DNA of 64,000 bases. It comes from a virus. The stretch spans positions 37,134 to 101,133 of the IMG/VR virus record IMGVR_UViG_3300006192_000007; one strand, 5' to 3'. The position numbers were made by a program, and so were the translations under genes. The notes beneath the pieces are model-generated. The model made no database searches, was not told the origin of the DNA, and worked only from the letters and a program-made list of their open reading frames with translations. Positions 1 through 64,000 of the stretch are shown here, piece by piece; the first letter of the stretch is position 1, and each line of letters starts with the position of its first letter.

Positions 1-9
1 AGACCATAC

Positions 10-24
10 TAAACTATATTAATC
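10..24 (+). promoter_or_regulatory. Possible early-type promoter (variant)
   Basis: The sequence AAACTATATTA lies 15 bases before the first start codon and resembles the four AAAACCTATATTA copies elsewhere in the window but lacks the CC. It is also close to the window edge, so upstream context is missing. It is called by similarity only. Confidence 0.35.
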
Positions 25-38
25 ATAAGGAGTAAACG

Positions 39-815
39 ATGACTCCACGTACCGTAGGAGAAAAGTTAGCGTTTTCAGTAGGGACAGCTATCCCTTTAGA
101 GGAACACGTTGTTTCAGATGGGTATAAAGCCGACGCTATTCTGTTAAACGTGAAAACGTTATTTAGAAACTTCTGGGGGGCGTGGCCAAATACCGACCGT
201 CCTCCAGTACAGCAAATGTTTGAGCTTTTTGTAGAAGAAGTTAGAGACATTATGGCACTGTGTCAAACGATGGGAATAACACCTGTCCTATATCACTTGA
301 CTTATGCCTCACTGAGCAATCGTTATCCGAATGCTACGTTAGTAGTTCCTAAGACCGATAACCAGAAGGCCTATGCCAGCGCCGAAGCAGCTATGATGAA
401 GGTAGCCATTAGTCAGTTCCCAGAAATGGTAAAGAGCGATTTAACATTACCGTCTTTTAACGGAAACGTTTATCTGTTAAGTTCATACCCAGTAGACTTA
501 CTTAATGCGCATCGCTATGTATCGTTAAAGTTACTCGAGAGCCATACGGGGAATGTGAAAGGACGCGCTGAGTGGTTTAGTAAACTCAGTAACGCTCCTG
601 AACTACAACACCTTCCATTTAACCATTTCATGTTACAGGTATTTGGTGACCGGGCTACTCAGTTTGTAGGCCAATCCCAGAAGATAAAGAAAGCCGTCAT
701 TAAACTAGCACTTTCTCGTAACTGGAATCAGTCTACTACCCTTACCCGTATACGTGAAAATCTCACATCGATTGAAGACAGTGACTTGCGCAAACAGTGC
801 CTGTCATTTGTCTAA
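39..815 (+). CDS. Conserved hypothetical protein, 258 aa
   Basis: The start ATG follows a clear AAGGAG ribosome site seven bases upstream, so the N-terminus is secure. The product is soluble and mixed alpha/beta, with no membrane segment, no cysteine-ligand cluster and no motif I recognise. It opens a two-gene run with the next gene (20-base gap) under a possible early-type promoter. Position at the head of the RNAP/import cluster suggests an early or middle role in infection, but no function can be assigned from sequence. Confidence 0.75.
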   Translation: MTPRTVGEKLAFSVGTAIPLEEHVVSDGYKADAILLNVKTLFRNFWGAWPNTDRPPVQQMFELFVEEVRDIMALCQTMGITPVLYHLTYASLSNRYPNATLVVPKTDNQKAYASAEAAMMKVAISQFPEMVKSDLTLPSFNGNVYLLSSYPVDLLNAHRYVSLKLLESHTGNVKGRAEWFSKLSNAPELQHLPFNHFMLQVFGDRATQFVGQSQKIKKAVIKLALSRNWNQSTTLTRIRENLTSIEDSDLRKQCLSFV

Positions 816-835
816 CCCGACAATAAGGATACCCT

Positions 836-1522
836 ATGACAGGCTATGTAAAAACCCCACTGAGTCATCGTAAGCTGGCACTTCGAGGTGTTCCCTACTC
901 CGAAGACAGTTATAAGGCACCGCAGTTTGTACCCGACATGTTCGCTGGTAACCCGCAGTTAGTTGCCTGGGCAGAGTTTCCAGAAGAAAAAGACAAAGTC
1001 GATAGCCGCACTGGAAAGTCCATGTGGAAGGTACCCATTAAGGCCTCTACAAGCTGGCCTAGACTGCGCAGCTTATTGATGGACATAAAGTCATTGATTG
1101 GTAACAGTGACCCCGTAGTGAGACGCGTAGAGACCCTTACACTACCACCGGACGAAAGCGGTGAAGGAGTAGGCACTGGACGAGTGCATCAGGCCTACAT
1201 CTATTATGGCCGAGCCAAATCTGGGCACTTGTTCATTGCTCTAGAAAACGCAGACCGACCACGATGTACTTTCTTGTTTGAAGAAGACAGTTGGCATAAT
1301 TACCAAAGTAAAGAAGACAGTCAGCAGGCTGCCTCTGTACGTTCGGATAATGTGGCGCTGGGGTATATTGATACGCTTATCGATACATACCAGTGGGTCT
1401 TTACTAACAAGTATGACCCTGACTTCGTTCCAAAACGAAAACCACGCATTCCGCCAAACCCTGTGTACGAAGAGCAACCTAAAACGGAAACGACTCCTGT
1501 TGTAACAGAAGGCTGGGAATAA
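836..1522 (+). CDS. Hypothetical protein with acidic C-terminal tail, 228 aa
   Basis: A purine-rich AAGGAT site precedes the ATG. The body (about residues 1-190) is a mixed fold rich in aromatic residues; the last 40 residues are a basic Pro/Lys stretch followed by a disordered acidic tail ending in EGWE. An acidic, aromatic-ended tail is typical of phage single-stranded-DNA-binding proteins (T7 gp2.5, T4 gp32), but the body shows no OB-fold signature I can confirm, so this is only a suggestion. It is followed directly by a strong terminator. Confidence 0.72.
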   Translation: MTGYVKTPLSHRKLALRGVPYSEDSYKAPQFVPDMFAGNPQLVAWAEFPEEKDKVDSRTGKSMWKVPIKASTSWPRLRSLLMDIKSLIGNSDPVVRRVETLTLPPDESGEGVGTGRVHQAYIYYGRAKSGHLFIALENADRPRCTFLFEEDSWHNYQSKEDSQQAASVRSDNVALGYIDTLIDTYQWVFTNKYDPDFVPKRKPRIPPNPVYEEQPKTETTPVVTEGWE

Positions 1523-1531
1523 AGCGATCAT

Positions 1532-1570
1532 TAGCTACGTCCTTTTAAAGGACGTAGCTATCCTTCTTTT
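1532..1570 (+). terminator. Rho-independent terminator
   Basis: A nearly perfect palindrome (TAGCTACGTCC ... GGACGTAGCTA, 1532-1560) with a tiny loop is followed by TCCTTCTTTT. It closes the first two-gene unit. Confidence 0.8.
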
Positions 1571-1627
1571 GCCTTATTTAACGAGGCGCGTGAATTCTCT
1601 GGAAGGTGGCTATTTTCAGCCATTTTT

Positions 1628-1641
1628 AAAACCTATATTAC
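1628..1641 (+). promoter_or_regulatory. Early-type phage promoter AAAACCTATATTAC
   Basis: Exact copy of the motif shared by four intergenic sites in this window. It sits 37 bases before the next start codon and just after a terminator. The core TATATTAC is the early promoter element described for phiKZ, read by the virion RNA polymerase. Confidence 0.7.
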
Positions 1642-1678
1642 TCTTATGTATACCCACTATTAACATTAGGAGAACACC

Positions 1679-3118
1679 ATGTCTTTAGCCATATCTATCA
1701 TACCCGCCACTAAGCGGCTATCGACTTCCTATAAAGGAAAGGAGATTACGTGGCAGTATAGCGTATGGGGACGGTTAAACACTGAGCCAACCGAGCGTAT
1801 TTTCGGTGCGACCAACGACTATCTGGCAACTCTACCCGAAGCCGTTCAAGATGACCTATGGGCGTGTTACGAAGAAGCCAATGATTTATTACTGTCTATT
1901 GGTAACTTAAAAACCTTAGAGTCTGACTTGATTACTATTGTTAACCGTATGTCACAACATTTTGATTTTGACCATCTGCTTAACTGGGCAGTTACCAAAG
2001 GTAATATTCTACCAGACACTAATATTGAAGAGCGCAACAACACGACTAACCCTGACTCAATGCACTATGTTCGCCAAGACGCTCATGAAATGGCGGTGTT
2101 CTGCGTACTGGTAAAACTCATTACGCCAATCTGGGGACCATACATCAACCATGTTAAAGACGAAGTAGGCAATCTACAAAAAGAACGTATTGCTGCGCGT
2201 ATCTTTGCAAAGTCTGCGTTTTCTGAAATGCGCCCATATGTACGCATTCAAGATTACCTAACCATACTTGCAGAAGTCAAAACCAAAAACATCAATACAG
2301 CAATGATGTATGGCCTGCCAAAAACAGACCTAGACAGTTTCCTGATGGGGTTAACACTGACTCGTCGTTTTACGGTTATCCCGCTGCGTGCAAAGGGACA
2401 GCCGTCAATTGTAGCCTATGTCTTTAAGTTCCTAGAAGACAAAATCACGCAATTAGGAAACGGACCATATCGTGACAAGTTCCCATTAGGACAAGGGACA
2501 TCACAGGAATCCGACAGCTTTGCTGACCAGTACCGTATCTCTCAAGATGTATCGGACATGATACCGATTGAGATAGAGTACTATTTGGAAGATGTTCCTC
2601 GTATCTGTGAAACCATGGGACTCGATGAAACAGGCCTAGAAGACGTCGTAGCACTGCGCCGTGCTCTAAAGGAAAACAAACGTTTTAAAATTATTGACGT
2701 TATCCATGAAGTGATTCCGGCGTTAGTGTTTAGACACGTTGTCTCACCTGCCCTGCATCGTCATCTATGCCGTGACGCACGATTAACCTTAATCGCCGTT
2801 ACTGCGGTATACTGCCATGTACGTGGCTTAACAGATATCACTCGACTGCTTACGGCAGTTAAACAACCATTAGACCTTACTGAAATGGAGATGGGGACTC
2901 AAAATGGTCAACAGTTACGTCGGATGAGTAAAGAACTTGAAGATGCACTTAATGACCGCTACCCACATCGACAACCCAGTGATTTAAGAAACGGCACTAA
3001 CCCAGGCCGTAACATAATCGAAGAAATCGTCAAATTCATTAATGCCCATGACTGGCTAGGTTTAGACGATGTCTCTGAAATTCGTAACTCTTTAGCTACA
3101 CTCTTTATTGAAAAGTAA
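1679..3118 (+). CDS. Hypothetical protein, candidate gp68-like non-virion RNAP subunit, 479 aa
   Basis: Start ATG has a TAGGAG ribosome site. The protein is mainly helical and has no motif I can name. In phiKZ the order gp68 (fifth subunit of the non-virion RNA polymerase), gp69, gp70, gp71-73 (beta C-part), gp74 (beta' C-part) matches the order of this gene, the next two, and the RNAP genes downstream, and the length is in the right range. The assignment rests on gene order and size from memory, not on residue matches. It has its own early-type promoter immediately upstream. Confidence 0.7.
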   Translation: MSLAISIIPATKRLSTSYKGKEITWQYSVWGRLNTEPTERIFGATNDYLATLPEAVQDDLWACYEEANDLLLSIGNLKTLESDLITIVNRMSQHFDFDHLLNWAVTKGNILPDTNIEERNNTTNPDSMHYVRQDAHEMAVFCVLVKLITPIWGPYINHVKDEVGNLQKERIAARIFAKSAFSEMRPYVRIQDYLTILAEVKTKNINTAMMYGLPKTDLDSFLMGLTLTRRFTVIPLRAKGQPSIVAYVFKFLEDKITQLGNGPYRDKFPLGQGTSQESDSFADQYRISQDVSDMIPIEIEYYLEDVPRICETMGLDETGLEDVVALRRALKENKRFKIIDVIHEVIPALVFRHVVSPALHRHLCRDARLTLIAVTAVYCHVRGLTDITRLLTAVKQPLDLTEMEMGTQNGQQLRRMSKELEDALNDRYPHRQPSDLRNGTNPGRNIIEEIVKFINAHDWLGLDDVSEIRNSLATLFIEK

Positions 3119-3148
3119 TCCACCATACACTCTTAGGAGAACAACACG

Positions 3149-4645
3149 ATGTATCACCAAAACCCATTAACTGAAGGCATCCAAGCAGCAAACTCTATTC
3201 AAGTAGACGTTGTTAAGGCATTCTTCATTGCGGTACCTGGAGAACACCCGATGCATTACCGTCCAATGGTGATGACCTTCGATGATAACAGTTTCCGTCA
3301 GATGCGAGATATTACTGCCAATGGTTTAACCCTAGACCATGCGGCACTTCGTCAAGTCTCACGTAACATTATTTCGCAATCACGTCAGTCCCAAGGCGTA
3401 ATCGGTATCGATAACGGATGGGGCACTCAGCGCTTTGCATTCTATATCCTTTTCCGCATTACTACACCCGCTCGTACGTCAGATGAGATTTTAACAGGTT
3501 ATACCGACCATTTAGGTATGTCTGAACTAAATGGCCCATCATCACGTGTATGGGACCAGAACATGACATTGTCTATTAATAGCCATATGCGTGTTCATAC
3601 TACGGAAACCTATGGTACACATGGCAGTCAGTTAGTTTATGCCGGCCGTGACGTCAATCAGGTCTTACGCCCTACTTACGTCCAGCTCAATGACCAGCCG
3701 ATTAATATGACTGAGTCATCCATTGCAATGCGCCCAGTGGACACGTTGCATCGTTTACAAGTTGAAAAGATGGGAGGTGCTGACACGGTACATGACGTTC
3801 GCGGACGAATTGCTATCGGCGATGGTTCTTACGGCGTATCTAGCTCACGTAAAAACGAATTATCTTCCCAGTATCTGTCTAAGATTCTACAGTCGTACTC
3901 AAACGCTCACCGTCAAACCAACGGTATGGGAGGTGAAGTTATGACTACGGGTACAGCGGCATCCTATGCTCGTGAGATATCTCTAGATAGCTCAGTACTG
4001 TTCCGCCATCTAGGACAGTACAGTTCGTATGCTCATGCTGGCTACCTAACCTTTGGTGAGCTAGTTCGCATGTTCCCGTATGTCGAGCAAAACATCCAAG
4101 TAGTTATGCCTGGACGCGGCTCAATCGTGAGCAACGCCGAAGATACACATGGCTGGGGTGCCCCTGATGAAATCACTAACGTGGCACATGCCCTGTCACA
4201 TACTATCCCGGCTATACTCTCAGACTGCTTAGCAGTTAGCTCAACCTTTACTATTCATAACCGTACCATTAATGGTCAGCCAGACATTGCGGTAGAAGCA
4301 CTCCAACCTATGTTTGACAGTGTTGCGGATGAGCGCATTTATCCTGCGTTTTGTGAGAGTATCCTAAATGACGTTATTCCGGAACTCTTCCCATATAACG
4401 AAACCGACTTCCTTATCCAGATGCGCTGCTCGCTTTTTGGCTCATCACGTATCGAAGTTAGTATTAACGGTTCTCCACTGACACCCTATACTGCACCTAA
4501 CTATGCCGATGGTTTAACTGCCTCGTCTATTGGTGCTAACGACGCACAGCTTGCTGACACGGCTATTAAAACCGGTGGCATGTTAGACGCTGTGTTCTCA
4601 AATGCCATTGACCCTGGTTTAGCGACACGCCAGTACACGTACTAA
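3149..4645 (+). CDS. Hypothetical protein, candidate gp69/PicA (Imp1)-like nuclear import factor, 498 aa
   Basis: A TAGGAG ribosome site precedes the ATG, 30 bases after the previous gene. The product is soluble, rich in Ser/His/Met and Asn, with no membrane segment or catalytic motif that I recognise. By order it corresponds to phiKZ gp69, described as the importer PicA/Imp1 that licenses proteins into the phage nucleus. The functional call is inferred from position alone; a structural virion protein is an alternative. Co-transcription with the flanking genes is likely because the gaps are short and have no terminator. Confidence 0.7.
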   Translation: MYHQNPLTEGIQAANSIQVDVVKAFFIAVPGEHPMHYRPMVMTFDDNSFRQMRDITANGLTLDHAALRQVSRNIISQSRQSQGVIGIDNGWGTQRFAFYILFRITTPARTSDEILTGYTDHLGMSELNGPSSRVWDQNMTLSINSHMRVHTTETYGTHGSQLVYAGRDVNQVLRPTYVQLNDQPINMTESSIAMRPVDTLHRLQVEKMGGADTVHDVRGRIAIGDGSYGVSSSRKNELSSQYLSKILQSYSNAHRQTNGMGGEVMTTGTAASYAREISLDSSVLFRHLGQYSSYAHAGYLTFGELVRMFPYVEQNIQVVMPGRGSIVSNAEDTHGWGAPDEITNVAHALSHTIPAILSDCLAVSSTFTIHNRTINGQPDIAVEALQPMFDSVADERIYPAFCESILNDVIPELFPYNETDFLIQMRCSLFGSSRIEVSINGSPLTPYTAPNYADGLTASSIGANDAQLADTAIKTGGMLDAVFSNAIDPGLATRQYTY

Positions 4646-4702
4646 TTACTATTTTAACTTAAATGGATGGGGTAGAGATACCTGCCCCATCAGGAGAAGA
4701 CA

Positions 4703-6481
4703 ATGAAACTATCTGACCTATATCTAGCATTAGCCGCGGCACTGGACGTGTTCCCTAACGAAGAAACCAAGTACCTGTGTGCGAACTATGGTGAAGAAAT
4801 CGTACCGATTACAGTACCTGTTGTACGCAATGGTCAAACCGTAAACCTGCCAGTTATTATTCCTGACGATGAAGTCATGAAGGTGGAAGAAGACGGTACA
4901 ACCATTAAGTTCCATCCATATGCCGAAAGTCCATTCGGTGGTCAAAGCGAAATGTTAAATCGCTTAATCATCCTTGCAGGTGGTAAACTATGTACTACTG
5001 TTATCAGTCTGGTAAGTCAGCTCATTAACCTATCGGTTAACTACGAAGAGTTCGACAAGTACAGCAACAAAACCATGCAGCTTATCGGTAAGTTACCTCC
5101 TGTGAAGAAAGACAAGTCGCGTGAGAAAATCCTAGAGTATGCCAATAAAGTTATGCGTGCTAACACCGCCATTGCAGGCCAGCATCCATTGCTGCGTATT
5201 AACGTAGGTCGTCGTGAGCGCAGTGACATTAAAGCACTGCGTTGGTGTGAGCTTTCATTGCCTGTACTAAAAGACGATGGCGATATGCGTATCTTTGGTG
5301 TTAAAGCACCTTCTAAGTTAGCATACGATACCGTTTACGGTGCATTTGCAACCGTACTAGGGCATGACAGTTTAACTGAAGACAACAAAGTCTTTCTAAA
5401 CGGTTCCCTATCGCAAACTGCACCATACTTTCAGGCGCTATTAAAGACACTGAAAGAAGCGACAGAACACTTTAACCATGTCCTGTCACAAATGGGCCGT
5501 CAAGGCGATAAGTCTGCAAAACTTAATACGGACTGGTTTGGTTTACTGGATGACCCTGATACTCTAGTAAAAGAAATCCCAGTACCATTTGAAGGTAACG
5601 TAGGCAAAGCCGATGGTAAGTCTGCATCTATTGCAGTAGCCGAAGGCACTCAAGCCCCTAAACCTGCAGCAATTAATATGGAACTGAGTTCCAAAGCTAA
5701 AGCACCGGCGCCTGTTACACAATCGGTTGCTCAGACGACCACTATCGACCATAAGGATACCATGAACACTATGCGCAAACAGACTATGTCCGCGTTACAC
5801 AAAACCAATGCCAGTGCCGCTAGCACTTCTATGCGTAAACAGCCAGCACAATCTGCTGTACGTGATGAAGCGCCTGTGGAGGTGGCCGAGACGGCAAAAA
5901 AGCCTCAACTGGAAATTGGAACCCGTTCTCGGGAAGTAGCTTCCGCAAATAACCAGTTGCAGATAGGTGCACGTGTTCGTGAAACGCAAGTACACGATGC
6001 TTTAGGTGAACCAGTGTTTACACGTAACGGTCAGCCACTGATGATGCCTTCTACGGATAAAATCCATAAGGAGCTTTTCATCATTGCACGTGAACCTAAT
6101 GGTACGATTGCATGGAATGGGGATGTTCCTCACTTAGACCCAATCACACGTATCGAAGTCGACCGTCTAAAGCAACAGCGTCAAGGTAACGGTGCGTATG
6201 GTGCAGGTCCTGCTCGTATGGGCTACCAACCTCAACCGGCCGCCTTTGCAAACCCTAATGACCCACGCAATCGCTATCAACTAGCTGCGCCTCCGGCTCA
6301 GCCTGGCTATGGTCAGCCAGCGGCTCCTGGATACGGTCAACCTGGTTATGGTCAGCCCGGTTATGGACAACCTGCAGCACCAGTCTATGGAACCGCACCG
6401 GCCTATGGCACGGCTCCTGGGTATGGTTATACATCACAGCCAATCGTCCAGGGTACAGGCTATGCAGGACGTGTAAGATAA
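4703..6481 (+). CDS. Protein with helical N-domain and disordered Gly-Tyr-Pro-Gln repeat tail, 592 aa
   Basis: The N-terminal ~300 residues form an ordered, largely helical domain. Residues ~310-440 are an Ala/Pro/Thr/Lys-rich linker, followed by a short ordered segment containing PVFTRNGQPLMM, and then a disordered tail with tandem PGYGQ-type repeats (DNA about 6295-6430). Such Tyr/Gly/Gln repeats are typical of self-associating or condensate-forming segments. By order it corresponds to phiKZ gp70. The PVFTRNGQPLMM segment has a look-alike (PILTQNNQPLVM) in the large protein at 52101-54728, which also has a Pro/Gln-rich stretch. No enzymatic function is visible. Confidence 0.75.
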   Translation: MKLSDLYLALAAALDVFPNEETKYLCANYGEEIVPITVPVVRNGQTVNLPVIIPDDEVMKVEEDGTTIKFHPYAESPFGGQSEMLNRLIILAGGKLCTTVISLVSQLINLSVNYEEFDKYSNKTMQLIGKLPPVKKDKSREKILEYANKVMRANTAIAGQHPLLRINVGRRERSDIKALRWCELSLPVLKDDGDMRIFGVKAPSKLAYDTVYGAFATVLGHDSLTEDNKVFLNGSLSQTAPYFQALLKTLKEATEHFNHVLSQMGRQGDKSAKLNTDWFGLLDDPDTLVKEIPVPFEGNVGKADGKSASIAVAEGTQAPKPAAINMELSSKAKAPAPVTQSVAQTTTIDHKDTMNTMRKQTMSALHKTNASAASTSMRKQPAQSAVRDEAPVEVAETAKKPQLEIGTRSREVASANNQLQIGARVRETQVHDALGEPVFTRNGQPLMMPSTDKIHKELFIIAREPNGTIAWNGDVPHLDPITRIEVDRLKQQRQGNGAYGAGPARMGYQPQPAAFANPNDPRNRYQLAAPPAQPGYGQPAAPGYGQPGYGQPGYGQPAAPVYGTAPAYGTAPGYGYTSQPIVQGTGYAGRVR

Positions 6482-6491
6482 AATAGAGTTT

Positions 6492-6525
6492 ATTAACCCA
6501 CAGACGTAATGGTCTGTGGGTTAAT
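6492..6525. terminator. Bidirectional terminator between convergent genes
   Basis: A 14-bp perfect stem (ATTAACCCACAGAC / GTCTGTGGGTTAAT) with a 6-base loop, AT-rich on both flanks, separates the + strand gene ending at 6481 from the - strand gene ending at 6556. Confidence 0.75.
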
Positions 6526-6555
6526 ATTAATTGTCTCTATAAATTTTTCTTTTTC

Positions 6556-6900
6556 TTAGCGTAAACTATTTTTGTATCGCTGTAACAAGGTATCGAGATA
6601 ACTTAGACTAGGGAGTAAAAAGGAAGTCTTAACCCCGTTATAGGCAGAAGGATGTGTTAACCCATTTAACCGAGCAATGACCCAATGATAGTCTTCACGC
6701 ACCCCACGTGATATTAGCCATCCGCCTAAGTCACCTCTATATTTTAAATTATCATTTCGGTCCATTATTACCGTGGTGGTATTAGAGTGACTAGCGATAA
6801 CTTTTAGTTGTGCCTCTATGGCATTTCTAAAACCTTGAGAGTTAAACCCATCTACGTCCTCATCCACGGTAGGGATGAGCTTATTTAAAGAAAATGTCAT
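6556..6900 (-). CDS. Small gp53-like baseplate wedge candidate, 114 aa
   Basis: The start is placed at 6900, where ATG follows AAAGGGGC; the longer frame upstream would run into the opposite-strand RNAP promoter. Residues ~45-114 read as a DLG..LI....DYHWVIARLNG pattern followed by G..TSFLLPSLSYLDTLL. This resembles the T4 gp53 baseplate wedge fold (DYWWIILLANN ... P ... G..L.IPS). The match is by eye and moderate. A structural gene on the minus strand between early-type genes would be expected to be transcribed late and separately. Confidence 0.6.
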   Translation of the reverse strand: MTFSLNKLIPTVDEDVDGFNSQGFRNAIEAQLKVIASHSNTTTVIMDRNDNLKYRGDLGGWLISRGVREDYHWVIARLNGLTHPSAYNGVKTSFLLPSLSYLDTLLQRYKNSLR

Positions 6901-6921
6901 AATTGCCCCTTTACCATAAAT

Positions 6922-6935
6922 AAAACCTATATTAT
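6922..6935 (+). promoter_or_regulatory. Early-type promoter AAAACCTATATTAT for the RNAP operon
   Basis: Same 13-base motif as at 1628, 48730 and 61272, here with T as last base. It lies 68 bases before the GTG start of the RNAP beta gene, in the divergent gap with the small minus-strand gene. Confidence 0.7.
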
Positions 6936-7003
6936 CTTTTATGAATGCGTTGATAGTAACGCATGGTGTTCTAAAAGATTCACAACAGCACAAGGAGAAA
7001 CCA

Positions 7004-8203
7004 GTGGGAACCATCGAAAAGTTACTCAATCGTTCTGAGTTAACAGGTACAACCGATCTTATTACCCCATATGGAAGTCCAGACTCCAGCCCGCGTTTAC
7101 ACATGGTCGCCGCCCAGTCCCAACAGGCAATGCAGCCATTACGCCCAGATATCCCTATCTCTTTGACAGGTTACGAAGTACAGATGTCTAAGACGACAAT
7201 GGCCATCACGATGCCCTGTGACGCTATTATCGAGGACATCATCTCGCATCACGTATCCGCCGTTATGTCACAGCGTGACACGGTAACCAAAACGATAGTC
7301 TATCAAGACGTAGATACGGGTGAGTATGGGAGTATTGAGCTAGAAGGGTATTTCCGAGCACACGACGTGTTTGGGGCACGTTTAAACCTAACCCCAGAAG
7401 GTCAGCGTCTGCGCCCTGGCATGCAGGTCAAAAAGGATACAATTCTCGCTCACTCAAATGGCGCTAATGTTGGTGGTGTGTATACTACGTCATTAACCAC
7501 TGAAGTGGCTAACCTATCATTAAACGGCGTTATAGAAGACGGACTGATTGTTTCTGAAGAGTTCCTGAAAAGAGCTGCGCCTGTGGCGATGGCATCGCGT
7601 GATATTGAAACCGGAAAAGAGCGTTATTTCGTTGGAGTATATAGCGAAGGTGGCGTATTCCGTGCCTTTCCCGGACCAGGCGAAAAGATACGTGACGACA
7701 ACTTAGTTTTCGCTACGCGTAACTATGACCCATTGTTAGACTGTGTCTATATGCTAGAAGACATGGTTGATACTGTGGACTTTGCCTATGACGAATGCGT
7801 CTTTGCACCACCAGAGTGTGAAAATGCTAAAGTGGTAGATGTTACTGTATATAGCTCACCTTCAACCTCGCGCTTACGTCAGACTCCACCTACCATGGAA
7901 GAGTCCTTAAACGTTTACCGTGAACAGAAAGGACACTACTGTAATAAACTGGTTGATATCTACCGTCGGCTAAGAAAGCAAGAAGGGAATCGCTTAAAGC
8001 TATCACCGAAGCTAGAAGAGCTACTTACCTATGCGCTGGCAGATAAGCCGAATGACCAACCTCGTTCAAACAACTATTCTGGTGCAGGTACGGTTCAGTA
8101 CACCTATAAGGCTAAGCAGATTGATGAGTGGTACGTATCAATTGAATTAGCCTGGATGTACGATTTAAGCTACGGTGCAAAATTCGCGGACTTACACGGA
8201 TGT
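7004..8203 (+). CDS. Non-virion RNAP beta subunit C-terminal part, exon 1
   Basis: First 400 codons of a phiKZ gp71-73-type beta C-part. The start is taken as GTG 7004 because AAGGAG lies six bases upstream; an ATG at 6941 has no ribosome site and sits next to the promoter. Beta landmarks: an ...EDGLIVSEEFLKRA segment matching bacterial FEDAIxISERLV, and near the end GAKFADLHG, matching GDKMAGRHG, the catalytic-region lysine motif. The frame leaves this motif at 8203 and runs only nine more codons in the intron before a stop. Spliced to exon 2 at 10083, the product would be 696 aa with HGCDKGKGVV at the junction. Confidence 0.85.
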
Positions 8204-8284
8204 TTCTCTATAAGGACTGATTTTAATTAGTAACAAATGTACCAATAGTATGTATTTAAATTTTAATAGTGCGAGAATACAACT

Positions 8285-9655
8285 ATGTTTTGGTACATTC
8301 CAGGAACAAACGATTGGGCGATTGATGAAGAACATATTCTTCGTAGTCCAGAAGGAAAACTCATCCGGCCGAGTGTTAACCAAAGGGTTAGATTAACCCT
8401 GTACGGTAAACCAACGGCTACTTCATTGAAGCGTCTATTCCTTTTAGCGCATCATGACATGTTTTTACCAGATAGAAGTCTAGAGGGGCTCCAAAACGTT
8501 AAGTTTGTCCCTCAAGAGAAATCTGGCTTTACTGAAAGTAGTGGGTTCATGCCTATCTTCAAGGAACCCATTCACATTAATAAGGATTTTCGCGTATGTC
8601 CACTATGCCCAAGTCTGGCCGTAAATAAGGAGGGTACTAAAATTTATTGCTGGAGGACTGATAAGTATCTAAATGTTTATAGTCTCGCCGGTTACCGATA
8701 CCTTACTCACTACGGCCGAAATTACAGGGTTCATAGATTAGTAGCATCGGCATGGGTAGAAAATCCAAATCCTCGGACTAAACCGGTTGTTAATCACATT
8801 GACCACAATAGAGATAACCCGCATTATCTTAACTTAGAATGGTGTACCCAGCAAGAAAATGCCGAGGCTATGGTGGAATATGGAAACAGCGCTACAGCCA
8901 TCGAGTGTAAAGTTAGAGACTTTGTAACGGGCGTGGTAACTATTTATCCTAGTGTCAATGCCGTCGCTAAGGCGTTAGGTTTAAAACCACCAATACATTT
9001 AAGTACTTTAATGTCTACCAACCCTTATCGTCTTTATATGGACCGCTACGAAATAAAGCCACTGATGGATCAGACCCCATGGAAAAAGATATCTCCAGGA
9101 GAATCCAGGAAGTCCCAGTACACATTTGCAGTCTACGAGTCACCTGGTAATGCCTTGATTTATCATGATCGTATGCAGGTACAGAAAAACTATAAGATAT
9201 GGAACGTTCCTAACATCGAGCGCCTAATCGATAAGTTTTCTGAACTCCATCCTGACAAACGTATCTATTATTGCAAAAACTATATACATGAGACTATACA
9301 GTCGATGCGTATAGGCACATGGGAAATTAAGGAGTGGGCTTCAATACGAGAAGCCTCTAGAAAACTTAATGTCAGTTTTTCGGCCATACATGGAGTTATC
9401 CGTGATAACGCTTCTTCTAGAGAAGTTAAAGGTTACCTCTTTAGAACAACATCCTCGTTGCCGTGGGAACGCAATGTAGATGCATTTAAAAGTAAAAAAA
9501 TGAGTTTAAAAGCAGTGCACGAAAAGGACGGAAGTACAATCAACTTTGTATCTCTGCGTGCCGCCGCCACCCACTTTAACTGTGATAGAAGCACCGTTAA
9601 AAGATGGATACGTAAAAAAATTGTTTTGTTCGGTTACTTTTTAAACAAAAGTTAA
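8285..9655 (+). CDS. Intron-encoded HNH homing endonuclease, 456 aa
   Basis: An HNH core spans about residues 125-200: YRVHRLVA supplies the first histidine, then VVNHIDHNRDNPHYLNLEWC gives the N-H and following Asn/Trp signature of the I-HmuI class. A degenerate copy of the lead-in (SPEGK ... residues 20-60) precedes it. The C-terminal ~250 residues hold two or three helix-turn-helix-like modules (around 220-250, 345-385 and 420-450; e.g. SIREASRKLNVS and SLRAAATHFNCD) of the NUMOD/IENR type used for target recognition. It would cut intron-less RNAP beta alleles to spread the intron. The ribosome site is weak (GCGAG). Confidence 0.85.
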   Translation: MFWYIPGTNDWAIDEEHILRSPEGKLIRPSVNQRVRLTLYGKPTATSLKRLFLLAHHDMFLPDRSLEGLQNVKFVPQEKSGFTESSGFMPIFKEPIHINKDFRVCPLCPSLAVNKEGTKIYCWRTDKYLNVYSLAGYRYLTHYGRNYRVHRLVASAWVENPNPRTKPVVNHIDHNRDNPHYLNLEWCTQQENAEAMVEYGNSATAIECKVRDFVTGVVTIYPSVNAVAKALGLKPPIHLSTLMSTNPYRLYMDRYEIKPLMDQTPWKKISPGESRKSQYTFAVYESPGNALIYHDRMQVQKNYKIWNVPNIERLIDKFSELHPDKRIYYCKNYIHETIQSMRIGTWEIKEWASIREASRKLNVSFSAIHGVIRDNASSREVKGYLFRTTSSLPWERNVDAFKSKKMSLKAVHEKDGSTINFVSLRAAATHFNCDRSTVKRWIRKKIVLFGYFLNKS

Positions 9656-10082
9656 TAGCATCCCTTAGCCAGTAATGGCTTTGAACAAACTCCTCTAATT
9701 GCGGGAAGTTCTTGGTGAAACTTACTACCAACTTAATGCGGAAACGTAATTAAGGGCGCAGCTAATCACTGCGGTATGGTAAAAAGGTAAGTGGAAAGAA
9801 AATCGACGCAGCGAAGTTCCTAAGTCTATTAACAGATATGGAATGAGTTCAACGACTATCGAAAGGATAGCCATAGTGGTGACATTATGGTGAATAACTG
9901 AGTAGAGTACAGCCACAGGCTTATGGTGGCCCTGGAGAACAGGATAGCGCACATGCGTAATGGAAACGGGGAGCCCCTACCTCATCTTTATAAAGATGTC
10001 GAGGGTGATGATATAGTCTGCCCCTTATGGCGACATAAGGCGGGTGTCTGAGCACACCGGGTCAACAATTGCACGTTGATTG
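9656..10082 (+). ncRNA. Catalytic core of the group I intron
   Basis: This 427-base gene-free stretch is the folded ribozyme core: guide sequence, P2, P3, P4-P6 region around ATTGCGGGAAG, P7, P8 and P9 hairpins. A further hairpin GGTGT ... ACACC precedes the 3' splice site. No protein-coding frame of note is present. Confidence 0.82.
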
Positions 10083-10973
10083 GACAAAGGGAAAGGCGTA
10101 GTCTGTGAAATTCGTCCACGTAGCCAAATGCCACGTGATGACTTCGGCAATATTGCCGATGTAGTACAATCAGGAATCTCTGTCTTTGCCCGTATGAATA
10201 TCGGGCAAGAATATGAGCGTTACATTAATGCCGCATGTCGAGACGTGTCTAAAGATATGCGTAGAATGAATGCAGAAGGAGAATGGCTAGAAGCATTTAA
10301 CCATGGTATGGGACTAATCCGTATTGTCTCACCGGAACAATACGAGCACTATCTTAAGGTTAAAAATACTGACCTTAAGAAACGTGAATGGGTAGACAGT
10401 GTTGCTGAAGATATACTGCGTCTATTAGTGCGTCCGGATTCCGGAATACTAAGCAAAGAGCTTATCACTGCGATTCGAGAATATCGTCGTCCCGATAAGT
10501 CACCTATTACTTATTATAACTATGACGGTAATCTTATCCGCACTGAAAAGACGGCTTTAATCGGTCCTAAACAAATGATTGTCTTAGATAAGTCATCGTT
10601 TAAACCAATGGCGGTAGCCGTATCCCGACGTCAACAACATGGTTTACCAGCGACCACCAACAAACGCACCAAGGTTGCCTTCCCGACTAACCGACAGCCG
10701 CCGAGAAGTTGGGGTGAAACCGAAAACCGAAATCTGTGTGCCGCAATGGGAGGTGAAGCCGTATTGTACCAAACAGACCAATCCACTAACCCAGACGCAA
10801 CGCGCAATGCATTAGAGAGCATGTTACGTAAACCTAAGCCATTTAAAACCTTTAAGCACTTAGACCGCACTAAGGTACCTGAAGGTGGGTCACGCACGAT
10901 TCAGTTCGTTAAGAACTTATTAGGCGCGATGGCGATTAAATTTACCACACTGATACCAAAAGGAAATCGATGA
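10083..10973 (+). CDS. Non-virion RNAP beta subunit C-terminal part, exon 2
   Basis: Exon 2 opens with DKGKGVVCEIRP and continues ..DFGNIADVV....FARMNIGQ, aligning with bacterial beta NKGVISKI.P..DMP...G..VDIVLNP.GVPSRMNIGQ, which directly follows the exon-1 motif. A later PPRSWGETENRNLCAAMG segment matches the beta RFGEME..AL.A.GA region. A stop codon lies in frame just upstream (10077-10079), so this frame has no start of its own except TTG at 10080, and the reading depends on splicing. The last codons overlap the next gene by ATGA, coupling beta and beta' synthesis. Confidence 0.85.
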   Translation, partial: DKGKGVVCEIRPRSQMPRDDFGNIADVVQSGISVFARMNIGQEYERYINAACRDVSKDMRRMNAEGEWLEAFNHGMGLIRIVSPEQYEHYLKVKNTDLKKREWVDSVAEDILRLLVRPDSGILSKELITAIREYRRPDKSPITYYNYDGNLIRTEKTALIGPKQMIVLDKSSFKPMAVAVSRRQQHGLPATTNKRTKVAFPTNRQPPRSWGETENRNLCAAMGGEAVLYQTDQSTNPDATRNALESMLRKPKPFKTFKHLDRTKVPEGGSRTIQFVKNLLGAMAIKFTTLIPKGNR

Positions 10974-12919
10974 TGAATCGGCACTATCATGTACGCGACA
11001 TATTGGCAATGCCGAAAAATGAAGTATGGGCTCTTCCTGATGGGGGGCTCTTTCTCACCTTTGATAATGGAGAAGAACTTAAAGTACCGACCCGAAGTAC
11101 CATAGAGAGCAGCTATTACTGGAAGCTCTTTAAGTACTGGCCCGGTGCTCAGATTCTGCCCAGACACCATTTCCAAGATAAGTTCTATAAAGCCGATAGT
11201 CACGACAAAATGTCAACACTGGTTTTACAGGACGTTTTCTTTGGCCACCATACTGAGTACCTCATGGGGGAAGGTAACGAGACCATATGGGAAATGGCAC
11301 GTAAAATCTACGAAATCACCAATGAGCTTTACAACGACAGTATCTGTATGATAGGACAGCATGTAGTCGGACTAGACATTGAAGACATCGTGGACATATT
11401 AAACCATCCTGGAGTCATTAAAGCCAAGACGGATTATGAACATGGTCGTATCGATGTAGAAGAAGCCCATAATACAGTGTTTTCTATTGTAGCTGACACT
11501 GAAGGAGACCTTAAAGGAAACGTTGTATCCAATGGCATGGCTTCAGATAACTTAAACCGCCGTCAAGCTACCCAGGTGATTGGTCCTCGTGCCTATGTCC
11601 CTGACATTAACGGTGAGTCCTGTAAGACACCTATCTATGTCGGTTATGCAGATGGCTTACATACGCTCTATGACCGCTTCCGTGAGTCACGTGCCGCAGC
11701 TATCTCACTGTATATGGCATCAGGTCCACTGGAGCAATCCGAATACAACAACCGCATGTGTCAGTTCCTATGTGGTGTAATTACGGGCGTGTACTATGGT
11801 GACTGCGGTGGTAGTGTTACGTTACCATGGAAGGTCGCCCCTGATGATTTAAAATACCTTCAGGGTAAAGTGCATATGGTAGAAGGTAAACAGAAAGTTA
11901 TTTTCGGCCACGAGACGGACCTTATTGGTAAAACAATTAACTTACGGTCAATCACGACATGTACCCATCATGACCCGTCTAAACCGTGTTCGGTCTGTCT
12001 AGGCCTCAATGCATTAACCGTACCGCCCGGTACCAACTTAGGCCACCATCTATCGACGGAACCACTTGCTCGTATTTCGCAGACCATCTTATCCACCAAA
12101 CACGTATTGGCTTCTACAAAGTCTGTCTATTTGGAGATTAACGAAGGGAATGCAAGATACCTAAGACTGGACCCGAACGATAACTTTAAAGTACTCTTTA
12201 CTAAAGATGTGGTGGAGGGCAACATCTCTTTAAGAATACCTTTAGAGCAAGCCGCCTTTGTTAATGACATTTTAGCTGAGGTGGATATTGATGAGTTATC
12301 CCCAGAACGCATATCCGCCTTAGAAACCATTCAGTTTATTGAATACGATAAACACGGCGGTATTCGTAGCACGATGGATGTCAGTGTGGATATTGGTGGT
12401 AAAGGCTCCCCGTTAACATTAGCGTTCCTAAGTTACATGCGGGATGTAAAGTGGGACTATGTCGGACAATCACTGGAGGTGAAACTGAACGAATGGGATT
12501 ATACCCAACCCTTCATTAAGACACCGCGTCGTGGTGAAGACATCATGTCAATCCTTAAAATCACAACGCAGTTCTTACATTCACCAAACGACTCTGGGTC
12601 GGTTCGAGCAGTAGACTTTACTAAGCCAGGTCCTGCTCTACGTGGGTTACTGGATGGCATGTCATCTAAAATCCATGTAAACTTGACACACGTGGAAGTA
12701 TTTGTACGTGCTTTAATGGCATTGGGGGAAGACTCATATGCGCTTCCTAAAGGCGGGGAACCTTTCCGTTTCATCCGTCTAAAAGAAGCCATTCAGAAAC
12801 GTGGACTAGGTGCGGCACTGGCGTTTGAAGGTGTCTCTGATTTAATCAAAGACCCATCGACATACATGCGACATATGGATGACATTCCGTCACATCCACT
12901 AGAACATCTCGTTATGTAG
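10970..12919 (+). CDS. Non-virion RNAP beta' subunit C-terminal part (gp74-like), 649 aa
   Basis: Residues ~198-265 carry a QATQVIGPRAYVPD..GE...TPIYVGYADGLHTLYDRFRESRAA stretch that aligns with the beta' bridge-helix/trigger-loop region (QLAGMRGLM.KP.GEIIETPI..NFREGL...EYF.S.HGARK). A cysteine cluster at 331-343 (C-T-H-H ... C-S-V-C) and a GHHLSTEPLARISQTILSTKH segment (358-378) match the C..CYG ... AAQSIGEPGTQLTMRTFH region. The N-terminal catalytic NADFDGD aspartates are not here and would be on a separate gp55-type polypeptide outside the window. Start overlaps the beta stop codon; AAAGGAA precedes it. Confidence 0.85.
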   Translation: MMNRHYHVRDILAMPKNEVWALPDGGLFLTFDNGEELKVPTRSTIESSYYWKLFKYWPGAQILPRHHFQDKFYKADSHDKMSTLVLQDVFFGHHTEYLMGEGNETIWEMARKIYEITNELYNDSICMIGQHVVGLDIEDIVDILNHPGVIKAKTDYEHGRIDVEEAHNTVFSIVADTEGDLKGNVVSNGMASDNLNRRQATQVIGPRAYVPDINGESCKTPIYVGYADGLHTLYDRFRESRAAAISLYMASGPLEQSEYNNRMCQFLCGVITGVYYGDCGGSVTLPWKVAPDDLKYLQGKVHMVEGKQKVIFGHETDLIGKTINLRSITTCTHHDPSKPCSVCLGLNALTVPPGTNLGHHLSTEPLARISQTILSTKHVLASTKSVYLEINEGNARYLRLDPNDNFKVLFTKDVVEGNISLRIPLEQAAFVNDILAEVDIDELSPERISALETIQFIEYDKHGGIRSTMDVSVDIGGKGSPLTLAFLSYMRDVKWDYVGQSLEVKLNEWDYTQPFIKTPRRGEDIMSILKITTQFLHSPNDSGSVRAVDFTKPGPALRGLLDGMSSKIHVNLTHVEVFVRALMALGEDSYALPKGGEPFRFIRLKEAIQKRGLGAALAFEGVSDLIKDPSTYMRHMDDIPSHPLEHLVM

Positions 12920-12923
12920 CTAC

Positions 12924-12970
12924 ATTCCTCCTACTCTTAACCGGGTAGGAGGAATAGCTTCTTTTCTTTG
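12924..12970 (+). terminator. Terminator after RNAP beta'
   Basis: An 11-bp perfect stem ATTCCTCCTAC / GTAGGAGGAAT with a ten-base loop is followed by AGCTTCTTTTCTTTG. It ends the RNAP transcription unit. Confidence 0.8.
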
Positions 12971-13012
12971 TAAAACATTAATAGGAGTGCGAATCTAATA
13001 AGGATAAGGTTT

Positions 13013-13032
13013 TATGCCGCCATACGGCATAA
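13013..13032 (+). promoter_or_regulatory. Hairpin in the leader of the helicase gene
   Basis: A perfect TATGCCG-ccata-CGGCATA hairpin lies about 25 bases before the GTG start. No U-run follows, so it is not a standard terminator; it could protect the transcript 5' end or influence initiation. Confidence 0.45.
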
Positions 13033-13057
13033 ACGACGATAAATGGAGCCTACCTTT

Positions 13058-14587
13058 GTGATTAACATTACTGTCGGTAATCATGGTTGTAAGATAGTGC
13101 CAGAAAACAGGTCGGAGTTATTAGCCGTGCTCGGCTATATCCGTCAACATCTTGTGCAATCTGAACAAACCTTTAATCCGCGTACTCGCCAATACGAAGT
13201 TGAGCAGAAAGCCATCTTTGCATCTGCAACTTCAGACAAAAGCGAGTTAAGAATATTACGTTCCGACTTAGAGCCCCTATTGTCCCATCTTGACTTCATG
13301 GGGTATGACTCAAGTCGCTATACCCTACAGGAGAATCTATCTACCGATGTTTATGAAACCATTGACATCGAAATGCACCCTAACTTTACCCCTAGAAACA
13401 GCCAGCAACAACAAGCCGTAGACTTTGCTCTAGTCCCTAACAAAATCACAAGGGTACTGCAAGCCGCTACTGGTTTTGGTAAAACGTTCTGTGGGTATTG
13501 GACAGCCTGTCAGCTTAAGCGCCGTACAGGCTTTATCATGGAACCTTCTCATATAAAGACCTGGTTAAAAGACGCTAAGGCCTATTGTACTATACGAGAC
13601 AAAGAAATCCTTGTAATCCAGGGCTCAGAGTCTTTACGTGCAGTAATGGAACTTAAAGCACTAGGGCAGTTAACCCATAAGTTTATCTTTTTCTCCGCCG
13701 TGACTTTACGTAACTACATTACGGACTATGAGAATAAAGACGAGCCCTTTCCATTCGATGTTAAACCTGAAGACCTAATGTCCTATTTAGGCATTGGGTA
13801 TCTCATACGTGACGAAGCACATGAGGCTATCCACGCCCTCTGTAAGCAGACTATGTACTTTAACGTCCCTAAGATACTGTTTCTATCTGCGACACTTGTT
13901 AGTGACAATCGCTTTATTAATACTATCTATGACAGAGTCTATCCAAAAGAAGACATGTGGGTATCAGAGCCTAATAAGCACATCCATGTAAGGAGCTGCT
14001 TCTATCATGCCTCTTCTAAAATTGGATTAACTGGTAAAGGACCTCGTGGTTATAGTCATGCTAACTATGAGAAGACCATTCTTAAGAAAGCGTCTTTGAA
14101 GAAAGAGTATTGGGAACTCATCCGTCAATGTGTCACCGTCTCTTACATAAAGAGCCATAAGCCTAAACTTAAATGCCTCGTCATTGTAGCTACCATTAAA
14201 ATGGCAGAATATCTGTCTAAGATGGCACGGGAACAGTGGCCACAGTTTACAGTAGGCTGTTATGTCGCTGGAGCTAAGTCAGAAGAACTCTATGAAAGAG
14301 ACATTGTCTTCTCAACTCCTAAAGGAGCAGGTACTGGCGTAGATATTCCAAACCTTTATGTAGGTTGGAATACGGTGGCTATTGGCTCTACTCAGCTACA
14401 GAGACAAATCATGGGTCGATTAAGGGAAGTAAAAGCTTACCCTGATATGTCGCCTTACTTCTTCATGTTGTTTAATGAAGACGTACCACAGCACCGTGCC
14501 TATGAAAAGAAACGTCAGATTGACAACGTCGGTCGATGTAAGTCTTATCAGAAGGTACCGCTAGGAGTTACACTAGGATTAAAATAA
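13058..14587 (+). CDS. SF2 DEAH-type DNA/RNA helicase (UvsW-like), 509 aa
   Basis: Helicase motifs in order: Q-like NSQQQQAVDF, Walker A AATGFGKT (about residues 136-143), Walker B DEAH (252-255), motif III SAT (277-279), and motif VI QRQIMGRLRE near residue 450. This is the layout of UvsW/Rad25-like superfamily-2 helicases, which unwind recombination and replication intermediates. The start is placed at GTG 13058 because GGAG lies nine bases upstream; ATG 13043 would add five residues but has no ribosome site. It is a single-gene unit between two terminators, downstream of the RNAP operon as in phiKZ. Confidence 0.88.
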   Translation: MINITVGNHGCKIVPENRSELLAVLGYIRQHLVQSEQTFNPRTRQYEVEQKAIFASATSDKSELRILRSDLEPLLSHLDFMGYDSSRYTLQENLSTDVYETIDIEMHPNFTPRNSQQQQAVDFALVPNKITRVLQAATGFGKTFCGYWTACQLKRRTGFIMEPSHIKTWLKDAKAYCTIRDKEILVIQGSESLRAVMELKALGQLTHKFIFFSAVTLRNYITDYENKDEPFPFDVKPEDLMSYLGIGYLIRDEAHEAIHALCKQTMYFNVPKILFLSATLVSDNRFINTIYDRVYPKEDMWVSEPNKHIHVRSCFYHASSKIGLTGKGPRGYSHANYEKTILKKASLKKEYWELIRQCVTVSYIKSHKPKLKCLVIVATIKMAEYLSKMAREQWPQFTVGCYVAGAKSEELYERDIVFSTPKGAGTGVDIPNLYVGWNTVAIGSTQLQRQIMGRLREVKAYPDMSPYFFMLFNEDVPQHRAYEKKRQIDNVGRCKSYQKVPLGVTLGLK

Positions 14588-14591
14588 GATG

Positions 14592-14640
14592 ATTGAGGTA
14601 CCTTAACCGGTACCTCAATGCTTTGTCTATTTTTTTTTTT
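14592..14640 (+). terminator. Strong terminator after the helicase
   Basis: An 11-bp stem ATTGAGGTACC / GGTACCTCAAT with a six-base TTAACC loop is followed within ten bases by an unbroken run of more than ten T residues. Confidence 0.85.
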
Positions 14641-14694
14641 GTCAAATCTTGTAGCTTTACCTAACCTTTATTTACCACAACAAGGAAATGCATT

Positions 14695-15282
14695 ATGTAT
14701 CGTCAACATGTACTTTGTGACGGGACATCATTAATGGCCTTTTTTCTAGAACTAGAAAAAGATAATGAGTCCAGACTGGAAAAAGGGAAAGAACCTTTAA
14801 TTCCGTGTTTACTTCTAACGGGTCCTATTAGTAGTCCTTGGGCTATGTTAGGCATCTACGACATCATTCGCCAGAATGCACATCTAAATCCCGTGCTACG
14901 CATTATGGCAAATATGTTTATTCATAACCTTATCTTTGCACTGGCCGTAGGCAAAGACAATACCTATGTGACCGAATCTATAATCGTACTTCCGTTCGAG
15001 TTGACTTACTTTGACTACGCTACCTTAACGGACATGGAAATCGCTACAGAAGCAAACGTTCGCCTTATTGAACGTATCTATGGCATTTTGGGTGAAGGCT
15101 ATTCATGGGAAACCGAAAAGCTTATCGATTTTAATATCGAGAAAGACGTGCTGCTTTATAAAGAGCTTTCAGCAATGGGCTATAAACTCTTCCCAGGTAA
15201 CCCAGTTGGCATTGAGAACGAAGTTATTGATGAAGATGACGCGTTAGATGATGATGCTGACGTGCCACAGCCAGCGATTTAA
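14695..15282 (+). CDS. ClpP-fold pseudoprotease candidate, 195 aa
   Basis: A good AAGGAA site precedes the ATG and the gene stops nine bases before a true ClpP-like gene. About 62 residues from TGPISSPWAML to LPFEL can be laid on the ClpP gene's core without gaps: a helix-strand pattern ending VLRIMANMFIHNLIFALAVG matches VTIGVGKVMSAGLFIVATIG. At the catalytic positions the serine is replaced (Ile) and the histidine is replaced (Glu or Phe), so the protein would be inactive. The C-terminal 25 residues are a highly acidic tail. Sequence identity is low, so the fold call is an inference from pattern and adjacency. Confidence 0.7.
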   Translation: MYRQHVLCDGTSLMAFFLELEKDNESRLEKGKEPLIPCLLLTGPISSPWAMLGIYDIIRQNAHLNPVLRIMANMFIHNLIFALAVGKDNTYVTESIIVLPFELTYFDYATLTDMEIATEANVRLIERIYGILGEGYSWETEKLIDFNIEKDVLLYKELSAMGYKLFPGNPVGIENEVIDEDDALDDDADVPQPAI

Positions 15283-15291
15283 GGAGCGACC

Positions 15292-15798
15292 ATGAAACGA
15301 ACACTAGTTTTAAGTGGTAATGTTGAGATGGACCATATCCTATTCATTATTTCTGAAATGGAACGAATGGACGCCGAGTCTAACGATGACATATTCCTCA
15401 TTGTAGATAGCTTTGGTGGCTGTGTAGCATCAGCTCTAGCCCTGTATGAAGCATCACGTAATATCAAGTCTGACATCGTTACGATTGGTGTCGGTAAGGT
15501 AATGTCTGCGGGCTTGTTCATCGTTGCGACGATTGGAACCGAAGCAAAACGTCTAGCTATGCCAAACACACAGTTTATGTATCATGAAGTGCGTGGGTTT
15601 GGTATGATGGATGTTTCATCCGTAAGAGTACGTCGCATTTACAACCAGCGCCTACTGGAACTGTTTTCTAAACATACAGGCAGCCCAGTAGAGACCTTAC
15701 GTGAACTGGGTAAGCGTGACACTTATAAGTTCCCTGAAGAAATCATCAATGAAGGCTTAGGCTGGATTGATGCCATTGTGCAGCCACAGACAGCATAA
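15292..15798 (+). CDS. ClpP-like serine protease, 168 aa
   Basis: All ClpP landmarks are present: DSFGGCVASALALYEA (residues 39-54, the SPGG oxyanion region), the nucleophile Ser72 in GKVMSAGLF, His98 in MYHEVRG, Asp143 in KRDTYKFPEE, and the closing EGLGWIDAI. The length is somewhat below bacterial ClpP (~200) because the N-terminal propeptide is missing. ClpP forms tetradecamers that need an unfoldase for large substrates; none is encoded nearby, so it may use a host ATPase or act on small substrates. It shares a transcript with the upstream pseudo-ClpP-like gene. Confidence 0.9.
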   Translation: MKRTLVLSGNVEMDHILFIISEMERMDAESNDDIFLIVDSFGGCVASALALYEASRNIKSDIVTIGVGKVMSAGLFIVATIGTEAKRLAMPNTQFMYHEVRGFGMMDVSSVRVRRIYNQRLLELFSKHTGSPVETLRELGKRDTYKFPEEIINEGLGWIDAIVQPQTA

Positions 15799-15804
15799 TA
15801 AGAC

Positions 15805-15838
15805 CTCCTATGCCCTAGGGCATAGGAGTGTCCTTTTT
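15805..15838. terminator. Bidirectional terminator between convergent genes
   Basis: An 11-bp stem CTCCTATGCCC / GGGCATAGGAG with a two-base loop is followed by TGTCCTTTTT on the + strand. The - strand frame ends inside the hairpin (15815). Confidence 0.8.
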
Positions 15839-16312
15839 ACCGTGTTGGGTGGCATTGATGGCTGCTTGCACGTCTTTATCATGGCCTTGCATCGCATTAG
15901 CGGCGAGTTCGTTTTCACGTCTTAGTACTCGCTCACACTTATCCATGATGTCTTCAAAATCCTGTACACAGGTTTCATACAGTAAAGTGTGTATCGACAT
16001 CCCTGTCTTTTCCGTAATCCCTGCGTCTATGATACGGTCAATCATCGCTTTCTTAGCCCAGTCTCTGGCACGCTTCTTTTTAATGGTTACCAAAGGAAAA
16101 GGGTCAGTCGCATTGACGACATTGTGATTATGAATGTTAAAAGACGTTTCAAATATTTCCCTAGCCAGCAGTTGCCGTAAGACGGCATCGGTGGTACCTA
16201 TCTCTAGGAACTTTATCCAATGCCGCTCACGTTCTTCTAGGGTAGGGACGAAGTCTAAGGCACTTAACGTGTCCCTTAGCGCCTCTGGCCTGAACTCAAT
16301 ACCATTATAACG
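15815..16312 (-). CDS. -1 frame extension of the zinc-ribbon protein, 165 aa
   Basis: Reading in the -1 frame from CGT at 16312 gives 165 residues without a stop, starting RYNGIEFRPEALRDTLSAL and ending at the hairpin terminator. There is no good start codon with a ribosome site inside it; the nearest is a TTG at 16093. The composition (Arg/Glu-rich helices, LEERERHWIKFLE) is that of a real protein. Joined at the slippery site it yields a 683-aa product. The alternative is a plain frameshift mutation or a base-count error in the T6 run. Confidence 0.75.
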   Translation of the reverse strand, partial: RYNGIEFRPEALRDTLSALDFVPTLEERERHWIKFLEIGTTDAVLRQLLAREIFETSFNIHNHNVVNATDPFPLVTIKKKRARDWAKKAMIDRIIDAGITEKTGMSIHTLLYETCVQDFEDIMDKCERVLRRENELAANAMQGHDKDVQAAINATQHGKKDTPMP

Positions 16313-17865
16313 AAAAAATAGTGCACCACTGGGATAGGGATGATCCCCGGACGCTTATCCGACTTACGAGACTGACCTCGCCCACAGGCAGGGCATTTAT
16401 AGTTAGGAATCCCCACAAAGGCATGAGTGTACTTCGCCTTAAAATCTTCGACTGCGTCAATCAGCGCATCGCTGACTTCGTCAGACGCCGATAGGTCGCC
16501 TAGACGGTCCATGACTTCTTCACGGGTTTTCCAGCCCATCTCACCTACGTTTTCGCCGCCACATGTCCATGTTGTCCCAGTAGACTCTTCAATAATTTCA
16601 CGAATCCAACTACTGTGACGCTGTGCAGTCAATCGTGAAATTAACATGCGTATTGCGTTCTGACGACGTTCGGTAGACGCTTTAAGACCTAAGTCAGGAG
16701 CGGTTTCTAAAGCACGGTCTACTGACATCACGACGTCCGATAACCAGCGTTTACATTCTAGTCGGTAGTCTTTGTACATAGGCGCACGGATAACAACTTT
16801 ATAAATCGCTTTACCTTGTTCGTTTAAAGGACCCGATGTAATAGCAAGGTCTTTAAAGTCATTGCGGTAATCTTCGATGTCCTTTAACGTAACAGACTGC
16901 ATCGGCATATTAATGAGGCGGGCTTGTTTGGCAGTAAATCTGTCTGTGTCAATATGTGTCACCATACGAAAATCTAGACGCACGAGTTCGTCTACATTCT
17001 TAACGGCTTTTAAGGTACTCCAGTCACAGCTCCCTTCGCTATCGAACTTATAGGTACAGTCACGCACAAAAGGATATCCACGTGGATACATCGCGGCTAA
17101 GCCACCCACTAGTAGCGTATAGAGGTCACGCACATCAAGATGTTCTTCGATAATGGCCTTAGTCCATCCCTTAATCGTAGTATCTGTTACGTGGTCTAGT
17201 ACAAAGTCCGTCATGTGACACAATAAGTGAGCGTCATCGGCTGAAATGATTTGCCCATTGGTTTTCATACCTACATCTTCAACCATCGTAAGCAGTTGAG
17301 TCTGGAAGGTAAAGATTTCACCAGGAGTAAAACCTCCCAATTGCACGGTAAAGCCGCTGTGCCATAAACGCCATACTACGTTTTCACCCGTACCCAGCAT
17401 TGCTTGAATGCGACGCCGCGCAGCATCACCAGAAAGTCTATCAGTGCCTTCGGCTACCGCACTACTTAAGAAGGTGTTGGTTACGCGCTTAGCATCGGAC
17501 ATCAGATACTGAGCAAGCTTCTTATCGCCAACCATATCATCGTAGCGTTCAGTAAGTGTCATATGGCTTAAACGCAAAAGGTAGTCACCTATCTCTTTAC
17601 GTCGAGCTGGACTGAGGGTATCGTCTTTAGCGATTTCTTCAATCAGCCCTTTAATCGTTACGATGTCTGCTTGACCAGACGGAAGAGGTAATACTTCATC
17701 AGGGTCGAGTTTATCGTCCACTTCTAAAGGGTTATGGTAACTATAGCCCTCGGGCATATCCCATTCGTCAATAATAGGGGATGTTGCTTCCTCCACCTTG
17801 GCAGTATCGTCTTCCGATATTAATGGGGTAATATCTTCAGGTTGATATTCAAATTCATCACTCAT
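16276..17865 (-). CDS. Zinc-ribbon protein, 0-frame product of a frameshift pair, 529 aa
   Basis: The N-terminal ~60 residues are acidic and disordered; the rest is helical. A CPACGRGQ knuckle appears near residue 490, close to the C-terminus, but a second cysteine pair is not obvious. The 0-frame ends shortly after a perfect T TTT TTC slippery heptamer (16318-16312, correct phase), and the last ~11 codons are low-content tail. In the -1 frame an open reading frame continues for 165 residues. Products extended by -1 slippage are common for tail-assembly chaperones of phages; that role is possible here but not shown. It starts after AAGGAG and follows the small gene at 17877-18212. Confidence 0.82.
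   Translation of the reverse strand: MSDEFEYQPEDITPLISEDDTAKVEEATSPIIDEWDMPEGYSYHNPLEVDDKLDPDEVLPLPSGQADIVTIKGLIEEIAKDDTLSPARRKEIGDYLLRLSHMTLTERYDDMVGDKKLAQYLMSDAKRVTNTFLSSAVAEGTDRLSGDAARRRIQAMLGTGENVVWRLWHSGFTVQLGGFTPGEIFTFQTQLLTMVEDVGMKTNGQIISADDAHLLCHMTDFVLDHVTDTTIKGWTKAIIEEHLDVRDLYTLLVGGLAAMYPRGYPFVRDCTYKFDSEGSCDWSTLKAVKNVDELVRLDFRMVTHIDTDRFTAKQARLINMPMQSVTLKDIEDYRNDFKDLAITSGPLNEQGKAIYKVVIRAPMYKDYRLECKRWLSDVVMSVDRALETAPDLGLKASTERRQNAIRMLISRLTAQRHSSWIREIIEESTGTTWTCGGENVGEMGWKTREEVMDRLGDLSASDEVSDALIDAVEDFKAKYTHAFVGIPNYKCPACGRGQSRKSDKRPGIIPIPVVHYFFVIMVLSSGQRR
16312..16318 (-). promoter_or_regulatory. -1 ribosomal frameshift slippery site T TTT TTC
   Basis: Read on the minus strand, the heptamer is exactly in the X XXY YYZ phase with codons TAT TTT TTC. 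Both tRNAs can re-pair after a one-base slip. About 28 bases downstream GGCGCTAA and TTAAGTGCC can form a bulged stem that might stimulate slipping, though it is farther away than usual. Confidence 0.55.
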
Positions 17866-17876
17866 GTGGGTGCTCC

Positions 17877-18212
17877 TTAAGAAATCAGTTTAGACAGTTC
17901 ATTTCCGAGGTCTTCAACCTCAGTCATAATTGAGCAAAGTTCGCTATAGGTATTGTAATAGCGCATCATGTCTGCTTCACCTACTAACATCTTAGCCGTA
18001 GGCAATGCATTAATTCTTAGCAGTGCATGCCTCTGACAGCACTGATTCAATCGCTTCATTAGGTTATGGATGCTTGCCTTTTTCTCAGTAGTATTGGCAA
18101 TGGTATCTAATGCGGTAATGCCGGTTAAGACATGCTGACATCCAGCGAGTACATTGCCCGACTGAGAGTGGACATCTGCCCACGTTACCGGCTTACGTTT
18201 CTTTTGTTTCAT
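17877..18212 (-). CDS. Small hypothetical protein, 111 aa
   Basis: It starts after AAAAGGA and stops 11 bases before the zinc-ribbon gene, so the two are co-transcribed. The N-terminus is very basic (KQKKRKP); the remainder is helical with several cysteines and histidines spread along the chain (HQ.CC..H region near residues 50-60) that might bind metal. No family recognised. Confidence 0.7.
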   Translation of the reverse strand: MKQKKRKPVTWADVHSQSGNVLAGCQHVLTGITALDTIANTTEKKASIHNLMKRLNQCCQRHALLRINALPTAKMLVGEADMMRYYNTYSELCSIMTEVEDLGNELSKLIS

Positions 18213-18314
18213 TGGTTAAATCCTTTTCGTGATTAAATTAAAGTTATTCTCTATATGGGATGGTACTCCTATGTAAAGAAAGAACAAATTCTCTAGAATC
18301 TAGGAGTATAGACG

Positions 18315-19145
18315 ATGCTTAATACCTTATATGTCTACACAGGGTTACTCAAACCCTCTGTATTAGAATCCTTAGTAAAACTGGAAGGTTTATTCGAAAC
18401 CCTTAACTATACCGACCATGAAATTGAAACCAGTGAAATTGAAATGTTAGAAGGCATGTCGGACGAAGACAAAGCCCATCGAGTTACCAACGCCTATGAA
18501 AAACACATCGATGTTTTGTTGTTATTGTTAGGGGTTTTCTTAGTCCCCGATGATGACCGAATTACGTTACCTTTTAAAGTGTCTCTGCTAGAAGGGGTAT
18601 TCTCACTGGAAGATACCGATAACCTAGATATCGTAACCTCTACACTGCTAGAGATGGACGATGCTGATGCACTGATGGTCTTTGTAGAGTTACTGGTACA
18701 AGTCACCGCATTCCAGCCTGCTTTCTTACTAGCGCGCATTGAAGATGTTGAGACAAAGCTGATTCAGCGCTTAAAGAAAAAGACTGCGTTACCCGACCTA
18801 CAAGCTTCTGTAGAACACGTACGTCATGATATCCGTGACCGTATCTTAGCGGTCGATGGGGCTAAAGAAGGTATCATTTACCGTACCATAGCTCGTACGT
18901 CACAGCTTCCTTTAAGTTGGTCTGTTGCAAGTGCTGCTATCCTAAGACACGCTGAAGATACAGCCCCCGACGTACTAGGAAGAGAAGTCTATTTAGCCAC
19001 CTTAGCTGCCGATATTGACCCCATTGCCCAAAGGCAAGAAGCCATTACTTTACTGGACGATGTCTACGGAGATAACCCTTCATACTCATTCGCCCTAGAC
19101 AGCCTACTGAGCTATCTAAAGGAATCTACCCATGTTAAAGAGTGA
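18315..19145 (+). CDS. Hypothetical acidic helical protein upstream of RNAP beta', 276 aa
   Basis: TAGGAG precedes the ATG, and the gene overlaps the following RNAP beta' gene by 14 bases, which implies coupled translation. It is strongly acidic and helical, with no catalytic motif. It occupies the place of phiKZ gp79, next to the virion RNAP subunit gp80. A role as partner or packaging factor of the virion polymerase is suggested by the overlap only. Confidence 0.78.
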   Translation: MLNTLYVYTGLLKPSVLESLVKLEGLFETLNYTDHEIETSEIEMLEGMSDEDKAHRVTNAYEKHIDVLLLLLGVFLVPDDDRITLPFKVSLLEGVFSLEDTDNLDIVTSTLLEMDDADALMVFVELLVQVTAFQPAFLLARIEDVETKLIQRLKKKTALPDLQASVEHVRHDIRDRILAVDGAKEGIIYRTIARTSQLPLSWSVASAAILRHAEDTAPDVLGREVYLATLAADIDPIAQRQEAITLLDDVYGDNPSYSFALDSLLSYLKESTHVKE

Positions 19146-20370
19146 TTATTTTAAAATGGCCTTAAAGGAAGGTTGGTATCGTGACCGCCAGTGGATACTG
19201 CGCGTCAATACCATCCAGAAGGCCGATAGAGCCCCTACGGATACCCTTCCTGGTTTTAAAGAGGGACAGTTCTACATCCTCTTAGAGGGCGCAGAAGAAC
19301 CCATTACGGATACTGTACCAGACCAACCTCTCTTCCCTATTAAAGAAGTCCTCAGTCTAACCCCAGATGACTTAAAGTGCGTAAAAGAACCTATTACGAC
19401 CAACTATGGCGAAGCCACGATTAACGCCATTATCTTTGAGTACGGCAGTGCAGGTAAACTCCCTTTTATCCGGGGAGAAATCACCGGTAAACTTCTTTCT
19501 AAAGTGGTTGCTCGTGCTTTAGAAACGGATGTGATTACCGTCGATGACTACTTACGCATTATTGAAGGCATGAATTTCATTACGATGTTTGCAGACATCC
19601 ATGTTGTCGCCTATACTCCTCGGTCTCTACAGGCATCTCCAGAAGCTTTACGTATACGAGATGAACTCTTAGCTAAGTTTAAAGACCAGCTCCATGACCC
19701 TGCGATTGTGGCGATGATAGACGAGGCCATTGTAGCTGCAGATAAAGAGTTTATGGAAGGTGACCCAGCCGCTAAGTTCTACTTAGCCGATAAAGCCTAC
19801 GCTGTCGTTCGTAAGAAACTCTTCCATGTTCAAGGCGGGTTAACTCGACTGGATGACCCTTCTAAGATGGACTATATTCCACGAAGCTTAGATGAAGGGT
19901 ATGCACCAGAAGACTTACCGGCTATCATTAACTCTCTGCGTAGTGGCTCTTATGACCGTGGTGCGTCTACCGCACTGGGTGGTGAAGCCGCTAAGTTCTC
20001 TAACCGTGTGTTCCAGAACTTAAAGATTGCTGAAGAGGACTGCGGGACTAAAGTAGGTAAACCAGAAACGGTCTCAGCAGAACGTAACTTAGTCGGACGG
20101 TATATTGTCGGACGTGACACGCCAATTACCGAAGCGGAGTTTGAGACACTGATAGGTAAGCGCATTATCCTACGAGACCCTACGGGGTGTAAAACGGCAA
20201 ACCGTGCGTACTGTGGCAAGTGCATGGGGGATAAAGAAGTGGAGTCTGAATTAGGACTAGGCCCCCGTCTGTCCGAGGTCTGTTCGGTATTCTTGTCTGT
20301 TAGTCTTGCCGCATTCCACTCGGTTGCCTCTAAACTGGTAGTCTTCGACCCCAGTAAAGATATACATTAG
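19132..20370 (+). CDS. Virion-type RNAP beta' C-terminal part (gp80-like), 412 aa
   Basis: Residues 270-306 (RSGSYDRGASTALGGEAA ... KIAEEDCGT) match the beta' ..SGARG/TALKTA ... VVTEEDCGT segment; LVGRYIVGRD, a C353 ... CGKC (361-364) zinc pair and an AAFH segment (393-396) follow, matching LVGR ... C..C ... MRTFH. This is a second, divergent beta' C-part, distinct from the one at 10970. Its last 17 codons (20317-20367) duplicate, with many changes, a remnant found beyond the endonuclease gene at 21633-21686, so the present C-terminus appears to have been supplied by the inserted element. Confidence 0.85.
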   Translation: MLKSDYFKMALKEGWYRDRQWILRVNTIQKADRAPTDTLPGFKEGQFYILLEGAEEPITDTVPDQPLFPIKEVLSLTPDDLKCVKEPITTNYGEATINAIIFEYGSAGKLPFIRGEITGKLLSKVVARALETDVITVDDYLRIIEGMNFITMFADIHVVAYTPRSLQASPEALRIRDELLAKFKDQLHDPAIVAMIDEAIVAADKEFMEGDPAAKFYLADKAYAVVRKKLFHVQGGLTRLDDPSKMDYIPRSLDEGYAPEDLPAIINSLRSGSYDRGASTALGGEAAKFSNRVFQNLKIAEEDCGTKVGKPETVSAERNLVGRYIVGRDTPITEAEFETLIGKRIILRDPTGCKTANRAYCGKCMGDKEVESELGLGPRLSEVCSVFLSVSLAAFHSVASKLVVFDPSKDIH

Positions 20371-21632
20371 TCATTGTTTAATAGATTTTTTGTATAGAAA
20401 GATATTGCCTAACTAATCATATAATAATTACGATTAATGGGACTATCTTATGACTATTCGTTATCCGGAAAAAACCGCAGCCTTTATTGAAAGAGCAAGG
20501 AAAAAGCACGGTGATAAATATGATTACAGTAAGACGGATTTTATCTCTTGTAGAAAGAAGGTAATTATAACCTGCCACGTTCATGGGGACTTCGAACAAG
20601 TCCCCATTTACCACCAGTCTAAAAATGGTTGTCCTAAGTGCGCTATAGATAGCATGAAGAAGTCTAAGTTTCACGGCATCGAGCGATTCATTGAAAAGGC
20701 CCGGAAAGTGCACGGTACTAAGTATGACTATTCCAGGTCTAAGTATATTGGTGCTCTTAAAAAGCTCACGGTAACTTGCCCTGAACACGGAGACTTCTCC
20801 GTACAGGCTTCTAACCACCTAGAGGGACTAGGCTGTGCGAAATGCAGCTACGATGCTCAGCGTGAGCGCTATCGACGAGAGTTCTTTGAGAAGGCTAAAC
20901 GCGTGCATGGTAATCGTTATGACTACTCTAAAACGGAGTTCGTTAACCGTAGCACATTAGCAACCATTACTTGCCCTGTCCACGGTAATTTCCAGATGCG
21001 CCCAGGTAACCACCTAATGGGGCAGGGCTGTCCCAAGTGTGGAATTACTAAAAATACAGAGAGGATGACCGGCAATACAAAAGACTTTATCTGTAAAGCC
21101 AAGGAAGTCCATGGCCCGTGGTATGATTATGGCAAGGTCAAATACACTAAAGCCCTGGAACCAGTGACTATCACTTGTCCTTTGCATGGGGACTTCGAGC
21201 AAACTGCTAGTCGTCATCTTTCAGGCCATAACTGTCCGAGATGTGAAACTGACCCAGATTCTGGCATTAGACGGTATGTGTATATTCTAGAATTGGGTAA
21301 GATAAATGGTTTGACGGTGTACAAAATCGGTAAAGCCATTGCGCCTAAGGTTCGCCAGCGTACTCTAACCAAAAGGTTGAAACTAGATAATGGCGTGGAG
21401 GATGTTAAGCAGGTGTGGCTTTATACAACAACCTCGAAGCAAACACAAACGACTGTAGAAAACATGCTACTTGAAAGTATCAATTATCCTAAGCTTCAGA
21501 AACATGAGTTGCCTGATGGCTATTTTGAATCACGGATTACTAACTTAACCAATAGTGAGATATGTGGCTTTGCCGATAAGTTGGTGGAGAACATCAAGAA
21601 AACGATTGCCGGATTTAAAATTGGACAGGCTT
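20320..21632 (+). mobile_element. GIY-YIG homing element that replaced the 3' end of the RNAP beta' gene
   Basis: The element comprises a substitute 3' end for the beta' gene (54 bases including stop), a short AT-rich spacer and the endonuclease. The displaced original 3' end lies directly downstream. Both copies are 54 bases from the His codon to the stop with no gaps. There is no room for a group I core, and none is seen. A similar arrangement is known for an endonuclease inserted in a fungal mitochondrial atp6 gene. The left boundary is approximate. Confidence 0.7.
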
Positions 21633-21637
21633 CATGA
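20450..21637 (+). CDS. GIY-YIG family homing endonuclease with four zinc-ribbon repeats, 395 aa
   Basis: Four repeats of ~65 residues each read F.EKA..VHG..YDYS...........TCP.HG.F......HL.G.GCPKC (about residues 8-70, 75-140, 145-205, 210-265), each with CxxH/CxxC-type ligands, resembling the DUF723-type DNA-binding module. A GIY-YIG/T5orf172-like nuclease domain follows from ~275 (YVYILELG ... VYKIGKA ... R). It has only a weak ribosome site. Such enzymes cut a conserved target gene; here the flanking RNAP beta' gene is the likely target. Confidence 0.85.
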   Translation: MTIRYPEKTAAFIERARKKHGDKYDYSKTDFISCRKKVIITCHVHGDFEQVPIYHQSKNGCPKCAIDSMKKSKFHGIERFIEKARKVHGTKYDYSRSKYIGALKKLTVTCPEHGDFSVQASNHLEGLGCAKCSYDAQRERYRREFFEKAKRVHGNRYDYSKTEFVNRSTLATITCPVHGNFQMRPGNHLMGQGCPKCGITKNTERMTGNTKDFICKAKEVHGPWYDYGKVKYTKALEPVTITCPLHGDFEQTASRHLSGHNCPRCETDPDSGIRRYVYILELGKINGLTVYKIGKAIAPKVRQRTLTKRLKLDNGVEDVKQVWLYTTTSKQTQTTVENMLLESINYPKLQKHELPDGYFESRITNLTNSEICGFADKLVENIKKTIAGFKIGQAS

Positions 21638-21686
21638 TGGCATTTCTAAGACCGTTATTTTTAATCCTACACAGGACATACGTTAA
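21633..21686 (+). pseudogene. Displaced original 3' end of the RNAP beta' gene
   Basis: Translates as HDGISKTVIFNPTQDIR and a stop, against HSVASKLVVFDPSKDIH and a stop at the end of the intact gene: 8 of 17 residues identical, the rest mostly conservative, same length. Bacterial beta' has a Gly shortly after this FH, which the remnant keeps and the replacing copy has lost. The remnant overlaps the endonuclease stop codon and has no start. Confidence 0.7.
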
Positions 21687-21858
21687 TCCATAAAAGACAT
21701 AGCATGCTTTAGAGTACACACGCTATAATAAAGAGGTAGTTTCATTACTGCCTTTTTAATAAACCTTAGTAAACAATCCTATGGCTATAGATAGGACGCA
21801 TGCACCCTAACTATATTCTCTATTTTTAAACCATTAACGATCGTAAGGTAATATAATC
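21687..21858 (+). other. Gene-free spacer
   Basis: Holds no convincing coding frame. TAACTATATTC at about 21809-21819 is a weak relative of the early-type promoter. A short GAGGTAGT...ACTGCCTTTTTAA stretch (21732-21759) may be a weak hairpin terminator. Confidence 0.4.
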
Positions 21859-22713
21859 ATGGCTAAAAGACAAGTACGTACTAAAACTGAAACGCCAGTT
21901 GCAGATAAGCAAACGGCAGAAACTAAAAACGAAACAGTAGTTGTAAAAGAGACCCCTGTGGCCGAAGGTACAGACGCTGGCACTGAAACTGTTACGCCAA
22001 CAGGTGATAGTGCCGGTACTGATAGCGATACTGACGGTGGTGACACCACGAGTACTGAAGGTACAACTGCTACTACAGAAGGTTCGGAATCTACAGGCGA
22101 CTCAGGTCCCGTAGATACTGATTCTAAAGAAGACCCTGCGGATAACACCCCAGATGTCGTTCCTCCAGTTGACCCTACGCCAGCCGCTAATCCAGCTCCG
22201 GATGCAGCAGCAACACCGGCAGAAACACAAGAAGCTCGTCATGCCCGTATTCGCGCGGAAGCAAAAGAAAAAGCACGTTTAGTCCCGTGGTCACATGTGG
22301 AAGAGTACTTGGATAAAATGCATCCATCTCGACCTAATAATCGCGATACTATTGTGGGCCATCAGTCTCGTCTATCTCAAGCGTTCATATTGCTACTGGC
22401 AGAAGAGAGCGATGATACCGTGGCAATCGAGTCTATTAAGAAACTCGTAGCGATTATTCGTGAGCGCCGTAAGCCAGGCTCGGTGTTCCATGACAGCATG
22501 TGCATGCGCTTTGTCAATGATCTAGGTGCGGCTGGCATGACCACGGTTCGTATTACTGAGTTCCAAAACATCCTTTTTGCATTGCTGGAAATTGCAGATA
22601 AAGGAAGTAAGGTAGTACTAGACTGGGAAGTCTTTGCTCAGCGCTGCATTAAAGGACGCGGTGAAATCATCGCTTCTCGTCTACAGCGTGCATGTAACGT
22701 TAAAATCGACTAA
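21859..22713 (+). CDS. Protein with disordered Thr/Glu/Asp/Pro-rich N-terminus, 284 aa
   Basis: The first ~125 residues are low-complexity and acidic (Thr, Glu, Asp, Ser, Ala, Pro); residues ~130-284 form an ordered helical domain (WSHVEEYLDKMHPSR onward). No motif identifies a function. It stands alone between the endonuclease element and a terminator. Highly acidic disordered regions are common in phage proteins that occupy DNA-binding surfaces or in packaged head proteins, but no protease site of the S-x-E type stands out here. Confidence 0.75.
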   Translation: MAKRQVRTKTETPVADKQTAETKNETVVVKETPVAEGTDAGTETVTPTGDSAGTDSDTDGGDTTSTEGTTATTEGSESTGDSGPVDTDSKEDPADNTPDVVPPVDPTPAANPAPDAAATPAETQEARHARIRAEAKEKARLVPWSHVEEYLDKMHPSRPNNRDTIVGHQSRLSQAFILLLAEESDDTVAIESIKKLVAIIRERRKPGSVFHDSMCMRFVNDLGAAGMTTVRITEFQNILFALLEIADKGSKVVLDWEVFAQRCIKGRGEIIASRLQRACNVKID

Positions 22714-22717
22714 ACCA

Positions 22718-22756
22718 GGTTCCTCTCTCCTTATGGGGGAGAGGATACCTTTTTTA
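22718..22756 (+). terminator. Terminator
   Basis: An imperfect GGTTCCTCTCTCC / GGGGGAGAGGATACC stem with a TTAT loop is followed by TTTTTTAT. Confidence 0.7.
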
Positions 22757-22777
22757 TACTATTAAGGAGCCTGCTTT

Positions 22778-23188
22778 ATGTTAAAATTACTAAAGGCGAA
22801 AGTTACCCCTTACATGACCTATATTGTCCTTGCTGTCATTATAGCCATGGCGGTGGCGTTATTCGCGCTTACGAATTTATACAGCGACGCTTTAACTGAA
22901 AATGGAAAGTTAAATACTCAGCTAGAAGCCAGCAAAGCACAAGTCGTTACCTTGACCGACCAACTCGCCCGTGAAAGGGACAGTCGGGCATCTATACGTG
23001 AATCCGAAGAAGTCTTAGATACTAAATATGAGGGTATCCGAAATGAAGCACAACATATCCCTACTGTGGAAACTACCCCTGGTTTGGACACTGACGCTGT
23101 TGCTCAGCTCCTGTGCGCTAATGGACTGGCTACAGCCGAAGCCTGCAGTCGTGCCAATAGACCCAGAAACGATTCGTCCAGTCACTAA
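22778..23188 (+). CDS. Inner-membrane spanin (Rz-like), 136 aa
   Basis: AAGGAG precedes the ATG. A single hydrophobic segment at about residues 13-35 follows a short basic N-terminus, and then a long coiled coil (residues 38-80) projects into the periplasm. That is the i-spanin layout. The following lipoprotein gene starts inside this one in another frame, the classic Rz/Rz1 arrangement. Together they fuse inner and outer membranes at lysis and show that the host has an outer membrane. Confidence 0.85.
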   Translation: MLKLLKAKVTPYMTYIVLAVIIAMAVALFALTNLYSDALTENGKLNTQLEASKAQVVTLTDQLARERDSRASIRESEEVLDTKYEGIRNEAQHIPTVETTPGLDTDAVAQLLCANGLATAEACSRANRPRNDSSSH

Positions 23189-23378
23189 ACCTTTAGCAAA
23201 GGGATTTACTCCAGACCTATTGTTTGATTGGGCATTAGAAAGTGCAGAAGCCATTGATAAAGCGAATTGCCGGTTGTTTGAAGCCCGTAAGCTAAACACG
23301 AACCTAGCGGGTTTAACCTTCAGTGAGGAAAAGCCTGTCTACTGTTTAAAGCCTACGAATCCAGTGGATTCTAAATAA
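23043..23378 (+). CDS. Outer-membrane spanin lipoprotein (Rz1-like), 111 aa
   Basis: A lipoprotein signal with lipobox LSSC (Cys24, counted from the ATG at 23043) follows a basic start and a hydrophobic helix. The start at 23043 is preferred over 23028 because GAGGG lies at a proper distance. Its 5' end overlaps the i-spanin gene by 146 bases in a different frame, and it continues well beyond it. The mature part is longer than typical Rz1 and has two Cys residues besides the lipidated one. Confidence 0.82.
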   Translation: MKHNISLLWKLPLVWTLTLLLSSCALMDWLQPKPAVVPIDPETIRPVTKPLAKGFTPDLLFDWALESAEAIDKANCRLFEARKLNTNLAGLTFSEEKPVYCLKPTNPVDSK

Positions 23379-23403
23379 ACCTTTTTCTTTTTAGGGAGTC
23401 ACC

Positions 23404-24735
23404 ATGACTTTATTAACTCGCTTCGTTAAAGGCGAAGCCGACATCGAAGCCCTGTACCGTGAACTCGATATGTTGAGTACGGCTAGGGATATGGCGACGT
23501 CATTACAAACCGCCGTTCAGGCACTGGATACACCTCAGGCGCAACACGACACGCTACAGCTAGGCTTTACCCTCATTAGTCAGCGCTTAGGGTTTGAAAG
23601 TGCCGACATGATGTTTAACGAGTTTGATGTCGAGCGTCTAGAGATAGGCATGGAGAGTATCCGTGAGCTACCAGGTCGCATCTATCGAACGATTGCAGAT
23701 TTAATCAATGAACTGATTAAAAAGGCAAAAGCCCTATACCGTTTGATTGTAGATAAACTCACAGACAATACGGTTAAGGTTTCTAGCGGAATGGATAAGC
23801 TAGAAGCTCGTATTGCAGAGAACGAAAGCACTATTGCGATGTTCTCATTAGAACCAGGTGCGAAACTCAGTGATGCTGACCGCGAGAAAATTGAGCAGGC
23901 AGGTCGAGAAATCATTCTTGATACGCAAGGACGTATCCTTAATAAAGTCATGATTGAAAGTGACCTAACCCTTCTTATCCCATCGGAATACCGAGGTGGT
24001 ACTGAGATGCTTCGTGCACTAGTAATGGGTAATAAGTGGGGCGATGTTACCGTGGGCATTAAAGGAGCACTAGAGTGGTCTACATTGCTATTGTCTAAAA
24101 TAGACCGTACGCCGTATACTGACCTGATTGATGCGTTGATGACTATCTCTAGCGAGAAAGACATTACAGACATTCTAGAGGTAAAACTGCCAGCGATTGA
24201 AGCACTGGATAAAAGCCAAATAGAAAGTCTACCAGTACGTGGTAAAGACTTTAAGTCAGCTCGTCCATTAATCGGGGATATCTATCCTACGTTCCTAGTC
24301 GAGCGTGCTGGCGGTGTACGTATGAGCACATTGGTGTACTCGTATACTGAACAGCGCTTAACCATGCAGCCGACTCAGAAGCTACCTAAAGGGCTTCCCG
24401 AAATGTCACTGTCTCGCGCTAATGAAGTTAGAGAACTGATTGCCCGCTTAAGTACCGTTCGTACCCAGTACAGTAATGCATTAACCACGCATTTAGACCA
24501 GCTTGAAAAACTGGGCGCTAATGACCATCGTAAGCTAGCAACGGCAGGTGAGCTCGTATTGCAGTATGAAACACCACGTAATGGAAATGAAATTAAGGAA
24601 GTTCAAGCACTACAGAAATCCTTACCTAAACTCCATCGCATGGCGACTACCTACTTAGATGCTACTGAGCGTTATTTACGTACATTGATTGCGACACTAA
24701 ACGCTTACCTCGTTCTTATTGCAGGTAAAAGCTAA
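23404..24735 (+). CDS. Cleaved internal head protein, 443 aa
   Basis: An N-terminal ~84-residue acidic segment ends in IGMES, an S/A/G-x-E prohead-protease site as used in phiKZ for internal capsid proteins. Directly after it comes an amphipathic helix (IYRTIADLINELIKKAKAL) like those following the cleavage sites in the proteins at 36512 and 37961, so the three look like paralogs. The mature body is helical. It probably enters the capsid as part of the inner body. TAGGGAG precedes the ATG. Confidence 0.8.
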   Translation: MTLLTRFVKGEADIEALYRELDMLSTARDMATSLQTAVQALDTPQAQHDTLQLGFTLISQRLGFESADMMFNEFDVERLEIGMESIRELPGRIYRTIADLINELIKKAKALYRLIVDKLTDNTVKVSSGMDKLEARIAENESTIAMFSLEPGAKLSDADREKIEQAGREIILDTQGRILNKVMIESDLTLLIPSEYRGGTEMLRALVMGNKWGDVTVGIKGALEWSTLLLSKIDRTPYTDLIDALMTISSEKDITDILEVKLPAIEALDKSQIESLPVRGKDFKSARPLIGDIYPTFLVERAGGVRMSTLVYSYTEQRLTMQPTQKLPKGLPEMSLSRANEVRELIARLSTVRTQYSNALTTHLDQLEKLGANDHRKLATAGELVLQYETPRNGNEIKEVQALQKSLPKLHRMATTYLDATERYLRTLIATLNAYLVLIAGKS

Positions 24736-24742
24736 AAGACAT

Positions 24743-24773
24743 ATCTCCTATCCCTCAGCGAGGGATAGGAGAT
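24743..24773. terminator. Bidirectional terminator between convergent genes
   Basis: A 14-bp stem ATCTCCTATCCCTC / GAGGGATAGGAGAT with a three-base loop lies between the head-protein gene and the DNA polymerase gene. Confidence 0.8.
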
Positions 24774-24777
24774 AGTA

Positions 24778-26520
24778 TTATGCTGCTTCTTTTTCTAGCA
24801 TCTGTTTAATAAAGGTCTTTTCACCGCGTTCTTCTAAGTACACATCAATGACTTGTTTGGCTGTAGGTAAACCTAGTAGAGTATGACCTAGGTCAATTGC
24901 GTTAGCGGGCACACATGTAATGTTAACCGCGCAACGACGTAACTCTATTTCCAGTAATCCTACAATGCCACATATCTCGGCCAATGTCGTTTCAGGTGAC
25001 ACATTTAGTGCCCACTGTCCAGATGGGTACCCAGAGGTGATATCAATGTCGTATACGTGTGTCGCAATACGACTTAATAGGTCTCCTCTATGTTCTGGCT
25101 TCCATATGTCTGCCCCTATCTCTCTAGTAAGCTCATTGGCTAAGGTAACAATCCAATCCCGCTTACCTAATACCTCTTTGTCAAATTCATGAGTCATGTC
25201 TGAAGACGTAGACGCAATGACTTTATCTTCAGCATCTAGATAGAAGTGTAGGGCGTTAGCTAACCGCTTAGGGTTAGACTTAAGAGTTGAGAACTCAGAG
25301 CCATCGGCATATAAAGAGATTTTCTTTGATAAATCCCCTGTCTTATCGTCCAGTAGCTCTACCGAGATACAGTCAAACAAGTTATACACTAAATAGATGA
25401 GTTTATGATAGCGCTGCATCGCCCGGTGCCAACTCACGTTGTGATTACCAGAGGCTTCTTCTGCTTCATACTCCAGTTTTCTAAACCCTAGCTCTTCTTC
25501 TAGAATAGCATCTAGAGAGTAAGAGCGTCGCATCCCTTCTACCACCCGCAACATCTTAAATACGGACATTGCATCAATGACATAGAACGAAGCGGGAGCT
25601 TCCACGATATGCCATAGGTCGGCATTATGAAAGTTCATCTTCTTGCCAGAAGCTGTAATCTTGTTTGCTTTACCTTCACGAAAGTTAAACTTTCGAAACT
25701 CCGGTGGGATAGAAGGGTCACAGAAAATGTTAGCTGGGTCTACGCCTTTACGTTCACAAGCAAGCAATATCTTTTTAATATCAAAGCTCATGTTCCAGAA
25801 AACCAAAAAGTCAGGTTTTAGGATATGAGCCGTTTGCATTAAGCGAGCAGCGACTTCAAAGTCATCTTTACAGACGACGACTTTTAAACGAATATTCCGT
25901 GTCGTCATATCGCGCTCTAGGTAGTGCATAGCCAGCTTGTTGATTTCGGCCTCTATAGTCTCCTTAGTCGCAGCGCCTTTTATAAAGTCTTCCGTGACTG
26001 CAATTACGGCTTTGTCTTTGAATGTAATCGCCCCAGAGATAATCTGCTCGGTCCCGTTTAACATGTCTGTTTCAAAGTCCATTACCGCAATGGACATATC
26101 AGGGTTCCATGTTGCATTCTGTTTAGCAGAGGCTTGGTCAGCCTCGTACTTATACAGAACTGGAGATGTAATGTCGGCTCCGTAAACATAAGGACTTGCG
26201 CATAAGTCACTTAAACGAAAGAATCGCCCGTGTTTACCTAAAACCTTAGCAATGCGAAATGGAAGTTCCGCGGTTGTACATTCATAGAAGTCTAAGTTCT
26301 CTTTAAATTCCCAACTTCGTTTTTGCGCGTGATTACGCAGGCCTTTCTTAGTGACGGCAAATTTACGTTTGTAGTTACGAACTAGCTTTAAAGAAGGGCG
26401 CTCTTTTCCAGTATCAGGGTCGCGCAGTCTCTCCTTTACAACTAATAAATCATCAGTCTTAGACTGGGTGCTCGTCGCATAGAGTGCAAACATGCACTTG
26501 CGTTCAAGTTCTTTATTCAT
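24778..26520 (-). CDS. B-family DNA polymerase, truncated form (gp84-like), 580 aa
   Basis: Exonuclease motifs: Exo I MDFET (D148/E150), Exo II FWNMSFD (N243, D248), Exo III YNLFD (Y379, D383). Polymerase motif A is DIDITSGYPS (491-500), with D493 as the expected metal ligand. Only 80 residues follow, and I find neither motif B (Kx3NSxYG) nor motif C (DTD). Typical B-family enzymes are 750 residues or more, so either the palm is completed by another polypeptide or this lineage has lost or altered motif C. It is transcribed alone on the minus strand, as the phiKZ order predicts. Confidence 0.85.
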   Translation of the reverse strand: MNKELERKCMFALYATSTQSKTDDLLVVKERLRDPDTGKERPSLKLVRNYKRKFAVTKKGLRNHAQKRSWEFKENLDFYECTTAELPFRIAKVLGKHGRFFRLSDLCASPYVYGADITSPVLYKYEADQASAKQNATWNPDMSIAVMDFETDMLNGTEQIISGAITFKDKAVIAVTEDFIKGAATKETIEAEINKLAMHYLERDMTTRNIRLKVVVCKDDFEVAARLMQTAHILKPDFLVFWNMSFDIKKILLACERKGVDPANIFCDPSIPPEFRKFNFREGKANKITASGKKMNFHNADLWHIVEAPASFYVIDAMSVFKMLRVVEGMRRSYSLDAILEEELGFRKLEYEAEEASGNHNVSWHRAMQRYHKLIYLVYNLFDCISVELLDDKTGDLSKKISLYADGSEFSTLKSNPKRLANALHFYLDAEDKVIASTSSDMTHEFDKEVLGKRDWIVTLANELTREIGADIWKPEHRGDLLSRIATHVYDIDITSGYPSGQWALNVSPETTLAEICGIVGLLEIELRRCAVNITCVPANAIDLGHTLLGLPTAKQVIDVYLEERGEKTFIKQMLEKEAA

Positions 26521-26600
26521 AGGGTAGGCTCTGTCAAATCTAGTGACTAACTAATCAATTAGACTCTAAGGTTTTTAACCACTTTTAAGGACACAACATT

Positions 26601-27950
26601 ATGTTCAACCATCTCCTAAATCAGTCTATGGTACAGGTTTCCATGGAAGCCATTGACCACCAGTTCAATCGTGATGACATTGAAGACCTTATTAAAGCAG
26701 TGGCCATGGCACGTGAGACTCGCTTTACTCAAAGCGCAGTAGACCAGTCAGGTATGGCTGAGCTTATTAAGAAAATCACAAATCTAAACGTCGTTATTAA
26801 TGTTACCGATGATGTTAATGCCGCGGTAGTATTTCCAAAAGCGTTAAAAGATCATCCTTTCTACACCGAGTGGATGCGCGTATTTGACCAAACCAGCGCC
26901 GTAGACCCACATAAGCAAAAGCTCTATATGGAAAAACACGGGGCTTTCCCGTTCCGTGTAGACTTACGTACCGGGTACGTAGAGGGAGCCCCTACTGAAT
27001 ACAAACACAGCTTAATTCTAGGCTCAGGGCTGTTTGGAAAAAGCTCAGCATTCCAGTTAACCAATGAAGAACTAGCGGCTATTATCCTACACGAGTTAGG
27101 ACATTTAGTTACGTTCTATGAATGGGGCTATCGCCAGTCCTGCACTAACTTCCTATTAGCAGGTGTCTGTGAAGCCATCTTCGCGGAAAAGGATAAAGAT
27201 GCTCGTCTAAACTTTATCTATAAGGTCCAAGCTGAAACTGGGCATCTAAAGGGACTAGAAAAGTCACTGGTGGATTTAGACGACGTCGAGAAAATGCGTG
27301 CGATTGTTTATGCTGACGAACAGCAACGTGCCCGCAGTGACTTAGGCGAAAACATCTATGACATCCGTTCATGGGAAGCTCTCGCTGACCAGTACGTTAC
27401 ACGTATGGGTAAAGGTAGAGCGCTAGCAAGTGGACTGTCTCGTTTAGACGCCGCCTGGAGTGCCGACCGTCAAAGTCGTTGGCTAGCTGCCATGAGTGGT
27501 GCATTCACTGTCGTACTTTACCTAGCAACGACTTTTTACACAGCGGTAATTGCTATGACAGCAATGGCGTTTGCTCCAGTCTTAGCCCCAGTCATGGTGG
27601 TGATGTTTATATGGTGTCAGTACGAGTGGGTCAGTGGGATGTTTGGTGCGAACCCAAATGCTATCAAATATGATACTGACATGAAGCGTATTCAGGTCAT
27701 CCGTAAAGAACTGGTGTCACGTTTAAAAGCCGCTCCTGACAAAGCGTCTAAGAAAGTGGTGATGGATGAAATCCAAACATTAGACCTCATCCTTAGCGAT
27801 TACCGTCCTGCTTTGGCTCTAGGGGCAGCCATGTTAAGTGTTGTTTCACCGAATGGACGTAAGCAGTACCGACACAAGAAAACTCAACAACTCCTAGAGG
27901 AACTTGCAAACAGTGAGCTCCTTGTTGCCGCAGAACTATTAGAGGCGTAA
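26601..27950 (+). CDS. Membrane-anchored M48-like metallopeptidase with head-type propeptide, 449 aa
   Basis: The zinc site HELGH is at residues 164-168, and a downstream SWEALADQ (E259, D263) gives the third ligand in the M48 style. Two or one long hydrophobic stretches at ~295-338 form membrane segments. The N-terminus contains VSMEA (site after E16), the same prohead-protease signature as the internal head proteins, and the gene heads an internal-head cluster. It is therefore likely packaged in the virion and could act on the host envelope or on ejected proteins. It starts after AAGGA. Confidence 0.85.
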   Translation: MFNHLLNQSMVQVSMEAIDHQFNRDDIEDLIKAVAMARETRFTQSAVDQSGMAELIKKITNLNVVINVTDDVNAAVVFPKALKDHPFYTEWMRVFDQTSAVDPHKQKLYMEKHGAFPFRVDLRTGYVEGAPTEYKHSLILGSGLFGKSSAFQLTNEELAAIILHELGHLVTFYEWGYRQSCTNFLLAGVCEAIFAEKDKDARLNFIYKVQAETGHLKGLEKSLVDLDDVEKMRAIVYADEQQRARSDLGENIYDIRSWEALADQYVTRMGKGRALASGLSRLDAAWSADRQSRWLAAMSGAFTVVLYLATTFYTAVIAMTAMAFAPVLAPVMVVMFIWCQYEWVSGMFGANPNAIKYDTDMKRIQVIRKELVSRLKAAPDKASKKVVMDEIQTLDLILSDYRPALALGAAMLSVVSPNGRKQYRHKKTQQLLEELANSELLVAAELLEA

Positions 27951-27955
27951 ACTCC

Positions 27956-28765
27956 ATGAATGCATCAATTGAACATATCCAGAGACTTGCCCGTAAGTTT
28001 GGCAATGTCTTTTTCCCTAACATGAGTGTTGCAACACTGCTAGCGGCTATCGAGATTCAGAAAGACCTACCGATTCATCGTTATACATATGACTATGAGT
28101 TCTCACCACTGTGGGCAAATGAAGTTTTACCGTTAGTAGAAGCCCATGCTGCACGCATGGCACGGGTATTGATGATTGATAAAGAACACTTAATCGAAGC
28201 ATCACGCCGTATCTATCAAAAACGTGGCAGAGTATGGCAAGACCCATCACATATCCTGTTTAACGAAATCGAGTACTGGGATATTACGCATCGTTTTGAC
28301 GATATGCCAGAAGGTGACTCCACTGCAGCGTTTATGGCAGTCTGTGATATTATCCGTAAACATGTGGAAATCTTTGCAGGTCTGACAGTGCCAGGCGATG
28401 GCATTAGTGCCTCTAAAAAGACCGTGATTGATGAAGTCTTTGATATCATGGAAGGGGATAACCCTAACATCCCAGCGCGTCGCCATAACAATATGAAAGA
28501 AATGGTTCGTTTAATCATAGAACGAATTGTGACCTTTATGTATCAGGTCCGCAGTGGAGCAATGATAGGTGACCGTTTAGCGACAGATTACTTCGGTGCA
28601 TGTCTGGATGCGTTAAACTTCACAGGTGAAAACCGCACGGTAGCATTAAACCTATTAACCGGTGTAAAATCAGACGTAGGCAGTCATGATGTCATTAAGG
28701 CGTTACTGGATGGCTATAAGTTGAAAAATATGTACACTGGAGAAGCCGAGGTGGTACATGAGTAG
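27956..28765 (+). CDS. Hypothetical protein, internal-head cluster, 269 aa
   Basis: It starts five bases after the peptidase gene and overlaps the next gene by eight bases, so the three are one operon. The product is soluble, helical and lacks a clear S-x-E site near its N-terminus. Nothing in it points to an enzyme. A scaffold or inner-body component is the natural guess from context. Confidence 0.75.
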   Translation: MNASIEHIQRLARKFGNVFFPNMSVATLLAAIEIQKDLPIHRYTYDYEFSPLWANEVLPLVEAHAARMARVLMIDKEHLIEASRRIYQKRGRVWQDPSHILFNEIEYWDITHRFDDMPEGDSTAAFMAVCDIIRKHVEIFAGLTVPGDGISASKKTVIDEVFDIMEGDNPNIPARRHNNMKEMVRLIIERIVTFMYQVRSGAMIGDRLATDYFGACLDALNFTGENRTVALNLLTGVKSDVGSHDVIKALLDGYKLKNMYTGEAEVVHE

Positions 28766-29930
28766 TTTAACTGAAAAGGCTCTACATCTGGAAGTGGAGT
28801 ATCAGACTCTGCGTAAAGAGGTCGAGTATTACTTATCCACTGCCTTGTCGTTTCGCTACAATGGCGTTTCTCGCCATGAAGTCGAAGGACTGGTACGTGA
28901 CTTTGGCATGGAGTCCATTACGGAGATTGCCCCACTAGGGGCATTCAGTAGTCAGCCTAGCCAGATGTACGTGGAAGTTGCTCTAGAAGGTATTTATGCG
29001 GCAGTACTGAAGAAAATGACCGCGGTTAAAGAGTTACTAAGTGAACATGTCCTAGAAGCCCTGGAATCGCTTTCTAAGCAGTTAAGTGATATCGATGAGG
29101 CAGATAGTGCCCTTATCGAAGAAAGGCCTTCTATGGAGGATACAGAAGCTTTTAACGCGTGGCTCACAAAAACATTCTCTACGTCTCTAGATTACGCCAT
29201 CCTAAATCATCCTGCAATGATTGATGTGTTTGACTACCTTTTCTCAGGAACGTCCTATTTCAAAGAAGTAAATGAATCTTTGTTCTCAATGATTCAAAAG
29301 CATCTATCCGAACTAGAGACCTTACTAGAAAAGCCCGATGCGACTAATGCAGATATTGAGTCGTTTAAACAGATGGTACTAGAAGACACACTGGGGTACT
29401 TAGAAAGCCGATATACCTTTAAAAAGGGACTGGGCAGTCTATTGTTCCATAACTTACCTGGCATAGAAGGTATCGATGCTATCGCGTCAATGCCTAAGCT
29501 TAAATCCTTTACTGAGCTAGAATCACTGCATTTCGATACGGGTACCGATACTCTACGCGAAATCATCGATGGTCTCGTCACTGGTAAGCTCAAGGATAAC
29601 GTTAGTGTTGACTTTAGTCAGCTTCCCCAGTTACCGGAAGTAGAAGTCATCGATGTCTTAACGACCGCTATTACATCACGTGAAGCGTTAGGCGGTGACT
29701 CTGTCAGTGAGTTTTTAAAAGGTACGATTGCCGACCTAGATAAACGCTATGAACAGCTAATTAAGAAAGACGATGTATTCATGGCGCTAGCGGCTGATGT
29801 AATCCTCACTTACCGTCAGTTAACAATGAAACTCATTTTTGATAATGTGTTTTGTTATGCCATCCTTGGCGAGTTTGCCTATGCATGGCTATCACGTACC
29901 AAAGCTATCCGCTTAGCACATCAGCAATAA
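28758..29930 (+). CDS. Cleaved internal head protein, 390 aa
   Basis: Two likely prohead-protease sites lie in the first 80 residues: FGMES (~residue 51) and VALEG (~76). The rest is acidic and helical. The overlap ATGAGTAG with the previous stop indicates translational coupling. A hydrophobic segment near the C-terminus (FDNVFCYAILGEFAYAWL) may be buried or membrane-contacting. Role inferred as capsid-internal from the sites and cluster. Confidence 0.75.
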   Translation: MSSLTEKALHLEVEYQTLRKEVEYYLSTALSFRYNGVSRHEVEGLVRDFGMESITEIAPLGAFSSQPSQMYVEVALEGIYAAVLKKMTAVKELLSEHVLEALESLSKQLSDIDEADSALIEERPSMEDTEAFNAWLTKTFSTSLDYAILNHPAMIDVFDYLFSGTSYFKEVNESLFSMIQKHLSELETLLEKPDATNADIESFKQMVLEDTLGYLESRYTFKKGLGSLLFHNLPGIEGIDAIASMPKLKSFTELESLHFDTGTDTLREIIDGLVTGKLKDNVSVDFSQLPQLPEVEVIDVLTTAITSREALGGDSVSEFLKGTIADLDKRYEQLIKKDDVFMALAADVILTYRQLTMKLIFDNVFCYAILGEFAYAWLSRTKAIRLAHQQ

Positions 29931-29936
29931 TAAGCA

Positions 29937-29980
29937 TTCCCTCCTACTGCTAAAAACAGTAGGAGGGAAATCGCTTTTTT
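29937..29980. terminator. Bidirectional terminator between convergent genes
   Basis: A 13-bp stem TTCCCTCCTACTG / CAGTAGGAGGGAA with a seven-base loop is followed by ATCGCTTTTTT. Confidence 0.82.
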
Positions 29981-32843
29981 ATCGTGTAAAGGTAATGTCT
30001 ACATCATCGTCGATGGTTAGGCGTCCATTGGCTTCCAGTCTCATTACTTTCTTAATAGAGAATGAACTTAACGGTTCTTCTATTACGGCAACGCCGGTAT
30101 CCCCAATTGGGTTACTGACCGTAATAGACGTCACTTTGTTAGGGGCAAGTTTTTCAAGTTCAGAAATTAGCTTACTGATAGAGAAACTGTTACTGCCGAT
30201 AACTTTAGCAATGGTTGCTATTGTCGACGTACGCAGTACTTTACGGAAGTCATTGTCATCATAGGCCGATACGGTAAGTTGATAGTTTACTGCAAAGCTT
30301 AACGCCGTACGCATGTTTACCGCACGAGAGGACGAGATATTTACTTCCGCCGACTGCTGAGTAGCCAGTGGTTCGAAATAGAGCTTAGTCGAACTAATAA
30401 CCTTACGCTGCAGTGTGGCGATGTCACGTGTTAATATATCGACAACGTTTGCAGGAATGGTCTGTCTGTAAGCAACAATGTTTTCATTGGTTGCCAATAG
30501 CGCTTTTGCATCGAACAACGGGAAACGTACTTCACGTGAGAGAGACGCTGGCTTAGTTTGCACAAAGTCATTAGTCGCTGGGTCGCGTACAGGGTCACCT
30601 GCTCGGTGCAAGTAGATAACATCACCGTTCTCATCCAGCTTAGGGTCACCGATAGCATGGAGTAAGTTAAAGGAGATGGTATCCGTTGCCTCATCATAGT
30701 ATACCTTAGTACCGGCTACGTCTTGCTCATACACGTTCTCTAAATAGACATCCGGAACATCGCTCAGATAACGCTGATAGCTCGGTGCCTGTAGTAGAGG
30801 TCGGGATTGCATTGAGTAACCTTCTAAGTATTGACCAAAGGTTACCTTCATGTTTTCCAAAGTGATGGCAGTCAGTATTTCACTGTAAGCATCACGGAAG
30901 TACTGGTCATCAAAACTGGACACTTGTTCAGTGTCGGTTTCAACTAGGTAGATGCATCGGAATACCTGACTTAATGACATTACAGTTTCTTCCAGTACAT
31001 GACTACTGTTGTAAGCCATAACTGAAATACTGCCATTTACATCAATTTCAAACGTACTGCCTAAATCAAACACAAACTCCATCGTGTCAGTTAACACGTT
31101 AGACTCGTTTGCTGTTAAGTAGTGCGTGGACCCTTCTACGTTCTCGAACACTAACTGTAGCTTAAACCCACTAACGGCTTTAGGTCGTGCGGCAACAACC
31201 TTTAGCTGATAACCACTATCGCTATAGCTGACGGTAACATCATTACTGTAGGTTGTAAAGCCTAAGACATTGTTGGTCGCTAATAGGTTACGAAAAGCTA
31301 CCGTAGGGGAGGTCATGCGATATGACCGCGCGGTAAAGATAGGGGTGCTGTAGTCAAGTACCATATGGAACGGAGTATAGAAATACAGGTTAGCATTTAA
31401 CTCATCTACCAGAGCTGCCTTAGACAGAGCTTGAAGCTCCGCATACTCAGTGTCCGACAACGGTGCAATGCTACCTGCCTTTTCCCGATAGAGCATATTA
31501 GGGAAAATCGTAGCGCGTTTCTCATGCACCGACATGGCATAGGTTAAGTCATCTCTACCCGTATAGAACACCACTGGTTCATTTACAATACCTATACCCG
31601 ATGATAGTCCCGTTAATGCCAAGGAAGCCGATGTATCAACACTGCGCGAGGCGATATAAACACGGTCGGTTAACGTGTCCTTACGTAGGCTGCCCTGGTA
31701 GCCGTATTTAGCCAATGCGGATACCAACTCTTCGTCGGTATAGGCCCCACGTTTACCATAGTCACTATAGATAACTGACTCGCGTACTTCTTCAAAGCTT
31801 TGACCATTGGTTCCACCATTACTGATTTGAGTTGAATAAATTAAACGACTGGTGACTTCCTGTAAAGGGGCTAAGTAGCCTACGGATAAACCGCTAAAGT
31901 CATTCCAGGTCACTTCCCATTCAGACATTTCTAAACCACTTAGGTCAATACTGGTCTCTCCCTTAGTCGTATAGATATCCACACGGGCGAGTGCTCCTAC
32001 TTGTCCACGTTCAATGAAGACGTCAGGTATACTGCAGCGCACTATGGAGTCTTCAACTTCAATAACCATCGTTGGGGTAACCGGGTCGTAGGAGTCCGTA
32101 TCATGAGTAATCTGCATCTCTACCCAAGGCCCATTAGCTTCTTTATAGTAACCCCTCGCATAGAAAAAGTAGTCTTCAATTTCCGCCGTTACGTTCCAAC
32201 TACGCGTTGCGGTTACTGGTTCGTTCGCTGAGATAATGTTGAGTTGGTCACATGGAATGTCTATCAGTAGAAACTTCGTGTTTTCAAAGTAACCAATGCG
32301 TGTATCGACTAGGTTAGTTTCGCGCTCCAGTATCGGAGAGCTGACAGTACTGTCAAAGTTAACACGTATATCTCCGTTTGGAAACACCGAGATAATCAAA
32401 GGTTGATGAATGGTAAAGGAATATCCATTACCGGTGAACACTGTATCACGTGGAATGACAATTTCATTGAGTCCTGTTACGGGGTTATAAACCGCATACT
32501 GACCAACTTGAACATAGCCTAGGCCTAGGGTGATAATGTGGTTACGTATAGGACTACCCCATATCCCGCTGAACTCTTCAGAGGTCATATGAGGATATAG
32601 GTCACTTAACGTCTGTGCCAATCTAGGGTATCGCTTACGTGTAACGACATCCGTTTTCTGCATAAGCCCGGCTACCTGAATGGCACTGATTTCCATTAAG
32701 TTAATCAGTGGGTTATTCGGGTCTTGGAAATCGTACCCATTCGCGGTAATTTCGTCCAGTACACGTGTTCCGTGTGTAAAGAACGTAGCGGGTGATATCG
32801 CCGCATGTTCTGCAATTTCCTCGATAAACGTAAATTTAGACAT
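29979..32843 (-). CDS. Large baseplate structural protein, 954 aa
   Basis: The start is taken at ATG 32843, which overlaps the previous stop in ATGTCTAA with AGAGG at a good distance; an ATG nine bases earlier is possible. The protein is long, beta-rich, without a membrane segment. The early region (FEEIAEH..., PLINLMEISA, SEEFSGIWGSPIRN) suits a wedge protein of the T4 gp6/P2 gpJ class, but this is a weak match. It is coupled to the next upstream minus-strand gene, and both are isolated by terminators, consistent with a late tail module. Confidence 0.75.
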   Translation of the reverse strand: MSKFTFIEEIAEHAAISPATFFTHGTRVLDEITANGYDFQDPNNPLINLMEISAIQVAGLMQKTDVVTRKRYPRLAQTLSDLYPHMTSEEFSGIWGSPIRNHIITLGLGYVQVGQYAVYNPVTGLNEIVIPRDTVFTGNGYSFTIHQPLIISVFPNGDIRVNFDSTVSSPILERETNLVDTRIGYFENTKFLLIDIPCDQLNIISANEPVTATRSWNVTAEIEDYFFYARGYYKEANGPWVEMQITHDTDSYDPVTPTMVIEVEDSIVRCSIPDVFIERGQVGALARVDIYTTKGETSIDLSGLEMSEWEVTWNDFSGLSVGYLAPLQEVTSRLIYSTQISNGGTNGQSFEEVRESVIYSDYGKRGAYTDEELVSALAKYGYQGSLRKDTLTDRVYIASRSVDTSASLALTGLSSGIGIVNEPVVFYTGRDDLTYAMSVHEKRATIFPNMLYREKAGSIAPLSDTEYAELQALSKAALVDELNANLYFYTPFHMVLDYSTPIFTARSYRMTSPTVAFRNLLATNNVLGFTTYSNDVTVSYSDSGYQLKVVAARPKAVSGFKLQLVFENVEGSTHYLTANESNVLTDTMEFVFDLGSTFEIDVNGSISVMAYNSSHVLEETVMSLSQVFRCIYLVETDTEQVSSFDDQYFRDAYSEILTAITLENMKVTFGQYLEGYSMQSRPLLQAPSYQRYLSDVPDVYLENVYEQDVAGTKVYYDEATDTISFNLLHAIGDPKLDENGDVIYLHRAGDPVRDPATNDFVQTKPASLSREVRFPLFDAKALLATNENIVAYRQTIPANVVDILTRDIATLQRKVISSTKLYFEPLATQQSAEVNISSSRAVNMRTALSFAVNYQLTVSAYDDNDFRKVLRTSTIATIAKVIGSNSFSISKLISELEKLAPNKVTSITVSNPIGDTGVAVIEEPLSSFSIKKVMRLEANGRLTIDDDVDITFTR

Positions 32844-33870
32844 CTCCGTCATCCTCTAAGAACGATAGTTTTTCATTATAAGAAGCAAAGTCTAACCACC
32901 ACTCCAATTCCATATTTTCTGGATTGATACGTGGGTAGCCATAATTGTTGATAACAATCTTTTCTCGTGGCGATAACTTCTGCATCTTACTTTCACGCAC
33001 AGAATCGTCCATGTCACCGTTAAAGTTAATTACAGTGCGATTAAATGCATCAATAATAATGGGGTCATTATAAATGGCACCGTGACACTTGAACGGAATG
33101 TCGATGTTAAAGTTATCTTCGGCAAAGACCTTTTCCGTGGTATAGTTAAAGCTAGCGGCGGTAGGGACGGCTTTAGGATAAGCCCCCCCGCAACAAGCAA
33201 GCTTCTGTACGATTCTTCGGTCTGGTCCTAGAATAATGACATAGATGCGAGTCATGTAATCAATTTCATCTAAGGCAATCATTTCTGGGAAGGGTACCAT
33301 GGAACCATTTGCTACGCGAGTCATGTACTCACGCCATGCGGTAAAGAGAACCAAATGAGGGTCACCTTCTTTTGCCACAAACGTAGCGGTTAAGTCAAAG
33401 GTACCGTAGTTGTTAGGCTGGTCATCAACATGGCTGTGGACTTGTTTTAACCACCCTTCTTTACTCTCCATGCTTTCGACGACTTCGTCTTCCCATCCTG
33501 ATAAAGAAAGCAAGGTATTTGAAAGCAACGGAATGAAGGCTTGTTTGTCATCGATGACGTTTGACCGGACATGCCCCTTCTCATATCGGTTACCTTCTAA
33601 ATACGGCATAAGGGTTGCCTTAATCGCCGCAGCACTACTATTTGGGTCATTTGTGGTCAAATAATGTAGTTTACGAACACGTCGGATATTTTCCGTGACG
33701 AGGTTTAAAACAGGTTTAGTGAAGAAAACATAACCGTGATTATCTAGGTTGGTTGGCGTTAAATCACTGTTCCCCATATGGTTAATGCCATGGAACAGCG
33801 TGAACGCATTGGACAACGGCGAACCGAAGCCAAACTGTCGACGTACGGTTTCGATGGTGTTATTGCTCAT
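32836..33870 (-). CDS. Structural protein coupled to the baseplate gene, 344 aa
   Basis: Mixed alpha/beta protein with many aromatic residues and no enzymatic motif. It contains an ESMES sequence near residue 130 that matches the protease signature, but it is in mid-chain and may not be used. It is translationally coupled to the 954-residue gene downstream, so the two are probably partners in the tail or baseplate. The start follows AGTAGG. Confidence 0.72.
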   Translation of the reverse strand: MSNNTIETVRRQFGFGSPLSNAFTLFHGINHMGNSDLTPTNLDNHGYVFFTKPVLNLVTENIRRVRKLHYLTTNDPNSSAAAIKATLMPYLEGNRYEKGHVRSNVIDDKQAFIPLLSNTLLSLSGWEDEVVESMESKEGWLKQVHSHVDDQPNNYGTFDLTATFVAKEGDPHLVLFTAWREYMTRVANGSMVPFPEMIALDEIDYMTRIYVIILGPDRRIVQKLACCGGAYPKAVPTAASFNYTTEKVFAEDNFNIDIPFKCHGAIYNDPIIIDAFNRTVINFNGDMDDSVRESKMQKLSPREKIVINNYGYPRINPENMELEWWLDFASYNEKLSFLEDDGDV

Positions 33871-33926
33871 AGGACCTACTTGTTAATGACGTATCTAACT
33901 GCGCAGTTAAAAACAGGTATATAAAA

Positions 33927-35060
33927 ATGACTGGATTAGAAACCACTCTCTTATTAATTGCGGCTCAGCTCGCAAGTAAAGCCGTATCGGCAGGTATTAA
34001 TGCCGTAGACAGTCGTCGCGCTCTATCGGAGTTTTCCTCCTTCGCAAGACTGAATCCTCCTTGTCTAATGGAGCAAGAAATCGCTCGTATGGACCCTGAG
34101 GTCTCTCAATCGATTAGCCATACGTTGCTTAACATCTATATCGGTCATTACCTAGCAGTCGTTAACCGTACTGCTCGCGTAGACGATACTGAAGTGGTTC
34201 GTATGTTAGACCCTGTGTCTGACCCTAAAGCGTTTAACGTGTTCGATGCCGCGAAAGGCATGAATGGCGTTTCTATTGCTTTAGAAAGCATCGATATCAC
34301 TAAAGAACTGACTCAGATTGACCGTACATGGGACGAGTCTAACCTAAACCTACTAGGGGATTTTGAACCGGTACAGAATACAGAAATCTCCATGGAAGCG
34401 GCGATTGATTTGTCTAAGCCTTCTACCCTCGCTTGCGGTAAGCAACTAGAAGTCACATTGGGTTCTGGTGACCAGTCTATTAAGGTACCTGTAACTGCAA
34501 CGTTGCTACCACGTACATTGAACAAAGATGTACTACTACGTACACTGGAAGCTTTCCTAGGTCGCGACAATAGCTATATGGGCAGATGGCACCGCTATCA
34601 TGCCGGTGAATACCGTTCTTTCTTTGACTATGCCCTAGGCATTGATATGATTGAACAGGACTTAAACCTATTGATTACTGATAAAGATGGCCAGTATGAA
34701 TTTGCTAAGGCTCGTCAACAGCGTGGTCTTTTAAGTTCATTCGTCAGTGGTAAGAAGCAGATGAACGTGGTCTCGGCAATGATTGTGATGACCAAACGCA
34801 CTGCCCGTGATGTCGAAGCTATTATGCGTGCACCTCTAGCCAATGCCCGTGCCCGTAAAAAGTATTTTGAAACTACAGGTTCAATGATACTTTGTGTGGT
34901 TGACATGGATAAAGAGCTCGTGCGTATTTATCAGCGTGGAATTGATGAGTATGGCGATTACAGCTATGACCAAATCAAACCAGCGGCATCGAATCCAAAT
35001 GCAATGGACATCAATGCAATCATGCGTGCCTATAAAGCCGGCGAACAATTCTCGATGTAA
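33927..35060 (+). CDS. Cleaved internal head protein, 377 aa
   Basis: Two sites fit the prohead-protease rule: IALES (~residue 118) and EISMEA (~152). The propeptide would be unusually long (~120-150 residues). The start has only a weak CAGG ribosome site. The C-terminal half has a compact domain with basic clusters (KARQQR, ARARKK). The gene heads a four- or five-gene run of small head genes. Confidence 0.75.
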   Translation: MTGLETTLLLIAAQLASKAVSAGINAVDSRRALSEFSSFARLNPPCLMEQEIARMDPEVSQSISHTLLNIYIGHYLAVVNRTARVDDTEVVRMLDPVSDPKAFNVFDAAKGMNGVSIALESIDITKELTQIDRTWDESNLNLLGDFEPVQNTEISMEAAIDLSKPSTLACGKQLEVTLGSGDQSIKVPVTATLLPRTLNKDVLLRTLEAFLGRDNSYMGRWHRYHAGEYRSFFDYALGIDMIEQDLNLLITDKDGQYEFAKARQQRGLLSSFVSGKKQMNVVSAMIVMTKRTARDVEAIMRAPLANARARKKYFETTGSMILCVVDMDKELVRIYQRGIDEYGDYSYDQIKPAASNPNAMDINAIMRAYKAGEQFSM

Positions 35061-35075
35061 CGGAGTCTAAAGACC

Positions 35076-35981
35076 ATGTTTAATACAATTTCTAAAGTAG
35101 TGGCCCATCTTTTTGAAAAGACGGATAAAGCCATTATTCTTAACCGTGTCGAAGAGGTCTTTAAAAATATCTCCAATCACACGGTGCCAATGGCACAGAT
35201 AGACGACAGCATCGGTGAGAACACCAAAGTAATGAAGTTGCTGGACGCGCGTTTACGCTCACGTCGTCTACCGGTCGATGGCTATCAGCAAAACCCAACT
35301 CGTTTTATTCGTGAGACCTTTACTAAGGCAGCGGACGATGAAGCAGAATACGTAAAGCTGTTTAAGAACTCTTTTTCACGCGATGTGTTTAAAGAATCAT
35401 TGACGTATGACCAGAGCCAGTTAATGACCTTCTTGCTCGTTCTAGAAGAAGCATCGGACTATGCACGTCAGCTATTCTTTATTCTACCACGACTAGAAAT
35501 GGACATTCCGTTAAAGTCTAAAGAGCAGCATATCTATGACACCGTCATGGATGAAAATAATCTTGAACTCTTTGCGATTGTACTGTCGGCCTTACGTAAA
35601 GGTCCAAAAGAGATTCAGCAGCTATTGGCAAAGATTAAAGAGATTAACTACAACCCTGACGACGAAGCCATCATTGCTCGTGTAAAAGGGAAAGCGGCTG
35701 ACCCTCTTTCAATGAACCTCATTCCGGTTATCGGTAACCTTTACGTGTTCTTCGGGGAGCTTTCTAATAAGCGCACAAAACGAAAATACGAAGAAGGTAA
35801 AGAAGAGCTTGCGCGTCTAGAGACCACTATCTTCTATCTAGAGCAGCGTAAAGAAGGGGCTTCTGACGAAGAGCTAGCTCGCATTCAAAAGCAAATCGAT
35901 TACTACACTGACCGAATCAACAAACTCGAAGCGATGATTGAAGACATCGAAGAAGGGGCCAAAGGTTATGAGTATAACTAA
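35076..35981 (+). CDS. Helical protein with C-terminal coiled coil, 301 aa
   Basis: CGGAG precedes the ATG. The C-terminal ~60 residues form a strong coiled coil (LARLETTIFYLEQRK, LARIQKQIDYYTDRI). No protease site is evident near the N-terminus. Gene order and tight spacing put it in the internal-head cluster. Function not recognised. Confidence 0.75.
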   Translation: MFNTISKVVAHLFEKTDKAIILNRVEEVFKNISNHTVPMAQIDDSIGENTKVMKLLDARLRSRRLPVDGYQQNPTRFIRETFTKAADDEAEYVKLFKNSFSRDVFKESLTYDQSQLMTFLLVLEEASDYARQLFFILPRLEMDIPLKSKEQHIYDTVMDENNLELFAIVLSALRKGPKEIQQLLAKIKEINYNPDDEAIIARVKGKAADPLSMNLIPVIGNLYVFFGELSNKRTKRKYEEGKEELARLETTIFYLEQRKEGASDEELARIQKQIDYYTDRINKLEAMIEDIEEGAKGYEYN

Positions 35982-36414
35982 TAAGGTTGTTGAATTGTAT
36001 ACCAACGTCACTGCGCCTGGGTATGTCGTCTCCATGAAGGACGTTATCTATCTGGCTCAGTTACGTAAGAGCTTCTTTAAGACGGTAGAGCTAACCCGCC
36101 CATCACAGGTCGGTATGTTTAAGCAGCTACTTAAAGAAGCAAAGGGGGGCTTTCGCCTTTCTCCTTTACATTTCTTAACCATGGACAACAAGCTGCTTCA
36201 GCCACTGGAGAAGCAACGCGCGACAGAACAGATTCAAAGTGAGTTTAAAGCCCTAATGGGTAGAAGCATTAATGACCCACATGAGGCATTAGAGCGTTTA
36301 TTGCCGCTTTGCTCTATTAGTGACTTTACTCGCACATTGCACTACATGTTCTGCTTTATCTCTGCGCAAGAGAAACTCCATGTTGTGAAGCATGATCCAC
36401 CACCACCGGTTTAA
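35968..36414 (+). CDS. Small hypothetical protein, 148 aa
   Basis: The start ATG at 35968 lies inside the end of the previous gene (14-base overlap) and has AAGGGG upstream; an earlier in-frame ATG at 35938 lacks a ribosome site. The product is small, basic and helical with a Pro run at its end (PPPPV). It closes a transcription unit ended by a terminator. Confidence 0.72.
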   Translation: MSITNKVVELYTNVTAPGYVVSMKDVIYLAQLRKSFFKTVELTRPSQVGMFKQLLKEAKGGFRLSPLHFLTMDNKLLQPLEKQRATEQIQSEFKALMGRSINDPHEALERLLPLCSISDFTRTLHYMFCFISAQEKLHVVKHDPPPPV

Positions 36415-36425
36415 TACTGGAATAT

Positions 36426-36461
36426 AGTAGGGCTTAAATGCCCTACTCGAGTAAACTTTTT
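36426..36461 (+). terminator. Terminator
   Basis: An 8-bp stem AGTAGGGC / GCCCTACT with a six-base loop is followed by CGAGTAAACTTTTT. Confidence 0.7.
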
Positions 36462-36511
36462 AAATTGCCATTAGGCATACTCTAATTTAACCTTTGCAAA
36501 GGAATACACCA

Positions 36512-37864
36512 ATGAGTAATCTACGTAAACACATTCTAGCATCGGCAGCGATGGCTAGCGCAGCCGTAACTGCTTTTGACATTAAAGAAGGCGGTGAAGT
36601 CGATGGTGCAACACTATTGGCCGATTTTGAACTCCCTTCAATGGAAGGCTATACTGAAGCTGAATTTGAATTGGCAGAAGTCGAGTCAGTGCGTGAAGAA
36701 TTCGATACTACCCGTGTAGGCTTAGAGTCTATTCAAAACTACTTGACGTCTGCAGTAGCAACGGGTGGCTTAACACCAGCCGCAGGTGGTTTCGTAACGG
36801 ATATGTATTTGGCACTGACCGAACGCGTATCTGACCTACGTGCATCTATCGTAATGCCATCTATGGAGTCATACGAAGCAGACGGTGCGGCATTGGGTCA
36901 AACTGAAATCTCAATGGAAGCCGTTACACAAACGCTAAAACAGGTTATTGAAGCGATTAAGCGCGTTGTAACAATGGCGATTGAAGCTGCAATCAAGTTC
37001 TACAAACAGCACACTGACAAAGTGATGGGTCTTAAAGCGGGCCTAGAGAAACTTCAAGCTTCTGTACGTACTGGTGTAGCCGGTGTTCCAGAGAAAGACA
37101 CAGTCAATGTTTCTTCTATCGAATATCTATACGTCGACGGTAAGATCGATACTTCAGACATTTCTAGCTTTGTTAAGCCGGTAGTCTCTAACGGTAAAGA
37201 AATCAAGAAACTGATTGCTGAATACGCTAAAGGCCTAGAAAGCGTTAAAGAAGGCGAGCTAGATGCTGCAACTGCACTAACTGAAGGCGTGAAAGTAAAA
37301 CTGCAAGAAGCGTTTGTGAAATCTTTCAATGCTAAGATCAAAATTGATGACAAACAAGCGAAAGAACTAGGTTTAGGTGAAAGCTTTGGTGAACACCTAT
37401 ACAGCGGTATTCTAGCAGGTAACCGTGGCGTGTACGTATCTATTCCAGATGCAGACTCAGACCTAACCACTAACGTTAAGGTTGAAGCGGCACCTAAAGC
37501 TAAAGAAGCACCAGAAACGGCACCAGCAGGCAAAGCATCAGACGCCGCAACGCATATCAAAATCGCTATGGCTAACATTGCACAATACGAAGAACTTAAT
37601 GCATTAGGTTCTGACCTGATTGAAGAATGTAAGAAAATGGTTAAAGCGGTTGATAAAGCTGGTAAAGTACTGGATAAAGCAGCCGCCGGCGCAGATGGCG
37701 CACCAGCATTCCTAAGTGCTATCAAAGACGTGAAAGAGCTAAGCAACACTATCCGTACGGCGTATACCGATCTAGTGAAGTGGGCTGCTCAAGTGGCTAG
37801 TGCGCATGGTTCATACACTCAAGCTATCGTGAAGAACTTGAAAGTAGAGAAAAAGGCTGACTAA
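36512..37864 (+). CDS. Major cleaved internal head protein, 450 aa
   Basis: Start at ATG 36512, with AAAGGA upstream; a further in-frame start 18 bases earlier overlaps that site. At least four protease sites in the first 136 residues: PSMEG (SME 43-45), GLES (70-72), PSMES (117-119), EISMEA (134-136). After the last comes an amphipathic helix (VTQTLKQVIEAIKRVV) similar to those in the paralogs at 23404 and 37961. Regular Ala/Lys/Glu composition and codon choice like the capsid gene suggest high expression. Probably one of the abundant inner-body proteins. Confidence 0.82.
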   Translation: MSNLRKHILASAAMASAAVTAFDIKEGGEVDGATLLADFELPSMEGYTEAEFELAEVESVREEFDTTRVGLESIQNYLTSAVATGGLTPAAGGFVTDMYLALTERVSDLRASIVMPSMESYEADGAALGQTEISMEAVTQTLKQVIEAIKRVVTMAIEAAIKFYKQHTDKVMGLKAGLEKLQASVRTGVAGVPEKDTVNVSSIEYLYVDGKIDTSDISSFVKPVVSNGKEIKKLIAEYAKGLESVKEGELDAATALTEGVKVKLQEAFVKSFNAKIKIDDKQAKELGLGESFGEHLYSGILAGNRGVYVSIPDADSDLTTNVKVEAAPKAKEAPETAPAGKASDAATHIKIAMANIAQYEELNALGSDLIEECKKMVKAVDKAGKVLDKAAAGADGAPAFLSAIKDVKELSNTIRTAYTDLVKWAAQVASAHGSYTQAIVKNLKVEKKAD

Positions 37865-37899
37865 TCCCATCCTACAAATCTACTAACCTTTAACTAAAG

Positions 37900-37940
37900 C
37901 GATAACTGACCCATTCGTGGTGTCAGTTATCGACTTTTAT
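37900..37940 (+). terminator. Terminator
   Basis: An 11-bp perfect stem CGATAACTGAC / GTCAGTTATCG with an 11-base loop is followed by ACTTTTATT. Confidence 0.78.
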
Positions 37941-37960
37941 TGTCATAGCGAGAAAACGAA

Positions 37961-39214
37961 ATGTTAGCCAACTGGATACGCAATGACTTAAGTGCAGCGA
38001 AAGTTGACACACTGAGTCAGTTAATGAACACCCTACAGGTCGACGAGGACAGGGTTGCCTCGGCTGAAATCGATGCACTGCATGATAGCATGGAAATGGT
38101 CGAATTGTCCATGACTCAAGCCCAAACTCTCTTTACTAGCCTAGCGACTGTGCCTAAATGTAATGCTCAGTTAGCAGAAGCTATTGTAGCCTCTACCAAT
38201 GCGGTACTCTATCCGACTACGGTAACAGTAAGCCTAGAAAACCTATTTACATTAGAAGACGATGGTGACTACGCTGTTTCTATGGAAGGAGTCACGTTTA
38301 CATGGAAAGAAATTTATCGGTTTGTTGCATCAGCAACCCGTGTAATTGCTGACGCCGTAATGAAGTTTTTTGGTCGCCGTCTGACACTGATGGGTCAGCT
38401 CCATACCAAAGCTGTTCATCTAGAGCGTGAACTTAAAGACGTCAAGTTAGTAAACATGGATAAGTTAATGAGCATGACGCTGGTGTCAGAGGGCGCTGCT
38501 TTAGATATGTACCCTACGGTACGCGGTAAGTCTGCCGCTGGTATCCATGAAATAACCACGGTATTGAATGAACTCGTAAAAACGCTAGACCCTAAAGGCT
38601 ACCGCATACACATCGAGTCATATGTTTCCCTGTTAGCCAGTGCGAAGTCAACCCCTACCGATGAACTTATTAGCGCCCTCACGAATATTCGTAGAGAGCT
38701 GTATCGCGAGCTACGCACATATCTAAATGCGTCTCAGGGTAAAGAACCCGGTGCCGAAGTTAACAAGTTAAATTACAGTGAACTATTACCAGGCTTCCGT
38801 CGTTTTCGTTTGGAAATGACCAGCATGGATTATAAAGCACCGATGGTAAGTCTGGATACTGACCCTAACTACAAAGAGAAGCAATTCCGCTTTACCCCAG
38901 AAACACCACATTCATCGGAAATACTGTCTTCCCACATTGCAAAGTCGCTAGATGCAGCAATGCAGTTACGCCAGGATTACTTAGCCGTGCGTAAGTTTAA
39001 AGAACGCGCAGATGATGCGGTTAAGACACTGCAAGATCGTAGGCTTGAAGACGGGGGTGATTTAGGTTTGGTTGCTCTATACCGCGCTCTACCTTCGTAC
39101 GTGCGCTGTTATACTGCACCATTAAAGATTAAGAGTGAACTAGTCTATATTTACTGCTTAGGCTTGCTTGACCTAATCCGCCTTTCTTATAAGGAATGGG
39201 AAGTAAAAATGTAA
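37961..39214 (+). CDS. Cleaved internal head protein, 417 aa
   Basis: Potential sites: HDSMEM (43-45), VSLEN (91-93) and AVSMEG (107-109). The last is followed by VTFTWKEIYRF... and a helix leading to a K-rich segment, a pattern shared with the protein at 36512. The mature body is helical and basic. The ribosome site is weak (GCGAG). It forms a single-gene unit between terminators. Confidence 0.78.
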   Translation: MLANWIRNDLSAAKVDTLSQLMNTLQVDEDRVASAEIDALHDSMEMVELSMTQAQTLFTSLATVPKCNAQLAEAIVASTNAVLYPTTVTVSLENLFTLEDDGDYAVSMEGVTFTWKEIYRFVASATRVIADAVMKFFGRRLTLMGQLHTKAVHLERELKDVKLVNMDKLMSMTLVSEGAALDMYPTVRGKSAAGIHEITTVLNELVKTLDPKGYRIHIESYVSLLASAKSTPTDELISALTNIRRELYRELRTYLNASQGKEPGAEVNKLNYSELLPGFRRFRLEMTSMDYKAPMVSLDTDPNYKEKQFRFTPETPHSSEILSSHIAKSLDAAMQLRQDYLAVRKFKERADDAVKTLQDRRLEDGGDLGLVALYRALPSYVRCYTAPLKIKSELVYIYCLGLLDLIRLSYKEWEVKM

Positions 39215-39220
39215 TCCATT

Positions 39221-39260
39221 AAGGAACAGTGCTCTAACCGGCACTGTTCCTTATTTTATG
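39221..39260 (+). terminator. Terminator
   Basis: A 12-bp perfect stem AAGGAACAGTGC / GCACTGTTCCTT with an eight-base loop is followed by ATTTTATG. Confidence 0.8.
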
Positions 39261-39303
39261 CTCTATAGTGGAGTCGAATCCTGTAGACATAGGAGATTTT
39301 ACC

Positions 39304-40902
39304 ATGCCACGCATTTTACGCTCTATACCTCAGGAACTGACCGGTACTACCCGTCGAATTGTAGGTCAGATAACCAAGGACTTCTTAAAGCAAACAGCCT
39401 TTCCTGAAGAAGTCGATTTAGTCTATGAGGGAGAAATCTCAGGCAGCACTAAAAGCCTAATTAACTTCTTCGATGCGGCTAAGAAAGACCCTATCCGTAC
39501 CCGCTTTCACAACTACGCGTTTCTTTCCTATCGAGAAACCTTTCTTGAAGACCACATTAACCTATCACGGTGGCAGAACGCGTATATCTCAGATGTATTT
39601 GCGGATGCAGAACACGGAATTCGGTTACGTCCTCAGTATGCTACAGCGCTAGTAGAACTTGAGATTAAACTCCGTACGAAGAACTTATCGACTTTACACA
39701 GTTGGATATCCAACCTAAGACTTACCCATGGTCAAGGTAATCTAAACTGGAACCATGACGTAGACTATGAGTATGATATCCCCTACGACTTTATTGAGTT
39801 TATCGGTGAAGCATATACCCTAAAAGAATCCGTAATGCCAGATGGAGAGAGTTTATCAGTCTATCTAGGACGTACGTTTAGAAAAGGGGTTAATAAGCGT
39901 TCTTCTTTAAATGGAGTAAACGTAGACCTCATCTGCGTCGAAAAACAAAGGGACGTCTTAGGGCTCGCTACCAATGAATTTTTCTACAATGAGAAAGAAG
40001 TCGCTGATAGCATTTACGAGATAACCATTCCGTATCGGTATGAATATAAGAAACCGATTGGGCTTACGATGACAGTACCCTGTAGTATCCGTAACCAGCT
40101 CATCCCACAGCGTTTTATCGACGCATGGGTACCTAAAGTCGACCGTAAAACCGATGAAGTCGAGTTACCTCTTTATTACGCCTCGTTTTATGACCCAGTA
40201 ATAAACCCTTTGTTTCATATTGCCGATGGTGGTAGTCGTGTAAGGGAATGGGATGATTGGTTTCCAATTAACTATCAGACCCTGGTACAGACCGTGACAA
40301 TCGTCCCTGTACGTGTCAATGTTAAATCCCCTAAAGAGGTCTTTAATATAAGGGACATCGAGGACCGTTATCTTCCTAGTGCCGTAAAAGACTACCTCTC
40401 TAACTTTTCGACCAGTCAAGGATATTTTCCAGAAAGTCTAGTCACGATAGAGTTATTTGAAGTGGGTAGCGAAGAGCGTGTCTTACCACATCTGTTATCG
40501 CCATCCTTAGACTTAAGTAGCTATACTGATCTAGACCCACGGAAACGTTACTACGTCCGTATTGGGTTACTGAAAGACTTAGCGCGATATAATGCTAGAG
40601 AGACAGAAAAGCTGCTAAAGCAGCCGGATATGGCAATTGATATCTTTAAGCTTTATGACCCTGAAGTCTACATTACCGAAGACGAGAAGGAAGCCCGTCG
40701 CCTTTTACCTGACACGGTTATTCAGACCAACTATAAAAATATCCCTTCGGTTCTATTTAGTCCGAATGGCACAGCGATTACCCCGCGTTCATTTACCATA
40801 TGGCTAAGAAAGCTAAAGAGTACAAACTTACTCTTTAAGAACTTGGCAATTCATGGTGGACGTCAGGTCACTAACTTTACTATTTCAGCGAACCGGAGAT
40901 AA
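39304..40902 (+). CDS. Tail or baseplate structural protein, 532 aa
   Basis: The start is ATG 39304 because AGGAG lies eight bases upstream; an upstream in-frame start at 39268 lacks one. The protein is mixed alpha/beta with a RFHNYAFLSYRETFLEDHIN region and many Tyr/Trp residues. It leads a four-gene tail cluster with gaps of 2-25 bases and no terminator. No enzymatic motif. Confidence 0.75.
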   Translation: MPRILRSIPQELTGTTRRIVGQITKDFLKQTAFPEEVDLVYEGEISGSTKSLINFFDAAKKDPIRTRFHNYAFLSYRETFLEDHINLSRWQNAYISDVFADAEHGIRLRPQYATALVELEIKLRTKNLSTLHSWISNLRLTHGQGNLNWNHDVDYEYDIPYDFIEFIGEAYTLKESVMPDGESLSVYLGRTFRKGVNKRSSLNGVNVDLICVEKQRDVLGLATNEFFYNEKEVADSIYEITIPYRYEYKKPIGLTMTVPCSIRNQLIPQRFIDAWVPKVDRKTDEVELPLYYASFYDPVINPLFHIADGGSRVREWDDWFPINYQTLVQTVTIVPVRVNVKSPKEVFNIRDIEDRYLPSAVKDYLSNFSTSQGYFPESLVTIELFEVGSEERVLPHLLSPSLDLSSYTDLDPRKRYYVRIGLLKDLARYNARETEKLLKQPDMAIDIFKLYDPEVYITEDEKEARRLLPDTVIQTNYKNIPSVLFSPNGTAITPRSFTIWLRKLKSTNLLFKNLAIHGGRQVTNFTISANRR

Positions 40903-40904
40903 CC

Positions 40905-42122
40905 ATGGGTATTTGGAATGAACCACCTGCGGAAGCAGAATCTACCGAAACCGTAGTTGAGATTCCACCGACCAGTTCCGTCTATGAAGGCGAGACTAAA
41001 CAGCTCATAGAAGGTATCCAGTACAACGGAGACCCATGGAAGGGCACGTGGTATAGTCAACTACTGGACGAAGACGATATTCCCCAGAGACTGGATTTAA
41101 AGCTCAGTCCTACTATCCAGCAATATGTTAAGATAGTAGACTTTGTAGTACTGCAAAGCAGTGAGCTAAGTCCTTCTACCGATGAGAATATCATTACTGA
41201 GTTAACAGCAGAAGCTGTCCTCTATCCGAGCGTTACACCTAATAGAGGTGACCATTTCGTTGCTCCCATGAGTGATGGACGGATAGGTCTCTTTGTTGTC
41301 ACGGCACTCGAGCGTACAGGCTACTATGCGCAGCGTACTCACCAGGTCACATTAGAGCTGGTCGACTACATGAACGAGACTTACCAAGCCAACTTAGACC
41401 TAAAGACCGTACAGACTCTGTACTTTGACCCAGCTAATCCACTTAGTCCAGGTACTTCTTCACAGGCAACGCTACAGCGCTATGACACGGCCTCTAAGCT
41501 AATGGAGCTTGTGCATTGGTGGTGGGATGAGTTCTACGACCTAACCACGCGTACAGGTATTCATCCTGGCTATGAAGACTCAGGGCGTACTTACGATGCC
41601 GAGGTTATCGAGTTCTTAACTAAGATACTACCTTATGACATCTATAAGCAGCTCCCTAAACTCTTTAATTACCCTATCCCTTCTCAAACCTACAAAAAAC
41701 AGTTTAGTAGTGTATGGGATATTTTAGTGGACGGGGAAGTCACGCACCTAAAACGCATTGACCGGTATGTAAGAACAACACCCATTGCGGAGTTTAGAGC
41801 CCAGTATGTCTATTCGGCTGTAGGCTTTAGTCACGTTGACCGTGTTATCATACCGTCTAAGCAATCGACATTGGTTGGCTATAACGCAGTCATTGCCGAA
41901 GAAACGGTACTCAGCGATACATACGTGATGTCCTCTGGCTTTTTCGAAGAAAAGGTACAGGAGATGACTCCGCTAGAGTTAATTGTCTACAAAGCCATTA
42001 CGCAGCAGTCATTTACACTGGAAGAGGTAGTTCAGGAGATTGATTATCTCTATGAAGCCCCGTTAGAAAAACAGTTCTATCGCATTCCGGTAATGATATG
42101 GCTATTGCTGAGGCTCATTTAA
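40905..42122 (+). CDS. Tail or baseplate structural protein, 405 aa
   Basis: Starts two bases after the previous stop with CGGAG, so translation is coupled. The N-terminal ~35 residues are acidic and disordered; a region of beta strands follows (DRIGLFVVTALERTGYYAQRTHQVTLELVDYM), which is reminiscent of baseplate wedge folds. Role inferred from the cluster. Confidence 0.73.
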   Translation: MGIWNEPPAEAESTETVVEIPPTSSVYEGETKQLIEGIQYNGDPWKGTWYSQLLDEDDIPQRLDLKLSPTIQQYVKIVDFVVLQSSELSPSTDENIITELTAEAVLYPSVTPNRGDHFVAPMSDGRIGLFVVTALERTGYYAQRTHQVTLELVDYMNETYQANLDLKTVQTLYFDPANPLSPGTSSQATLQRYDTASKLMELVHWWWDEFYDLTTRTGIHPGYEDSGRTYDAEVIEFLTKILPYDIYKQLPKLFNYPIPSQTYKKQFSSVWDILVDGEVTHLKRIDRYVRTTPIAEFRAQYVYSAVGFSHVDRVIIPSKQSTLVGYNAVIAEETVLSDTYVMSSGFFEEKVQEMTPLELIVYKAITQQSFTLEEVVQEIDYLYEAPLEKQFYRIPVMIWLLLRLI

Positions 42123-42147
42123 ACCGCCATAAAAGAGGAATCCCGTC

Positions 42148-42813
42148 ATGTCCGATTATACTTTATATGGACTTGCAAAAAAGATATTTGATACCCCGTT
42201 TCAAATGAAACTTACCGCTACAGAAAAAGATACGTTAATTGAGTCTCAAAAAGAAATTGAGGTCATTAACGCACAGCCTGTGGGCGGGTATGATATTAAT
42301 GGGGTTTTATGGAATGTCAGCAGTCCCATGGAAGCGTACATAAAAAGCGCTATGCAACATAAAACTGCCTTAACCGGTGATGATGAGTATGATAAGGTAC
42401 TGATGGGGATTCCTCAGGCGGTTAATCTTTCGATTAACCAAATGGTGGAGTTATGGGACACCATGGCGACCTTACGGTTTGTTTCTGCCAGTGACGTAGT
42501 CGACGTGTTTGAAACGATAGACCTTTATTTAGAGAAGATAGAGGATGCATCATGGCTTTCGCCTAACTACCGTAAGCCTCCAGAGGAAGACATGCGTAAG
42601 TTAAGGGCGTTACTGGAAGCCATCCGTGACCGTGCAGATACGATTATGGTAGCCTCTGAAGACCATACTGGATGGAATAGCCTGATGGACTGGTTTGCTC
42701 CTACGGCGTTTATTCCAGGAGAGGCAAAGGTCACCAGTACCGTTCCTCAGAAGCGCAGTCTACGCGACGTCGCCCATGTCAATAAAGACGACCCTTTCGC
42801 TTTCTTACTTTAA
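42148..42813 (+). CDS. Small tail-cluster protein, 221 aa
   Basis: AGAGGA precedes the ATG. Mostly helical and acidic, with a SSPMEAYIKSAM segment that only partly matches the protease rule and is probably fortuitous. Short gaps to its neighbours place it in the same operon. No function recognised. Confidence 0.72.
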   Translation: MSDYTLYGLAKKIFDTPFQMKLTATEKDTLIESQKEIEVINAQPVGGYDINGVLWNVSSPMEAYIKSAMQHKTALTGDDEYDKVLMGIPQAVNLSINQMVELWDTMATLRFVSASDVVDVFETIDLYLEKIEDASWLSPNYRKPPEEDMRKLRALLEAIRDRADTIMVASEDHTGWNSLMDWFAPTAFIPGEAKVTSTVPQKRSLRDVAHVNKDDPFAFLL

Positions 42814-42826
42814 AGGATAGTCTGTT

Positions 42827-44188
42827 ATGTTAGACAACCCACTCATCCGGATTGAGTACGATAAAATCATCAATACTCCGTTGTCCGACGTACTGTGGAA
42901 ACTCGAAGCCATCGTCGTCGCCAATGGAATCCGATTAAAACTCCCGAATGTCTTTACCCGTGAAACTATCCGTGACTATGAAACTCAGTTTGGGGATGAA
43001 GTCTATTTAACGGCACAGGTAGGACTGACCACTTACCAAGACTACATTTTACCTTATAAGGATAATTTAAAGGTCGATGTCGTCCGTACGTTGCTCGACG
43101 GCAAGGGTAATGAGATTCCTTCTGCTCTACAAGAGAAGGATACGTATACGGCGTTCTTGCTAGCCCCCCCTAACTTAGACCTCATGGCCCCATCGCGGGG
43201 TTATGACAATAAGCAGATTAATGAGCTGTCTCAGCTCGTGGATATCAACTTCCAGCTTATCGACCCATTGCTGAACGAAATGCGCATGGTCGACGTTTCT
43301 GGCGTATATCGTGGAAACAATGGATTATCAATGGAAGGGGTGCTTAAAACACTCTATAGCTACAATGCCAACGCCAATGCCACAGAGTCGACATTAAACA
43401 GTAAACGGTACACGGGCGTACGTGGAGTTGACGTAACACCGGTACACAATACCAAAGTTTACGGGAATCTCGTTATCCCTACCGGCACCCGTTTAACGCA
43501 GATAGCAGGATATCTCCAGAAAACCTATGGGGTTTACCAAAATGGGATTAATCGCTACTATCAGGACAGTAGATGGTTCATATACCCTCTGTATGACCAT
43601 CTAAGGTATAAGAAGTCTAAAAAGCGACTAACTATACTTAATATCCCTAACGACGAACTGGTGGCTCCTGAGCGCTCTTTTAACGTACGTGAAGATAACG
43701 TCACTATTCTTGCTACTGGCAATACCCTAGTCTTAGACCAGACGGAAAACATTGCCGCTAATCAAGGTACGGGCTTACGCTTTACCAAAGCCTCCACCTT
43801 AATAGACGGAATGCAAACAACAAAAGGGAATAAGGCTACGGCTAACACAGAGAACACCAATCAAGGATTGGCCATTCAGCAAAAGCCAAATGGACTCACC
43901 AATGCTCGGTATTCTAGTCGAGGAATGACGGATAACCCTTACGTCGAAATCTCTGAGTTAGCAAAAGGGTTAGGGATTATTACCACGGTAAATTGGGCAA
44001 ACGCCAAACCAAAATATCTTTACCCCGGTATGCCAGTAAAGATGTTTTACAGTAAAGAAGGTGGCGTTAAAGAGATATACGGTACGTTACTGGGTGTTCG
44101 CATCAGCGAGGCGCCGTCTACCAGTCGGCTTACGGATAACACGTACCTTACTAACTGTACGCTAGTGCTACATTTACAAAAAACATAA
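42827..44188 (+). CDS. Baseplate hub-like structural protein, 453 aa
   Basis: The central region reads KVYGNLVIPTGTRLTQIAGY, then LQKTYGVYQNG and a W-I-YP motif, recalling hub proteins (T4 gp27/P2 gpD) in which a threshold-type fold lines the tube end. A LSMEG site (SME 168-170) fits the prohead-protease rule but lies in a tail-type protein, so its use is uncertain. It ends the tail cluster before a bidirectional terminator. Confidence 0.73.
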   Translation: MLDNPLIRIEYDKIINTPLSDVLWKLEAIVVANGIRLKLPNVFTRETIRDYETQFGDEVYLTAQVGLTTYQDYILPYKDNLKVDVVRTLLDGKGNEIPSALQEKDTYTAFLLAPPNLDLMAPSRGYDNKQINELSQLVDINFQLIDPLLNEMRMVDVSGVYRGNNGLSMEGVLKTLYSYNANANATESTLNSKRYTGVRGVDVTPVHNTKVYGNLVIPTGTRLTQIAGYLQKTYGVYQNGINRYYQDSRWFIYPLYDHLRYKKSKKRLTILNIPNDELVAPERSFNVREDNVTILATGNTLVLDQTENIAANQGTGLRFTKASTLIDGMQTTKGNKATANTENTNQGLAIQQKPNGLTNARYSSRGMTDNPYVEISELAKGLGIITTVNWANAKPKYLYPGMPVKMFYSKEGGVKEIYGTLLGVRISEAPSTSRLTDNTYLTNCTLVLHLQKT

Positions 44189-44191
44189 TTC

Positions 44192-44228
44192 TTATACTCT
44201 ACGTCCTTTAGCGGGACGTAGAGTATAA
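44192..44228. terminator. Bidirectional terminator between convergent genes
   Basis: A 15-bp stem TTATACTCTACGTCC / GGACGTAGAGTATAA with a seven-base loop. It lies between the tail cluster and the minus-strand helicase. Confidence 0.8.
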
Positions 44229-44269
44229 AGGGAGTTTCCCCTATTCATTTCATTTTAAGCTTCTGGTTT

Positions 44270-45844
44270 TTACCAACCGTCTTCAATATCATCTTCTACA
44301 ATGTAACCGCCCGTAGTAATGGCTTCTGCCCCACCATCAAAGCCTGCAAAGCTGTATAACGCATTGCCTTCTGGTGCTTCGACATCTAAGTCATCTACGA
44401 TTCCATACGGGGTGAACTCGTAGTAGAATGTCTTATGTTTAATCGGCGTAGAGTCACTGGTACCACGGCGTTTACCCAATGAAGCGGTTAAGAACTTCTT
44501 ATCACCGATTTCGTGGATATGCAGTAGCATCTCCCCATCCAGTTTTTGACTCAACCCCATTGCGTTATAGTAGTAGCTACCTTCAGCAAACTTCTTCGCA
44601 ATGTTTGATGTACCTTCACGGGCTAACTTACGGGCATCACTGGATAGCTGATGGGCAGTAAGCTGGGTAATACCACGAGGGAAACAGTGGTTACGCAATA
44701 CTTCAAAAGTATAGGTAATGATTTCATCCGTACGTTTACCGCTCTTGCCTGTGTACTTTTTAGTAATCAGTTCAGGATAGTCGACAATAACCGCGTGTAT
44801 CTCATACCCTTTTGCTTCATAATAACTGAGTACATCAATAAGGTCCCATACATCAAACTGGTTAGGGTCATAGCAGCGCATTTCAAACTCATAACCGTTC
44901 ACGCGTAAGCGGTCGATGACATAACGTGCTGCTTCGTCCGCATCCACAGAGGCTAAGTCTAACTTTTGTTTGTGTTCTTGTTCCCACAACGAGCGATAAA
45001 TAAGCGGTAAGTCCTGCTCGATTTTGTTTTCGAACGACAAACGCAGAATAAGGGGCTTTTTATTCTTATCAAGCATGTGTGGGACATTGTAAAGCGGGAA
45101 CCATCGGCAATAGTCGAGTAGAATACCCGTTTTATAGTTGTGCGTAAGCGCGCCGTAGTTAAACTGTTCGCCACGGAAATGTCCTAAGCCGCCTAATGCG
45201 CGGTTAAGGCCTTTAAGCCCAGTACGCAATACCCCTTCCACGGAGTTAAGCTCTTGAGTCCGTCTCATCGCTTCTACAACCGAATCTATGTCCGAAGTAG
45301 AGAGTGACCCACTAAACCCTTTCTTTTCTTCTTCGCCGGTGTTTTCAAACTCACGGATGCGCTCTAGCATCTCTTTAGCGTGGGCTAGGATGTCAATGCT
45401 GCCATCACCAAAGTTTATGTCTTTATTGGCTTTCCTATAAAGTAAGGCGTATTCATGATTACGGATAGAGTGTTGGAGTTCACTGATGATAGTCTTTACG
45501 CGTTCAGCGTTTTGGTACATGTCATCGTACAACGTACATTGACGCTCTAGTGAGGCGATATAGTCACTTGCAAATGCACAGTTCAAACGAATGCGTTCGA
45601 TAAGGTCTATCTTGTCAACCTTAATATCTGAGGGTAGTGTGCGCAGCCAATCTAAGGTGGCTCTTAATGCATGGGCAATTTCCCCATCACTGCCTTCGCC
45701 CATGACATCGGCAGGCATCTTAATTAAAGCAATGGCTCGGTCTACTACCGATTCCAATTTACCATTAGGCTCAGCTAAATGACGATTGATATACCAGCCT
45801 ACGACGGACTTCACAAGAACTAGGTTTGGGTTTTCGTTAATCAT
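44270..45844 (-). CDS. DnaB-like replicative helicase with degenerate Walker A, 524 aa
   Basis: The C-terminal RecA-type core shows GALTHNYKTG at 231-240 in place of GxxxxGKT (the second glycine is Tyr, but Lys238-Thr239 are kept), SFENK near 270 like the SLEMS helix, Walker B AVIVDYPELI (351-360) and QLTAHQL (394-400) like the AISQLNR sensor, followed by a KRRG segment. The N-terminal 180 residues are helical and not a clear DnaB N-domain. It would unwind DNA at the fork; the altered P-loop leaves activity uncertain. It sits alone, divergent from the capsid block. Confidence 0.83.
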   Translation of the reverse strand: MINENPNLVLVKSVVGWYINRHLAEPNGKLESVVDRAIALIKMPADVMGEGSDGEIAHALRATLDWLRTLPSDIKVDKIDLIERIRLNCAFASDYIASLERQCTLYDDMYQNAERVKTIISELQHSIRNHEYALLYRKANKDINFGDGSIDILAHAKEMLERIREFENTGEEEKKGFSGSLSTSDIDSVVEAMRRTQELNSVEGVLRTGLKGLNRALGGLGHFRGEQFNYGALTHNYKTGILLDYCRWFPLYNVPHMLDKNKKPLILRLSFENKIEQDLPLIYRSLWEQEHKQKLDLASVDADEAARYVIDRLRVNGYEFEMRCYDPNQFDVWDLIDVLSYYEAKGYEIHAVIVDYPELITKKYTGKSGKRTDEIITYTFEVLRNHCFPRGITQLTAHQLSSDARKLAREGTSNIAKKFAEGSYYYNAMGLSQKLDGEMLLHIHEIGDKKFLTASLGKRRGTSDSTPIKHKTFYYEFTPYGIVDDLDVEAPEGNALYSFAGFDGGAEAITTGGYIVEDDIEDGW

Positions 45845-45996
45845 TCTTTAGGTTTCCAATACTTTTAATATTCTTTATGCTACGGTATTTTATCTGTGGA
45901 TAATTTAACACTTGAACTAAACAATGACCACAGTGTATATATAGACTAATACTGTAGGGATATGACCTATTTTCTTCTTCTATAAGGAAGCCTTTT

Positions 45997-46452
45997 ATGA
46001 AAGCCGTCTTTCTCAATGCCGGTTTAACCCGCGCTCTTAAGTCGCACGGCCTTAAGCTGGATGGAACAGAAGGCCTCACGAACTTTAAAGATTTCTTCAC
46101 CTACAGTGACTTAGCCACCATGGAGTACGAAACAGCTTGTCTGTTAAAGGCTCCGGTTATCAATGAGATAGGACTGGTTTCTTACTTCAATGATGATGAG
46201 ACAAGCCTGAGTGATGATTCTGATATCAGTTACGCGGGTCTTTTTGGTGACACTGTAAGTCCACAAGACGCACAGTCACGCATTCGTACTCTTAATTGTG
46301 TAGTAACACAAGAGGGCTGTTTGGTATTGTTTGAAGACACTGCCAATACAGTCAATGTTCTAGAAAACCTTTTGTTAGCTCTAGAACGCATACATCCTAT
46401 AGACGACATCTTAAAGATGCCGCTATGGTCTGTATATTTAAAAAATTCTTAA
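45997..46452 (+). CDS. Small protein upstream of the capsid gene, 151 aa
   Basis: AAGGAAG precedes the ATG. Soluble and acidic, it occupies the phiKZ gp119 position immediately before the capsid gene. No motif recognised. The 150 bases before it, divergent from the helicase, contain an AT-rich TATATATAGACTAATA stretch that may be a promoter but does not match the early-type motif. Confidence 0.72.
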   Translation: MKAVFLNAGLTRALKSHGLKLDGTEGLTNFKDFFTYSDLATMEYETACLLKAPVINEIGLVSYFNDDETSLSDDSDISYAGLFGDTVSPQDAQSRIRTLNCVVTQEGCLVLFEDTANTVNVLENLLLALERIHPIDDILKMPLWSVYLKNS

Positions 46453-46509
46453 ACCTGTCTTTTAAAGACGATTACATGTAATGAAACCTCTAGCTGGAGA
46501 ATATTTAAA

Positions 46510-48630
46510 ATGGCTAAATTTAACAAAGATAAGGCGGTATCGCCATGGGCAGCGCTAGCGACTGCCGTTGATACTGCACTTGCAACAAACCAATTCGCAA
46601 TGGGCGGCCAAACGGTGCAAACCATGGTTAGCTTTGAAAGCATTGATGCCGAAAGCCCTAAAGCTCTTGAGCTAGAAGGCACAGAGAAAAGTGTTTTAGC
46701 GCACCTATCTCAAATCGGCTTCGATAAGCAGCTAATGAAACACATCGGTGTTGAAAGCGTAGACCACCCATGTGTAGCAGCAGGTATGGACGCAGCAGCG
46801 ATGACCATTCTTGCACAACAAGACCCAGCAGGCTACATGGCGGCGGTGACTAACGTTAAGAAAGCACCTGAAGGCGTAACGGTATTCCGTGAACCTGGTG
46901 CAGTAGACGTGTCTCTAGAAGGCTACGACGATTTCAAATTTGAAGGTTTCGTAGGTACTGCGGTAGTCGCTAACGCACTAGCAGCAGCATCTAGCCCATT
47001 CTCTGAATTGTTCTTCCGTACTGTAGTACTAGCGCCTTCACAATCAGGCGTTGACGTAACTATCACTAACCCACTTGTGTACACACGTCAACCACGTAAC
47101 GCAAATGGCTCAGCATACGATCTAGTAAAACAATCTGCAGTGCGCGCTCTGATTGATGCATCTATCCTAGCGGGTCATGCAACTAAGATTCTACCGATTG
47201 CAACTACAGCTAAAGCTGGCATCCTAGTATCTGCTTCAGACGTGGCTAACCGTGATGCGGTTATCGCAGGTAAAACTGTTCAAGTTCGTCCTTTGGTTTA
47301 TGGTAAAGACATCGACCTAATCGCAGCTTCTACAACTGAAGAGTTGCTAGTGGCTGGTGCACAAGACGAAACTGATACACTAGACCCAGCAGTGTCTCTA
47401 GGTACACATTACCTAAAACTGACCAATGCCCTAGACTCTGCAGTTGTTGCAGTTAACCTAGATGGTATGGCAGGTGCACTGTTCGCGTTGACTCAAGAAG
47501 GTGGTACTAAAGACCAACTTGTGTACTTCAAAGGCAAAGTGGTTCTAACTTCTGACATGCTAACTGTAGCAGGTGCTTCACTAGAGTCTGCATTGAATCT
47601 AGCAACTGTTATCGGCGGCACAGCGTCTGATTCATGGCGCGTAGAAGTGGACCTAGACATTTCTGGTACACTAGCATACGTACGTGGCAACATCCGCGTT
47701 AACTTTAACGGTGCGGCGGTTGCTGCAGGTTACCTAAACGGTGTAGCACTAACTGCTTCTCCACAAGCAGCATTGGTTTCAGCACTAGCAGTTGCAGGTA
47801 TCGGTTACGAGCCAACAGCAACTCGTTCTAACAGCAACATGCGTGACCTAGGCACTATCATTGACGTGAACGATTCAATCAATGGCCGTATCCCTGCACG
47901 TATGCAGTCTCCACTGTCTGTTATTGCACCGAACTCAGTTCAAGGTGGCACAGCAACAATGGAAGCTGTGAACATGATTCGTCGTGTTCGTGCATCTAAC
48001 CAAGCAATCGATAAATTGATGGCATTTGAGAAACAGCTTCTTACTTCAACAGGTATTGAAGGTGCATCTCCATCAATCGGTGCTATGGCTGGCGTGAAAC
48101 CTACGCTAATCACGCGTACTCTAAATGTGAACACTAAAGTAGTACAGTTTGGTTCTAACCAATCAATGCTAGACCTACAAGGTGCTATCGCAGCAGCAGT
48201 AAACACAACGACTAACCAGCTACTTCTAGATTCTGGCTACCTAGCTTCAATCGAAATGTTCACTGGCTCTCAGTCTAACTTCGAAGTGATTGTCGGTACT
48301 GACCCACAAATCGAGTCGTTGCTAATGACTAGTGGTGACAACCGCGTTCTAGGTAATGGCCGTAACTACAAAGTTGCATCAAGCCTAGACTCACGTCTAC
48401 GTGGTAAGATTTACGTTTCTGTACGCCGTACAGACGTAGATGGCGCAAGTGCACACTGTTTCGGTGTTCACCCAATCATGCCTTCACTAATCCACAAAGC
48501 AACAGTATCACGCGGCGGCAGTTCTTCAACTGAAACTATCGTGATTCCACGTGAAGACTTCGCGGTAACATGTCCAGTGCTAGCAGTAATTAACGTAGTT
48601 GGCCTAGACAGCATCTTTACTGGTGCATAA
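46510..48630 (+). CDS. Major capsid protein (phiKZ gp120-like), 706 aa
   Basis: Size, position and composition fit the phiKZ-type major head protein (about 750 aa), an HK97-fold protein. The N-terminal ~137 residues form a propeptide ending at VSLEG (SLE 135-137), the strongest protease site; SFES (41-43) and GVES (80-82) could be earlier cuts. The rest is Ala/Val/Thr-rich and beta-heavy. Codon choice is more uniform than in neighbours, as expected for high expression. It starts after TGGAGA and is closed by a strong terminator. Confidence 0.88.
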   Translation: MAKFNKDKAVSPWAALATAVDTALATNQFAMGGQTVQTMVSFESIDAESPKALELEGTEKSVLAHLSQIGFDKQLMKHIGVESVDHPCVAAGMDAAAMTILAQQDPAGYMAAVTNVKKAPEGVTVFREPGAVDVSLEGYDDFKFEGFVGTAVVANALAAASSPFSELFFRTVVLAPSQSGVDVTITNPLVYTRQPRNANGSAYDLVKQSAVRALIDASILAGHATKILPIATTAKAGILVSASDVANRDAVIAGKTVQVRPLVYGKDIDLIAASTTEELLVAGAQDETDTLDPAVSLGTHYLKLTNALDSAVVAVNLDGMAGALFALTQEGGTKDQLVYFKGKVVLTSDMLTVAGASLESALNLATVIGGTASDSWRVEVDLDISGTLAYVRGNIRVNFNGAAVAAGYLNGVALTASPQAALVSALAVAGIGYEPTATRSNSNMRDLGTIIDVNDSINGRIPARMQSPLSVIAPNSVQGGTATMEAVNMIRRVRASNQAIDKLMAFEKQLLTSTGIEGASPSIGAMAGVKPTLITRTLNVNTKVVQFGSNQSMLDLQGAIAAAVNTTTNQLLLDSGYLASIEMFTGSQSNFEVIVGTDPQIESLLMTSGDNRVLGNGRNYKVASSLDSRLRGKIYVSVRRTDVDGASAHCFGVHPIMPSLIHKATVSRGGSSSTETIVIPREDFAVTCPVLAVINVVGLDSIFTGA

Positions 48631-48667
48631 TCGAGTCCGTTCTCTTTAGAGAAAGCGTTACCGAGTT

Positions 48668-48707
48668 TCCTCCTACAGGGTAGTCCTGTAGGAGGATTTC
48701 TCTTTTT
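48668..48707 (+). terminator. Terminator after the major capsid gene
   Basis: A 12-bp perfect stem TCCTCCTACAGG / CCTGTAGGAGGA with a five-base loop is followed by TTTCTCTTTTT. Confidence 0.85.
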
Positions 48708-48729
48708 ACTGTCATTTTCTAGAAAAAGT

Positions 48730-48743
48730 AAAACCTATATTAC
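48730..48743 (+). promoter_or_regulatory. Early-type promoter AAAACCTATATTAC
   Basis: Exact copy of the motif, 24 bases ahead of a perfect hairpin-terminator and 136 bases ahead of the next start codon. Confidence 0.7.
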
Positions 48744-48767
48744 GTTAATAGTAACGGATATCAATGG

Positions 48768-48802
48768 CCTTCTTTAACCTTCGGGTTAAAGAAGGTTTTA
48801 TT
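48768..48802 (+). terminator. Leader terminator or attenuator
   Basis: A perfect 12-bp stem CCTTCTTTAACC / GGTTAAAGAAGG closed by a TTCG tetraloop and followed by TTTTATT. Because it lies just downstream of a promoter it would end most transcripts after a few tens of bases, unless antitermination or a change of polymerase occurs. Confidence 0.72.
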
Positions 48803-48879
48803 GCTATCTCTCCTCTTTTTTCGTGACTGTCTGACATGCCATTCCCCGCGGTAGACAGTGTCTTATAGGAAATTACAAA

Positions 48880-50391
48880 ATGAAACACGATGAAATATCG
48901 CGCAAGGCCATTCCAGCGATTTTTGGAAGAACCGTGTCAGCAGTGCCTATTTTTGAATGGCCTGTAGGTGATTGGGCTGCCCCTATGGTAGGTGGCCGTC
49001 TAATCATTAATACAACTAACCGTCCGATTTATGTCTGTCAGACTGATGGTATTGTCATACGGATAGACCCGATGACAAAGTCTTATCGAGAAGGGCTGCT
49101 GTGTCAGCTCTATCACTCTCTAGGGATTACTAAAGCAGTACATGGCTATAGTACTACGGCAGTATGGCGAGATGCCGTAGAATCCGCCCCTATTGAGCCT
49201 ATTGCATCACCTAGACCTAAGAACCCGAAACACTTTAAACACATCTACGAAATCACTAGCGTAGAAAACCCAGTTGTGTCCTATTACGCGACACATCGCT
49301 GGGCACGCCATGGTCATGCTGAGAACTTACCGCGCTTTACCGATACTATCGATTGCCCGACGACTCATGGAGACGGATTACAGGAGAGGATAAACTTCGC
49401 GTATCTAAAAGAAGCGGCGGCAATAGATGCAGGTAACAGTTTAACCCGTGCTCTACGCCGTAGTGAGGAAGGTGTCTTTGTAGTAGACTTCATGCATACG
49501 CGTACATTACGCTATGGAGATGACTATGAAGGTGGCACATTAGACGGTACTATAGAAGTCCCTTCTTCTATCGATTCTACTCAGGCAGAGATTATGTCTG
49601 AACGCGTAGAAATCACAGGAGAAAGTCAAGGGGTGAGCAGCATGCAGCAAATCCTCAAGCAGTGTACGCCCACTATGCTGTGGTCTTGCCATAACCCGAA
49701 GCTTATAGTCAATGCACGTCAAGGACATTATCTGCCTGAATATGGTCTTACTGTAGGGTTTACTTCAGACGTCTTAAATAAGGCTTTGTCATTTACCATG
49801 CCTGATACAGACGTCTACATGGGTAGAACCGGCATCCGCATAGTAATTCCTAAACGTGTCAGTCGTACAGGAGCACTCTATGCTCGCATCGGTAAGCACA
49901 CGGTAGAAATTCACGATAGTGGTAGTTCTGCCAGTGAAAGCAATTACGCACGTGCCTATCTGTATGATGTTCGAGGGGAAGAATATCTTGCAGGTGAAGC
50001 CTCTGTCGAGACTTTACTTAAAGATGGCATGTCAGTACGCGATAAAACCGGAGCCGTATGGGTAATCCCATTCTTTACCAGTCTACATGAAGCCAATACG
50101 TATTTGGACATTGAAGACGAAGCGCGTGTGCAAGCACGCATGAACGAAGTAGAACGTGACCTAAAAGCCTCAGAGAAAGAGAATCAAGCTCTTAAGCAGG
50201 CTTTAGTGAAGTTTAAGAAAATGGAAGAGGAACAAGAAAAAGCAAAAACCAGAACCATTGCTAACGTCATGTCCGCTTTCTTTACCAACCCAGTGGTACA
50301 GAAGACGATTATTGGCATTCTGCTAACCGTAGGCACAGCCCTTATTGCACACTTTACTAAGGGAGCGAATGGCCCAGTCGCTACGGCATAA
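48880..50391 (+). CDS. Membrane-anchored coiled-coil protein, 503 aa
   Basis: Residues ~420-462 form a charged coiled coil and ~475-492 a hydrophobic tail anchor (IIGILLTVGTALIAHF) near the C-terminus. The large N-terminal part is mixed alpha/beta with no enzyme motif I can name. A tail-anchored layout suggests it sits on a membrane with its bulk in the cytoplasm. An early-type promoter and a leader terminator precede it. A second hairpin, ACTGTCT ... AGACAGT, lies just before the ribosome site. Confidence 0.8.
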   Translation: MKHDEISRKAIPAIFGRTVSAVPIFEWPVGDWAAPMVGGRLIINTTNRPIYVCQTDGIVIRIDPMTKSYREGLLCQLYHSLGITKAVHGYSTTAVWRDAVESAPIEPIASPRPKNPKHFKHIYEITSVENPVVSYYATHRWARHGHAENLPRFTDTIDCPTTHGDGLQERINFAYLKEAAAIDAGNSLTRALRRSEEGVFVVDFMHTRTLRYGDDYEGGTLDGTIEVPSSIDSTQAEIMSERVEITGESQGVSSMQQILKQCTPTMLWSCHNPKLIVNARQGHYLPEYGLTVGFTSDVLNKALSFTMPDTDVYMGRTGIRIVIPKRVSRTGALYARIGKHTVEIHDSGSSASESNYARAYLYDVRGEEYLAGEASVETLLKDGMSVRDKTGAVWVIPFFTSLHEANTYLDIEDEARVQARMNEVERDLKASEKENQALKQALVKFKKMEEEQEKAKTRTIANVMSAFFTNPVVQKTIIGILLTVGTALIAHFTKGANGPVATA

Positions 50392-50459
50392 TGTCATAAA
50401 TAATATTCGACAGTAATCGTTTAACCAAGGAACATCCAAACCCAGAACGGAGACGTATA

Positions 50460-52064
50460 ATGCAACACGTGGACCCCGACTTATTAGCATTAATAGAAGC
50501 CACTACTCCTAAGTTTAATGAAAAGGTGATTCAGGGCTATGCACAAGGTGAGTCTGAACAATTCATTCCGTATGTTGATGGACTGTTGTCGCTGTGGAGT
50601 AAATCCTTACTAGCGGCAGGAACAGGCATCTCATATGCCGGATGGCAACATGTGACTCCCTATGAACGACTGCAAGAAGAAACGCGTCCTATGAGTAGTA
50701 AGCGAACCTACGAAATAGCCCGCAGCGACTATTCCATGATTCGCATCAACTTAACATTACATGGACAGAGACTTAAGCCCCGTTATCTAAAGATTCCATT
50801 TTTTGGTAATGGTGGTACCTTTATGTTACGTGGCTCTAAGTATCAAGCAGTGCCTACATTAGTAGACCATCTGTTTTCCATTGAAGACGGCAGTATATTC
50901 ATGCCCGTTACTCGTGCACGTCCTACCTTCAACCGTGAAGCGTATTTCTATATTGCCGATGGGGCAATGGAGAGTGCCGATTATTACTGGGCTAAACTAC
51001 ACCACAGTCGACGTAATGAAGCACCTAAGTCACGACACCCTCAAATCATCAACTACATCTTTGCCCAGTATGGCCTTACAGAGACGTTTAAACGTTACTT
51101 TAACGCGGAAGTTCATTACGGAGATATTGACACTATCAATGATGTTGACTTTCCTGAAGACCAATGGGTAATCTGCAGTTCTTCTGGTAACCGCCCACGC
51201 GGACGTATTACGGCAGGCCCTTATGAACCACCTACCTTACGTCTAGCTGTGGCACGTGATGCTTATGATAACCGAGTATTGAAAAGCGCCATTGCATCGG
51301 TCTTTTACATTACCGACTTGTGCGCGCAACAGCCTTTCTTTGACTATAACGATTTCGACGACCCTTTCCTATGGCGACGTACACTGAGTCGCTTTATCTG
51401 GAAGAGTATCGATGAACGGGATGCTATTGCCCACGTTGATGAACATTTGGATTCTATCTCCGAATACATCGATGACTTCGTGGTACGTAAGCTACGTCAT
51501 CAAAACATTGAAGTTCGTGAAATTAATGAACTGTTCTTCTTTATCATGGCAAACTTTTCTGACATGACCATTAAGAACGACGTATCATCTACCCGTACAA
51601 AGAAACTCTCGGTGGTAGAAGAAGTGATGTTTCCAGTAAGGTCAATGATATTCAACCTAATGTTCTCGCTCATGCGCGTTCCTAAAGAACGTCTAAAGCC
51701 AGACAATGTGGATAGAATGTTAGACCGGGAATGGAAAGCATTAGTGATGATGTCTATTGCTTCCGGTAAACACCCGGAAATTCAGGTACTCGAAACTACG
51801 ACTGACCAGAAAGCTTATAAAATCGGGCGTGTCGTGCATATCCCGTCTAAGAATGGCAGTAAGTCTAAGTCAGCAGAAATGTATGACCCAGCCTTTAAGC
51901 TAAACCCAGACATGATAGAGACCTGTAGCTGGCTATTCATTACGAAGTCTTCTCCATCCGGTAGAGGGAGTTTATCACCCTTTACGGAAATTGATGGGCA
52001 AGGCTGCTTTGTATTCCGCCCGGAATTCCAAAAGTATCACAAAAACCTACAAGACTTATCTTAA
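50460..52064 (+). CDS. Non-virion RNAP beta subunit N-terminal part (gp123-like), 534 aa
   Basis: Residues 110-135 (LKIPFFGNGGTFMLRGSKYQ...PTLVDHLFS) align with beta's IxxGxxPLMTxxGTFIINGxERVIVSQLxRSPG segment. Position three genes after the capsid gene matches phiKZ gp123, the N-terminal beta piece. It would assemble with the intron-split C-part at 7004-10973. No fork-loop or rifampicin-region signature was confirmed. CGGAGACG gives the ribosome site, and a hairpin follows the stop. Confidence 0.75.
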   Translation: MQHVDPDLLALIEATTPKFNEKVIQGYAQGESEQFIPYVDGLLSLWSKSLLAAGTGISYAGWQHVTPYERLQEETRPMSSKRTYEIARSDYSMIRINLTLHGQRLKPRYLKIPFFGNGGTFMLRGSKYQAVPTLVDHLFSIEDGSIFMPVTRARPTFNREAYFYIADGAMESADYYWAKLHHSRRNEAPKSRHPQIINYIFAQYGLTETFKRYFNAEVHYGDIDTINDVDFPEDQWVICSSSGNRPRGRITAGPYEPPTLRLAVARDAYDNRVLKSAIASVFYITDLCAQQPFFDYNDFDDPFLWRRTLSRFIWKSIDERDAIAHVDEHLDSISEYIDDFVVRKLRHQNIEVREINELFFFIMANFSDMTIKNDVSSTRTKKLSVVEEVMFPVRSMIFNLMFSLMRVPKERLKPDNVDRMLDREWKALVMMSIASGKHPEIQVLETTTDQKAYKIGRVVHIPSKNGSKSKSAEMYDPAFKLNPDMIETCSWLFITKSSPSGRGSLSPFTEIDGQGCFVFRPEFQKYHKNLQDLS

Positions 52065-52070
52065 TCGGAG

Positions 52071-52091
52071 CTGGAGGGGTAATCCCTCCAG
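52071..52091 (+). terminator. Hairpin between two genes, terminator or start occluder
   Basis: An 8-bp stem CTGGAGGG / CCCTCCAG with a five-base loop is followed by ATTTT, ending nine bases before the next ATG. It contains the only nearby GGAGG, so it may hide a ribosome site. Confidence 0.6.
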
Positions 52092-52100
52092 ATTTTACCT

Positions 52101-54728
52101 ATGGTTGAATTAAACAGCGCGGTCAAATACGGCCAAGCCATTAACAATGGGTATCCCGGCCCAATGTTGCGCTTGACGCCAAATCGACATGCTGATAAAG
52201 AGTTACTGTGGTTTGCGATACAGGGCATTAATATGGCCAGAGACATGCTGTATGAAGTCTCATCGGTCTTATTAGAACCCTTTATTGAAATCTCCGCACC
52301 TGAACTGGACTCTCCCTTTATGGGTGAAGAAGGGGCTAACTTTGCTAAAGCACTGATTGAGACGGTGGCGTATGAGAACGCCATGTTAGGTGCAACTCCA
52401 GAAAATCCTTTACCTATATTACAACATGGAATAGGAATAGCTGGAGAAATCGTCATACGGTTACTAAGTGACATTCTTTGTCGTAAACCAAATGGTTTAA
52501 ATGGCGTCAATAATCCAGAAAGCTATCAGGCAAAAGCAAGGCTAGCAGTCGAGCAGGCTGTTAAAGCTTCACAGTTCTTTACTTTGTCTAAAGAAAGGCG
52601 GAATCAAACCTATCAAGACTTCCATTCTAGGATAGCTGAAAGGCCCTCAGCTACGGTTCAGGGAACGACGCAGGTACTTAGTAGCCTAAATCATGAACAG
52701 CCCTTACAGTCCATTACAGGGCGTTTAACGATACCGGAGGAAACAGTGGCGATTGATGACTATGAACGCGGGTTATTTCCGGATGTAGTAACCACTCTTG
52801 CGGCGAACGACTCTGCTGTACTGCAAGCGGCAGATAACCATCATCGTGCTTCACGCATAGTCGAGAAAAAGAAAATACAAACAGGGGACGATAATGCGAT
52901 AGTCCCTAAATTAAAACCCTTAACTTTAACAAACGGCATTATGGATTTACTGGCTAAATCCAAACCCGAAGAAATTATAGATACGGCTGCTTTAGAAGAG
53001 CAAGCCATTTATGAAACAACAACACTTGATAACACCCACTCTATAGAAAAGGAAACTGATATGTACCAAGGTAACCAAAATGCGATTCAAGTCATGGATG
53101 TCCTTTACAATCGCCCAATCCTAACCCAGAACAACCAGCCTCTGGTCATGAACGCTAACGAGGCCCCTAAGGTTCCCGTCACACATGCCATGAATGGTCA
53201 GAATATGCCGGAGTTCATGATTAATGGATTACCTGTATTGATGTTCAATGACAGCTACAATGGTCAGTCGTCATGGACGGAATGGACGCCACAGGTAGAA
53301 GCACAGTGGATTGATTACGGTATCCGTAATGGGTTCTTAAATAACCCAGCCCCACAGCCACAGGCTGCTCGACCAATGGGTTACCGTGAGCAACAAATGG
53401 CACAGGCTCGCCCTGCTGCTGGTCCTGTGTATCAACCTGTAGCCGCGACTCGTCCTACGGGCGCATACCAGTCACTCAGTCAACATACAGAAGTTTCAAC
53501 CGAGGTACCAGCCTCAGCCGCTATGCGTCAGTCTATTCCAGCACAGCAGCCGGCAACTGCGCCTGTCGCTAGACCTGCGGCACACAACATGGCATCGGCT
53601 ATTACAACACAACCAGTGGTTGTGACCACCCCGTCACCGAGAGATGTGCTACCAGGCTCATACCCAGTAGAACTACATGACGGTACGGTCATTTACGCCG
53701 TGGATGCTGCGCAAGCCCCTTTCCGTGCAGTAGGCAATAAAGGGTTTCCTGTACAGCTAGGTAAAATGGGTCAAGAACTCTGTGTCATTGTGGGCATGGA
53801 TGAAGACTTTAATGTATATGAAGTATTAATCGATAAGGAGAAGTGGATGGACAGAGAAGACCACTTAGGTCAGTTTGAACGCGCAATTCGCCTAGAGTCT
53901 CACGAAGGGACAGTGGCAGAAATTGCGGTAGCAGAAGAAGAAGGTACACCAAAGAGCTTTTCTGTGGTACTCAATGACAGCATCGGTACTGCTGACGGCT
54001 ATAAGTCAATGGCGGCAATGGAACTTGCTAGTGCCGAAAACGACACAGAGCTTAAACTGACTAAGTTTGAGATTACTCGTCCGATTCCAGCCATTGCTAT
54101 CCCATACGGAGTATTAAAGCGCTTTGTTGACACGTTAGCTACGGTAGAAGAAACCAAAGACAGTGATACGCCGCTCTATTACTCTACGGTATGCGTTGGG
54201 TTAATGGATGAGCTTAGAGAGCTAGGCAACACATCTATGTTTACATTCTTAGATGAAGTCATTACTCATATCGCTCTAACGGCTATCCGTTACCGTGTTA
54301 GTGCACCAGCACCGACTGCAACTCTAACCTCTTTCTTTGAATCTAAAGACGACATCGTTTCGTGGGCTGTAGAGCGGGACATTAATGTTGAGCTCTTTAA
54401 TATCCTAGAAGAAGAGTTACCAAAGTACTTCAGCTTCCTAAATGAAACTGAAGCCGAAGATGAAGAAGGGGCAATTGAAGGCGCTGTAACAGTACAGTGT
54501 TTACAGCCATGGGTAATGGCCGTAGACGAAGACGAAGTCGTTCCTCTAGGTCGCATTACTTATGGTAGCTTCCCATCACTGTATCGTGCGATAGACGGTG
54601 CGTTTGCTAAACTCACAGGTAATGACACTTCGTCAACGATTACCGTGGTTACACAGAAAGGAGAAATCCTAGAAATGTTACGCGTGGGCGACCGCATCCC
54701 ATGTTACTACTGTACTAGCAAGCTATAA
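52101..54728 (+). CDS. Large multidomain protein, possible two-gene fusion, 875 aa
   Basis: Residues 1-~320 are helical and disordered-tailed. An in-frame ATG at 53061 has AAAGGA seven bases upstream and would give a 555-aa protein beginning with MYQGN. After it come PILTQNNQPLVM, a Pro/Gln/Ala-rich disordered stretch (~410-520), and an ordered C-terminal domain with an acidic loop. The outermost ATG at 52101 lacks a usable ribosome site, which sits in a hairpin. So this may be a fusion of two ancestral genes or may make two products. The PILTQNNQPLVM segment resembles one in the protein at 4703. Function unknown. Confidence 0.78.
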   Translation: MVELNSAVKYGQAINNGYPGPMLRLTPNRHADKELLWFAIQGINMARDMLYEVSSVLLEPFIEISAPELDSPFMGEEGANFAKALIETVAYENAMLGATPENPLPILQHGIGIAGEIVIRLLSDILCRKPNGLNGVNNPESYQAKARLAVEQAVKASQFFTLSKERRNQTYQDFHSRIAERPSATVQGTTQVLSSLNHEQPLQSITGRLTIPEETVAIDDYERGLFPDVVTTLAANDSAVLQAADNHHRASRIVEKKKIQTGDDNAIVPKLKPLTLTNGIMDLLAKSKPEEIIDTAALEEQAIYETTTLDNTHSIEKETDMYQGNQNAIQVMDVLYNRPILTQNNQPLVMNANEAPKVPVTHAMNGQNMPEFMINGLPVLMFNDSYNGQSSWTEWTPQVEAQWIDYGIRNGFLNNPAPQPQAARPMGYREQQMAQARPAAGPVYQPVAATRPTGAYQSLSQHTEVSTEVPASAAMRQSIPAQQPATAPVARPAAHNMASAITTQPVVVTTPSPRDVLPGSYPVELHDGTVIYAVDAAQAPFRAVGNKGFPVQLGKMGQELCVIVGMDEDFNVYEVLIDKEKWMDREDHLGQFERAIRLESHEGTVAEIAVAEEEGTPKSFSVVLNDSIGTADGYKSMAAMELASAENDTELKLTKFEITRPIPAIAIPYGVLKRFVDTLATVEETKDSDTPLYYSTVCVGLMDELRELGNTSMFTFLDEVITHIALTAIRYRVSAPAPTATLTSFFESKDDIVSWAVERDINVELFNILEEELPKYFSFLNETEAEDEEGAIEGAVTVQCLQPWVMAVDEDEVVPLGRITYGSFPSLYRAIDGAFAKLTGNDTSSTITVVTQKGEILEMLRVGDRIPCYYCTSKL

Positions 54729-54741
54729 AACGTAAAGGTTC

Positions 54742-54773
54742 TCTCCTCTCCTGTCATTAGACAGGAGAGGAGA
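54742..54773. terminator. Bidirectional terminator between convergent genes
   Basis: A 13-bp stem TCTCCTCTCCTGT / ACAGGAGAGGAGA with a six-base loop. Confidence 0.8.
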
Positions 54774-54780
54774 TATTACC

Positions 54781-55176
54781 TTATTTTTTCTTTTTCTTTG
54801 AATCCCAGTTGATGAGTTCATCAATGTCTTCTAAAGCCGCTTTCTTCAGTTTACGATTTAAGATACCATTACTGATGTCATAGAACCCGCGGCCTATGAT
54901 GAATATCAGCGTAAATACCCCAACCATGACTGAGATAATATGCGCCACGGATACCCCTTGATAATAAAAGGCACCTTCGTGGATAGTCAGTTGACCTGCT
55001 GCTACTGCTTCTGGGAACATGCGGAATAGGAAGTTACTGGAAGATTCAATTGCATTACCGGCGGCTGCCGTAATCTCTTGAACTTTATCTGTTGTTTTTG
55101 CAACAGAGTCCGCTACCCCTAATCCTAAACCATAGGTTGCATAACTAAACGCTGCACGTCTTAGGTTTGTATCCAT
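54781..55176 (-). CDS. Small single-pass membrane protein, 131 aa
   Basis: One hydrophobic segment at about 75-96 (VSVAHIISVMVGVFTLIFIIG) and a lysine-rich tail ending KKKKK. Its N-terminal part is Ala/Gly-rich. A holin or membrane-complex role is possible but not shown; the segment number is lower than usual for class I holins. The start overlaps the resolvase gene by 16 bases, so translation is coupled. Confidence 0.72.
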   Translation of the reverse strand: MDTNLRRAAFSYATYGLGLGVADSVAKTTDKVQEITAAAGNAIESSSNFLFRMFPEAVAAGQLTIHEGAFYYQGVSVAHIISVMVGVFTLIFIIGRGFYDISNGILNRKLKKAALEDIDELINWDSKKKKK

Positions 55177-55742
55177 AGATTCAATCTCTCGGCGTGATGT
55201 ATGGCGACACAGACAGAGTCTATCGCGTGTTCGTCCAGTTTCTCCAAAGAAATACCGTTACCATAGGATACGTCCGTTCTTTTCGCTAAAGCTCGACGCA
55301 TGTCTTCTTTATCTTTAGAGCCCCCTTTAACACCCATGGCCTTTTTTACAACCGATGGCTCATAGAGGTTAAAGGTTTGCGCTCGATCCCATTGATACGC
55401 CCCTGCTCTAAAGACCGTAACTTGTTCAGTTAAGGCTTTAAACGCCGCAGCGAAACGTCCCATGTAAGGCGCCTCACTGCATATAGTCGCCGGTGACCAT
55501 TGAGTGAGATATTGAAAGTAACAATTGGCGTAGCCTAGGTTACGTAAGAAGCGTTCTTCGTGAATATCTTTAAGGTCCCCAAACTCACGTAACATGTCAT
55601 TACCGCGTACGGTTACCGCATCAACCACGTGATAATGACGAGTTACTAAATCGACATCAATACAAGAAAACCCGGCAGTTTGAGTGCCGGGGTCAATCGA
55701 TACAATTCTGAGTATGGGAGAGTCTGAAATGCTATAAAGCAT
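55161..55742 (-). CDS. RuvC-like Holliday junction resolvase, 193 aa
   Basis: RNase-H-fold nuclease motifs: SIDPGTQTAGF with Asp17, CSEAPYMG with Glu90, VKKAMGVKGGSKDKEDM (the RuvC basic strand-helix) and LDEHAIDSVCVA with D170 and D175. This places it with RuvC-type resolvases that cut four-way junctions, useful in genome packaging and recombination. It overlaps the membrane-protein gene downstream and starts directly after the structural gene. Confidence 0.88.
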   Translation of the reverse strand: MLYSISDSPILRIVSIDPGTQTAGFSCIDVDLVTRHYHVVDAVTVRGNDMLREFGDLKDIHEERFLRNLGYANCYFQYLTQWSPATICSEAPYMGRFAAAFKALTEQVTVFRAGAYQWDRAQTFNLYEPSVVKKAMGVKGGSKDKEDMRRALAKRTDVSYGNGISLEKLDEHAIDSVCVAIHHAERLNLWIQT

Positions 55743-55743
55743 C

Positions 55744-56586
55744 TTACGTTAGGTAAGGTAGAGAAGTACCAATGCGGAAATTCATGGTAACTCCATCTTG
55801 CTGTTGTAGCAATGGTATGTTGGTAGCAATATGCGTATGAATTTGAGCCGCTTTAGCTTCCGTATAGGTTACCGATACACTACCTGCCGTAGATGTTACC
55901 GTATCGTCAATGCCTGAAACAATACCCAGCTCAGAAATCACAGCATAACGGGAATCACTGTAGATAATGTTTGCCGCTTCAAGAATGTTGGCAATATCAG
56001 AAGCCGTGAGTTCAATTGGGAAGGGTGTAGTCACAGCAATATGCTGACCTGTAGCTTGGTTAACAACGCCATTTACCATCGATACCGGAGTCGGTGACAA
56101 CTGAGACGCCGTCGGTACATATTCTGTACGTGTGGTTTCACCCGCTTCAATCGTAATCATCTCTGCGGTTGCGTCTGCGCTGCCGGTACTAATCTTTAAT
56201 AGATAGTAAGCAAAGTATTGTTGGCCATCGTAGGTTTCTAAACGACGGATGCGGTATTTTGCTCGCTCCGCTGCACTAAGGTCAGCATTTACTGGACGCA
56301 GTACAAACGGTAAGTGTTCAAACAAACGCGCATTGTTGATACGATGTTGAAGGATATCCGTTAAGGAATCCCCATTCCCGCCAATGACATTCTGGTGACC
56401 GCCACGACCGATGGCTAAGTACTGTACTTCGGGTTGTTCTCCAGCAGGTAACGCAGTGCCGTGTTCCACAGCAAAGTACTCATTGAGCGTACTGTATGCC
56501 ATAGGTATGAATGTCGCCCCTGGACGACGCGACGCTTCTAGGGCAGCCGCAAAGATGGTTTTGACGGCGGTATATGCTTGTGACAT
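55744..56586 (-). CDS. Virion structural protein, 280 aa
   Basis: A beta-rich protein with N-terminal Ser/Ala helix, GRGGHQNV region and a C-terminal Thr/Ser strand segment. No catalytic motif. The start follows AAGGGA. It stands between a large structural gene and the resolvase, with two-base spacing to the latter. A baseplate or neck component is the likely guess. Confidence 0.72.
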   Translation of the reverse strand: MSQAYTAVKTIFAAALEASRRPGATFIPMAYSTLNEYFAVEHGTALPAGEQPEVQYLAIGRGGHQNVIGGNGDSLTDILQHRINNARLFEHLPFVLRPVNADLSAAERAKYRIRRLETYDGQQYFAYYLLKISTGSADATAEMITIEAGETTRTEYVPTASQLSPTPVSMVNGVVNQATGQHIAVTTPFPIELTASDIANILEAANIIYSDSRYAVISELGIVSGIDDTVTSTAGSVSVTYTEAKAAQIHTHIATNIPLLQQQDGVTMNFRIGTSLPYLT

Positions 56587-56607
56587 GGTTATGTCCCTTT
56601 TTCGTTT

Positions 56608-58686
56608 TTAAGTAATAGATTCGAGTGTTACATTAGACGTAGAGATATCAACGAAGAGATAATGTTCTTGGTCAATCTCAGGAATGACCACTTCACCACT
56701 ATCAATCAGTGCAGTAAGAGGCTCGTCCTTCGGTAAATTCACAAGACTGCCTTGTTCAATGGTTGTAGACAGTTCTACATGTCCCATGGTTACCGACCAA
56801 CTCTGAACACTTTGCCCTTGTTCGATAAACTCGTTAAATGCAGTTTGTGTCGTGATACCATAGATAAGCAAAGATGGAAAATACAGCTCTCTCTTACGCT
56901 CACTGGCATCGCCGCCCAATATCATCACGTCGTAGGTGGTTAACGCATCCAGTATTTCAATCATTGCCCGTTGGCGTGCTCCAACTGTCGTACTGTTGTC
57001 ACTGTAGTCAACGACCTCGGCTAATATACGGTTAGCTAAATCCCACCAGTCTTGAGTAGTTAATGCAGTAGCATCAATCCCTTTAGTGAATAACCAATCG
57101 TCATACCGTGTTCCTTCAGGTTCCGTTCTTAAACGAACGTTAGTCTGTAATCCATTAGCCACGTCACGCATCATTGACCTAGACAAAGGCTCTCTATAGA
57201 ACCCTTCTTCTAATAAAAGACGTAGGTCTTGATTTTGAAGCTGGTTAATAAAGATGACAAACTCGTCCATATTAAAGACGCTACGAAGGTTAACCAGATA
57301 GGTTAGTGTGTCACTGATGGTACTTAAAGTGATAGCGTCACTGTCTGTTAAAGCATGCAGTTCATGGGCAGACGGGTAGTTTAGCGGAATAACGGATTTA
57401 ACTTCAATCTCCGGCACAACAGAAGGTTGATTCTCTACACTGCGGCTAGCCGCATACATAAAGAGAGTAAAGGCATCTTTCGCCGTTAAGAACACATCTG
57501 CGCCATTAGGCACAACGATATTAAAGTCGGCTTGATATAAACCTAGATACGCCATGTATGCCCAGTAGTTCACCTTCATCGGTAAATTCACAATGGCTTG
57601 AGACACTAAAGTTCCGTCTTCATCGGCTTGATAAAGTTTCGTCGGAAGCTGATTGTAGACAAGGGACGTGCCTTTGACTTCAGCACTCTCCGAGTCCGTA
57701 TCCGCATCGTTAGTGTTATAGGGTGCATACCCCTTAGTTATCTCAAACACATCTGCGGTGCGCATAGTGTCACCAGATGCAAGGCTCGGTACAGGCTCCC
57801 AGTAATTTGTCTTAGAGTAAAGTGGCGTACGCACATAGTTGCTTAATAGCGTATCGTCGAGTTGTAGAAAGTCAATGCGGGAAACTTTTAATCCGGCAGG
57901 CTTAGTGACGTTTAGCATAAGCCGTTCGAACTCTGCGGTAGTACCTGCATTTTTACGAATACCCGCAATGTTTCGATATAGCCATAGGGATTGGTTTAAA
58001 CTTAAAAACCCTTTATAGTTATCCAGATTGTAGTGCCCAGATAAATATGACCATATCTCATACTGAGAGGCTTCATTTGTGTGCGCTTTGTCGTCACGTA
58101 GTCCCATGATTACTGGAACCAAGAACATAGACATCTGTCCGATGAATGCCGCTGGATACAGTGGGTCTGACGTCGCATAGTCAGGGTTCCAGTGTCGCTC
58201 ATAGTGGGTTCTTACCCATTCCTGAACACGGGCAATTAAAGTGGTTTCGTTACTGGCAACTAATGAGCTGTTATAATCCAGTAACTGAAAGTCATCGGCT
58301 GCAATGGCCACTGCTTTATCAATAGGCTTAGTGATGCCATTGATTAACAATTCTTGCTTAGGGTAACGGTTTACTAAATTCTGGTATTCATCGCCACCAC
58401 GTGCATGTAGCAGTGCCGTTCTAGGATGATACAGTAATGTGTCACGGGTAAAAGGAATCTCTTCCTGAGTATCGGAAGAAAGAACCGTCATAGGAACATC
58501 AGTCGGGTAATATTCTCCGGCTAAGTTCATGTAATATTTCCAGTTAACGGGGTCATCGTCCACCGTTAACCCGTTGGCTTTTAAATAGTCATTAATGAGT
58601 GTATTCTGCAACTCGTATTTAAAGACCATAGAGCGCACCAACTCAACGGTGCTGTTGTAATAGAGTCTAAAGGTTTCAGATAGCAT
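56608..58686 (-). CDS. Large virion structural protein, probably baseplate, 692 aa
   Basis: CGGAG precedes the ATG. Mixed alpha/beta, rich in Tyr/Leu/Thr, no membrane segment or enzyme motif. It is followed by the 280-aa structural gene 21 bases on. The group lies directly upstream of the divergent portal gene, so it is plausibly part of the neck-baseplate assembly, but I cannot name the family. Confidence 0.72.
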   Translation of the reverse strand: MLSETFRLYYNSTVELVRSMVFKYELQNTLINDYLKANGLTVDDDPVNWKYYMNLAGEYYPTDVPMTVLSSDTQEEIPFTRDTLLYHPRTALLHARGGDEYQNLVNRYPKQELLINGITKPIDKAVAIAADDFQLLDYNSSLVASNETTLIARVQEWVRTHYERHWNPDYATSDPLYPAAFIGQMSMFLVPVIMGLRDDKAHTNEASQYEIWSYLSGHYNLDNYKGFLSLNQSLWLYRNIAGIRKNAGTTAEFERLMLNVTKPAGLKVSRIDFLQLDDTLLSNYVRTPLYSKTNYWEPVPSLASGDTMRTADVFEITKGYAPYNTNDADTDSESAEVKGTSLVYNQLPTKLYQADEDGTLVSQAIVNLPMKVNYWAYMAYLGLYQADFNIVVPNGADVFLTAKDAFTLFMYAASRSVENQPSVVPEIEVKSVIPLNYPSAHELHALTDSDAITLSTISDTLTYLVNLRSVFNMDEFVIFINQLQNQDLRLLLEEGFYREPLSRSMMRDVANGLQTNVRLRTEPEGTRYDDWLFTKGIDATALTTQDWWDLANRILAEVVDYSDNSTTVGARQRAMIEILDALTTYDVMILGGDASERKRELYFPSLLIYGITTQTAFNEFIEQGQSVQSWSVTMGHVELSTTIEQGSLVNLPKDEPLTALIDSGEVVIPEIDQEHYLFVDISTSNVTLESIT

Positions 58687-58804
58687 AATGGTCCTGTCTC
58701 CGGGTGTGGAACCCCTATTAAATTAGGGATTCACGATTTTGATTAATCGGGTGCTTAAATCGTCTAGTTCTGAAATCTTATAGATTCAATAAGGAGTTTA
58801 TCAC

Positions 58805-61198
58805 ATGTCCGACACCACCAACGATGGGTTTCTTGTTCCCATTGATTCCATTTTAGCGGAGCGTAAGTCCGCCCAGAACGCAGCAGCCAATCAAACGGCA
58901 AACAAAGACCAGATTCGTGCGGTATTGGAAGAAACCACAAACCAGTTAAATAACGTCAGTGGGATACTCGAACTGCATCCTGACTTGCGTCTATGTATGG
59001 AAATCCGTACAGCAATGATCCTTTCTCCTAAGGACATGGTCACACCTAAACTTCGGTTTAAACTCGACCCTGATGTCTATCAGCCTGACGAGAAAGCGAC
59101 AGAGTTATTGACGGAACTTACCGCCCACTTTAGAACCAGAACGCCATTAGAGCGGGACATGTCAACCTTTATTGATGAAGCGCTCTTTTTATACGGCGCG
59201 CATATATGGTTGATGATTCCACCTAATACACTGGATACGGCTATCCAGGGTAATGAGTTCGGCATGGAGTCTATCACTGACTTAGACACATATTGTAAAA
59301 CACACGGTATTATAGCGCCAGAGCCAGAGGTAGAAGCGACCTTTAAGCGCCTAGGGATTTCGGGTATTAGTGACAACTTAAATATCTTACGCCGTCCTGC
59401 TATTGAACAGGTACTAAAAGACCACCGCAATGCTGAAGTCAGTATGGAAAGTTACGGCAGTGCCCCTGTCTTCCGTAACCGTAAACGCGAGCTAATGAAG
59501 CTAAGTGCGCCTATTGGCGATAAAGCCAAAGGCGGCGACCCACTCATCTTTAAAATCCCGCCAGATTGTATCTTACCCATACATGACCCGGCTGACCCAT
59601 CACGTCATGTGGCCTACATCATCCAAGTCGACCAACACGGAAGTATTACTTCTGAAATGGAAGAAGCGAATTACTTTGAGAAGCTGCAGAAGCGTCTCTT
59701 AGCGGCTACGCAGAGTAATACGACTCAAGACTACATGACACTGAAAAACATGGGATTTGAAGGGAAGATGCGTGAAGAAGACCCCGCGGGGCTACTGCGT
59801 ATGTATCGCAAGGAGATGGAAAAGACCATTGAGCAAGCAGTGCGTACTACGGGTGAAGATGGGTACTTTAAACTGAAAGACCACGAACCTTTCTATCGCA
59901 TGATGTTCTCACGCGCTCTAGAAGCACAGGAAACCCGATTGCTCTATGTGCCACACTACATGGTCGACTACATGGCGTTTGAGTACAACAGTATGGGCCA
60001 TGGCGTATCTCTCTTAGAGAAAACACAGCTCTATTCATCTTTACGTGCCGTAGTGATGTTCTCTGACCTAATCCGTCAGATGTCTAACTCTATCCCACAG
60101 AGAGATTTAAACATTACCCTCGATGCTAAAGACCGAGATGGTCCACGTACCGTACGTAACCTCGTTCATGAGTATGGGCGTATCATCGACCGAAGTATTC
60201 CACTAGGGACATTCTCACCAACCTCTATGATTGATGAGTTACGTCGCTCTGGAATTCGTGTAAACGTAGATGGGGGCGAACGCTACCCTAATACGAAGTT
60301 AGAAGTTGAAGACCGTCAACGTCAAATTGCCCGTGTAGATGACGAGTTAGCTGAACAGTTAAAACGTGCTCAATACGCGGGGCTATCTGTACCACCTGAA
60401 GTCATTGACCAGTCACTGCAAGGCGAGTTTGCTATTAACACGATTACATCAAACCAACTCTTTGCTAAACGTTCCATGGTTGACCAAGATACCTTTATTA
60501 CACTGATGCGTAACCGCATCCGTAAATACATTTATCTATCCGACCATCTATGGAAAATGATTAGTGATATAGTGGGTGAAGCAAACGTAGACCGATTCAT
60601 TGATGCCTTAGCTCCAGCACTGCCACGAGCTGATGAAGTCAGAATCGAACAGCAAATCGAAGCATTTAATCGATATGCTGGGTTTATCGACGACGTAATG
60701 GAAGTGCACATTTCCGATACGATGTTACGCGGCTTAATCACCACCGATGTCTCGGGTGACGCCTTAGAGGAAATTCGAGCTATATTTGCTGCGCACTTTA
60801 AACGAGAGTACCTCATCTCTGAAAACATACTCCCTGAGTTACAACGCCTGTATGACCTAGAAGATGCGGAAAACATTGCTGACCGTATTAATAGTTACCA
60901 TAAAGACCTGTTCAAAACAGTAGGGCGTATTGTGAAAGGACTTATCATGACCAGCTCTAAACTTCAGAAAGAAGAAGATAAAGCAAATGATAAAGCCGGA
61001 GGAACGGCAGATGCACCTGCAGAAAGTCCATCTAGTGACCCATGGAGTACACCTGCACCGTCATGGGACTTTGGCACTACTGACGAAGAGGAAGAAACTC
61101 CCACTGAACCTGTAGAGGAAGACCTACCTGCTCCAGAAGAGGAAGAGGAAGAAATGCCACCTACGGAAGAAGAGGAAGAAACCCCTCCAACGCCATAA
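58805..61198 (+). CDS. Portal protein (phiKZ gp129-like), 797 aa
   Basis: The sequence fits a portal: helical stem and wing with DLRLCMEIRTAMI, LYVPHYMVDYMAFEYN, GHGVSLLEKTQLYSSLR, and PNTKLEVEDRQ. The C-terminal ~55 residues are Glu/Pro-rich and disordered. Two protease-type sites, FGMES (GME 153-155) and VSMES (SME 213-215), bracket a 60-residue segment. AAGGAG lies before the ATG. The portal forms the dodecameric DNA channel and docks the terminase. Confidence 0.83.
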   Translation: MSDTTNDGFLVPIDSILAERKSAQNAAANQTANKDQIRAVLEETTNQLNNVSGILELHPDLRLCMEIRTAMILSPKDMVTPKLRFKLDPDVYQPDEKATELLTELTAHFRTRTPLERDMSTFIDEALFLYGAHIWLMIPPNTLDTAIQGNEFGMESITDLDTYCKTHGIIAPEPEVEATFKRLGISGISDNLNILRRPAIEQVLKDHRNAEVSMESYGSAPVFRNRKRELMKLSAPIGDKAKGGDPLIFKIPPDCILPIHDPADPSRHVAYIIQVDQHGSITSEMEEANYFEKLQKRLLAATQSNTTQDYMTLKNMGFEGKMREEDPAGLLRMYRKEMEKTIEQAVRTTGEDGYFKLKDHEPFYRMMFSRALEAQETRLLYVPHYMVDYMAFEYNSMGHGVSLLEKTQLYSSLRAVVMFSDLIRQMSNSIPQRDLNITLDAKDRDGPRTVRNLVHEYGRIIDRSIPLGTFSPTSMIDELRRSGIRVNVDGGERYPNTKLEVEDRQRQIARVDDELAEQLKRAQYAGLSVPPEVIDQSLQGEFAINTITSNQLFAKRSMVDQDTFITLMRNRIRKYIYLSDHLWKMISDIVGEANVDRFIDALAPALPRADEVRIEQQIEAFNRYAGFIDDVMEVHISDTMLRGLITTDVSGDALEEIRAIFAAHFKREYLISENILPELQRLYDLEDAENIADRINSYHKDLFKTVGRIVKGLIMTSSKLQKEEDKANDKAGGTADAPAESPSSDPWSTPAPSWDFGTTDEEEETPTEPVEEDLPAPEEEEEEMPPTEEEEETPPTP

Positions 61199-61223
61199 AG
61201 ATACACTCGTAAACGTAAGACTT

Positions 61224-61259
61224 AAAATAGGTAAGAGCCTTTGTGCTCTTACCTATTTT
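61224..61259 (+). terminator. Terminator after the portal gene
   Basis: A 15-bp perfect stem AAAATAGGTAAGAGC / GCTCTTACCTATTTT with a six-base loop and a built-in T run. Confidence 0.85.
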
Positions 61260-61271
61260 TCTATGTCGTTT

Positions 61272-61285
61272 AAAACCTATATTAC
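61272..61285 (+). promoter_or_regulatory. Early-type promoter AAAACCTATATTAC
   Basis: Exact copy of the motif, 34 bases before the next ATG and directly after a terminator. Confidence 0.7.
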
Positions 61286-61319
61286 TATTTGAATAAGCCC
61301 TTTTAACGGAGATACCTTT

Positions 61320-61970
61320 ATGTATGTAGCATTGACTGACGACTGGTTAATGAAACCAGAACACCCACTATTATCTGCACTGCTCAGTAGACCTATATTA
61401 GCTCTCTATGAGGCAGAAGGTTTTAATGATGACGTGTGGACTTGCATCTGTGCTGTTACAGGCTTCTACAATGAAGACGTCGAAGTCTGTAACCAAGAAA
61501 GAGCTAAGGCTGCTCAAATCTTACTCGCCATTGCTAATTACTGTGCACTCTATAATGGTACCATTATAGACTTGCTGGAAGAACCAGAGTGGACACATGC
61601 CTGGGGACAGTTACCGACTGTGATGGCTAATCAGTTTCAAGTCCCGCCTGCCGATAGAATCTATGACTTCTACGCGGCACAAAATGTCAGCCGTGAGGAT
61701 TTCTTTAAGTACATCAAACGCATTGAAACCGACACGTCTATCTTACCATCATTTATAACAAACTTACTTTACCTGGAAGCCCATCCGGTATTAGCGTCAT
61801 TTAAAGCAATGATTGACACGCATCTCATTACACCTACTGGTGGACTAAACTACACCGTCATTAATCAGCTAGAACGTCTAGGCTACCGCCATCGCGTGAT
61901 AGAGCGAGACTTATGTGACCCACTGCGTTGTGGTATAAAACTAAAGAAAGGGGAATTTTATTATGGGTAA
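61320..61970 (+). CDS. Hypothetical protein, 216 aa
   Basis: CGGAGATACC gives the ribosome site. The product is soluble and helical with several cysteines in its first half. It overlaps the endolysin gene by eight bases. The combination with lysis genes under an early-type promoter is odd, since lysis is normally late. Function not recognised. Confidence 0.75.
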   Translation: MYVALTDDWLMKPEHPLLSALLSRPILALYEAEGFNDDVWTCICAVTGFYNEDVEVCNQERAKAAQILLAIANYCALYNGTIIDLLEEPEWTHAWGQLPTVMANQFQVPPADRIYDFYAAQNVSREDFFKYIKRIETDTSILPSFITNLLYLEAHPVLASFKAMIDTHLITPTGGLNYTVINQLERLGYRHRVIERDLCDPLRCGIKLKKGEFYYG

Positions 61971-62823
61971 CTGTGTGTATTTGAGCCGCAATTGGTATGC
62001 GGCTCTTTTAGTCTTAATCAGTGTTTCATTAACCGTAAACGTATATTCGATACTGGAGGTCAGTGACCTAAAAGGACAGAAAGCAGAGCTTCTGGTAAAA
62101 AAGGAAAACTTACACGACTACATCGATGAGCTCGAGTATACTAATGAAGACCTGTTAGTTCAAATAGGCAGTCTAAAAGACGAGATGGATGAAACGGCGG
62201 ATATGCTCGATACGTTGCCCTATGCTAAGCTTTGGTCACCCAAACAAAACCTTGCACAATGGCAAGAAGAGCTCTGTCTATCTATCTTACTGTTTGGTGA
62301 AGAAAGAGCCGGTTCACGTAAAGACATGGTCTTTATTGCTAACAGTGTCTATGAACGGGTAGGGCTATCGTGGTATGAAGGCAATGCCTGTCTAGTAGCA
62401 GCCGAAGGCTATGGGACGCAGTTTACATCTATGAAGCCCTACGCTAAAATCTTAAAGGAGATTGTTTGGGGTAAGGTAAAAGACTTTACACCAGTAGAAG
62501 CCCGTAGTAATGCAATCGAAGCCCGTAAATGGGAACAGATACGCAAACTGGCTAAAGATATCCTTTCGGGTAAAGAACGTAAATACATTCAGGCGACTCA
62601 CTTTATCGCATTAGATAAATTAAAAGTAGTTCCTGGATGGGCAAAGGCCATGCGGCCAGTAGCCGTTTCGTCAGGCCATGTCTTTTTTACCGAGTATGAT
62701 ATTATCGATGGGAAAATCGTTCGCTATACAGAAGACAATCCGTTTAACCAAGCACAATACAATCTTGCAGGTTGGGAAAACCCACAGTACGACACTGCAC
62801 CAATATACCTAGGGCGCTATTAA
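61963..62823 (+). CDS. Membrane-anchored SleB/CwlJ-type endolysin, 286 aa
   Basis: An N-terminal hydrophobic segment (about 12-31) anchors or signals export, followed by a coiled coil (35-85). The C-terminal domain matches the Hydrolase_2 family: CLSILLFGEERAGS with the catalytic-type E114, a TQFTSM motif at 152-157, and ATHFIALDKLKVVPGWAKAM with a later GH pair. Family members are transglycosylase/hydrolases that cut cell-wall glycan. The hydrophobic N-terminus suggests a signal-arrest-release mechanism. The terminator overlaps its 3' end. Confidence 0.83.
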   Translation: MGNCVYLSRNWYAALLVLISVSLTVNVYSILEVSDLKGQKAELLVKKENLHDYIDELEYTNEDLLVQIGSLKDEMDETADMLDTLPYAKLWSPKQNLAQWQEELCLSILLFGEERAGSRKDMVFIANSVYERVGLSWYEGNACLVAAEGYGTQFTSMKPYAKILKEIVWGKVKDFTPVEARSNAIEARKWEQIRKLAKDILSGKERKYIQATHFIALDKLKVVPGWAKAMRPVAVSSGHVFFTEYDIIDGKIVRYTEDNPFNQAQYNLAGWENPQYDTAPIYLGRY

Positions 62824-62840
62824 CGCCCTAGGTTTTATTA
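62808..62840 (+). terminator. Terminator overlapping the endolysin stop codon
   Basis: A 10-bp perfect stem ACCTAGGGCG / CGCCCTAGGT with a seven-base loop that spans the final codons, followed by TTTATT. Confidence 0.78.
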
Positions 62841-62866
62841 CACCGACTTTTAAATTGGAGACCATA

Positions 62867-63415
62867 ATGGCTAAGTCACGCAAAAAGAAATATAACCCGA
62901 ATAAAACCGCCGGTAGTGTCCGTCAGCGCTTTTTTGAAAATATCTGGATTTCGGATAGCTCCGTTGTTTATCAGGCCACCGTGCACAATGCCGACGGTAA
63001 AGGGATAACGCCATTAGGGATTCCATCCGATATGCGGGCAACATGGATACGTGAGCTTAATACCAGTAAGTTTCCGTGGACGTTTGTTTTCTTTGCCTTT
63101 GACTCGACCGCAAAAGACTTTAGTTATGCCGAGGTACCTGCCTCACGTCCATGCAGTTCTATAGAGCTGATTGACGACATTAACGTGGCTCTACAAGACT
63201 ATTTAAATGGTTTCGAGCACGGAGTGGATGCCTGGGGTTGGGTTGCTGTTCCTTCTCATACTGTCGACATTGAGGCTAACGCTCTCGCATGGGGTCAGTA
63301 CTTCGAATCTATAGGTATCTATGACCTAGATAAAATCGAACGTTTTAAAACCATCCGCATTTTAGGAGAAAATCAAAATGGCTTATCAACGAGTAATGTT
63401 GACGCTGGACATTAA
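62867..63415 (+). CDS. Hypothetical protein, 182 aa
   Basis: The start is ATG 62867 after TTGGAGACC; a TTG four codons earlier belongs to the ribosome site. The N-terminus is very basic (KSRKKKYNPNK). The rest is mixed alpha/beta. Its stop codon lies 38 bases into the next gene, which is in a different frame. No function recognised. Confidence 0.73.
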   Translation: MAKSRKKKYNPNKTAGSVRQRFFENIWISDSSVVYQATVHNADGKGITPLGIPSDMRATWIRELNTSKFPWTFVFFAFDSTAKDFSYAEVPASRPCSSIELIDDINVALQDYLNGFEHGVDAWGWVAVPSHTVDIEANALAWGQYFESIGIYDLDKIERFKTIRILGENQNGLSTSNVDAGH

Positions 63416-63905
63416 GCGCCATACAGTGCATGCGTCTATTCTAGAAACATTAAAGCATTTTGCTTACTTATTGGGAGTTGAGCGCTACAAGGAAGCACAG
63501 AACCGTTTTGACGGAGAAAAGGCCTCGCCTCGTATTAGAAAGCTTTTCCATGAACTGATGACCTCTACCTTAGATGACCCTACGTGGAAACACAGCAGTA
63601 TCCAAGAAGGGCCGGGTTATTTTCGACTAGAAGCTTCCTTTATTAGCACCTTAAGCTACGAAGGTGCCTTTGAGCTTTTGCATCTTTTAAGGCACCACTT
63701 TAGATGCGAAGCCAACCGCCCCATCATCATTGTACACGTCGAAGGTAGGAATACTTACTTTGTGCATATGGTAAACGCTAAGCGTGAGCTATATCACTGT
63801 ATCGTACCTTTTACTGACAGCATTAATTTACAAACCCCGCATGATGTACTGGCAGAACGCGTAGCTGAGTACATTGCGGCAAACCATAAAGAAGAGGCGA
63901 TTTAA
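63378..63905 (+). CDS. Hypothetical protein, 175 aa
   Basis: TAGGAG precedes the ATG, which lies inside the previous gene. Soluble, with a conserved-looking pattern LHLLRHHFRCEANRPIIIVHV near residues 105-125. The following gene starts two bases after its stop. Function not recognised. Confidence 0.72.
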   Translation: MAYQRVMLTLDIKRHTVHASILETLKHFAYLLGVERYKEAQNRFDGEKASPRIRKLFHELMTSTLDDPTWKHSSIQEGPGYFRLEASFISTLSYEGAFELLHLLRHHFRCEANRPIIIVHVEGRNTYFVHMVNAKRELYHCIVPFTDSINLQTPHDVLAERVAEYIAANHKEEAI

Positions 63906-63907
63906 AA

Positions 63908-64000
63908 ATGAACACTTATTATATCAAAGTCCGCATTAATACGGAAACCGCAAGTGAGTTAGCATGTAATACCCTAAAGCGTTTAATGGCAGAATGTGGA
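63908..64000 (+). CDS. Partial gene, N-terminus of a hypothetical protein
   Basis: The first 31 codons of a gene that runs off the window, beginning MNTYYIKVRINTETASELAC. It starts two bases after the previous stop with no obvious ribosome site between, so translation is probably coupled. Nothing further can be said. Confidence 0.65.
   Translation, partial: MNTYYIKVRINTETASELACNTLKRLMAECG

Follow-up and report, generated by a model that had tools for sequence, protein, structure and literature searches.

The window analysed here, a stretch of 64,000 nucleotides from a 101-kb IMG/VR record, has the gene content of a phiKZ-related jumbo phage fragment, and we focus on one of its minus-strand genes, which very likely gives rise to proteins of two lengths. 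The 0-frame ORF of this gene (17865–16276, 529 aa) reads ...CAC TAT TTT TTC GTT ATA... near its end, so that T TTT TTC at 16318–16312 falls in the X XXY YYZ phase, and the 0-frame stop follows 11 codons on. Re-read in the −1 frame from 16312, the DNA encodes RYNGIEFRP... and remains open for 165 codons, up to a TAG at 15817–15815, and a fusion of the two parts would thus contain 518 + 165 = 683 aa. An initial annotation, made from the sequence alone, had claimed the 529-codon frame, the exact phase of the heptamer, the 165 codons in the −1 frame and the 683 residues, and all of these held. Its further claim that the −1 frame has no start of its own held only in part, being true of the first part of that frame alone: a TTG at 16093 would open an ORF of 92 aa, and the first ATG is codon 89 of the extension. 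It had also called the product a zinc-ribbon protein, and two Cys pairs conserved at more than 90% are likely to form a zinc-ribbon-like site, with their pairing inferred. RNA polymerase fragments, a helicase and a ClpP-like gene lie nearby. The features are as follows.

16276–17865, minus strand: 0-frame gene encoding the short form, a candidate phiKZ gp77-like hub/tail assembly chaperone (ORF; phrog_4585, E 2e-59).
16312–16318, minus strand: slippery heptamer T TTT TTC, in phase (sequence; conserved in relatives).
15815–16312, minus strand: −1 extension of 165 codons plus TAG, the putative C-terminal helical domain of the long form (identity to Vibrio phage Yong; phrog_12109; codon-position test).
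16276–16311, minus strand: two-frame stretch, also encoding the short 0-frame tail of 11 residues plus stop (ORF; alignment of relatives).
16384–16395, minus strand: Cys pair C491-x2-C494, part of the zinc-ribbon-like site, just before the slip site (>90% conserved).
17026–17058, minus strand: Cys pair C270...C280, likely the other zinc-ribbon-like half (>90% conserved; pairing with C491/C494 inferred).
17877–18212, minus strand: small upstream ORF of 111 aa in the position of phiKZ gp78 (strand and neighbour match relatives; equated by position alone).

The ClpP-like ORF (15292–15798, plus strand, 168 aa) is convergent with the frameshift gene, and its counterpart is annotated as a Clp protease subunit in Vibrio phages pir03, sm033 and BONAISHI. 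Between these two convergent genes, a perfect 24-bp palindrome at 15805–15828 contains the −1 frame stop codon and is likely to be a two-way terminator.

The window protein belongs to the phiKZ gp77 family: it matches phrog_4585 as given above, 26 of 26 members match that family, and synteny is conserved. Its closest named relatives are four Vibrio phages of the Yong group, with Vibrio phage Yong itself sharing 50% of body residues and 51% of extension residues, and the alignment to these phages jumps to −1 at the same base as the slip site in the window. Searched by tblastn, the window protein matched 96 phage records, among them phiKZ gp77, PhiPA3 gp074 and SPN3US, and the 201phi2-1 protein matched 196. 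When viral contigs were searched with the window protein, with the extension alone or with narrow Vibrio-clade profiles, no close relatives came up, and Pfam held no match for either body or extension. The homologous 0-frame body of phiKZ gp77, 201phi2-1 gp136, PhiPA3 gp074 and SPN3US ACQ60_gp227 (phrog_4585, phrog_8054) shares with that of the window its neighbours (RNA polymerase fragment, small ORF and helicase), the slip position and the −1 extension. The records of this family differ, however, in that the extension is either missing or entered as a shorter, separate hypothetical protein, and in phiKZ it is annotated only as an 80-residue ORF. From gene numbering we infer that the small upstream ORF corresponds to SPN3US gp38, which has been tentatively described as a tail protein (PMC10052503).

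We retrieved 26 named relatives, and a scan of IMG/VR added 26 loci, some of which repeat the same phages, leaving 47 distinct jumbo-phage loci for the heptamer tally. All 26 named relatives carry an open −1 frame of ~150–173 codons at the same position near the 0-frame end, and the 26 IMG/VR loci show the same slip position and an open −1 extension; over the distinct set, an open −1 frame of 149–178 codons is present in 47 of 47. The initial annotation had proposed that relatives reading through in a plain single frame would refute a frameshift. None does so: the break always falls at the same codon pair, and the gene is fused in one plain frame at 0 of the 47 loci.

Conservation of the heptamer among relatives, likewise put forward there as a check, also held. 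The form [T/G] TTT TTY occurs at 45 of 47 loci and the strict T TTT TTY at 38, the individual heptamers being T TTT TTT (23), T TTT TTC (15), G TTT TTT (4), G TTT TTC (3) and A CTT TTT (2), with G thus in first position at seven loci. Upstream of this site, the ORFs of the 47 loci contain 25,184 codons without a single strict heptamer, and their other Phe-Phe pairs (n = 21) all begin with TTC. Among 27 named sequences the strict heptamer occurs in 23, against 4.2 expected from local codon usage; the nominal P of 3e-17 ignores relatedness, and the true value is larger. The residue preceding Phe-Phe varies (Y, T, G, V, I or L) while the base T is kept, and the heptamer is directly followed by A, G or C, so that the extra T always lies 5′ of Phe-Phe and never 3′. 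Since the strict heptamer so far exceeds its expected count and appears nowhere else in these ORFs, it is conserved beyond amino-acid need and is no product of chance. Among the jumbo relatives only Vibrio phages pVa-21 and JHP1101 have a weakened slip site (A CTT TTT); both read A CTT TTT A near the end of the 0-frame gene, and a few codons downstream of it A AAT TTG occurs in phase and could possibly serve as an alternative slip site.

Evidence that the −1 frame is translated straight from the slip site comes from the pattern of differences between relatives whose extensions are 45–89% identical. Counted only from the 0-frame stop up to whichever first ATG in a pair comes earlier, differences at −1 codon positions 1, 2 and 3 number 179, 114 and 330, a pattern matched downstream of the first ATG (874, 581 and 1526). 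It is also seen before any ATG, GTG or TTG (74, 51 and 147). The pairs overlap and the counts are thus not independent; the third-position excess in a stretch lacking starts shows protein-level selection in the −1 frame there. This is evolutionary evidence and not a measurement of translation. The first ATG in the jumbo phages lies 22–157 codons past the slip site. The extension as a whole constitutes one domain, although it is annotated as short hypothetical proteins or mostly omitted: phrog_12109 matches 24 of 26 extensions. A fold search with the extension found no match in the PDB; among viral proteins its best fold matches come from jumbo phages, and several of these are entered in the records as pieces of this very extension.

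A downstream stimulatory structure is common but not universal in −1 programmed frameshifting. The first 70 nt downstream of the slip site are no more structured than shuffles or control positions (mean z −0.28; pseudoknots lay outside this test), and by eye no Shine-Dalgarno-like element upstream of the slip site is common to the relatives. It is plausible, by inference, that an assembly chaperone relies on low-efficiency slippage without strong stimulators.

As to what the body may be, one record of a gp77-family protein carries the name T4 gp26-like hub assembly, and others bear the names 'baseplate protein' and 'baseplate hub'. The 201phi2-1 body was modelled with AlphaFold2 (mean pLDDT 77.9, pTM 0.79) and the model was compared using Foldseek, which found, beyond the protein's own family, several BFVD models whose names mark them as hub assembly proteins of T4-like baseplates (E 1e-4 to 1e-3, probability 0.99–1.00, target TM ~0.5), among them 'Baseplate hub assembly protein, bacteriophage T4-like' (E ~2e-4, probability 1.00). 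Profile comparison of the jumbo body with a T4/cyanophage set aligned the same region (E 9.7e-5, probability 58%), including the Cys pair before the slip site, and a more diverse profile aligned likewise but more weakly (E 0.005). Taken singly, T4 gp26 and gp51 gave only weak alignments to the jumbo profiles, PF12322 matched none of 26 jumbo members at E 0.5, and a sequence search of solved structures yielded no useful match; cyanophage Sf-CH5 and XZ1 proteins do match PF12322. We thus consider kinship of the jumbo 0-frame body with T4-type gp26/gp51 hub assembly chaperones to be supported, by the fold search on a predicted model and by a weak profile alignment. The likeness would go beyond the predicted fold: T4 gp26 has a Cys pair followed by Phe-Phe near its C-terminus, as does the jumbo body, and T4 gp51 carries a C-terminal extension, as does the jumbo long form. 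Both T4 proteins match PF12322 end to end, with gp51 ~48 residues longer. Between the jumbo extension and the gp51-type C-terminus there is only a weak alignment (E 0.004, probability 9%), and homology between the two is no more than suggested. T4 differs, on the other hand, in having its short and long forms in two genes with plain frames; the slippery heptamer is absent from gp26, which reads GAG TTC TTT. T4 gp51 is needed for assembly and is absent from the particle (PMC3004832).

The same arrangement as in the jumbo phages is found among T4 relatives. In the T4-like cyanophage Sf-CH5 and in Vibrio phage XZ1, gp26 ends in T TTT TTC at its terminal Phe-Phe, and the −1 frame after this site encodes a gp51-type tail (phrog_150, phrog_634); they differ from the jumbo phages in having a smaller body (~238–283 aa) and extension (~56–63 aa) and in being annotated as two genes. 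Across 80 cyanophage-type loci the heptamer, in the same place as the jumbo site, is T TTT TTC in 76 and T TTT TTA in four, the latter changing Phe-Phe to Phe-Leu, yet the slip site survives. We displayed the open −1 frame for one of these four, with which the other three share the junction bases. The cyanophage 0-frame protein corresponds to positions 5–232 of phrog_150 and the −1 extension to 236–277, whereas T4 gp51 covers positions 13–280 in one frame. The evidence from cyanophages carries less weight than that from jumbo phages because the 80 loci are fairly close relatives and because 63 of them have an ATG at extension codon 3, which would permit reinitiation. Salmonella phage Maynard has an unannotated, phrog_634-like −1 extension after a gp26-like baseplate protein (~1940–2115 of the retrieved locus); its junction is A ATT TTC rather than a T-run, and the extension matches phrog_9633, of unknown function.

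Taken together, these data are best explained by a −1 frameshifted baseplate-hub/tail assembly chaperone made in two lengths, in the manner of lambda G/GT, a reading that we consider very likely (roughly 0.85). The sequences show that the heptamer and the synteny are conserved and that the −1 frame is open at every locus and under selection; that ribosomes slip here, how often they do so and that the protein acts as a chaperone are inferences. In this reading most ribosomes would pass T TTT TTC and stop 11 codons on, giving the 529-aa short form. In a minority, the P- and A-site tRNA-Phe would re-pair on the T-run one base back, and these ribosomes would then read the 165 −1 codons to give the 683-aa long form, with the ratio of short to long set by the efficiency of slippage. 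By analogy with lambda gpG/gpGT (PMC5009743), and with no binding data, the shared body with its zinc ribbon may attach to the tape measure or hub, and the helical domain at the C-terminus of the long form may recruit another tail part. The initial annotation had likewise suggested −1 slippage yielding a minor long form and compared it with tail-assembly chaperones; the relatives support the former, and the latter is supported by the fold similarity to T4-type hub chaperones and by the same arrangement in cyanophages, function remaining an inference.

The comparison with lambda has its limits. The body of the window gene is much larger than that of lambda G, distinct from it and equipped with zinc-ribbon-like Cys pairs, and lambda G/GT adjoins the tape measure gene, whereas the jumbo gene does not: no tape measure gene lies directly downstream in the window, where the convergent ClpP-like gene is found, or in the relatives examined. 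In a second comparison with solved structures, HK97 tail assembly chaperone 2ob9, the kind of match that a G-like protein should give, appeared with a Z of 3.8, below the reliable level (rmsd 3.6, 91 of 107 residues, 18% identity), and common descent with lambda-type chaperones is no more than hinted at. In the 201phi2-1 record the neighbours are marked as found by mass spectrometry and gp135–gp137 are unmarked, as expected for a non-virion chaperone, although this rests on record annotation only.

Three other explanations deserve consideration. The −1 ORF could be a separate gene, with its own internal start or with reinitiation after the 0-frame stop, and no fusion would then be made. Public records do annotate a separate ORF, the window offers the TTG start described above, and the ATG at extension codon 3 in 63 of the 80 cyanophage-type loci is compatible with such a scheme. 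In the jumbo phages, however, the stretch before the first ATG is conserved and carries the third-position excess even before any ATG, GTG or TTG, and two genes would leave unexplained both the conserved heptamer and the survival of T TTT TTA in four cyanophage loci; we thus regard this explanation as very unlikely. We judge it equally improbable that the fusion arises in transcription, with RNA polymerase, possibly the phage's own, adding a U on the T-run so that some mRNAs are fused. In its favour, many loci have a run of 6–8 Ts, one extra T would restore a single frame, and these phages encode their own multisubunit RNA polymerases. Against it, five loci have only five Ts, and five Ts are short for polymerase slippage; furthermore, the extra T invariably sits 5′ of the Phe-Phe pair, where tandem slippage of two tRNAs needs it, and both T TTT TTC and T TTT TTA belong to the classical heptamers of ribosomal slippage.

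Finally, the break could be a sequencing error or a recent loss-of-function mutation in the window, given that one added T yields a single frame and homopolymers are error-prone. Dozens of phages sequenced independently of one another share the break at the same base, among them phiKZ, 201phi2-1, PhiPA3 and SPN3US, and none has a fused frame. With relatives carrying the identical break, we rejected error or a pseudogene, and this explanation is all but excluded.

Returning to the frameshifted chaperone, a bolder reading is that the T4/phiKZ branch of contractile-tailed phages also makes use of −1 frameshifting in its tail chaperones, with an ancestor that slipped on T TTT TTY, as present-day cyanophages and jumbo phages would, and a T4 lineage that exchanged slippage for the paralogues gp26 (short) and gp51 (long, the 'catalyst'). 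We lean slightly towards this view, in which the replacement in T4 is inferred. T4 has been noted as an exception in the frameshifting literature (PMC5009743), and the bolder reading, if true, would explain both that exception and the puzzling gp26/gp51 pair, and it predicts that gp26:gp51 acts as lambda G:GT.

Frameshifted tail chaperones are already known, and it is the gp77-family case, its slip site and the link to T4 that appear to be new. We found none of these in the literature searched, with several key subscription papers outside the search and a prior description therefore not excluded: the PRFect paper (PMC10885494) is silent on phiKZ and on jumbo phages, frameshifting does not come up in the SPN3US papers searched, and the PaBG paper mentions it for dnaX only. 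The phiKZ-related giant phages and many ocean relatives of T4 appear to make two lengths of a baseplate-assembly helper. If this is true, about 200 jumbo-phage records (196 matched) and many cyanophage genomes omit or split one tail-assembly protein, the 'unknown' PHROG families 12109, 7580, 13274 and 34704 are parts of such a protein, and phiKZ gp77, conserved across these jumbo phages with no assigned role, gains a testable function.

Elsewhere in the window, a 395-aa ORF at 20450–21637 (plus strand), with four zinc-ribbon-like units of the form GxKYDYSK...CPxHGDFxQ...GCPKC, adjoins the RNA polymerase fragment at 19132–20370 and resembles a mobile homing-type insert.

Follow-up and report, generated by a model that had tools for sequence, protein, structure and literature searches.

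An intron-less homing element very probably occupies the 3' end of the virion RNA polymerase (RNAP) beta' gene in the window, the whole 64,000-nt stretch of phage DNA analyzed here. In this arrangement, a divergent substitute gene end and an endonuclease gene separate the gene body from the native gene end. The initial annotation had proposed the same order of gene with substitute tail, endonuclease and old tail, and our comparison with metagenomic contigs and genome records supports this architecture. The direction of such a replacement can be seen directly at a second locus, a Dam methylase gene for which we found an occupied allele (contig L023) and an empty allele (contig L192) with a replaced 3' segment.

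Two in-register tails at the RNAP beta' gene

The product of the gene at 19132-20370 matched the profile PHROG_2962 over its full length (8.9e-101, residues 1-411), which confirms the earlier identification as a virion RNAP beta' subunit. The protein was matched by 285 phage records with Vibrio phage Yong XC31 (67% identity) at the top. Its C-terminus stops just past a histidine that is aligned by the gp80 profile to phiKZ gp74. The alignment of the profile to phiKZ gp74 extends to this tail His, that to bacterial beta' covers the part before it, and we take the conserved His to correspond to the FH motif of the bacterial beta' trigger loop. The locus contains the following features:

19132..20370, plus strand: hybrid phiKZ gp80-type virion RNAP beta' gene, 412 aa (PHROG_2962)
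20317..20370, plus strand: putative substitute 3' end of this gene, 17 codons and stop, HSVASKLVVFDPSKDIH (tail comparison; analogy with L023/L192)
20371..20449, plus strand: AT-rich spacer, 23% GC, from the substitute tail to the endonuclease gene (composition)
20450..21637, plus strand: homing-endonuclease ORF, 395 aa, about four DUF723 zinc-finger repeats and a GIY-YIG/T5orf172-type C-terminal domain (Pfam, PHROG)
20924..21043, plus strand: DUF723 repeat above the curated cut-off (Pfam)
20525..20644 and 21137..21244, plus strand: further DUF723 repeats (Pfam)
21275..21610, plus strand: putative GIY-YIG/T5orf172-type nuclease domain, limits approximate (weak matches)
21633..21686, plus strand: putative native 3' end of the RNAP gene, displaced by the insert, 17 codons and stop, HDGISKTVIFNPTQDIR (tail comparison)
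21859..22713, plus strand: next resident gene, in the same position as the gene after the gp80-type gene in Yong XC31

The mirrored tails had been placed exactly in the initial annotation: both copies have the same length, share 8 of 17 residues and end with stop codons in register. The downstream copy lies outside the reading frame of the RNAP gene. With BLOSUM62 the pair scored 46, a value that was reached by 0 of 20,000 residue shuffles of the tail, each searched over 4 kb downstream (shuffled maximum 37; Gumbel p ~1.6e-5). The tail duplication is not a chance match. Using the tail of Yong XC31, which has a single tail and no endonuclease at its gp80-type gene, the highest score within these 4 kb was again obtained at 21633 (39, in register). 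The same scan revealed no comparable downstream copy at 15 other gp80-type loci; it missed the duplication in phage LucasX, where the copy begins inside the stop codon and was found by eye.

To assign the native copy, the tail of Yong XC31 was compared with both window tails. It shares 10 of 17 residues with the upstream and 9 of 17 with the downstream copy (counted by hand), and 32 and 31 of 54 nt, respectively. As this phage fits both tails about equally, we assigned the native copy from its position and from the analogy with the other loci, and both point to the downstream tail as native and to the upstream tail as its replacement. The prediction that uninserted relatives would resemble the downstream copy was borne out for L023/L192 and for a second pair of contigs (L077/L064, see below), but led to a near tie at the window itself. 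A closer uninserted relative of the window gene was not found, and the DNA search of the phage collection returned only Yong XC31-type phages. A degenerate SKTVIFNP pattern for the empty allele of the window had five matches in viral contigs, none of them a gp80-type tail, and the gp80 pattern gave no match in genome contigs. Likewise, no sequence qualified as a donor candidate for the tails of LucasX or the window.

It had also been pointed out that only the downstream copy keeps a glycine after the His. The Gly is indeed present in the remnant, which reads (L)H-D-G with the Gly two codons past the His, but its loss in the upstream tail is not diagnostic by itself because several intact gp80-type homologues have HS or HA in place of HG.

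The insert encodes an endonuclease and is not a recognizable intron

The endonuclease gene is the sole sizeable ORF in the 1.3 kb insert, and its TGA stop codon lies within the opening codons of the remnant. The AT-rich spacer in front of it may contain its promoter. The protein matched PHROG_559 (5e-67), PHROG_681 'endonuclease' (1.2e-60, across the whole protein) and DUF723 (PF05265: 7.9e-16, 58.2 bits, cut-off 20.9). Whereas these matches substantiate the earlier call of an endonuclease, the more specific label GIY-YIG is less firm: the T5orf172/GIY-YIG-type match of the C-terminus is weak (14.9-16 bits) and stays below the Pfam cut-off of 20. A YVY...YKIG motif can be recognized by eye in this domain, and a relative annotated as 'GIY-YIG nuclease family' aligns over residues 9-377; other relatives are annotated as endonucleases. 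A single-sequence AlphaFold model of the C-terminus was too poor to use (pLDDT 44). The combination of DUF723 with T5orf172 has been described for phage homing endonucleases (PMC10448857).

A different gene of the window is split by a group I intron. In the region 6941-10973 this intron, together with an HNH endonuclease ORF (8285-9655, 456 aa), interrupts another RNAP beta-type gene, the two parts of which are ORF 6941-8230 (PHROG_3295 positions 12-402) and ORF 10080-10973 (positions 403-690).

Introns often house endonucleases, as does the one just described, and the insert in the beta' gene could likewise be read as a group I or other intron, or as a case of alternative 3' exons, with 20317 to 21632 spliced out and the downstream tail as the real one. 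However, no Rfam match, including RF00028, was obtained over 19000-22600 even at E<=5. As a positive control, the same tool detected the group I intron in the same window (RF00028 at 9574-10040, 74.8 bits). The insert is not an intron of recognizable kind. In addition, the upstream frame already gives a complete homologous tail, and the same layout occurs at the Dam locus within an otherwise complete gene. Taken together, we consider splicing extremely improbable. Neither is the insert an intein, because the upstream gene stops at 20370, which is 79 nt ahead of the endonuclease start, and no continuous ORF runs through the insert.

Occupied and empty alleles of a Dam methylase gene

The phage contig L023 was found among the relatives of the window endonuclease. 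It carries a Dam-type adenine methylase gene (PF02086), followed by an endonuclease ORF with DUF723/treble-clef fingers, whose C-terminus passes, in the same reading frame, into another copy of the methylase tail. The contig L192 has neither an endonuclease ORF at this site nor a DUF723 match across its whole length, and its flanks are 99.0% identical to those of L023 over 2350 nt and 98.2% identical over 2565 nt.

While codons 1 to ~193 of the two Dam genes are nearly identical, the last ~100 codons, starting at L023:3654 within the catalytic DPPY motif, show only ~60-65% nucleotide identity to L192. Past the endonuclease of L023, the last 21 codons encode the L192 protein again (61 of 66 nt identical), and the sequence then continues as in L192. 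At this locus, the downstream piece is the old gene end, and the upstream end, which differs from the resident allele, is an imported divergent substitute. In total, ~235 nt of recipient sequence were replaced and the last 66 nt retained, with an imported gene segment of ~295 nt. The position of the junctions suggests that the allele arose by one-sided repair, with a diverged gene as the donor.

The gp80-type gene end is a repeated landing site

A comparison of gp80-type loci revealed that the end of this gene is a repeated landing site. Two jumbo phages, LucasX and L077, have tail duplications that begin at the same conserved His-Gly codons and contain no endonuclease. In Xanthomonas phage LucasX (L005:4246-4358), two tail copies are adjacent with nothing between them. 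They differ in 14 of 18 codons, 12 of these synonymous and 2 nonsynonymous, and the GC content is 28% for the upstream functional copy, 55% for the gene and 46% for the remnant. In L077 (5291-7763), the two tail copies flank 2.3 kb of inserted DNA that carries a nitronate monooxygenase gene, a bacterial-type cargo, and the remnant has CGCAAATCAATCATCTGAGCGC in common with the uninserted L064. In PhiPA3 (L012:4432-5625) and Serratia phage BUCT660 (L014:4465-5811), an endonuclease gene directly follows the gp80-type gene with no remnant behind it, and the endonuclease genes of these two phages are different and unrelated.

The duplications in LucasX and L077 speak against a homing element, since they occur without an endonuclease and, in the case of L077, with bacterial-type cargo in its place. 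The adjacent copies in LucasX would fit a local duplication of the gene end, the first step of a rival reading in which an unrelated endonuclease was then inserted between the copies and the tails drifted apart. Against this, the LucasX tails differ almost only synonymously and have 28% versus 46% GC, and the upstream end in L023 consists of ~100 foreign, strongly diverged codons within a near-identical gene. We consider a local duplication a very unlikely origin.

The insert in L077, which lacks an endonuclease, would also fit a site-specific integration by a recombinase in the 3' end of the gene, with the end restored from attP as in the e14/icd type of prophage. Many integrative elements restore the 3' end of their target gene in this manner. 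The 1.3 kb insert of the window, however, has room for the endonuclease ORF only, and neither the ORF listing nor Pfam or PHROG revealed a site-specific recombinase in it. We regard recombinase-driven integration as very unlikely.

Survey of further endonuclease loci

For a broader view, we surveyed 106 DUF723 endonuclease ORFs (260 gene pairs). The window, L023, L165, L181 and L126 reached the floor of the shuffle test (p ~0.001) with stop codons in register. In L165, the end of a tail-sheath-like gene is clearly duplicated around an antisense endonuclease, and relatives match the upstream copy in protein. L181 (SNF2-type helicase) and L126 are probable further cases. Gene starts and 978 non-endonuclease gene pairs were used as controls, and the few that reached the floor were paralogues, an exact repeat, one weak score and L146.

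L146 represents the mirror case of the arrangement (3914-6353): the old 5' end lies beside the resident upstream gene and is followed by the endonuclease and then by a new, diverged 5' end. The working gene with this new 5' end encodes a nicotinate phosphoribosyltransferase (PF04095), and none of five uninserted relatives has an endonuclease ORF ahead of the gene.

Altogether, the layout is clear in only a handful of the 106 endonuclease genes; most of them lack it, which reflects either the decay of remnants or an ordinary intergenic position of many of these genes. An assembly error is possible for any single contig, but is unlikely to have made diverged in-register tails at several unrelated loci.

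Several candidates were removed from the survey. The match in L147 was out of frame within another gene, L186 turned out to be a tandem paralogue, and L022, L110, L142 and L187 were excluded due to paralogous endonuclease tails. Antisense DUF723 endonucleases were also observed just past the 3' end of the tail-sheath-like gene in L219, L225, L232, L233, L243, L245, L247 and L248.

Proposed mechanism

Based on this anatomy, we propose that the endonuclease recognizes a conserved sequence where an essential gene ends; in the window, this would be the codons around the trigger-loop His-Gly. The element would consist of the endonuclease gene and a substitute end that is divergent in sequence but preserves the protein, and the gene would stay functional without splicing by reading directly into this substitute. 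In an occupied allele the target site would be split and the substitute end would no longer match it, which is expected to make the allele immune. The remnant at 21633..21686 would represent the right half of the target site. During repair of a cut empty allele, the displaced native end could serve as the right homology arm and the gene body as the other arm. Cutting, the target site, immunity and present mobility of the element are inferred, as is the direction of replacement at the window locus. The idea of immunity by recoding has a counterpart in work on PhiPA3 and PhiKZ, where 17 silent changes were introduced into gp178 so that this variant would escape gp210, the intron endonuclease of PhiPA3 (PMC11620839); the substitute tail would follow the same logic.

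The element most likely originated by one-sided repair, in which the left break end invaded the gene of a relative and copied its 3' end together with the downstream endonuclease gene, and the right break end was connected with the native tail or a site close to it.

A variant of this explanation does without a pre-built cassette. A free-standing endonuclease and the end of the donor gene would have been transferred by co-conversion, and the leftover tail would be an accident of an imprecise right junction, with no role in later homing. The anatomy is not exclusive to either version. Co-conversion alone is in agreement with the imported segment in L023, which is far longer than the remnant, with the endonuclease of PhiPA3 that has no remnant behind it, and with the duplicated ends in LucasX and L077 that lack an endonuclease. 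In contrast, such an accident would hardly explain that remnants which stay in register as far as the stop codon recur at different genes and that a 5' mirror case exists. We consider this variant possible, though not the favored version of events.

Extending the element with a substitute end to the other loci, we lean slightly towards a natural phage class of 'home-and-rescue' elements. Such elements would combine an endonuclease with a divergent replacement of either end of an essential gene and use the native end as the second homology arm. They would serve several nuclease types at unrelated genes and would be a third way, beside introns and inteins, of residing in an essential gene.

Comparison with known systems

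From the sequence comparisons, the element appears to belong to a type that is known from fungal mitochondria. Mobile ORFs (mORFs) with a substitute C-terminus have been described for atp6 in Allomyces macrogynus, for atp6, atp9, cox2 and nad3 in Glomus sp., for atp9 in Rhizopus and for cox2 in Mortierella (PMC3630166). The parallel to Allomyces atp6, already drawn in the initial annotation, holds element by element: a gene body is followed by an imported in-frame C-terminus, an endonuclease ORF and the native C-terminus downstream, and the two ends are diverged, in atp6 largely at synonymous positions. The fungal hybrid genes are transcribed, as confirmed by RT-PCR, and the Glomus atp9 element encodes a GIY-YIG enzyme (PMC3630166). 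In contrast to the fungal elements, which reside in mitochondria and mostly encode LAGLIDADG enzymes (PMC3630166), those described here are found in tailed phages and have DUF723 zinc-finger endonucleases. Their targets also differ and comprise an RNAP subunit, a DNA methylase and a tail-sheath-like protein, in addition to the version at a 5' end. A phage example that combines a substitute gene end with a leftover old end was not found in searches of open-access literature.

Free-standing phage endonucleases such as T4 Seg/Mob, Aeh1 MobE in nrdA and the ICP1-type T5orf172 enzymes with CapR/DUF723 fingers are of the same enzyme kind and zinc-finger architecture. They share the preference for essential genes and intronless homing with co-conversion. 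However, the accessible text of the respective reports places them between genes, in genes that they split into two polypeptides, or in introns, and describes no substitute end together with an old end (PMC2988022, PMC10448857). The HNH intron endonuclease gp210 of PhiPA3 also targets a conserved catalytic region of a jumbo-phage virion RNAP, in this case the beta gene, but there the intron keeps the gene functional, whereas here a replacement gene end would do so (PMC11620839).

With these findings, the element type also covers bacterial viruses and, as a target, a multisubunit RNA polymerase that is essential. They further indicate that splicing is not required for a homing gene to settle in the most conserved codons of an essential gene. 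Since L192 and L023 are near-isogenic, the homing event can be read directly from the two alleles and is open to testing. Moreover, the ends of phage genes can have a foreign origin, with consequences for phylogenies and annotation. Finally, engineered rescue gene drives would have a natural counterpart in the element. As far as the accessible text of its description goes, the home-and-rescue drive HomeR likewise couples a cutting enzyme to the rescue of its essential target; being an engineered CRISPR system in Drosophila, it is related to the phage element by analogy only (PMC7968924).
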